Of a DNA stretch of 37,897 nt, positions 1-37,897 are shown piece after piece (within the stretch, counting starts at the first letter, position 1; every line of letters starts with the position of its first letter). The position numbers and the translations under genes are program-made. The notes below the pieces were generated by a model. That model saw only the letters and a program-made list of their open reading frames with translations. It was not told where the DNA came from and ran no database searches. This DNA is from an uncultured Prevotellaceae bacterium (lineage in GTDB: Bacteria; Bacteroidota; Bacteroidia; Bacteroidales; Bacteroidaceae): contig CAMOSA010000002.1 of the NCBI GenBank assembly GCA_946624335.1, positions 1-37,897 of the forward strand. Reading direction: 5' to 3'.

Positions 1-787
1 TGTTGTCAGAGCAGTAGTTCTCGTTGGTCTCGGCGCCGCAGTCGCAGAGCATCAGGCGTCCGGCCTCAAGGGGCCTGGGCGACGGATAGCCGTGCATGAT
101 CTCGCCGTGCATGGAGAGTATGCTGGGGAAGCTGACGATGCAGCCTCGCGACGAGGCGATGCCGCTGATGCGTCCGGCTATCTCCTGCTCGGTGACGCCG
201 GGGTGGCAGAGGCGCATCGCCGTCGTGTGCATCTCGTAGCCGATGGCACAGGCCCGCTCGATCTCGGCGACCTCCTCGGCTGACTTGACGATGCGCTGCT
301 CGACAACAGCCTGAATCAGTTTGAGGCTGGCTTTGGCGCGCTGCTCACGGGGATGTATGCCGGTGAGATCCATCAGCTGGATCATCAGGTCGTGGCGGTA
401 GGGCGGCAGGAAGTGGATGGTACGTCCGCTGTCTCGGGCATCATGGATGAGGCTGTCGAGGCGGCTCATGGGCGCACTCTTGCCCACGCCGGACTGCTCG
501 GCCATGTCTGCCACGCTGTCGACGGAGCCGAACCATACGATGTCCTCGATGTCGATATCGTTGCCGATCAGCCACTCCTCGCCCGTGTCGGCATCAATGA
601 CGCCTACGAGGCCGTCGCGCTGCAGGCCGAAGTAATAAAGGAAGGTGCTGTCCTGACGGAACTTGTAGCCGTTGGACGGATAGTTGACGGGCGACTCATT
701 GTTGCCGAAGAGCACGATGAGTCCGCTGCCGACGCGACGTCGCAGGACATCGCGTCGCTGTACGTAAGTCTGTTTACCGAATAGCAT
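1..787 (-). CDS. Xaa-Pro aminopeptidase / M24 family peptidase, N-terminal part (runs off window start)
   Basis: Minus-strand reading gives MLFGKQTYVQRRDVLRRRVGSGLIVLFGNNESPVNYPSNGYKFRQDSTFLYYFGLQRDG... and ...CDCGAETNENYCSD at the edge, an aminopeptidase P N-domain plus start of the M24 fold. Absent from the ORF track because it has no stop in the window. Confidence 0.88.
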   Translation of the reverse strand, partial: MLFGKQTYVQRRDVLRRRVGSGLIVLFGNNESPVNYPSNGYKFRQDSTFLYYFGLQRDGLVGVIDADTGEEWLIGNDIDIEDIVWFGSVDSVADMAEQSGVGKSAPMSRLDSLIHDARDSGRTIHFLPPYRHDLMIQLMDLTGIHPREQRAKASLKLIQAVVEQRIVKSAEEVAEIERACAIGYEMHTTAMRLCHPGVTEQEIAGRISGIASSRGCIVSFPSILSMHGEIMHGYPSPRPLEAGRLMLCDCGAETNENYCSDN

Positions 788-851
788 AGGTTCTATTTCT
801 CTGTTGTCAATTCTCAATACGTTGATGCCGGCAGGCTGGTGAGCCGATGCC

Positions 852-1121
852 TCATTGAGGCGCGTTCCACTCCTCCTCCACCTTTTCCCTGATCTGCAAC
901 AGCAATGCGAACTCGCCGTTGAAGGTGCGGCCGAGCTTCATGCGTGGCCTCAAGACCTTGATGATGCGCGCGACGGTGGCTGGCAGGTCGTTGAAGCGCA
1001 TGCTCTTTATCGAGTGGAGGGTGGCGGGCAGCTGATCCATGTGTTGCTCGAACCACTGGAAGCACTCCTCTATCTCCTCTTGGGTGTAGCTGGGCTTGAA
1101 ATGTGTGTTGACTGCTGCCAT
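852..1121 (-). CDS. Conserved hypothetical small protein (89 aa)
   Basis: ORF MAAVNTHFKPSYTQEEIEECFQWFEQHMDQLPATLHSIKSMRF..., co-directional and tightly packed between neighbours. Confidence 0.65.
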   Translation of the reverse strand: MAAVNTHFKPSYTQEEIEECFQWFEQHMDQLPATLHSIKSMRFNDLPATVARIIKVLRPRMKLGRTFNGEFALLLQIREKVEEEWNAPQ

Positions 1122-1125
1122 GATC

Positions 1126-2364
1126 TTACCAACCTGTTGAACTCAGCTTCACCGCGTCGTACCATTCGAGGCGGTGGTAATTGTTGATCCACTCGTCCGT
1201 GCTGTGAAGGCTCGTAGGCACAAACATCGACACGGCGGCACAGTTGTCGGGGTCGTCGACCCTCATGCTTCGTGAATAACCCGACGACCATCTTTCCGAG
1301 AGGAACCGATAAGGCACGGCTCGCTCCAGCACCAGGCGCCACTGGTCATAGACGCCCTCGGAGCAGCGCATGTTGAGGAAATGGCTCATGTCGTAGAACT
1401 CTGCGAAGTAGTCGGCATAGTCCTCCCGGTCGACGGGGAAGTAGCTCTGGACGCCCCAGCAGGCAGGCAGGGTGCGGTCGTGCATGATCTCGCTGATGAG
1501 CGGAGCGGTCGCCGCCACCAGCTGAGGCAGCTCGGACGTGCGGATGGCAGAGAGTATGACGCCGTGGTAGTCGATGGCGCCGAGGCCCTCGGTGTAGTAT
1601 TCGTAGTAGGCCTGCAACGGCAGTTGAGGCGAGATGCCACGTGTGCCCAGCATCCCCAGCAACTGGTCATAGGGTGCTCCGTCGCCAGGTATCTCTGCCG
1701 GCGAGCCCATCACCCAGTCGGCAACGTTGCGCAACTCGTAGGCGACCTCGATGCACTGCATGAAGCAGGCGTCGAAGAACAGAAAGTCGAGGTGAGGGTG
1801 GTGGCTGAGCACCTTGGCCAGCGTCGGGATATCCATCTGCGGACCCGAGTTGGACGATGAGGAGCGCTGGCCGTTGTCGATGCCGAAGCTGCGGCGCGGG
1901 GCGGCAGCGCGCGACTGGCGTCCCTTGGCAAAGACCCATCCCGAGGCATGGCTCCACATGACGAGGCCGTAGCTCTCAGCAGGATAGCGCTTGAAGATCT
2001 CGCCGAGCACCTGTTCCATGTCAGTGCTGTCCGTAGAGCAGATGTTGCGGGGATATTGGCAAACCACCTGCAGGGGCTGATCATGCATGCCGACGCAGAG
2101 ACGGCTCCCGCGTGAATCGTCCATGTAGAGCACGACGCGGCAGCCCTCGGGCACGTCCTTAAGGCCACGGGCGATCTCGGCGGAGTCGGAAGAGACGAAG
2201 CAGGACAGCGAGTTCTCGCCGGCCATATAGATGATGAGCGTGCGCTCCATCGTACGTCCCGGATGATCCCAACGATCGGCCTCGTCCTTGTGGCATGACA
2301 GGAGCTGCACCAAGCTTGCCGACGCTAATAATATATATATAAGGTGTGTGAAAATGCGTTTCAT
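1126..2364 (-). CDS. Clostripain-family (C11) cysteine peptidase, putative lipoprotein
   Basis: Lipobox-like LLSC near the N-terminus; His motif LVMWSHASGW and Cys motif LDFLFFDACFMQCIEVAYELR typical of C11 peptidases. Confidence 0.85.
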   Translation of the reverse strand: MKRIFTHLIYILLASASLVQLLSCHKDEADRWDHPGRTMERTLIIYMAGENSLSCFVSSDSAEIARGLKDVPEGCRVVLYMDDSRGSRLCVGMHDQPLQVVCQYPRNICSTDSTDMEQVLGEIFKRYPAESYGLVMWSHASGWVFAKGRQSRAAAPRRSFGIDNGQRSSSSNSGPQMDIPTLAKVLSHHPHLDFLFFDACFMQCIEVAYELRNVADWVMGSPAEIPGDGAPYDQLLGMLGTRGISPQLPLQAYYEYYTEGLGAIDYHGVILSAIRTSELPQLVAATAPLISEIMHDRTLPACWGVQSYFPVDREDYADYFAEFYDMSHFLNMRCSEGVYDQWRLVLERAVPYRFLSERWSSGYSRSMRVDDPDNCAAVSMFVPTSLHSTDEWINNYHRLEWYDAVKLSSTGW

Positions 2365-2446
2365 GGCGCAAAATTACATTTTTTTCTTCAATTCGCATAC
2401 TAAAATGCCCTTCTATTTCGTTTCTTTAATAAAAAAAGACAATTCA

Positions 2447-3604
2447 ATGCCCTGGACAGACAGAATGAGGCAGGTGAAAATCCTGCTCATGTGCGCCGCC
2501 ATCGTCATCAGTGCCCTCTCGCTGACATGGTCGCATTTCCTCGTCAGCGATCTCGCTCAGGAGGAGCAGCGCAAGATGGCCGTGTGGGCCGAGGCCATGC
2601 GTTCGCTCGAGCAAGCCGACGAGCAGACCGACCTGGCGCTGGTGCTCAAGGTCATCAACGGCAACCATACCATACCCGTCATCGTCATCGGCACCGACGG
2701 CTGTGTGCAGACCTATCGCAACCTGGAGGTGCGTGCTACGTCGCCCGAGGAGGTGGAGGCCATCGTCCAGCGCATGGCGAAGGGCATGAGGGCTCGAGGC
2801 AACGTCATACGCATCAGCCTCGACGACGACGAGTTCATGGAGATCTGCTACGACGAGAGCATCATGCTCAAACGTCTGGCGCGTTATCCTTACATCCAGC
2901 TCGGCATCGTGCTCATCTTCGTCGTCGTAGCCGTCTTCGCCCTGCTGAGCAGCAAGCGTGCCGAGCAGAACAAGGTGTGGGTGGGCCTCTCCAAGGAGAC
3001 GGCGCATCAGCTCGGGACACCTATCTCGTCGCTCATGGCTTGGACGCAGGTGCTGCGCGAGAACTACCCAGACGACGCGCTGCTGCCCGAGATGGACAAG
3101 GACGTGAAGCGCCTGCAGATGATCGCCGAGCGCTTCTCCAAGATTGGCTCGCGACCCGAGCCCAAGCCCGAGAACCTCAACGAGATCGTCGCTCACGTCG
3201 TGGACTACATCGGCCGTCGCACCAGCGAGCATGTCACCATCACCACACACCTGCCCGAGCAGCCCCTCTATGTCAATCTCTCGGCACAGCTCTTCGAGTG
3301 GGTCGTCGAGAACCTGTGCAAGAACGCCGTCGATGCCATGGGCGGGCAGGGGAGCATCGATATCACGGCCTTCGACAGCGACCAGCGCGTCATCGTCGAG
3401 GTGTCCGACACGGGCAAGGGTATCCCTAAGAACCATTTCAAGAATGTCTTCCAGCCCGGCTACACGACGAAGCAGCGTGGATGGGGCCTCGGCCTCTCGC
3501 TGGCAAAACGTATCGTCGAGGAGTACCACGGCGGACGTATCTTCGTGAAATCGTCGGAGATAGGCAAGGGCACCACTTTCCGCATCGAACTGAACAAAAA
3601 CTGA
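2447..3604 (+). CDS. Sensor histidine kinase (orphan; two-TM sensor, HisKA/HATPase_c)
   Basis: H-box KETAHQLGTPISSLMAWTQVL, N-box VVENLCKNAVDAM, G-boxes VSDTGKGIPKNHF and GWGLGLSLAKRIVEEYHGG. Start taken at MPWTDRMRQVK (2447); in-frame ATG at 2405 also possible. Confidence 0.88.
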   Translation: MPWTDRMRQVKILLMCAAIVISALSLTWSHFLVSDLAQEEQRKMAVWAEAMRSLEQADEQTDLALVLKVINGNHTIPVIVIGTDGCVQTYRNLEVRATSPEEVEAIVQRMAKGMRARGNVIRISLDDDEFMEICYDESIMLKRLARYPYIQLGIVLIFVVVAVFALLSSKRAEQNKVWVGLSKETAHQLGTPISSLMAWTQVLRENYPDDALLPEMDKDVKRLQMIAERFSKIGSRPEPKPENLNEIVAHVVDYIGRRTSEHVTITTHLPEQPLYVNLSAQLFEWVVENLCKNAVDAMGGQGSIDITAFDSDQRVIVEVSDTGKGIPKNHFKNVFQPGYTTKQRGWGLGLSLAKRIVEEYHGGRIFVKSSEIGKGTTFRIELNKN

Positions 3605-3629
3605 CGGCAAAGAGGCACCAAATGTTCAA

Positions 3630-3662
3630 AAACCTTAAACTTTAGGCCCTAAACCTTAAAGT
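3630..3662. repeat. Short heptamer-like array (CCTTAAA)
   Basis: CCTTAAA CTTTAGG CCCTAAA CCTTAAA upstream of yceD. Confidence 0.5.
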
Positions 3663-3699
3663 TTTTGGCTGTTTCCTTTGTCACTCAAGAAAAAACACC

Positions 3700-3707
3700 T
3701 ACCTTTG
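3700..3707 (+). promoter_or_regulatory. Bacteroidetes -7 box TACCTTTG (with TTTG at 3677-3680) for yceD-rpmF
   Basis: TTTG-N19-TANNTTTG match. Confidence 0.7.
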
Positions 3708-3715
3708 CAGCCCGT

Positions 3716-4273
3716 ATGGACACATTGAGCCGCTACAAGATAGATTTCCGTGACCTCTCCGACGAGCCGACGGCTTTCACGTGGGAGCTACGTGACTCTT
3801 TCTTCAGCGCCCTTGACGTGCAGGATATACAGCACGGCGAGCTCACGGCCACGCTTCGGGTGAACAAGAAGGCGGCGGGCTTCCGGCTGCTCATCCACGC
3901 CACTGGGACCATTCAGATTCCGTGCGACCGCTGCCTCGAACCGATGACTCAACCCATTGATGCCGAGGACAGCATCGAGGTACGCTTAGGCGACACCTTC
4001 GACGACGACGGCGAGCGCATCATCATCCCCGAGGACGATCCGGTCCTCGACGTGAGCTGGAATCTCTATGAGACCATCGCCTTGGCCATACCCATCTTCC
4101 ATGTCCACCCCGAAGGGGAATGCCCGGAAGAGGTCAGCCAATACCTCGTTGCCGACGACGAACCCGGCGGCAGCGACAGCGAAGGCGCCACCGACAACCA
4201 ACCCACCGACTCGCGATGGGACGCTCTGCGGAGCCTCCTCGGCGACTCGGAGCACACTAACAGTCAATCGTAA
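3716..4273 (+). CDS. yceD: DUF177 / YceD family protein (23S rRNA accumulation protein)
   Basis: MDTLSRYKIDFRDLSDEPTAF..., C-x-x-C-like PCDRCLEP, acidic C-terminus; directly upstream of rpmF as in many bacteria. Confidence 0.8.
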   Translation: MDTLSRYKIDFRDLSDEPTAFTWELRDSFFSALDVQDIQHGELTATLRVNKKAAGFRLLIHATGTIQIPCDRCLEPMTQPIDAEDSIEVRLGDTFDDDGERIIIPEDDPVLDVSWNLYETIALAIPIFHVHPEGECPEEVSQYLVADDEPGGSDSEGATDNQPTDSRWDALRSLLGDSEHTNSQS

Positions 4274-4296
4274 AATCATTAAATAGTAAAAAACTC

Positions 4297-4479
4297 ATGG
4301 CACATCCTAAAAGAAGACAATCCAAGACACGCACACTCAAGCGTAGAACTCATGACAAGGCTGTAGCACCCGCTCTGGCCGTATGCCCCAACTGCGGTGA
4401 GTTCCACATCTACCACACCGTATGCCCCGCCTGTGGCTACTACCGCGGCAAGGTAGCTATTGAGAAGGAAGAAGCGTAA
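4297..4479 (+). CDS. rpmF: 50S ribosomal protein L32
   Basis: MAHPKRRQSKTRTLKRRTHDKAVAPALAVCPNCGEFHIYHTVCPACGYYRGK, zinc-ribbon L32. Confidence 0.97.
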   Translation: MAHPKRRQSKTRTLKRRTHDKAVAPALAVCPNCGEFHIYHTVCPACGYYRGKVAIEKEEA

Positions 4480-4481
4480 GC

Positions 4482-4604
4482 ATTCAATTCACAATTGATA
4501 ATTCACAATTCATAATTCAAAGTTCACAATCTGTCACGGAGGTGTTGGAGGCTTATGCCTGCACATCGAAGTAATTGTGAATTATGAATTGTGAATTGTG
4601 AATT
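4482..4604. repeat. Inverted pair of AATTCAC heptamer arrays between rpmF and fabH
   Basis: Left AATTCAC AATTGAT AATTCAC AATTCAT AATTCAA AGTTCAC; right ATTGTGAATTATGAATTGTGAATTGTGAATTC; can form a stem-loop. Confidence 0.8.
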
Positions 4605-4614
4605 CTTTTTTGTT

Positions 4615-5616
4615 ATGGAAAAACTACACGCTATCATCACCGGTATCGGTGGTTATGTGCCTGACTACGTGCTGACCAACGAGGAGCTCAGCCGTATGGT
4701 CGACACCTCCGACGAATGGATCATGACGCGTATTGGCGTCAAGGAACGTCGTATCCTCAATGAGGAAGGCCTGGGCCCCAGCTATATGGCCCGTAAGGCC
4801 GTCCGCCAGCTCCTCGAGAAGACCGGCACCGACCCCCTGACGGTCGATGCCGTCGTCTGTTCCACCTCGACGGCCGACTACCATTTCCCCTCCACCGCCA
4901 GCATCGTCCTGGGCAAGTGCGGCATGACGAATGCCCACGCCTTCGAGCTCTCTGCGGCCTGCTCCGGTTTCCTCTACGCCATGGATCAGGCTGCCTGCAT
5001 GATTGAGAGCGGACGTTACAAGAAGATCGTCGTCATCGGTGCCGACAAGATGTCGAGCATCGTCGACTATACCGACCGCCAGACCTGTCCCATCTTCGGC
5101 GACGGCGCCGCTGCCGTGCTCGTAGAGCCCACTGCCGAGGAAGGCTATGGATGGCAGGACAGCTACTTGCGCACCGACGGTCAAGGGCTGCCTTTCCTCA
5201 ACCTCACGGCCGGCGGATCGGCTAACCCGCCCTCCTATTTCACCCTCGAGCATCGTATGCACTACCTGCATCAGGAGGGACGGACAGTCTTCAAGTTCGC
5301 TGTCACCAATATGTCCGATGCTACCGCCATCGTGGCCGAGCGCAACGGGCTCAACAAGGACAACATAGACTGGGTCATCCCCCACCAGGCCAATGTACGC
5401 ATCATCGAGGCCGTGGCCAAGCGCCTGGAGCTGCCCATGGACAAGGTCATGCTCAATATCCAGCGCTACGGCAACACCTCCAGCGCCACGCTGCCCCTCG
5501 CCCTCTGGGACTACGAGCGTCAGCTGCACAAAGGCGACAACCTCATCTTCACCGCCTTTGGCGCCGGCTTCACATGGGGCGCTGCCTACATGAAGTGGGG
5601 CTACGACGGGGCGTGA
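4615..5616 (+). CDS. fabH: Beta-ketoacyl-ACP synthase III
   Basis: [46 protein letters not shown]; catalytic Cys in [28 protein letters not shown]. Confidence 0.95.
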
Positions 5617-5631
5617 GGGATGCGCTATGCT

Positions 5632-5762
5632 CATCCCTCACCCCTCACCCCTCAACCCTCAACGCTCAACCCTCAACTCTCACCCCTCAACGCTCAACCC
5701 TCACCCCTCAACGCTCACCCCTCAACGCTCAACGCTCAACCCTCACCCCTCAACGCTCAACC
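5632..5762. repeat. CTCAACN/CTCACCC heptamer array between fabH and era
   Basis: About 18 units of 7 nt (CTCAACC, CTCAACG, CTCAACT, CTCACCC). Confidence 0.88.
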
Positions 5763-5781
5763 ACGGCCTCAGGCCGATCCT

Positions 5782-6663
5782 ATGCACAAATCTGGTTTCG
5801 TAAACATAGTCGGCAACCCCAACGTCGGCAAGTCGACGCTCATGAATCTTCTCGTGGGCGAGCGTATCTCTATCGCCACCTTCAAGGCCCAGACGACGCG
5901 CCATCGCATCATGGGCATCCTCAACACGCCGGACATGCAGATCTGCTTCTCCGACACGCCCGGCGTGCTCAAGCCCAACTATAAGCTTCAGGAGCAGATG
6001 CTGCAGTTCTCCGAGAGCGCGTTGCAGGACGCCGACGTGCTGCTCTACGTCACCGACATGGTGGAGACGCCCGACAAGAACGCCGACTTCCTGCAGAAGG
6101 TGCAGCAGATGAAGGTGCCCGTCCTCGTGCTCATCAACAAGATCGACCTGAGCAACCAGGAGGCCCTCGCACAGAAGGTCGACGAGTGGCACGGCGTGCT
6201 GCCGCAGGCCGAGGTCTTCCCCATCTCTGCCCTCCACCGCTTCGGCGTCGACGTCGTGCTCAACCGCATCAAGCAGTTGCTGCCCGAGTCGCCCGCCTAC
6301 TTCGATAAGGACACGTGGACCGACAAGCCCGCCCGCTTCTTCGTCACCGAGATCATACGCGAGAAGATCCTCCTTTATTATGATAAGGAGGTGCCATACG
6401 CCGTCGAGCCCGTCGTCGAGAAGTTCCACGAGGAAGAAAAGCTCATCCGCATCGAGGCCGTCATATACGTCGAGCGTGAGTCGCAGAAAGGCATCATCAT
6501 AGGCCATCAGGGCGTAGCCCTCAAGCGCGTCTCCACCGAGGCACGTCGCGAGCTCGAGCGCTTCTTCGGCAAGCGCATCTACCTCCAGTGCTTCGTCAAG
6601 GTCGATAAGGATTGGCGCAGCTCCGAACGGGCGATGAAGCAGTTCGGGTACGACCTTAATTAA
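5782..6663 (+). CDS. era: GTPase Era
   Basis: [30 protein letters not shown]...QTTRHRIMGI...DTPGV...NKIDL plus C-terminal KH domain. The ORF extends to 5620 only through repeat-encoded sequence. Confidence 0.94.
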   Translation: MHKSGFVNIVGNPNVGKSTLMNLLVGERISIATFKAQTTRHRIMGILNTPDMQICFSDTPGVLKPNYKLQEQMLQFSESALQDADVLLYVTDMVETPDKNADFLQKVQQMKVPVLVLINKIDLSNQEALAQKVDEWHGVLPQAEVFPISALHRFGVDVVLNRIKQLLPESPAYFDKDTWTDKPARFFVTEIIREKILLYYDKEVPYAVEPVVEKFHEEEKLIRIEAVIYVERESQKGIIIGHQGVALKRVSTEARRELERFFGKRIYLQCFVKVDKDWRSSERAMKQFGYDLN

Positions 6664-6818
6664 TGAAAAATGAAAGAGTGAAAAGTGAAAAATAAAAATT
6701 ACGATTGACAATAGATAAGGTAACCCTTATTTTTCACTTTTCATTTTTCACTTTTCACTCTTCGCCCTCTCCTAAGTAACTCTTATTTTTCACTTTTCAT
6801 TTTTCACTTTTCACTCTT
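6664..6818. repeat. TTTTCAC/GTGAAAA heptamer arrays (one reverse, two forward) between era and der
   Basis: TGAAAAATGAAAGAGTGAAAAGTGAAAAATAA followed by two near-identical CTTATTTTTCACTTTTCATTTTTCACTTTTCACTCTT blocks. Confidence 0.85.
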
Positions 6819-6823
6819 AAATA

Positions 6824-8131
6824 ATGCTCGTAGCCATCGTCGGACGCCCCAATGTGGGCAAGTCCACCCTCTTCAACCGTCTGACCAAGACCCGTCATGC
6901 CATCGTCTCGGACGAAGCCGGCACCACCCGCGACCGCCAGTACGGCAAGTGTGAGTGGGTCGGCCGTGAGTTCTCTGTCGTCGACACCGGCGGCTGGGTC
7001 GTCAACTCCGACGATATCTTCGAGGAGGAGATACGCAAGCAGGTCACCCTCGCCACCGAGGAGGCCGACGTCATCCTCTTCCTCGTCGACATCAACACCG
7101 GCGTCACCGACCTCGATGAGGCCGTCGCCGGCATCCTGCGCCGCACCGACAAGCCCGTCATCCTCGTCGCCAACAAGACCGACAACGGCGACCAGCAGTG
7201 GCAGGCCGCCGAGTTCTACAGCCTCGGCCTCGGCGATCCCTTCTGCATCAGCTCTGCCACCGGCAGCGGCACCGGCGACCTCCTCGACCTCATCCTCGAG
7301 AAGATGCCGCAGACCGACGAGATCCGCGAGGAGCTCGAACTGCCACGCATCGCCGTCGTCGGGCGGCCCAATGTCGGCAAGAGCAGCCTCACCAACGCCT
7401 TCATCGGCGAGGACCGCCATATCGTCACCGACATCGCCGGCACCACACGCGACAGCATCTACACCCGATACCAAAAGTTCGGCTTCGACTTCCTGCTCGT
7501 CGACACCGCCGGCATACGCCGCAAGTCCAAGGTCAACGAGGACCTCGAGTTCTACAGCGTCATGCGTTCCATACGCTCCATCGAGAACTCCGATGTCTGC
7601 ATCCTCATGCTCGACGCCACACGCGGCATCGAGGCGCAGGACCTCAACATCTTCCAGCTCATACAGCGCAACCAGAAAGGTCTCGTCGTCGTCGTCAACA
7701 AGTGGGACCTCGTCGAGGACAAGTCCACCACCGCCATCAAGTACTTCGAGGACACCATCCGCGAGCGCATGGCACCGTTCACCGACTTCGACATCATCTT
7801 CGCCTCGGCCCTCACCAAGCAGCGCATCTTCAAGGTCCTCGAGACAGCCGCCGAGGTCGCCAAGCACCGCCGGGCACGCGTCGGAACGACGAAGCTCAAC
7901 CAGGAGATGCTGCCGCTCATCGAGGCCTATCCGCCGCCATCGATGAAGGGCAAGTACATCAAGATCAAGTACTGCTCGCAGCTGCCTGACACCCGCATCC
8001 CCTCGTTCGTCTTCTACGCCAACCTGCCGCAGTACGTCAAGGAGCCCTACCGCCGCTTCCTCGAGAACCAGATACGCGAGCGTTGGAACTTCTCCGGCAC
8101 ACCCATCAACATCTTCATCCGGCAGAAGTAA
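6824..8131 (+). CDS. der: GTPase Der (EngA), two tandem G domains
   Basis: [15 protein letters not shown] and [20 protein letters not shown] and [12 protein letters not shown]-terminal KH-like domain. Confidence 0.96.
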
Positions 8132-8356
8132 GACGTCCGGTGCAAGCACGACGGAGGGCTGGGTTAATATGCAATATACAACCTTTCATTGGTGTCCGGT
8201 AACCTTTCCTTGCGGGCACGCCTGAGGTGTGCCACTTTCAGCGTCCGTCTGTATCCAAGCCCCTTCTGGGGAGGTTTTTCAGCGAGATGCATCAACGAAG
8301 CCTCCATGGTAGGTCGTATGGATCGTTACCTGCCACTAATAGTTTTTTTCAAAATC

Positions 8357-8837
8357 ATCCTACACTCCTACACCTTTTGTACTTTATTGGCTGAATACCA
8401 ACGGCCTAAGTGGGTGTAGGATGGGGTGTAGGATGGGTGTAGGGGTGTAGGATGAAGGCCGAAAACAGGCCTTTCACACAGAATGACCCGCCCCTCTTTT
8501 CCCGACTGTCAGATCGCTTAGCGTTATCGTACTGCGTGTTCCCGCAGATATTCATGACGATATGTCCGAGTCCCACCAATGGGAATTGCGAGTTCCACTA
8601 ATGGGACTTGCTGATAGACTTAGGTAACAAAGGTTGAAGACCTGACGCTCCGGCACGCTCTGCGTAGCAGCGCCAACCAATCTGGCAGACGGTCAAAAAA
8701 GGGCGGGCTATTCTGTGAAAAACCGTTAAATCGGCTCTTATCCTACACCTCCTACACCCATCCTACACCCCATCCTACACCCACTTAGGCCGCTGGTATT
8801 CAATCAATAAAGTACAAAAGGTGTAGGAGTGTAGGAT
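8357..8837. repeat. Fold-back (long imperfect inverted repeat) element, copy A
   Basis: Begins ATCCTACACTCCTACACCTTTTGTACTTTATTG and ends with its near reverse complement; GGTGTAGGATG subrepeats in both arms; central dyad around 8569-8608. Near-identical to the reverse complement of 32493-32972. Confidence 0.9.
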
Positions 8838-9011
8838 GAATCCGGAAAAAATAAATTGTATGCTGTGCTTCGCCGGCACTAGCTAACCCTTTATGGCCCT
8901 AAATCAGCCCTAAATCAAATAGTCATCTATATTATCTCACATGCGCTCGAACAAAGCTTAGCGCGTGTCATTCGTGGTTTAACCCAGATCGGTCATTATA
9001 GGGTTTAAAAG

Positions 9012-9049
9012 AGAAAGAGGCTCTGTCATCCATTCTGACACAGCCTCAT
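9012..9049 (-). terminator. Intrinsic terminator for the small peptide gene
   Basis: Reverse strand GAGGCTGTGTCA-GAATGGA-TGACAGAGCCTC followed by TTTCTCTTTT. Confidence 0.75.
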
Positions 9050-9115
9050 CACGCCCCTTGTTGGGCTGTATATCAGCCTGAAGGATTACGGGCGTGCAGA
9101 GGGCCGCTCGTCGCC

Positions 9116-9331
9116 TTACTTGCTCCAGTCGTCGTCCCAGACGTCGTAGCTCTCGCCGCCCTTGACGCGGGCGCCGCCGCTGTAGTTAGCGTCGCTTCCG
9201 CCGTTCTTCAGGTTGCTTTCGCCGAGGTTCCCGGTGATTGAGCTTACTCGGTTGCTTCCGCCTAACAGCATGCTTTCGACGTTCACGCTGACCACCATGG
9301 TGGCGGGTGTCTGATAAGTCTTCTTGTTCAT
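9116..9331 (-). CDS. Small Bacteroidales-type peptide, MNKKTYQTPATMVVSVNVESMLLGGS... (71 aa)
   Basis: Short ORF with conserved-looking N-terminus and LLGGS; TACTTTTG promoter-like box upstream (~9398-9405) and stem-loop terminator downstream (~9019-9049). Confidence 0.65.
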   Translation of the reverse strand: MNKKTYQTPATMVVSVNVESMLLGGSNRVSSITGNLGESNLKNGGSDANYSGGARVKGGESYDVWDDDWSK

Positions 9332-9558
9332 GATCTATGTAGGTTTTTATTATTTTCCTTTTATCGTGTTCTTGCTATGATAATGCACAAATCGCGTACA
9401 AAAGTACGAAAAAGGTACGAAGCGGAAGCATGAAAGGCGGAAAATCTTTCGCTGCGGCTCGTTTTTAATGGGTCTCAGCACGAAAACAGACGATCAGGTG
9501 GGGAGAAAAGTCGCCGACGGGCGTGTGCGATGAGGGGCTTAAGGGTTCCTCATGTTCT

Positions 9559-10257
9559 TTACTCTTCACTCTTCATCATCGCCTCTGCTACAATCATGTC
9601 GAAGGGCGTGGTGATCTTGATGTTCTCGCGGTTGCCGTCGACGAGGGTGATGGGGTGACCGAGTGCCTCGACGACGGAGGCGTCATCGGTGAAGGCATCG
9701 CGGTAGGGCTGCTCGTAGGCCTGGCGCAGCAGGTCGAGCCTGAAGGTCTGGGGCGTCTGCACCAGGCGGTATCTGGAGCGGTCACGAGTCACTGAGTCAT
9801 TGTCCTGTAGCTCGCGCACCGTCTCTACCATAGGCACTACAGGCACCACCGCGCCGCTTTCCTGCGCCGTGTCAAAGCATTGGCGGATGACTCCGGGGGC
9901 TACGAAAGGACGTACCCCGTCGTGCACGGCGACAAGGGCATCGCCGTCGTCCTGCCCGACGGAGGGCATCGCGACGATGGCTTCGAGCCCGTTCTTGACG
10001 GAGTGGAAACGTGTGGCACCGCCGTTGGCGATGACGTGTGGCAGCGTGAAGCGGTGCTGCCGGCACAGCGTGCGCCAATAGTCCTGCTGATCGGCTGGCA
10101 GGACGAGTACGAGGTGTATGCCGGGCACGGCGCGCTGGAAAGCCTCCAGCGTGTGCATCAGCACCGGCCGTCCGCCGATGGGCAGGAACTGCTTGGGCAG
10201 GTCGGTGCCCATGCGCAGTCCCCGTCCGCCGGCGACGATGATGGCGAACGTTTTCAT
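9559..10257 (-). CDS. ispD: 2-C-methyl-D-erythritol 4-phosphate cytidylyltransferase
   Basis: [40 protein letters not shown]...VHDGVRPFV...[11 protein letters not shown]. Confidence 0.93.
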
Positions 10258-10805
10258 CTCACCTCGCTCCAAAGCATCCCTTGACGGAGCGCATCGGCCG
10301 TGCCCTTATCCTTCATGCGCTCGACGATGGCGTAACCGAACTCGAAGACGGCAGCGGGTCCCTTGCCGGTGATGAACAGTCCGTCCTGCTCAACGAGTGC
10401 TCCGGTGCAGGTGGCTCCGCGGAGCTCTCCTTCGAACCCCGGATAGCAGGTGGCACGCTTGCCCTCGAGCATACCGAGGCGGCCGAGGACGAGGGGTGCG
10501 GCACAGATGGCGGCGACGGGGCGGCCGGCGTTGACATGGTCGCGCAGACGTTCGATGAGGATGGGGTGGGCGGCCAGGTTGGTGGCGCCGGGCATACCGC
10601 CGGGCAGCACGAGCAGCTCGGCATCGAAGAACTCGACATCCTCGATGAGGGCGTCGGTCTCGACGCGGATGCCGTGGGCGCCGGTGACGGTGCGCTCGCC
10701 GGTGATGGAGACGATCTGCAGGTCGAGACCTGCACGGCGGATGATATCGGCAGTCCCGAGGGCTTCAACCTCTTCGGTGCCAGTAGCGAAAAACAGGTAG
10801 ATCAT
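10254..10805 (-). CDS. DJ-1/PfpI (ThiJ) family protein
   Basis: [46 protein letters not shown]...[12 protein letters not shown]...[16 protein letters not shown]; overlaps ispD start by 4 nt. Confidence 0.9.
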
Positions 10806-10896
10806 GATGTGGAATTAAAGATTAAAAGTCAAATAATAAAAAAAGGAATTAACAGATAAAGATTGGCCAGTCCTCTGGTTCTCCCCCTCGCCGCCG

Positions 10897-11583
10897 TCAC
10901 GGTGCGGGTTGGACAGGAGTCTGGTGAGTGATGAGGCCGGCCTGCTCGAGGATGGGCAGGACGTATGTTGCGCGGTTGCGCACCTTCTCCTTGGGCTTCA
11001 GATAGGTGGCGAGGAGCTGCTCGTCGCCGGCTAACAGGCTGTGCATGAGAGCGTCGTCGATGAGGACGGCTTTCACCTGCCCTGACCGAAACTCTATCTT
11101 GGTGACATAACAGGCCATATTTTTTAGATTATGCTCGTTGGCAATGGCCGCTGTGATGGCACCGCCGATGGCACCGCCAAAGAAGCCGCCGAAAAGCATA
11201 GCTCCGTTCATGTCGTCGCGCGACTGGAAGGCGGCGAAGCACAGCTGGTTGCCATTGAACCTGAAGGCTTGCGTATAGCCCTTGCCAAGCACTTGGTTGT
11301 CAATCTGCAACTTCTTGCAGTTGACCAAGAGGGTGTCGCCGTCGGCCACGGCAAAGACAGCCTTTCTCAGCAACTTGTTGACGACCTTGTCGCGAGAGCG
11401 CAGCTTGAACTGCCCTACGCCCCAGTTGACCTGTGCGTGGCTGCTGGCCTCCTCGATGATCAGCGTGTCGAGCGGCAACCATCGGTCTGCCTGAAAGTCG
11501 GCGTAGCTGAGGCAGTACTTAGGCTGAGCCTTTGCTCCTATGGCTGCCAGTGCGGCGAGGAATATAATAATAAGGTGTCTCAT
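10897..11583 (-). CDS. Hypothetical secreted protein (signal peptide, 228 aa)
   Basis: MRHLIIIFLAALAAIGAKAQPKYCLSYADFQADRW...; Gly-rich LFGGFFGGAIGGAITAAIANEH segment. Confidence 0.7.
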   Translation of the reverse strand: MRHLIIIFLAALAAIGAKAQPKYCLSYADFQADRWLPLDTLIIEEASSHAQVNWGVGQFKLRSRDKVVNKLLRKAVFAVADGDTLLVNCKKLQIDNQVLGKGYTQAFRFNGNQLCFAAFQSRDDMNGAMLFGGFFGGAIGGAITAAIANEHNLKNMACYVTKIEFRSGQVKAVLIDDALMHSLLAGDEQLLATYLKPKEKVRNRATYVLPILEQAGLITHQTPVQPAP

Positions 11584-11608
11584 GTCTGTTCAGATAGCTG
11601 TAGCAGGT

Positions 11609-12361
11609 CTATTCGAGGCAGGCCCGGTAGCGGTGGATGGTCTCTTCGAGTCCGAGGTAGAGGGCGTCGCAGATGAGGGCGTGTCCGATGCTGACCTCGT
11701 CGGTCCAGGGAATCAGTCTGTGGAAGTAGGCGAGGTTGTCGAGGCTCAGATCGTGGCCGGCGTTGAGGCCGAGGCCGAGGTCACGTGCTGCCTCGGCCGC
11801 ACGGATGAAGGGCGCTATGGCAGCCTGACGTGCTGCGTCGCGGGCGGCAGCGTCGGTGATGGTCTCGGCGGCGGCATAGGCTGCGGCGTAGGGCTCGGTG
11901 TAGAGCTCCACGCGGTCGGCGCCGGCGCGCCGGGCATAGTCGACCATCGTCTCGTCGGCACCGACGAAGATGCTGACGCGGATGCCGGCCTCGCGGAAAC
12001 GGGCGGTGACGTCGGTGAGGAAGTTGAGGTGGGTGCGGGTGTCCCAACCGTGGTTCGAGGTGATCTGGTCGTGACCGTCGGGGACGAGGGTCACCTGCGT
12101 CGGGCGGTTCTCGAGCACGAGGGCGATGAACTCCGAGATGGGGTTGCCTTCGATGTTGAACTCGGTGGTCAGGAGGGGGCGCAGGTCGCGGACATCCTGG
12201 TAGCGGATATGGCGCTGGTCAGGGCGCGGATGCACGGTGATGCCCTGAGCGCCGAAGCGCTCGCAGTCCTGAGCCACACGCAGGACGTCGGGGTTGTTGC
12301 CGCCACGGGCATTGCGTATGGTGGCAACTTTATTGATGTTAACGCTTAGTTTTGTAGCCAT
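11609..12361 (-). CDS. pdxJ: Pyridoxine 5'-phosphate synthase
   Basis: [52 protein letters not shown]...NIEGNP...TLVPD. Confidence 0.95.
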
Positions 12362-12390
12362 GATGCTTTGTTTTGAATGGTTTCTTAGCG

Positions 12391-12398
12391 CAAAGGTA
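12391..12398 (-). promoter_or_regulatory. Bacteroidetes -7 box (reverse TACCTTTG) for pdxJ
   Basis: CAAAGGTA on the plus strand, 30 nt upstream of pdxJ. Confidence 0.6.
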
Positions 12399-12462
12399 GC
12401 CTTTTTTTATAGAAAAGCGTATAAAAGAAGTTGGTTTTTTAACACGAAAAGGAAATTTTCAC

Positions 12463-12470
12463 TACCTTTG
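12463..12470 (+). promoter_or_regulatory. Bacteroidetes -7 box TACCTTTG for tRNA-Ala
   Basis: TANNTTTG match about 30 nt upstream of the tRNA. Confidence 0.65.
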
Positions 12471-12499
12471 CACGGCGAAAGGCTCAAAAACGATCCTCA

Positions 12500-12573
12500 G
12501 GGGATATAGCTCAGCTGGCTAGAGCGCGGCGTTCGCATCGCCGAGGTCGCGGGTTCGAATCCCGTTATCTCCA
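12500..12573 (+). tRNA. tRNA-Ala (anticodon CGC)
   Basis: GGGGATA...TATCTCC acceptor, GCTC/GAGC D-stem, CGGCG-TTCGCAT-CGCCG anticodon arm, GCGGG-TTCGAAT-CCCGT T-arm; no encoded CCA. Confidence 0.93.
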
Positions 12574-12601
12574 CTTCCCCCTCACCGATATTGTCAAGCC
12601 T

Positions 12602-13612
<1,011 letters not shown>

Positions 13613-15344
13613 AAGAGTGAGTATTCGACACGTGAGCTGCTGGGATGGTTCTGGCGAATCTTCAGGCAGGTGAAGCTGCAGTCGTTCATTAACGCTGCGA
13701 GCGGCATCATCCGTGTGGGTCTCGACTTTGCCTTCATCTGGGCAACGAAGCAGGCTATCGACCTGGCCACCGACAATGCGGGTTCTGCGGGTCTGTTGCC
13801 TAAGCCTTCGACGCTCTTCGCGGCTGGTGCCCTGCTCATCGGCATCATGGCGCTGCAGATGGCATTGGGCTACGTAGGCCGATGGATAGCAGCGCTGCTG
13901 GGCGTGGAATCGCAGAACCGTATGCAGCGTTATATCTTTGAGCATCTGTTGCGTAGCGAGTGGCGCGGCAAGGAGCAGCGCCATAGCGGCGATGTGCTGA
14001 ACCGTCTGGTCAGCGACAGCCAGACCGTCGTGTCCGTCGTCACGGACACCTTGCCCCAGGCGCTGGCCGTCATCGTCCGCCTCGTCTGCGCCTTCTTCTT
14101 CCTCTTCTCGGTCGATTCGATGCTGGCCGTCAGCGTCACCGTAGTCCTGCCCGTATTCATCCTGCTGAGCCGCCTTTATATCCGCCAGATGCGTGCCATC
14201 ACCCGCGACGTGAGGCAGACAGACAGCCGCGTGCAGTCTACATTACAAGAGAGTGTGCAACACCACTTGGTGCTGAAGACGCTGGAGCGCGTGCCGCTGA
14301 TGGTGTCGACGCTCTCGCAGCTGCAGTCCACGCTGCGGCGCCAGGTGCGCCATCGCACTCTGTTCTCGTCGACGTCGAACCTGGTGCTGAACATTGGTTT
14401 CGGCGGCGCCTATCTCTTCACCTTCCTCTGGAGCGTCAACCGTCTGTCCGAGGGTACGATCACCTTCGGCATGATGACGGCTTTCATCCAGCTCTGCGGA
14501 CAGATACAGGGCCCGTTCCGCGACCTGACGCGTTTTATACCGTCCATCATCAGCAGTTTCACCGCTGCCGAACGTCTGATGGAACTGGAGGAGGCGCCAC
14601 TGGAGGAGGACGGCGAGCCTGTGCGCTTCGAGCATGGCGCCGGCATACGTGTCAGCGACGTCACCTTCGCCTACGACGATCACAGCCGCACCATCCTCGA
14701 CCATGTCAACTATGATTTTCCCCCCGGTTCGACGACAGCCATCATGGGCGAGACCGGGGCTGGCAAGACGACGCTCATCCGGCTCATCCTGGCTCTGCTC
14801 AAGCCTGTCAGCGGTGAGGTGGTGATGTATGGTCCTGGCGAGGGCGAGGCGTCACCCGTCAGTCCCCGCACACGCTGTAACCTCGTCTATGTCCCGCAGG
14901 GCAATTCGCTCTTCAGCGGTTCGCTGCGCTGGAACCTCAGGCTCGGCAAGCCCGACGCCACCGACGAGCAGATGCACGAGGCGCTCAGCCTGGCTTGTGC
15001 CGACTTCGTACAGCTGTTGCCCGAAGGCCTCGACACACGTATCGGCGAGGGGGGCGCGGGGCTCTCGGAGGGACAGGCACAGCGCATCGCCATAGCACGT
15101 GCACTGCTCAGGCAAGGGTCGTTGCTACTGCTCGACGAGGCGACCAGTGCGCTCGACCAGCTGACCGAGCGGCAGCTGATAGAAAACATCATCAAGTATA
15201 ACAGCCGGCTGGCGGTCAAGCCGACGCTCATCTTTATCACCCATCGGCCTGCGGTGATCGACTACTGCTCGCAGGTTATCACGCTCAAGAAGGATAACAA
15301 CGGATAACGCATTGAGCGAATAAAAAAGGAATACCCTACTTATT

Positions 15345-16316
15345 ATGCAAAAGAAACAAAGAGGCGGCGCGCTGCTGCCTTTCCTGAAGAACTGGACCCT
15401 GCCCGTGGCCATCGCCGTAGGCACGGTCTGCTACCTGCTCTTTGCCTATGTCCCGGCCTTGGAGGGTGCCTCGCTGGTGCTGGGTCCTGTGTGTGAGGCC
15501 CTGCTGCCAGTCCTGATCTTCTGTACCCTTTTCATCACCTTCTCCAAGGTCGATTTCCACCTGATGCGCCTTCGTCGCTGGCACTGTGCCGTGTTGCTGG
15601 CCCAGCTTCTGCTTGTTGCTGCCTTGTCTGCGGTCATCCTGTGGGGTTGTCTTGCCGACGCCAAGCTGCTCTTGGAGGCCGTGCTGATCTGCGTCATCGC
15701 CCCCTGCGCATCGGCAGCGCCTGTCGTCACGGCCAAGTTGGATGGCGATCTGACGCAGATGACGACTTTCGTCCTCCTCTCCTCCGTGCTCACCTCGTTG
15801 CTGATCCCTGCTGTCTTTCCGCTGATAGAGCCTCACGCCGGAGCTACCTTTCTCAGCGCTTTCCTGGTCATACTGCGCCGTCTGGCCACGGTGCTTCTGC
15901 TGCCTCTCATCCTCGGCGCCATTGTCCGCCATTGGGTGAAGCCGCTGTATGACTGGTTCGTCCGTACGCCAGACCTCGGTTTCTATTGCTGGTGCTTCTG
16001 TCTGGCCATCACCTCGGGCATCACGGTGAAGAACATCGTCCACAGCAGCGCCACCCTTCTCATGCTGCTGACTATCGCCGTCCTCTCGTTGCTGACCGCG
16101 CTGATGCAGTTTCGTGTGGGCCGTCTTATCGGTCGCCGTCTTGGCGATCCGGTGTGCGCCGGTCAAGGTATGTTCCAAAAAAACACGGGTCTGGCCATAT
16201 GGATCGCCTACACCTATCTCACGCCCGTCGCCAGCATCGGCGCCGGTTGCTATGTCCTGTGGCAGAACATTATCAATTCTTATGAGCTATGGGAGCATCG
16301 TCGTGCTAAGGGGTGA
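15345..16316 (+). CDS. Bile acid:sodium symporter (BASS/SBF)-family transporter
   Basis: Polytopic membrane protein; FQKNTGLAIWIAYTYLTPVASIGAGCYVLWQNIINSYELW characteristic of the Bacteroidales family members. Confidence 0.7.
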   Translation: MQKKQRGGALLPFLKNWTLPVAIAVGTVCYLLFAYVPALEGASLVLGPVCEALLPVLIFCTLFITFSKVDFHLMRLRRWHCAVLLAQLLLVAALSAVILWGCLADAKLLLEAVLICVIAPCASAAPVVTAKLDGDLTQMTTFVLLSSVLTSLLIPAVFPLIEPHAGATFLSAFLVILRRLATVLLLPLILGAIVRHWVKPLYDWFVRTPDLGFYCWCFCLAITSGITVKNIVHSSATLLMLLTIAVLSLLTALMQFRVGRLIGRRLGDPVCAGQGMFQKNTGLAIWIAYTYLTPVASIGAGCYVLWQNIINSYELWEHRRAKG

Positions 16317-16349
16317 GCCGTGCGCGCCCTGCCTCGTCGTGCCGTCCGT

Positions 16350-17204
16350 TCACCAGTCCTTCCACCGTCCCAAGCCTTCGATGCTGGACTCAATGTCGTC
16401 ATCCACAGCGGGGAAGAAATCGATGCCGGTGAGGCGTTCTACCTCATCGATGCTCTTGACATATTGATCCTGAGTGCCCTTCTCCGGGCTGTTGCGGCAT
16501 ACGAAGCCGATGGCCTTAGGCTTGCCTCGCATACACAGCACGACCTTGAAGAAAGCTTCGGGTACGGGGATCTTGTTGCGCCCGATGGTGCGGTGCTGGC
16601 GTTGTGTGAAGAGCGGTCCGCAGACAATAAATACTTCGCCGTACTTGCGAGCCCATTGCCGGCATGTCATCTCGATCTCGTTCCAGAGACCGTCGTTCAG
16701 GTCGAAGTCCTGCGGGCATATATTCGTCATGAGGAACGTCTCATACATCGCACCTTTGTCCCATTTGTTGTCGCCGGCCGGACACATATGTCCCCGGCTC
16801 CATTTGGTGCCGCTATAGTCCTGGAACGTGGCTCTTGGCTTGGCCACGTCCTCGTCTTCGTGGAAAGCGCGCTGCGGCCGTGGCTCATCGCCGTAGGTGT
16901 GGGCCTTCGTCAGGCGCCAGGCGACCCAGTTGGGCTGCTTGGTGTCGGCATTGTAGCTGACGGTGTAGTAGTCGCGGACGAGGATCTGCTCAGCACGGTC
17001 TTTCAGGGGCGCGGGCCATTCGAGCGGTTGGCGTGGCGACTGCTTCAGTGGCTGTGCTGCGGACAGCCCTGCCTGTTGCTCTTGTTGCTGTTCGTCAGAG
17101 GCTGACGGCGACGCCTTAGGGCTCTGTGGCTGACAGCTCGAGAAGAACAGTGTAGCCAGCAGGGCGACGGCAAGTGGAAGGGATAGGAAGTGCGGATGTG
17201 TCAT
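16350..17204 (-). CDS. DNA/RNA non-specific endonuclease (His-Me finger), lipoprotein signal
   Basis: WSRGHMCPAGDNKWDKGAMYETFLMTNICPQDFDLNDGLWNEIE...VCGPLF; LFFSSC lipobox. Confidence 0.9.
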   Translation of the reverse strand: MTHPHFLSLPLAVALLATLFFSSCQPQSPKASPSASDEQQQEQQAGLSAAQPLKQSPRQPLEWPAPLKDRAEQILVRDYYTVSYNADTKQPNWVAWRLTKAHTYGDEPRPQRAFHEDEDVAKPRATFQDYSGTKWSRGHMCPAGDNKWDKGAMYETFLMTNICPQDFDLNDGLWNEIEMTCRQWARKYGEVFIVCGPLFTQRQHRTIGRNKIPVPEAFFKVVLCMRGKPKAIGFVCRNSPEKGTQDQYVKSIDEVERLTGIDFFPAVDDDIESSIEGLGRWKDW

Positions 17205-17234
17205 GGTGCAGATGGGGCAATGCCCTCTTCTTTG

Positions 17235-18710
17235 TTATTGTTGAAGCAGAAAGGCTTTGAAGTCGGCGAAGTCGCTCGTCAGGGGCACAGACTGTTTGGT
17301 GCCGCGCATGAAGGCCTGAAGCTTCTCGGGGATGGGAAGGTCGATGCCGAGAATCCTGTCGACGGTGTCCTTGAACTTTGCGGGGTGCGCTGTCTCGAGG
17401 AAGATGCCAGTCTCTCCGGGCGCAAGCTGCTCCTTTAAGGCACGGTAGCCACAGGCTCCGTGAGGATCGAGGACATAGCCCGTTCGGGCATAGCAGTCGC
17501 GCATGGTGGAGGCTATCTGGTCGTCGCTGTAGGTGGTACCGGTGATGAACGAATGGCCTGCAACGCCACCGTGTAGCGAGGGCAGCGGCTGTACATAGTC
17601 ACGCTGACCTAAGATATCCTGGACGTCCTTACGCCCATAGAGGTCGAGGATGCGTGCGAAGTTGGAGGGGGCGCCGACATCCATGGCATTGGCGATGGTC
17701 TGCTCAGAGGCGCGGGGGGAATAGATGCCCGTTTGGAGGTACTGGAAGAACACGTCGTTGGCATTGTTGGCTGCGATGAAACGCTTGACGGGAAGGCCCA
17801 TGACGTGCCCGAACAGTGCCGAGCAGATATTACCGAAGTTGCCAGAGGGGACACAGACTACAACGTTGTCTGATGACGAATGACGAATGTCGAATGTCGA
17901 ATCAGGTTTACCTTCAGTAGAGACGGGCAACTTACATCCGTCATTCGTCATCCTTCCCGATTCGTCATTCTTCCGTAGCTGTGCATAGGCCCAAAAGTAG
18001 TAGAAAGCCTGCGGCAGGAAGCGCGCCACGTTGATGGAGTTGGCCGAGGTCAGACGCATATGGGCGTTAAGCTCTGGATCCATGAAGGCGGCCTTCACCA
18101 GTGCCTGGCAGTCATCGAAGACGCCGTCGACCTCGATGGCGGTGATGTTCCGGCCGAGCGTCGTGAACTGGCACTCCTGGATAGGCGACACTTTACCCTT
18201 GGGATAAAGGACATAGACGTGAATGCCTTCGACGCCCAGGAAGCCGTTGGCAACGGCCGAACCCGTGTCGCCGGAGGTGGCGACGAGGACGTTGATTAAC
18301 TGACGGCTTGACGATTCACCATTTCCCTTCTCCCCCTCCTGGGCGAGGGACCATTGCAACAGCCTTGCCATGAAACGTGCGCCGACATCCTTGAAGGCCA
18401 ATGTGGGTCCGTGGAAGAGTTCGAGGGCGTAGATATTGGGCTCCACCTCAACGAGGGGGCAGTCGAAGGCGAGGGTGTCGTTGACGATGCGTCGCAGGTC
18501 GGCAGCGGGGATGTCCTCGCCGAAGAAGGCTTCGGCGACGCGATAGGCTGTCTCCTGGAAGGTGAGGCCTGCTATCTCGTCGAAGAACGAGGCCGGTAGC
18601 TGCTTGATGACTTCGGGCATATACAAGCCGCGGTCTTCGGCCAGACCGCGTACGACAGCATCGCGGAGTGTGGCGTAAGCTGCGTTATGATTGGTAGAAT
18701 AGTATTTCAT
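17235..18710 (-). CDS. thrC: Threonine synthase
   Basis: MKYYSTNHNAAYATLRDAVVRGLAEDRGLYMPE...TLAFKDVGARFMA...VLVATSGDTGSAVANGF...VPSGNFGNICSALFG. Confidence 0.95.
   Translation of the reverse strand: MKYYSTNHNAAYATLRDAVVRGLAEDRGLYMPEVIKQLPASFFDEIAGLTFQETAYRVAEAFFGEDIPAADLRRIVNDTLAFDCPLVEVEPNIYALELFHGPTLAFKDVGARFMARLLQWSLAQEGEKGNGESSSRQLINVLVATSGDTGSAVANGFLGVEGIHVYVLYPKGKVSPIQECQFTTLGRNITAIEVDGVFDDCQALVKAAFMDPELNAHMRLTSANSINVARFLPQAFYYFWAYAQLRKNDESGRMTNDGCKLPVSTEGKPDSTFDIRHSSSDNVVVCVPSGNFGNICSALFGHVMGLPVKRFIAANNANDVFFQYLQTGIYSPRASEQTIANAMDVGAPSNFARILDLYGRKDVQDILGQRDYVQPLPSLHGGVAGHSFITGTTYSDDQIASTMRDCYARTGYVLDPHGACGYRALKEQLAPGETGIFLETAHPAKFKDTVDRILGIDLPIPEKLQAFMRGTKQSVPLTSDFADFKAFLLQQ
17871..17975. 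repeat. Inverted pair of GACGAAT/ATTCGTC heptamers inside thrC
   Basis: TGATGACGAATGACGAATGTCGAATGTCGAATC ... CGTCATTCGTCATCCTTCCCGATTCGTCATTC. Confidence 0.78.
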
Positions 18711-19999
18711 TTTGTCATAAATAGTTGAATGAACTCATCGCCTTCGAGCAGCCCGTAGGCACCGCCCTTAGCCGCGTCTTCGTCGAAGGTCTGCACGCTG
18801 TCGGGTTCGATGCCAGGGTAATAGATGGCGAAAGGAATGGGTTCGGCAGTGTGAGTGCGATGTGCGCAGGGCGTGGGGTGATCGGGCAGGAGGGCGATGG
18901 AGATAGGGGGAAGAGGCTGGGCGCTGCTATCGAACGGAGTTGGTGCCTCTCCATCACGAAGGAGTGGGGCGAGGAACTTGTTCAGGATGGGTTGTATGAG
19001 TCTGTGGTCGAGGTCCTCGATGGTCTGCAGCTTGAGGGGCACGGAACCGTCGTGCCCGGCTTCGTCGCTGGCTTCGACGTGCAGATAGACGAAATCCTCG
19101 CCGCCTGCAGGGCTATCGGGGTCCGAGCCGAGCAGGGCGTCGATGGCAGCCTGGGCTTTGCCCTCAAAGTTGGTGTCGAAAAGTCCCGTGGCACCGGGTA
19201 CATTGATGACACGGAGGCCGGCATAGCGCCCGATGCCGCGTATGAGGTCGACGGCAGTGATGACGGCTCCGTGGCTGATCTGTTCAGGGAAGCGTTCGGT
19301 CAGCGGGGTCATCTGTGGACGGTAGCCACCGCCCCACGGCCAGATGCTGGACGCCATGTCTTTTCCCTCACGCGCGCGTTCCTTATTTAATGGGTGGGTC
19401 GGCAACAACTCCTGCGAGCGTCTGACGAGGTCTCTGAGCAGCGCCGCCGTCTCCTCGGCCTCGGGCACTTCAGCTTGTATCTCAAACTGCTCCCAGGGCT
19501 GTCCCGGAACATCGTGGGGCGGCGTGCATCGAAGACGCTTGTCGCCGCCCTTTATGACCAGCAGATGGCGGTACTGCACACCGGTGTAGAAGTGTACACG
19601 CTCGTTGGCCAACTGATCGTTGAGGAAGCGGATGAGCTGGTCACCCTCCTCTGTCTCGAGGCGGCCGCATGAATGGTTCTTCAATATGTCACCTTCTACG
19701 CAGACGAGGTTGCAGCGCAGAGCCAGGTCGTCGGGTTGGAGGTCTACGCCGATGCTGGCCGCTTCGAGTGGTCCACGTCCTTCGTAGACACGATGCTGAT
19801 CGTAACCTAAAATACTGCTGTTGGCGACTTCCGAGCCAGGATGGAAGCCGTCGGGGACGGTCTTCAGCAGGCCGCAGCAGCCGTGACGGGCAAGCCAGTC
19901 CATGGCGGGCGTGTCGGCGTACTGAAGGAGGGTCTTTCCATTCAGTTGTGGCACGTGCCAGTCGGCCATTCCGTCACCGAGAATGATGAGGTGTTTCAT
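18707..19999 (-). CDS. Cofactor-independent phosphoglycerate mutase-like (ApgM family) protein; probable homoserine kinase by context
   Basis: MKHLIILGDGMADWHVPQLNGKTLLQYADTPAMDWLARHGCCGLLKTVPDGFHPGSEVANSSILGYD; alkaline-phosphatase superfamily, between thrA and thrC. Confidence 0.9.
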   Translation of the reverse strand: MKHLIILGDGMADWHVPQLNGKTLLQYADTPAMDWLARHGCCGLLKTVPDGFHPGSEVANSSILGYDQHRVYEGRGPLEAASIGVDLQPDDLALRCNLVCVEGDILKNHSCGRLETEEGDQLIRFLNDQLANERVHFYTGVQYRHLLVIKGGDKRLRCTPPHDVPGQPWEQFEIQAEVPEAEETAALLRDLVRRSQELLPTHPLNKERAREGKDMASSIWPWGGGYRPQMTPLTERFPEQISHGAVITAVDLIRGIGRYAGLRVINVPGATGLFDTNFEGKAQAAIDALLGSDPDSPAGGEDFVYLHVEASDEAGHDGSVPLKLQTIEDLDHRLIQPILNKFLAPLLRDGEAPTPFDSSAQPLPPISIALLPDHPTPCAHRTHTAEPIPFAIYYPGIEPDSVQTFDEDAAKGGAYGLLEGDEFIQLFMTK

Positions 20000-20003
20000 A
20001 AGC

Positions 20004-22433
20004 TTAGATATTCGCGATACTCATGATGTCGGCGAAGACACCAGCCGCTGTCACGCTGGCGCCGGCGCCGTAGCCCTGGATGAGCATAGGAAATTCACGA
20101 TAACGCTCAGTAGTGAGCATAACGATGTTGTTGCTGCCTTCGAGGCGGTAGAAGGGATGGTTCTGTGGTATCTCTTCGAGCGATACGCTGGCCTTGCCGT
20201 TCTCGAACTTGGCCACGAATCTCCAGCGCTTGCCCTCGGCCTCAAGGCGGCTGCGGCGACGCTCGAAGTCGTCATCGAGTGACGGCAACCGCTTCCAGAA
20301 CGTGTCGACATCGCCGTCAAAGAATTCTTGAGGGATAAATAGGTGAGCGTCGACGTCGACCTGTTCGACATGGTAGCCTGCTTCACGTGCCAGAATGACC
20401 AGCTTGCGGATAACGTCCTTGCCGCTGAGGTCGATGCGTGGGTCGGGCTCGCTGTAGCCCTCGGCCTTGGCCATCTGCACGGTCTGGCTGAAGGGCACGT
20501 CGGCGCTGATCTTGTTGAAGATATAGTTGAGCGTACCGCTCAGCACGGCTTCGATGCGCAGAATCTTGTCGCCCGAGTGAATGAGGTCGTTGATGGTGCG
20601 GATGATGGGCAGTCCGGCACCGACGTTGGTCTCGAAGAGGAACTTGACGCCGCGCTTCTGAGCGATGGTCTTCAGCTCATGGTAGTTCTCGTAATCGCTG
20701 CTGGCCGCCAGCTTGTTGGCCGCCACGACGTTGATGTTATGCTCGAGGAAGTCTTTGTAGAGCCCGGCCACTTCGGGCGAGGCGGTGCAATCGACAAAGA
20801 CGGAGTTGAAGATATTCATGCCGATCACTTCGTCGCGCAGGCGGCTGACGTCGCTCTCGGCGGCGTTGTCGAGCTGCTTGCGCCACTCGATGAGGTTGAT
20901 GCCTTCGCGCGTGAAGAGCGCCTTATGGCTGCTGGCCAGCCCTACGACATTCAGCTTGAGGCCATGCTCCTGCTTGAGCTTCTCTTGTTGCGAGGCTATC
21001 TGCTCGATGAGCGAGCGGCCTACGGTGCCGACACCGCAGAGGAAGAGGTTCAGCACCTGATATTCCGAGAGGAAGAAGGCATCGTGTATGACATTAAGGG
21101 TCTTGCGCAAGTATTTCGAGTCGACGACAAAGGAGATGTTGGTCTCCGATGCGCCCTGAGCACAGGCTATGACGCTGATGCCCGAGCGTCCCAGCGTGCC
21201 GAAGAGCTTGCCTGCTATGCCGGGCGTGTGCTTCATGTTCTCGCCTACGACAGCTACGGTGGCCAAGCCTCCTTCGGCTTGCATACGGAACATAGCCCCC
21301 GTCTCTATCTCCTTGGCAAACTCCTCGTTGAGGACGCGGCACGCCTCGGCGGCGTCCTCGTCGCGGACACCGATACTGGTGCTGTTTTCCGACGAAGCCT
21401 GTGAGACCATGAACACCGAGATACCATTCTCGGCCAGGACAGAGAAGATACGGCGGTTGACACCGATCACGCCGACCATGGAGAGACCGGAGACGGTGAT
21501 GAGCGTCGTGCCCTTGATGCTTGATATACCTTTGATGAGGCGGCTGTCGTCGACAATCTCCTTTTTGATGATGGTGCCAGGTGCGTCGGGGTTGAAGGTA
21601 TTCTTGATGAGAATGGGTATGTTCTTGACGCAGACCGGATAGATGGTAGGCGGATAGACCACTTTGGCACCAAAGTTGCACAGCTCCATGGCCTCGATGT
21701 ACGAAAGCTCTGGGATGACGTAGGCGTTGGAAATCACTCGCGGATCGGCCGTCATGAATCCGTCGACGTCGGTCCAGATCTCGAGCACGCTGGCATCGAG
21801 CGCAGCGGCAATGATGCTGGCGGTGTAGTCCGAGCCGCCCCGTCCGAGGTTGGTCACCTCGCCACTCTCGGCATCCGTCGAGATGAAACCGGGCACGAGC
21901 GATATCTCAGGCATCTGCTGCCACGTCTTGCGCACCAGCTCGTTGGTCAGCTCGCTGGCCAGCAGGGCTCGTCCGCCCTTGACCTCTGTTTTGATGAACT
22001 CGCGGCTGTCGTACCATTGGGCATCCTTGATGAGCGTGGCAACGATCTTGCTGCTGAGGCGCTCGCCGTAACTGACGATAGCGGCCTGCGTCTTCGGTGA
22101 GAGATCATGGATGAGGTAAACACCCTGGAAGATCGAACGCAACTCTTCGAGCAGGCTGTCGGTGATGCGCAGCAGGCCGTCGCGTTCCGCACCGGCGGGG
22201 ATGACCGTATCGATCATCGCATGATGGCGCTGGGCTATCTCGGCATAAGCGGTGAGATAGGAGATATCGCCGCTGAGGGCGAGCTGTGAGGTGCGGATCA
22301 GCTTATCGGTGATACCGCCGAGGGCTGACACGACGACGATGACGGGTTCGGTCTGCGACTCGACGATGCGCTTGACGTTCAGGATACTGTCTGCGGAGCC
22401 CACACTGGAGCCTCCAAATTTGAGGACTTTCAT
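20004..22433 (-). CDS. thrA: Bifunctional aspartokinase / homoserine dehydrogenase
   Basis: MKVLKFGGSSVGSADSILNVKRIV...; two ACT segments; LFLCGVGTVGRSLIEQI...; AANKLAASSDY. ORF start at 22457 trimmed to MKVLKFGGSS. Confidence 0.95.
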   Translation of the reverse strand: MKVLKFGGSSVGSADSILNVKRIVESQTEPVIVVVSALGGITDKLIRTSQLALSGDISYLTAYAEIAQRHHAMIDTVIPAGAERDGLLRITDSLLEELRSIFQGVYLIHDLSPKTQAAIVSYGERLSSKIVATLIKDAQWYDSREFIKTEVKGGRALLASELTNELVRKTWQQMPEISLVPGFISTDAESGEVTNLGRGGSDYTASIIAAALDASVLEIWTDVDGFMTADPRVISNAYVIPELSYIEAMELCNFGAKVVYPPTIYPVCVKNIPILIKNTFNPDAPGTIIKKEIVDDSRLIKGISSIKGTTLITVSGLSMVGVIGVNRRIFSVLAENGISVFMVSQASSENSTSIGVRDEDAAEACRVLNEEFAKEIETGAMFRMQAEGGLATVAVVGENMKHTPGIAGKLFGTLGRSGISVIACAQGASETNISFVVDSKYLRKTLNVIHDAFFLSEYQVLNLFLCGVGTVGRSLIEQIASQQEKLKQEHGLKLNVVGLASSHKALFTREGINLIEWRKQLDNAAESDVSRLRDEVIGMNIFNSVFVDCTASPEVAGLYKDFLEHNINVVAANKLAASSDYENYHELKTIAQKRGVKFLFETNVGAGLPIIRTINDLIHSGDKILRIEAVLSGTLNYIFNKISADVPFSQTVQMAKAEGYSEPDPRIDLSGKDVIRKLVILAREAGYHVEQVDVDAHLFIPQEFFDGDVDTFWKRLPSLDDDFERRRSRLEAEGKRWRFVAKFENGKASVSLEEIPQNHPFYRLEGSNNIVMLTTERYREFPMLIQGYGAGASVTAAGVFADIMSIANI

Positions 22434-22454
22434 AGGGAGTTTCAATTTTGGGTG

Positions 22455-22462
22455 CAAAAGTA
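22455..22462 (-). promoter_or_regulatory. Bacteroidetes -7 box (TACTTTTG) for thrA operon
   Basis: CAAAAGTA on plus strand, ~22 nt upstream of MKVLKFGG start. Confidence 0.6.
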
Positions 22463-22534
22463 ATGAATAAACACCAAAAAAGCGACTTTTGCTTCAAATA
22501 TTTAAGGTATTTGTGCGTAAAAAGACATTTTATG

Positions 22535-24427
22535 TCAATCTGCGTGTCTTTCGCTGTCGTCGCTAAGCTGGAGCTCCTCGTCTTGCAGCAGTCTGTGCAA
22601 GACACGTCCGACGATGCTTTCTGGCACATCGTGGAGGTGAATGTCGAGGATGGAAGTGGGGTGGTTAATGGCTATGAAATCGATGATGCGCTGCCGCACG
22701 CTGTCTTCATCGAAGCGGGGAAGTATGTCCTGTCCGGAGCAGTTGTCGCAGTGTCCACAGTCGCAGGTCATGTCCTCGCCGAAATACTTGAGGAGGTAAC
22801 GGCTGCGGCACGTCTTCGTCGCGATGTAGCCCAACATGGTGTCGATGCGCTGGCTGAGCTCCCGCTTGCGGTCATCGTAAATGGCGGGGGGCAGGACGAT
22901 GGCGTCGGTCTCGATGCGGCGTTGTGTGAAGGTGAGATAGGGGATGAATTTCCGGGGAATAAAACGTATGATGTGTCGTTGACTGAGTTCGATAAGCAGT
23001 TGGCTGATGGTCTGCGCGTCGGTGTTGAGCTTGAAGGCAATCTCGTCCTCGTCGATGTAGGCATATTCGCTGAAAATGCCGGTGCAGGTGCGCAGCAGAT
23101 GCTGCAGCAGCTGTTCGGGGCGTGGTGGCAGATGAATGCCGTAAAGCTCATCGCGATGGCAGAGCATCATCACGCGGCTCATGTTTTCCTCGGCGTCGGC
23201 CCATTCGATATAGCCGGCGCGTGAGAGTAGCTGGAGCGCGTTGTAGGCCCTCACGGGGAAGTGACGGAAGTTGCGGCAGAACTCTTCGAGGTTGAACTCG
23301 CGTGTCACGCCATACCCGTCGCCCATAGCCATCTGGAGATAGAAACAGGCGTCTTCGTACACCTTACGGATGTATTCGATGGGCGGGAACGTCAGGTCGA
23401 TACGTTGGCGCAGCAGTCGAGCCGTCCGTTGGTCGTACAGTAATATCGCGTAAGCGTTGAGGCCGTCGCGCCCTGCCCGTCCAGCTTCTTGGAAATAGGC
23501 CTCGGGTGCGTCGGGCACGTCAGAGTGAATGACCAGCCTGACGTCGGGCTTGTCGATGCCCATGCCGAAGGCGTTGGTGGCCACCATCACGCGTATCTCC
23601 CCTTCCTGCCAGGCCTTGGCCCGCTCGTTCTTCTCGTGATTGGTCAACCCGGCGTGGTAGTTGGTAGCGCTGATGTTCCGGCGCGACAGGTATTCGGCTA
23701 TCTCGCGGGTGTCCTTCCGGCTTCGTGTGTAGACGATGGCCGATCCTGGAATCTTCTGCAGCAACTCTTCGATGTCCTGTTCCTTGGTGATGGCTATCTG
23801 GCGTACCGTATAGGTCAGGTTCTTACGCTCGAAGCTCATGCGCTTGACGTTGACCTGTCTGAATCCCAGCTGCCGCTGGATGTCTTCGATGACGGCAGGA
23901 GTGGCCGTGGCCGTCAGTGCCAGGACGGGTGCCGAGGGCAGTAGTTTCCGGATCTGGGTGATCTGTGTGTAAGAGGGCCTGAAGTCATAGCCCCACTGCG
24001 AGATACAGTGCGCCTCGTCGACAGTGATGAAGCTGACCTTCATGTGCCGCAGCTTGGCCTGGAAAACCTCTGAGGCGATGCGCTCAGGCGAGATATAGAG
24101 GAACTTGAAGTTACCGTAGACACAGTTCTCGAGTGCTACGATAATCTCGTCGCGGGTCATACCAGTATACACCGCCGTGGCTTTGATGCCCTGGCGGCGT
24201 AGGTGTTCCACCTGATCCTTCATCAGTGCGATGAGTGGGCTGATGACCAGGCACAGCCCATCCTGAGCCATCGCTGGCACTTGAAAGGTGATGCTTTTGC
24301 CACCGCCCGTAGGCATCAGCCCCAGTGTGTCGCGGCCGGCGCCGATGCTCTCGATGATGTCTTGCTGAATGCCTCGGAAGGCTTCGTAGCCGAAGTATTG
24401 CTTGAGGATGGATAGGTAATCAGGCAT
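22535..24427 (-). CDS. recQ: ATP-dependent DNA helicase RecQ
   Basis: LGLMPTGGGKSITFQVPA, VDEAHCISQWGYDFRPSY, YFQEAGRAGRDG, RQC zinc ligands CRSRYLLKYFGEDMTCDCGHCDNC. Confidence 0.95.
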   Translation of the reverse strand: MPDYLSILKQYFGYEAFRGIQQDIIESIGAGRDTLGLMPTGGGKSITFQVPAMAQDGLCLVISPLIALMKDQVEHLRRQGIKATAVYTGMTRDEIIVALENCVYGNFKFLYISPERIASEVFQAKLRHMKVSFITVDEAHCISQWGYDFRPSYTQITQIRKLLPSAPVLALTATATPAVIEDIQRQLGFRQVNVKRMSFERKNLTYTVRQIAITKEQDIEELLQKIPGSAIVYTRSRKDTREIAEYLSRRNISATNYHAGLTNHEKNERAKAWQEGEIRVMVATNAFGMGIDKPDVRLVIHSDVPDAPEAYFQEAGRAGRDGLNAYAILLYDQRTARLLRQRIDLTFPPIEYIRKVYEDACFYLQMAMGDGYGVTREFNLEEFCRNFRHFPVRAYNALQLLSRAGYIEWADAEENMSRVMMLCHRDELYGIHLPPRPEQLLQHLLRTCTGIFSEYAYIDEDEIAFKLNTDAQTISQLLIELSQRHIIRFIPRKFIPYLTFTQRRIETDAIVLPPAIYDDRKRELSQRIDTMLGYIATKTCRSRYLLKYFGEDMTCDCGHCDNCSGQDILPRFDEDSVRQRIIDFIAINHPTSILDIHLHDVPESIVGRVLHRLLQDEELQLSDDSERHAD

Positions 24428-26144
24428 CTTCGCTCGGGCGGATATCTTCGATTTGCAGCTGAACCTCGCTTCGCTTGTGTGAATTCTCTTCTATGGTGTA
24501 GCAGATGTCGAAGGCGTGACGGCTCTTGATGAAGCGCGCCTGTGAGCTCTGTCCGAAGGCTATGCCACTGACGATGTTGTGGCTCTTGTTGTCCACCAGC
24601 TCCAGCTTGATGTGTTCCTGATGATGGCCTACGACCTTGCTTGTGCCGTAGTCGTAGACGTGCTCGGTGCAGAACAGTGGCTTCTGGTTGTCGGGCCCGA
24701 ACGGTGCAAAACGGCGCAGGTCGTTGTAGAAGCGATGGCTGATGTCCTTGAAATCGAGCATGGCGTCGATGTTGAGCTCCGGCTGGATCTGTGAGTCGAG
24801 GATGTGCTCGTTGACGTAGGCCTCGAAGCGCCGCTTGAACTCGGGCACGTTCTCCACTTTCATGGATAAGCCTGCGGCGTAGGTGTGCCCGCCGAAGTTC
24901 TCCAGCAGGTCGCGGCATGAGTCGATGGCTCGGTATACGTCAAAGCCTCCGACGGAGCGTGCCGAGCCCGTGGCCATATCATCGGTGCGTGTCAGCACGA
25001 CAGCCGGTCGGCAGTAGACCTCGGTCAGTCGCGAGGCGACGATGCCGATGACGCCTTTGTGCCACTCCTCACTGTAGAGGACGATGGCGCGTTGCTCATG
25101 GTTGTGGTCCAGACGCTCGACGATGTTGTTGGCCTCCTGCGTCATCTCTTTGTCCAGGTCCTTGCGCTGATCGTTGTAGGCGTTAATCTGCAAGGCCATG
25201 CGATGGGCGCGCTGTGGGTCGCGCTCCACGAGCAGCGCCACGGCTTCGCTCCCCTTCTGCATACGTCCCGATGCATTGATGCGTGGGCCGATCTTGAAGA
25301 TGATGTCCGAGAGGGTGATCTCGCGGTCGAGGAGCCCGCACACTTCGATGATAGCTTTCAGGCCTACGCTGACCTTCGAGTTGATCTGCTTCAGTCCATG
25401 GAAAGCCAGCACGCGGTTCTCGCCCTGAATGGGCACGATGTCCGACGCGATGCTCACGGCACACAGATCCAGCAAGGGCACCAGCTGCGAGAAGGGTATG
25501 CCATTGTCGATGGCGAAGGCTTGCATCAGCTTGAAGCCCACGCCGCATCCCGAGAGGTGCTCGTAGGGGTAGGTGGCGTCGAGGCGTTTGGCGTTGAGGA
25601 TGGCCACCGCCGGAGGCAGCTCATCGCCTGGCACATGGTGGTCGCAGATGATGAAGTCGATGCCTAAGCTCTTGGCATAGGCAATCTCCTCGTTGGCCTT
25701 GATGCCGCAGTCGAGCACGATGATGAGGCCTACGCCCGACTCGTGGGCGAAGTCGACGCCCTGACGGCTCACGCCATAGCCCTCTTCGATGCGGTCGGGG
25801 ATGTAGAAATCAATGTTTGTCGTGAACTGCTGTAGAAAACGGTAGACCAGAGCTACCGCCGTGCAACCGTCCACGTCGTAATCTCCGTACACTAAGATAC
25901 GTTCTTTACGTCCCAGGGCCATGTTCAGCCTGTCCACCGCTATGCGCATATCGCGGAAAAGAAACGGGTCAAGCAATTCAGAGAGCTGCGGACGGAAGAA
26001 ACGTTTTGCCTCCGCTGCCGTGGTGATGCCACGTTGCATCAGCAACAGGCCGAGCGTGGGGTGAATACCCACGTCGGCAGCCAGTGCCTTAGCTGCTTCC
26101 AGGCGATCGGGTGTAGGAGGTTCGTAATTCCATTTGTAGTTCAT
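24420..26144 (-). CDS. recJ: Single-stranded-DNA-specific exonuclease RecJ
   Basis: ILVYGDYDVDGCTAVALVYRFL, LIIVLDCGIKANEEIAYAKSLGIDFIICDHHVPGDELPPA, GFDVYRAIDSCRDLLENFGGHTYAAGLSM. Confidence 0.94.
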   Translation of the reverse strand: MNYKWNYEPPTPDRLEAAKALAADVGIHPTLGLLLMQRGITTAAEAKRFFRPQLSELLDPFLFRDMRIAVDRLNMALGRKERILVYGDYDVDGCTAVALVYRFLQQFTTNIDFYIPDRIEEGYGVSRQGVDFAHESGVGLIIVLDCGIKANEEIAYAKSLGIDFIICDHHVPGDELPPAVAILNAKRLDATYPYEHLSGCGVGFKLMQAFAIDNGIPFSQLVPLLDLCAVSIASDIVPIQGENRVLAFHGLKQINSKVSVGLKAIIEVCGLLDREITLSDIIFKIGPRINASGRMQKGSEAVALLVERDPQRAHRMALQINAYNDQRKDLDKEMTQEANNIVERLDHNHEQRAIVLYSEEWHKGVIGIVASRLTEVYCRPAVVLTRTDDMATGSARSVGGFDVYRAIDSCRDLLENFGGHTYAAGLSMKVENVPEFKRRFEAYVNEHILDSQIQPELNIDAMLDFKDISHRFYNDLRRFAPFGPDNQKPLFCTEHVYDYGTSKVVGHHQEHIKLELVDNKSHNIVSGIAFGQSSQARFIKSRHAFDICYTIEENSHKRSEVQLQIEDIRPSEDA

Positions 26145-26196
26145 ATATATTGTTTTTTTATCCTATTTCTTTTCCTGTTGCCCTATAATGAGCGCT

Positions 26197-26204
26197 CAAA
26201 GGTA
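26197..26204 (-). promoter_or_regulatory. Bacteroidetes -7 box (TACCTTTG) for recJ-recQ
   Basis: CAAAGGTA on plus strand upstream of recJ. Confidence 0.6.
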
Positions 26205-26335
26205 CAAAAAAATCTGTCATGCCGTACGAAAAAGTGTGCTAATAAACTATAAAGACTTTGTTTTTACGTGTTTTTTGTCGTGTGAGGTGCTATTACAGGG
26301 GCATCAATCGCCCGATCCAGGTGCCGAAGCGTACA

Positions 26336-26368
26336 CAAAAAAGCCCTGCTGAGGGAGTCAGCAGGGCT
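26336..26368 (-). terminator. Intrinsic terminator for alaS
   Basis: Reverse strand AGCCCTGCTGA-CTCCC-TCAGCAGGGCT followed by TTTTT. Confidence 0.85.
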
Positions 26369-26392
26369 ATGTCTGTCGATGTCGTTGCATGC

Positions 26393-29023
<2,631 letters not shown>

Positions 29024-29032
29024 TATCTTGAT

Positions 29033-29070
29033 TTACGATTTGACCATTTACGATTTACCATTTACGTGGC
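29033..29070. repeat. ATTTACG heptamer array upstream of alaS
   Basis: GATTTACGATTTGACCATTTACGATTTACCATTTACG. Confidence 0.75.
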
Positions 29071-29086
29071 TTTCGCATTTTGCGCG

Positions 29087-29094
29087 CAAAGGTA
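29087..29094 (-). promoter_or_regulatory. Bacteroidetes -7 box (TACCTTTG) for alaS
   Basis: CAAAGGTA on plus strand upstream of alaS. Confidence 0.6.
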
Positions 29095-29153
29095 CATCTT
29101 TTTTCTGATATAAAAGCCATTGTGGCTCAAAAACTTTATGCAGCCCGTCGTTT

Positions 29154-30545
29154 TTACCTGTCTTCGACGATACTCTCGGGCTTGACGAAACTGCTTCGTA
29201 TGCGCCATTCCTTGGGGTAAAGGTTGTTGGCGCGCGTTCCCAGGTTCTTCATGAGTCCGAGTCGTTGGTCGCGATAGCAGACTTGCACGATGCCCCGTGG
29301 TGTCTCGGGCGGCAGGGCGAAGGCTTCGCGCTGCAGATAGCGGATGGCATCGTCTATCGTGACGTTGACGCGAGGCAGTGGCGCGGTGTCGTCGGCGGCG
29401 CGGCGGCCGGCAGCCGGGCGGTCATCGGGCACGGCGTCCAAGAGTGTGGTGGGCAGCGTCCTTAGCTGTTGCCGCAGGGCTTCGGCCAGCATCGACTGCG
29501 GTGTCTGTGGTGCCCGGTCCTTTCGGCGCTCTTTGGCCGGTGCTGCTGCAGGCTCGTCGTCTTCGCCCTTCTTACGCAGCACGGCGACGAAGAAGCCTTC
29601 GCCGCGGACCTGTCCCGGCAGGAAATGGCAGCACGGCAGGGGACCGTCCGTGCCCGTCGCCGCCAGACCGTCGGGCCTCACCCTCATGTCGCCCCTGATG
29701 CCCCAGGCCGGGTCGGTGGGTATCTCGATGACGTCGGCCCCGAGCTCGCGGGCTATCCATTCGACGTTCTGCTCGTCCTCTTCGGGGTTAAAGGTGCATG
29801 TGGAGTAGATCAGCGTGCCCCCGTCCTTCAGCGCTGGCCATATATCAGCGACGATGGAGCGCTGGAGCGCAGCACACTCGCTGACGAGGCGTGGCGACCA
29901 CTGTCGTGCAGCTTCCGCCTCCTTCCTCATCATGCCCTCGCCAGAGCAGGGTACGTCGGTCAGGATGAGGTCGAAGCGCTGCCACCGTCGGCGTGGGGCG
30001 GCGACGATGCGTGCTATGTCAGCTGCGAAGGCTTGGGTGACGACGACGCCGGGATGACCCCACTTGGCGATGTTTTCGGCCAGCACCTGGGCACGGCTGT
30101 GCTGCGGCTCGTTGGCCACCAGCAGACAGTCGTCGGGCAGCAGCGAGCGTAGCAGGGTGCTCTTCCCGCCCGGCGCGGCGCAGAGGTCGAGGGCGGACTG
30201 GAAATGACGAGTGACGGATGACGAATCGTTCTCTGATGACGAATGACGCATCAGGTGGCGTATGACATGGGCGAGGAACATCGAGCTGGCCTCTTGGACG
30301 TAGTAGGCACCGGCGTGCAGCAGCGGGTCGGCTGTGAACGCGGGGCGTTGGCTCAGGTAGATGCCCTCCGGGCACCAGGGTACACGCCCGTCGGCATAGC
30401 GCAGGGCTGTGTCGGCCGACAGGCGCCGCGTGTTCAGCCGTATGCTCGTCTGCGGCTCAGCGCTGAGACCCTCGGCCAGCGCTTCGACGTCGGCCGCGCT
30501 CCAGTGTTGGCGCAGATAGTGTTCAAAATCATTGGGCAGTTTCAT
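29154..30545 (-). CDS. NOL1/NOP2/Sun-family RNA (rRNA) cytosine-C5 methyltransferase, RsmF-like
   Basis: SALDLCAAPGGKSTLLRSLL, NEPQHSRAQVLAENIAKWG, DVPCSGEGMMRKEAEA, IYSTCTFNPEEDEQNVEW. Confidence 0.92.
   Translation of the reverse strand: MKLPNDFEHYLRQHWSAADVEALAEGLSAEPQTSIRLNTRRLSADTALRYADGRVPWCPEGIYLSQRPAFTADPLLHAGAYYVQEASSMFLAHVIRHLMRHSSSENDSSSVTRHFQSALDLCAAPGGKSTLLRSLLPDDCLLVANEPQHSRAQVLAENIAKWGHPGVVVTQAFAADIARIVAAPRRRWQRFDLILTDVPCSGEGMMRKEAEAARQWSPRLVSECAALQRSIVADIWPALKDGGTLIYSTCTFNPEEDEQNVEWIARELGADVIEIPTDPAWGIRGDMRVRPDGLAATGTDGPLPCCHFLPGQVRGEGFFVAVLRKKGEDDEPAAAPAKERRKDRAPQTPQSMLAEALRQQLRTLPTTLLDAVPDDRPAAGRRAADDTAPLPRVNVTIDDAIRYLQREAFALPPETPRGIVQVCYRDQRLGLMKNLGTRANNLYPKEWRIRSSFVKPESIVEDR
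30203..30252. repeat. TGACGAR heptamers inside the RsmF-like gene
   Basis: AATGACGAGTGACGGATGACGAATCGTTCTCTGATGACGAATGACGCATCAG. Confidence 0.75.
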
Positions 30546-30549
30546 GGCG

Positions 30550-30557
30550 CAAAGGTA
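30550..30557 (-). promoter_or_regulatory. Bacteroidetes -7 box (TACCTTTG) 4 nt from the start codon of the RsmF-like gene
   Basis: Reverse strand TACCTTTG-CGCC-ATG. Confidence 0.6.
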
Positions 30558-30620
30558 CGAATTATATATGTATAAAACATTTTTTTCTCCTCCCTTTTTC
30601 GTTTTTCGCGTGATTATCGT

Positions 30621-30628
30621 TATCTTTG
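30621..30628 (+). promoter_or_regulatory. Bacteroidetes -7 box TATCTTTG for thyA-folA
   Basis: TANNTTTG match 28 nt upstream of thyA. Confidence 0.6.
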
Positions 30629-30656
30629 CGCCGCAAAATCACCGAAAGGACAGACG

Positions 30657-31451
30657 ATGAGACAATATCTAGACCTCCTGCAGCGCATCCTCGACGAGGG
30701 TGCCGTCAAGACCGACCGCACCGGCACCGGCACCCGCAGCGTGTTCGGCCATCAGATGCGCTTCCGCCTCGCCGACGGCTTTCCGCTGCTCACGACCAAG
30801 AAGCTTCACCTGCGCAGCATCATACACGAACTGCTGTGGTTCCTGCGCGGCGACACCAACATACAGTATCTCCATGACAATGGCGTCACCATCTGGGACG
30901 AATGGGCCGACGCCAATGGCGACCTCGGGCCCGTCTATGGCCACCAGTGGCGCTCGTGGCCCGACTATGACGGCGGCACCATAGACCAGATTGCCAACGT
31001 CGTAGGCCTCATCCGCCACCACCCTGACTCGCGTCGCATGATCGTCTCGGCATGGAACGTCGCCGAGGTCGACCGGATGGCGCTGCCGCCATGCCATACG
31101 ATGTTCCAGTTCTACGTCGCCGACGGGCGCCTCTCGCTGCAGCTCTACCAGCGCTCGGCCGACACCTTTCTCGGCGTGCCTTTCAATATAGCGTCCTACG
31201 CCCTGCTGCTGATGATGATGGCGCAGGTCACGGGACTCGAGGCCGGCGACTTCGTGCATACTACGGGCGACACTCACCTCTACCTTAATCACATCGAGCA
31301 GGCCCGGTTGCAGCTGACACGTACGCCGCGCCCCCTGCCCCGCATGGTGCTCAATCCCGACGTGAAGGACATCTTCGGTTTCCATTACGACGATTTTCAG
31401 TTGGAAGGTTACGACCCGTGGCCTCACATCAAAGCGGAGGTGGCTGTATGA
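30657..31451 (+). CDS. thyA: Thymidylate synthase
   Basis: [38 protein letters not shown]...[12 protein letters not shown]...[20 protein letters not shown]. Confidence 0.97.
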
Positions 31452-31963
31452 CGACGCTCAGCCTCATCGCCGCTGTGGCCCTGGACGGAGCCATCGGCTT
31501 CGGCAACAAGCTGCTCTACTGGTTGCCCAACGACCTGAAGCGTTTCAAGACGCTCACGACAGGTCACACCATCATCATGGGACGTCGCACCTTCGAGTCG
31601 TTGCCCAAGGGTGCCCTGCCAGATCGCCGCAACGTCGTCTTGTCGCGCGACGTGACTTTCAGTGCCGAGCGCGTCGAGCGTTTTGCTTCACTCGAGGCGG
31701 CGCTTGAGGCCTGTGCCGCCGACGGCGAGGTCTATGTCATCGGCGGCGAGAGTGTCTACAGGCAGGCCTTGCCCTATGCCCAGCGCCTCTGCCTGACCAT
31801 CGTCGCCGACCTGCCGGCGCAGGCTGATGCCTATTTCCCGGAGATAGATATGGACGAGTGGCAGGTCGTGCACGGCGAGCACCACACAGCTGACGAGCGG
31901 CACGCCTTCGACTATTACTTTGTAGACCTGCAGAGGCTAGACCGGACGAAGTCGCCCAGGTGA
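31448..31963 (+). CDS. folA: Dihydrofolate reductase
   Basis: [57 protein letters not shown] overlap with thyA. Confidence 0.95.
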
Positions 31964-32033
31964 CATGACGAAGTCGTCCGGGTAACATGATGAAGTCACC
32001 CGGTAACATGATGAAGTCACCCGGGTAACTTGT
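31945..32033. repeat. ~21-22 bp tandem repeat overlapping the 3' end of folA
   Basis: ACATGACGAAGTCGTCCGGGTA / ACATGATGAAGTCACCCGGTA / ACATGATGAAGTCACCCGGGTA, preceded by GGACGAAGTCGCCCAGGTG. Confidence 0.82.
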
Positions 32034-32086
32034 CTCACACATCTAAGGTAACCATACATCAGCCCCCAATCGTTCATTCGAGTTTA

Positions 32087-32320
32087 TTAGTGGTGCGATA
32101 AATTTTAATTAAATACGAAATATCCCTTTGTTTATAAGGGTTTCAGAGCGTTCTTTGATTTTTTGATTTGAAATTGACTGGGTCTCTGCCCTGGAGAGAA
32201 CTCCACTCAGGGAACTCATCACGATGCCTAACAACTTGGTCAATCTCAATCATAATGTCACTGAACTAACACTATTTGATGATATGTAAAACTTAACGCG
32301 ATTTTATCGCACCAGTACTA
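32087..32320. mobile_element. ~230 bp MITE-like insertion with terminal inverted repeats GGTGCGATAAA and 13 bp flanking direct repeat
   Basis: TIRs 32092-32102 and 32303-32313; direct repeat ATTCGAGTTTATT at 32076-32088 and 32321-32333. Confidence 0.6.
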
Positions 32321-32374
32321 ATTCGAGTTTATTGGTGTCCGCTAAAACTTTTTACCCCATACCACAAAAAGGTC

Positions 32375-32404
32375 GGAATCCTCGCTTGGATTCCAATCTT
32401 TTTT
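32375..32404 (+). terminator. Terminator-like hairpin GGAATCC-TCGCTT-GGATTCC plus T-tract inside the composite repeat
   Basis: 7 bp perfect stem followed by AATCTTTTTT. Confidence 0.6.
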
Positions 32405-32492
32405 GAACTGTTAGATTGATGGATGATTTAAGTTCATAAGGGGTCTGTAAGTGCCAGCGAAGGACAGCATACAAATTATTTTTTCCGGATTC

Positions 32493-32972
32493 ATCCTACA
32501 CTCCTACACCTTTTGCACTTCATTGCCTGATTATCTGCAGCCTACGAGGTGTATGATGGGGTGTAGGATGGGTGTAGGAGGTGTAGGATGAGGGCCGATT
32601 TAACGGTTTTTCACAGAATAGCCCGCCCTTTTTTGACCGTCTGCCAGATTGGTTGGCGCTGCTACGCAGAGCGTGCCGGAGCGTCAGGTCTTCAACCTTT
32701 GTTACCTAAGTCTATCAGCAAGTCCCATTAGTGGAACTCGCAATTCCCATTGGTGGGACTCGGACATATCGTCATGAATATCTGCGGGAACACGCAGTAC
32801 GATAACGCTAAGCGATCTGACAGTCGGGAAAAGAGGGGCGGGTCATTCTGTGTGAAAGGCCTGTTTTCGGCCTTCATCCTACACCCCTACACCCATCCTA
32901 CACCCCATCCTACACCCATTTATAACGTTGGTATTCAGCCAATAAAGTGCAAAAGGTGTAGGAGTGTAGGAT
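32493..32972. repeat. Fold-back element, copy B (inverted relative to copy A)
   Basis: Reverse complement matches copy A through its ~280 bp centre without a difference seen by eye; 480 vs 481 bp overall. Confidence 0.9.
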
Positions 32973-33207
32973 GATTGGCGAAAAAAATTATAGCATACGG
33001 TAGAGATCCATACGACCTACGGTGGAGGCTTTGTCGATGCCTCTCGCTGAATAACCTCGTCAGAGAGAGGGGGGACAGGCACAGACAGTGGCACAACTTC
33101 GGCGTGCCCTCAATGAAAGTTTACCGGACACCAATGATTCGAATTATGTTAATCAGCGCATAACGGTCTTATGAACGATTGGGGGCTAAGGTTCATGTGC
33201 GGTTGGG

Positions 33208-34341
33208 CTACTGGGCAAGCGGGCTATAGTATACAGGCTGCTGGCCGGGCATGAGCTCGGGGTGGAGCAGGATGATCAGGTCGCGCAGGAGACGTTCGGG
33301 GTGAAAGGGCGTCTGGAGATAGAAATGGTTATGAGCGAGGTCGCAACCATAGATGTGCTGCTCGCGGAAAGCGCGGAAGCGGCTGTAAGGCTGGTAGTCG
33401 GCGAGCAGTTGGCTGTAGGTGAGGGGCTGGGGACTGTTGTATTTCACGAGCAACAGGTCGGCGGCGTGCGCCTGGTCGAGCACCGTCTCAAAGGCCAGTC
33501 CTTTGCTGCCGCTGCCTGGCAAATCCTTGAAGACATAGTCGGCGCCGGCGTCGTCGAACATCATCCCCATGGTGCTCTGGCCGCAGGGCACGAACCATTG
33601 TCCGCCGTAGGGTATCTCGGTGAGCAGACGGGGGCGTGAGGTCGCTGCGCTTGCCCTGTGCTTGAGTGATGAGTAACGGCGCTCGACGTCGCCGAAGATG
33701 CTGTCGGCTGCCGGCCCGACACCGAAGAGCTCGGCGTAGAACCGTATCCATTCGGCCCGCGCCAGGGGTGACACTTCCATGTATTCGGCGCACTCGACGA
33801 TGGGTATGCCGAGCCGTTCCACGCGACCATATCCGCCACTGTTCTCGAAGGGTGTGAGCAAGAGTACGTCGGGGCCGACGTCCATGATGCGCTCGATGTT
33901 GGGGTTCATACCGTTGCCGAAATCGGCTATGCGTCCGTCGGCCAGTCCTCGTGCCACAGCTGGCAGGTCGATGTACTCTTTCTCGCAGACACCGGCGATG
34001 GCGTCTGCCACGCTCAGCTCGTCGAGCAGCCCGCAGTGGACAGCCGTGGCCACGCCGGCCTTGCCGACGGGCACGTCGATGACCGATGTCGGAGCCGCGT
34101 CGTCGAGGGGCAGCTCGGTGCCGGCCTTGTGGCGCAGGATATAGCGGTGGAGCACGGCAGTCGTGTCCCACGGGTTGCGCATCGTCCAGACGGAATATCC
34201 GTCGCCCCGCTCGCAGCGTATGTTGGTGGCGTAGCGTAGGGGCATGGACAGCCCGCTGTCAATCCTCCTGTGCTTGTGGCAGGCGGCGACAAGCAGCAGG
34301 AGGATTGTCAGGGATAGGGTAGGGTGGAAGTGGCGTCTCAC
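33208..34341 (-). CDS. Periplasmic substrate-binding lipoprotein of an ABC importer, BtuF/FepB-like
   Basis: LLLVAACHKHRR lipobox; NPNIERIMDVGPDVLLLTPFEN; PIVECAEYMEVSPLARAEWIRFYAELFG; GTG start. Third gene after the cobalamin riboswitch. Confidence 0.82.
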   Translation of the reverse strand: MRRHFHPTLSLTILLLLVAACHKHRRIDSGLSMPLRYATNIRCERGDGYSVWTMRNPWDTTAVLHRYILRHKAGTELPLDDAAPTSVIDVPVGKAGVATAVHCGLLDELSVADAIAGVCEKEYIDLPAVARGLADGRIADFGNGMNPNIERIMDVGPDVLLLTPFENSGGYGRVERLGIPIVECAEYMEVSPLARAEWIRFYAELFGVGPAADSIFGDVERRYSSLKHRASAATSRPRLLTEIPYGGQWFVPCGQSTMGMMFDDAGADYVFKDLPGSGSKGLAFETVLDQAHAADLLLVKYNSPQPLTYSQLLADYQPYSRFRAFREQHIYGCDLAHNHFYLQTPFHPERLLRDLIILLHPELMPGQQPVYYSPLAQ

Positions 34342-34387
34342 GGGGGTGTGAAGCGTGAAGGACAGGGTTGGCAGTGGTGCCGTGGTC

Positions 34388-35533
34388 TTACTCGTAGGCG
34401 ACCTGCACCACGCCCTGGCGGAAGAAGATGGCCGTGGGGCCTACGCCGGTGGGGAAGGTGGCGACGAGATGGCCCAGTGCATCGTAGCGGTTGGCGAAGC
34501 CGGGGGCGTTGTAGTCAGCCTGCGTGTACTCCGACACCTCCGCGCTCTGTGAGTAGGAGAGGACGTAGATCTCGCCTGTCGTCTGGTCGACGTTGATGGC
34601 GTTGGCAGCGACCAGACCCTCGAGGGGCATCTCGCTGACGGCGCCCGAACGTGTGTTGTAGGTCAGGCAAACGGGGGCGGTGTAGGCATCCTTGATCATG
34701 TAGATGACATCGTCCTTGGCAGCCATCTGGTTGGCGCCCATGGCCATGCCGCCGTCGACGACGCGCTCGACGGTACGGCCCGTGACCTTGCGCAGGCCGC
34801 CGGCGCTGATGACGGCCCAAGTCTGCCAATCGTAGAGGTCGCCTTCCATGACGTAGACCGAGCCGCCTACGGCCAGGAGCGTCGAGGGGTTCTTGATGGC
34901 CTCATCCTCGAGGGTCTCGACAGCACCGCTGGAGAGGTCGATGATGCTCAGCGAGGGGTGCTGGCCGTCGCCGTAGCTGCTGTTGGCTACCCACAGCTTA
35001 CCTTCGCTGACGGCCATGCCTTCGGGGTAGGCTCCGACCTTGTACTTGGCAGCGAGGCTGTAGTCCGTCGTGTCGATGGCGGCCACGACGCCGCCGAAGG
35101 TGCTGACGTAGAGACGGCCGTCGAGGGCGAGGATATGGCGGGGGCTGACGCCCTCGGTCTCCCCGAGCAGCGCGATGGTGCTGATGGGCGTGGTGGCCTT
35201 GAGGGTGGCGGCATCGAGGACCTCGATACGGTTCTCGCCGTCGACGACGAGATAGATCTTGGAGCCGTAGGCGATGCCGTCGTTGGGCGTGGCGCCGAGC
35301 GAGCGGCCGTTGACGGCGGCGAAGGCGTCGGTGCTGTTGGCGCCCGTGTAGGGGCTGTAGGTGGTCAGGCTGCCGGCGATACCGTTGTAGGAGTTGCCCG
35401 AGTTGACGACGAAGACGCCCTCGGTGACGGTGATGTCGTGGGTCTTCGGGCCCGACTCGTTCTCATCGTCGCAAGCGACAAAGGCCGCTGAGGCGCAGAA
35501 AAGTGATGCAAGGATGATTAGATTCTTTTTCAT
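34388..35533 (-). CDS. Surface lipoprotein, beta-propeller (YncE/DUF5074-like); BtuG-like candidate
   Basis: SAAFVACDDENESGPK lipoprotein signal with acidic +2 region; repeated blade-like motifs (YGSKIYLVVDGENRIEVLDAATLK, LDGRLYVSTFGGVVAAIDTTDYS, EGKLWVANSSYGDGQHPSLSIIDLSS). Confidence 0.75.
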   Translation of the reverse strand: MKKNLIILASLFCASAAFVACDDENESGPKTHDITVTEGVFVVNSGNSYNGIAGSLTTYSPYTGANSTDAFAAVNGRSLGATPNDGIAYGSKIYLVVDGENRIEVLDAATLKATTPISTIALLGETEGVSPRHILALDGRLYVSTFGGVVAAIDTTDYSLAAKYKVGAYPEGMAVSEGKLWVANSSYGDGQHPSLSIIDLSSGAVETLEDEAIKNPSTLLAVGGSVYVMEGDLYDWQTWAVISAGGLRKVTGRTVERVVDGGMAMGANQMAAKDDVIYMIKDAYTAPVCLTYNTRSGAVSEMPLEGLVAANAINVDQTTGEIYVLSYSQSAEVSEYTQADYNAPGFANRYDALGHLVATFPTGVGPTAIFFRQGVVQVAYE

Positions 35534-35560
35534 TGCAGTCTTGTTGTTTTAAAAAGGTTA

Positions 35561-37519
35561 TTAAAGCTGATATTTGATGGTGAACATATAGCTGCGTCCG
35601 GGCATGGGGTAGAGCTTCACGACTTCGTACTGGCGGTCGAAGAGGTTCTTCAGGTCGGCCCTGAGCTCCAGCGTGTGTCGGCTGAAGCGTAGTACGCGGT
35701 AGGCCGAGGCGGTCCATTCGAAGTAGCCGGCCAGACGTGTGCCGTCGTAGTGCTCGTTGGTGGTGTAGCGCTGGCTGGTGCCTTCGCCGTGCAGGCTCAG
35801 GTTGACCCACGGGTTCTCCCAGCTCACGGCCGCGCCACCCGATGACAGCGGGACGTAGGCCAGCTGATAGCCGTAGTAAGGCGAGGCTTCGTTGGTGCGG
35901 TTGGTAGCGCGTTGGAGGCTGTAGTTGCCCGTGGCGGTCAGGGTGTGACGGCCGTTGATGTGCCAGACCGTGCGGGCTGTGGCATCGAGGCCCCAGACAC
36001 GTGTGCGGCCCAGGTTGATACATCGCCAGATGAACATATTCACGGGCACGGCCATGATCTTGTCGCGGACAAGGTTGAGGTAGGCGTCGGCCGTCAGCTG
36101 CACCTCGAGTGCCGACGCGTTGGCGTGGCGCCATGTGAGGCCGGCGTTGATCTGGTCGGTCGTCTCAGGGCGCAGGTCGGTGCTGCCGTAGTGGAAGAAG
36201 TAGTTCTCATTGAAGGTCGGCGCGCGGAAGATGTTCTTGTAGGACAGGCGTGCGTAGATCTCACGGCGGACGGGCAGACGGTAGCTGGCTGAGAGCGAAG
36301 GCGACAGGCGGTGCATGTCGCGGGAGCCGGAGCCGACCTGTGCACCATTGAGGTACAGCGAGTGTAGCAGGCGGCCGACGACGGTGAGGCGCTCAGTGTG
36401 CCATTTGGCGCTCGCCGTCTGCAGCAGGGTGTGGCGGTAGGGGCGGCGGTCGGTGGCAAGGGTGCTGTTGAGGTTGGCGAAGGCATAGTCGGCGGCGAAG
36501 CTGACGGACCAATGTGCTGTGGGCGTGTAGAGCAAGGCGCTGGTCACGTAGTGTTCGCGCTGCCAATAATGTGCATCGCGCACTTGGCCGCTGTAAAGGG
36601 GGTCGCGGTAGTCGCTTGAGTTCCAGTTGAAGCGGGCGCTCGTCTTGAGGGCCAGGGCGCTGCTGAAGCTGCCGTGGTAGTTCAGCTGGGTGAAGGCGTT
36701 CTGCTCGCGAAGCGTCTCGCGGCTGAGGTTGGTGTAGTAGCGCACCTGTCCGGGCAGCTGGCGGTCGTTGTCGTACCAGTAGGCCTTGCCGCTCAGCCGG
36801 TGGCGCGCGTTGGCCTGCCAGATGAAGCTGCCTTCGCCATGGCCGGCGTTCATGCGGCTGTTGGCGCGGCGTTCGCGGGTGGTCAGGGTGCCGTTGTGGA
36901 GGGTGAAGGGGTATTGGTTGTCGGCGTGGGTGAAGTCGCCTTGCAGGGCGATGGCCAGATGGTCGTTCAGGTTATGGCCATAGCGCAGGTAAGGACTGAC
37001 GTAGCCGAAGGAACCTGCGCGCAGCTGGGCCGTGATGTGCGGCCGCTGGTCGGCGGACGGCGGCGCGATGGTGGCTATGGAGAGGGTGGCGGGCGAGGAG
37101 GCCTGGCGTGCCGGGACGAAGATGTCGTCGCCCTCGCCGATGGTAAGCATGAGGTGCTTGACGTCGTCCAGACTGTAGCGTGAGACGTCGATGGCCCCGC
37201 TCTGGCAATCGGAGAGCAGGAGACCGTCGTAGCTCACGCCGGTGTGCTTGGCACCGAGGCCGCGGACGGAGACGGTGGTCAGGCCGCCGGCGCCACCGTA
37301 GTCGCGCAGGGTGATGCCGGCGATGCGGCTGAGCGCATCGTTGAGGCCTGTGACGCCAAGGTTCTGGAAGTCGCGCCTGTCCAGCACTTGCATGGCCACC
37401 GACGAGCGCAACGAACGGCGCTGCAGGCTTTCGTGGACCTCCAGCGTCGGCATCTGTTGTGTCGTCAGTGTGTCGGGTAGCAAGGCGATGGCGGCCATTG
37501 CTATCGTGAGTGCTGTCAT
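35561..37519 (-). CDS. btuB: TonB-dependent outer-membrane receptor, BtuB-like
   Basis: Plug motif VAMQVLDRRDFQNLGVTGLNDALSRIAGITLRDYGGAGGLTTVSVRGLGAKHTGVSYDGL; C-terminal MPGRSYMFTIKYQL; cobalamin riboswitch upstream. GTG at 37537 is an alternative start. Confidence 0.85.
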   Translation of the reverse strand: MTALTIAMAAIALLPDTLTTQQMPTLEVHESLQRRSLRSSVAMQVLDRRDFQNLGVTGLNDALSRIAGITLRDYGGAGGLTTVSVRGLGAKHTGVSYDGLLLSDCQSGAIDVSRYSLDDVKHLMLTIGEGDDIFVPARQASSPATLSIATIAPPSADQRPHITAQLRAGSFGYVSPYLRYGHNLNDHLAIALQGDFTHADNQYPFTLHNGTLTTRERRANSRMNAGHGEGSFIWQANARHRLSGKAYWYDNDRQLPGQVRYYTNLSRETLREQNAFTQLNYHGSFSSALALKTSARFNWNSSDYRDPLYSGQVRDAHYWQREHYVTSALLYTPTAHWSVSFAADYAFANLNSTLATDRRPYRHTLLQTASAKWHTERLTVVGRLLHSLYLNGAQVGSGSRDMHRLSPSLSASYRLPVRREIYARLSYKNIFRAPTFNENYFFHYGSTDLRPETTDQINAGLTWRHANASALEVQLTADAYLNLVRDKIMAVPVNMFIWRCINLGRTRVWGLDATARTVWHINGRHTLTATGNYSLQRATNRTNEASPYYGYQLAYVPLSSGGAAVSWENPWVNLSLHGEGTSQRYTTNEHYDGTRLAGYFEWTASAYRVLRFSRHTLELRADLKNLFDRQYEVVKLYPMPGRSYMFTIKYQL

Positions 37520-37567
37520 TCTGTTGTTTGGCGTCACCCGTCCTCGAGGGTCGTGCCGGGGCTTTCA

Positions 37568-37765
37568 GGGCGGCAGGTCTTCTGACTCGTTCCCGGAACG
37601 AACGCCTTCCCAGCTCTTGGCACGTGAATGAATCAACAGATTAACCCATTACTCATCAACGGAAGCCAAAGCCAGTGGCGCGTGTGTTCGCCCGATGACG
37701 GAACTTACAGCAGCGGGACTGTGCAGGATTCGCACCTGCTTCCCTCTTAGGCGATATACCTATAT
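37568..37765 (-). promoter_or_regulatory. Cobalamin (B12) riboswitch
   Basis: Reverse strand reads GGGAAGCAGGTGCGAATCCTGCACAGTCCCGCTGCTGTAAG...GCCACTGG...GGGAAGGCGTTCGTTCCGGGAACGAGTCAGAAGACCTGCC, the conserved cobalamin-element blocks; immediately upstream of btuB-like gene. Confidence 0.95.
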
Positions 37766-37811
37766 AATATATATAAGGTATTACCGCAACCGCTCTTGTT
37801 AAGAAATGCGA

Positions 37812-37840
37812 GAGGGGACTGCCATGGTGACAGTCCCCTC
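37812..37840 (-). terminator. Stem-loop downstream of tRNA-Met
   Basis: GAGGGGACTG-CCATGGTGA-CAGTCCCCTC, perfect 10 bp stem just 3' of the tRNA. Confidence 0.65.
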
Positions 37841-37846
37841 GGTTAG

Positions 37847-37897
37847 TTGCGGAGGTCCGACTCGAACGGGCGACCTCCAGGTTATGAGCCTGGCGAG
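37847..37897 (-). tRNA. tRNA-Met (CAT), 3' portion, runs off window end
   Basis: Reverse strand CTCGCCAGG-CTCATAA-CCTGGAGGTCGCCCGTTCGAGTCGGACCTCCGCAA: anticodon arm with CAT, T-arm (one C-A mismatch), acceptor 3' strand. Confidence 0.85.

Follow-up and report, generated by a model that had tools for sequence, protein, structure and literature searches.

Palindromic repeats translated within proteins have hitherto been regarded as peculiar to Rickettsia and a few other organisms. The Rickettsia palindromic elements (RPEs; Ogata 2000, 2002, as reviewed in PMC10969869 and PMC2229807) are stem-loops of 105-146 bp, and 19 ORFs of conserved genes contain one in frame (PMC2229807); in-frame insertions in non-structured segments are also described in Wolbachia and Methanocaldococcus jannaschii (PMC2996958). 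The insert that we describe here, in the threonine synthase gene thrC, resembles the RPEs in several features. RPEs are hairpins of ~105-150 bp with no known transposase, and the thrC insert is palindromic and 105 nt long; both kinds are dispersed, lying between genes as well as in frame within unrelated conserved genes; and both encode a conserved peptide located in non-structured segments (residues 255-277 of the ThrC model have a pLDDT <50). They differ in the host phylum, in the arms, which are here period-7 satellites of several dialects, and in the several further repeat families that here occupy the same loops. As the comparison was one of features, we would say that the family works like an RPE, not that it is an RPE.

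Other systems share part of this architecture. The coding palindromes of Wolbachia and M. jannaschii and the PARCELs are likewise palindromic coding DNA in protein genes, but PARCELs consist of amphipathic repeat domains that are arranged in tandem and go with membrane proteins, whereas here a single short insert lies in housekeeping enzymes (PMC2996958). The long simple repeats of Mrazek 2007 and the TAACTGA arrays, as presented in PMC4679880, are likewise 7-bp direct repeats, some Bacteroidetes included, and stop-codon limits on the orientation of TAACTGA repeats have been noted (PMC4679880). They are mostly intergenic, direct and of a single sequence, whereas the repeats here are inverted around a core, use several heptamers and are coding; the TAACTGA unit is not among the element heptamers. 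The BrickBuilt MITE of Porphyromonas gingivalis, also in the Bacteroidales, combines a tandem satellite with inverted-repeat ends as well, but its units are of 23 bp and it is always intergenic (PMC4596501). No such elements were found for Bacteroidetes or Prevotella in the literature searched, most subscription papers being outside its scope. Our main reading, to which we give a probability of about 0.87, is that the thrC insert belongs to a family of dispersed, non-autonomous palindromic elements in a rumen Bacteroidaceae genus and is carried as a tolerated passenger.

The thrC insert and its predicted structure

The window, meaning the whole stretch of 37,897 nucleotides that was analysed, is contig C2 of a 2.1-Mb draft genome (G000) that is 70% complete; a cobalamin riboswitch lies at 37555-37809 on its minus strand. 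The named relatives of its ThrC, which is 80% identical in relatives, are mostly rumen Bacteroidaceae/Prevotellaceae MAGs. The features of the gene are as follows.

17235..18710, minus strand: thrC, threonine synthase (491 aa; Pfam Thr_synth_N and PALP), host of the insert
17868..17972, minus strand: palindromic insert, translated as approximately residues 247-281 (KNDESGRMTNDGCKLPVSTEGKPDSTFDIRHSSSD), from 110 aligned ThrC loci and the hairpin z score
17943..17972, minus strand: left arm of the insert (5' on the coding strand), GAATGAC-type heptamers broken by TCGGGAAGG, from sequence and repeats
17896..17942, minus strand: conserved core palindrome of 47 nt, encoding DGCKLPVSTEGKPDS in frame 0, from model R1
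17868..17904, minus strand: right arm of the insert, ATTCGAC/ATTCGTC heptamers overlapping the core edge (TRF 17873-17902)
18300..18350, minus strand: putative second variable loop of ThrC (SLAQEGEKGNGESSSRQ), from the alignment

Results showed that the surplus of ThrC over its relatives amounts to ~29 residues located between AQL and VVVCVPSGNFGN, which bears out the ~30-aa insertion claimed by an earlier sequence-only reading. The linker had been said to be normally short, and indeed the loop is 41 aa long here and mostly 10-14 aa among the 93 loops that could be delimited, while ~3 residues separate the two corresponding aligned blocks in E. coli ThrC (1vb3); the Bacteroidales orthologs in the alignment have no conserved linker of similar length. 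The 105-bp block proposed at 17871-17975 is real, with its position 3 nt off (17868-17972). The second variable loop appears to resemble a different palindromic repeat family, one seen there in relatives.

We also looked at the protein in an AlphaFold2 model built from 30 ThrC sequences (mean pLDDT 81), whose best counterpart in the PDB is E. coli ThrC 1vb3 (TM 0.78/0.88). Residues 255-277, flanked by a helix (227-250) and a strand (283-288), are the sole segment below a pLDDT of 50. The model thus predicts disorder for the insert, as a loop on an ordinary, intact host fold; structural modelling for a surface loop had been proposed earlier. PSGNFGN is found at the far end of strand 283-288, which would place the insert away from the active site. 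Tryptic peptides spanning the insert, such as MTNDGCK or LPVSTEGKPDSTFDIR, can be predicted from the ThrC sequence.

At the DNA level, the coding strand of the insert (105 nt) reads AAGAATGACGAATCGGGAAGGATGACGAATGACGGATGTAAGTTGCCCGTCTCTACTGAAGGTAAACCTGATTCGACATTCGACATTCGTCATTCGTCATCAGAC. The inverted pair of heptamer arrays noticed earlier is real, as supported by TRF (an ATGACGA x4.3 array at 17873-17902), by the period-7 census and by folding, in which the hairpin is better than those of shuffles (DNA z -3.2, RNA z -3.0). The "~35 nt spacer" of the first description is present as well, but it is the conserved palindromic core of a family and not filler. Rfam gave zero matches to the insert at the gathering score; a mir-9186 match, scoring 22 bits where the gathering score is 73, was rejected as a chance hairpin resemblance.

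The dispersed hairpin family and its heptamer arms

We found a second copy in purL, on contig C71 of the same genome, with 76% DNA identity over 121 bp including arms and spacer. It is read in the same frame as the thrC insert with 60% peptide identity (YPRNDELRMTNEGYKLPDQAEGISNSSFDTRHSS against LRKNDESGRMTNDGCKLPVSTEGKPDSTFDIRHSS), and the spacer common to both is palindromic, approximately AGTTACCTTC-N7-GAAGGTAAYT. The core, an imperfect palindrome of ~47 nt (GARGAATACAAGTTACCTTC-N7-GAAGGTAAYTCTTATTCKTC), is common to 72 elements in eight genomes of the genus, and 36 of the 47 positions of its consensus agree with the reverse complement. Model R1, built from an alignment of 12 cores, matches at least 20 places in the source genome (census drawing on ~832 kb of that genome, together with pattern and model searches), many places in each of three congeners (G003, G042, G048) and one place each in G015, G016, G020 and G036. 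The best E value on sequences outside the training set is 1e-8; the thrC core, which belonged to that set, scores 5.5e-5. With strict filters, R1 did not find the core in 32 Bacteroidales genomes representing one per other family. The thrC insert is thus one copy of a multi-copy hairpin repeat family sited between genes and inside unrelated genes. A search for the block elsewhere in the genome had been proposed earlier and yields related copies in purL and other genes; what the sequence-only reading overlooked is the dispersed family itself, with its conserved core and one preferred frame in many genes.

Two further features of the window bear on the definition of the family.

6662..6815: intergenic relative between era and der, with a GTGAAAA arm, a core at 6687-6735 (R1 E 0.02) and TTTTCAC arms
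27625..27660, minus strand: in-frame heptamer array of another dialect in alaS (alanyl-tRNA synthetase), core absent

The architecture of the thrC insert had been equated with that of two intergenic hairpins. This is right for era-der, which has the core, flanked as in other copies by the heptamer GTGAAAA/TTTTCAC, but not for the hairpin upstream of fabH (4486-4607), where the inverted heptamers are of another type and a core match is absent. Judging by its sequence, the alaS array appears to be the same kind of phenomenon as the thrC insert minus the core.

Heptamer arrays are a general feature of this genome, as 38 period-7 arrays were counted in 438 kb against none in block shuffles, nearly every other non-multiple period having at most 10 in the same 438 kb, and period 22 giving a second, weaker signal (14 arrays). 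With at most 2 mismatches allowed, GACGAATGACGAATGA has 321 matches across the genome, whereas its reversed control has 2. These data bear on the idea that heptamer slippage in a flexible thrC loop made the insert in place, without any dispersed element. Such local growth could draw on the abundance of period-7 arrays of many sequences in this genome, on the predominance of heptamers among the long simple repeats of many bacteria (Mrazek 2007, cited in PMC4679880) and on intragenic arrays that are core-free, as in alaS. Yet slippage at a single site cannot yield one core and one peptide across unrelated genes and species, and the purL copy together with the R1 matches outside the training set largely refutes local growth, which we consider extremely unlikely.

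The heptamer units in the elements are of the types GACGAAT, GAAGAAT and GAAAAGT, and they form dialects: nearly all GAAGA in G048, chiefly GACGA plus GAAAA in G000 and G042. Both arms are of the same dialect in 54 of 67 elements, where 35.5 would be expected and the maximum reached over 2000 within-genome permutations is 46. Arm identity within an element is 0.668, compared to 0.674 between elements of the same dialect (P = 0.65). Element-specific correction of one arm by the other is therefore unsupported, as the arms agree no further than the dialect level.

Other repeats were noticed alongside. Long CTCAACC / GAGAGTTGA heptamer arrays of 18-19 units, with the core absent, lie at 5628-5762 and 13480-13614 of the window, and in two other loci (L184, L185) several ORFs contain a further coding repeat, NPPLGSAASLSEEPSTLNPQPSTLNPQP, along with CTCAACC heptamers. 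A near-palindromic element of ~500 bp occurs at 8351-8850 and 32480-32976 in opposite orientations (96% identical). It matches its reverse complement at ~73% identity, has the ends TCATCCTACACTCCTACACC, has additional copies of 77-92% identity in L184, L080, L180 and L284, and gives zero Rfam matches.

Reading frame and host genes

We extracted the 72 elements with their surroundings and called them intragenic when they sat 60 codons or more inside an ORF, which applied to 20 elements and left 52 non-genic. Frame 0 is used in 18 of the 20 intragenic elements, giving the peptide (D/E)E.KLPxSxEGNSHS followed by SF..RHSS. On the contrary, among the 104 strand cases of the 52 non-genic cores, frame 0 is open in 30 and frame 1 in 82, so that the share of frame 0 among the open frames of these copies is only 24-53%. 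The chance of at least 18 of 20 in frame 0 is between 7e-10 and 5e-4, depending on the flank length required to be open; these values assume independent copies and are optimistic, since sites are shared between species (~14 sites). Intragenic copies are stop-free and keep the frame of the host, for which reason translational bypass or removal from the mRNA was rejected. Almost all of them share a single frame and strand, and each therefore adds a similar peptide to its host.

A dozen or more unrelated genes contain the element, and the identified hosts are housekeeping genes. Hosts include thrC, purL, lpxB, purM, mutS2, queA and a cbiJ-cbiD fusion, genes for an M56/BlaR1-TonB protein, a YfhO-like membrane protein and an IGHMBP2-type helicase, and those for an exo-beta-galactosidase and a glycyl-radical activating enzyme. 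One host ORF (L241) looks glycosyltransferase-like by eye and matches zero NCBIfam families; for two of the 20 host ORFs, of 271 and 181 aa, no family was matched, and they might not be genes at all. Alignments of PurL, PurM and QueA to solved structures break at the insert and that of LpxB is degraded there, while the PurM of G042 is close to a solved Bacteroidales PurM, the insert excepted. A predicted model of PurM was too poor in quality (mean pLDDT 47) for judging the insert. In another locus (L183), a heptamer-encoded stretch (HSSFIIRHSSFVIHHSS...) at 15058-15155 lies in frame ahead of the lpxB ORF and could lengthen LpxB at its N-terminus.

The frame data also weigh on the possibility that the hairpin is retained for mRNA regulation (attenuation, stability or termination), its translation being incidental. 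The RNA hairpin is stable and many copies are intergenic, as such a role would have it, but intragenic copies maintain a single open frame, and in relatives the corresponding loops are empty or contain unrelated repeats, so that a gene-specific conserved role is not seen. We regard this explanation as quite unlikely.

Shared loops and the origin of copies

We asked how the occupied sites are distributed among species. The thrC insert is common by descent with the MAG RGIG2642 (L092), whose copy contains an extra module (TCTCGCTTCGCTC...). The M56 peptidase gene has elements in four species at two sites, in different dialects (GAAAA in G000, GAAGA in G016 and G048), and elements lie at shared sites of two species in lpxB and likewise in yfhO. 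Since nearly all genomes compared are draft MAGs, the insert might be suspected of being an artefact of metagenome assembly. This is barely credible, as it sits at the homologous site in the independently assembled RGIG2642 and other elements lie in frame at shared sites in several species. The high-copy genomes are G000, G003 with G042, and G048, and the sister of the latter, G019, has zero element matches with strict filters. A single origin in one clade was rejected in view of this patchy history.

The loops themselves are variable. In most genomes the PurM loop has 18 native residues. In G042 it is occupied by this element, in G003 and G010 by CCCTCCC palindromes, in G005 by TGGTCAA heptamers and in G014 by two AATTCAA arrays in inverted orientation. 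Different species of the genus thus have, in frame in this one loop, no fewer than four unrelated repeat families (L258, L290-L319). The ThrC loop, like the PurM loop, holds differing repeat families among relatives, and the unrelated repeats NGQWSM, PSLTGG and STLNSQ occupy the two loops in other genomes. Therefore, these sites are permissive and the repeat families interchangeable, which favours tolerance over function of any single peptide. Insertion and loop replacement are indistinguishable here, as native loops at element sites are variable.

An adaptive peptide, for example an interaction segment whose gain at loops was favoured by selection, would fit the conservation of frame and peptide across genes and the persistence of the thrC insert between two species. 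However, the DNA palindrome leaves the peptide sequence almost no freedom, unrelated repeats fill these PurM and ThrC loops in other genomes, and the ThrC model is disordered at the insert; we hold adaptation to be very unlikely.

Under the tolerated-passenger reading, the conserved ~47-nt core and the inverted 7-bp repeat arms can fold as one hairpin, and the element would insert more or less anywhere. Selection would then retain intragenic copies only if they are read through in the coding frame and lie in a permissive surface loop, the peptide being a passenger rather than a functional domain, as for the RPEs, and slippage would alter arm length and heptamer variants. We infer mobility from the dispersal of the element, because neither a transposase partner (the search covered Y1) nor a target-site duplication or a clean filled/empty DNA pair was found. 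Mobilisation by a RAYT was rejected, the Y1 transposase PF01797 not being found in G000 (a genome 70% complete) and giving weak partial matches only in G003, G042 and G048. New copies were probably mobilised in trans by a transposase or recombinase absent from the search results; recombination or template switching on the hairpin is a plausible but secondary route, and we think the former likelier. A bolder proposal, that several independent translated palindromic families recolonise the same enzyme loops in rumen Bacteroidaceae while the arms of one such family are rewritten as a set and its core persists, appears doubtful; if true, the rewriting of arm dialects as a set would imply an active template-driven process writing 7-bp units.

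In conclusion, RPE-like behaviour is now found in a gut and rumen phylum, with many copies and with loops that hold different repeat families in different species. For annotators, such inserts in MAG proteins are likely genuine sequence and not assembly errors. Moreover, the family lends itself to a natural test of the ways in which selfish DNA supplies proteins with new segments, and of the loops that can accept an insertion.
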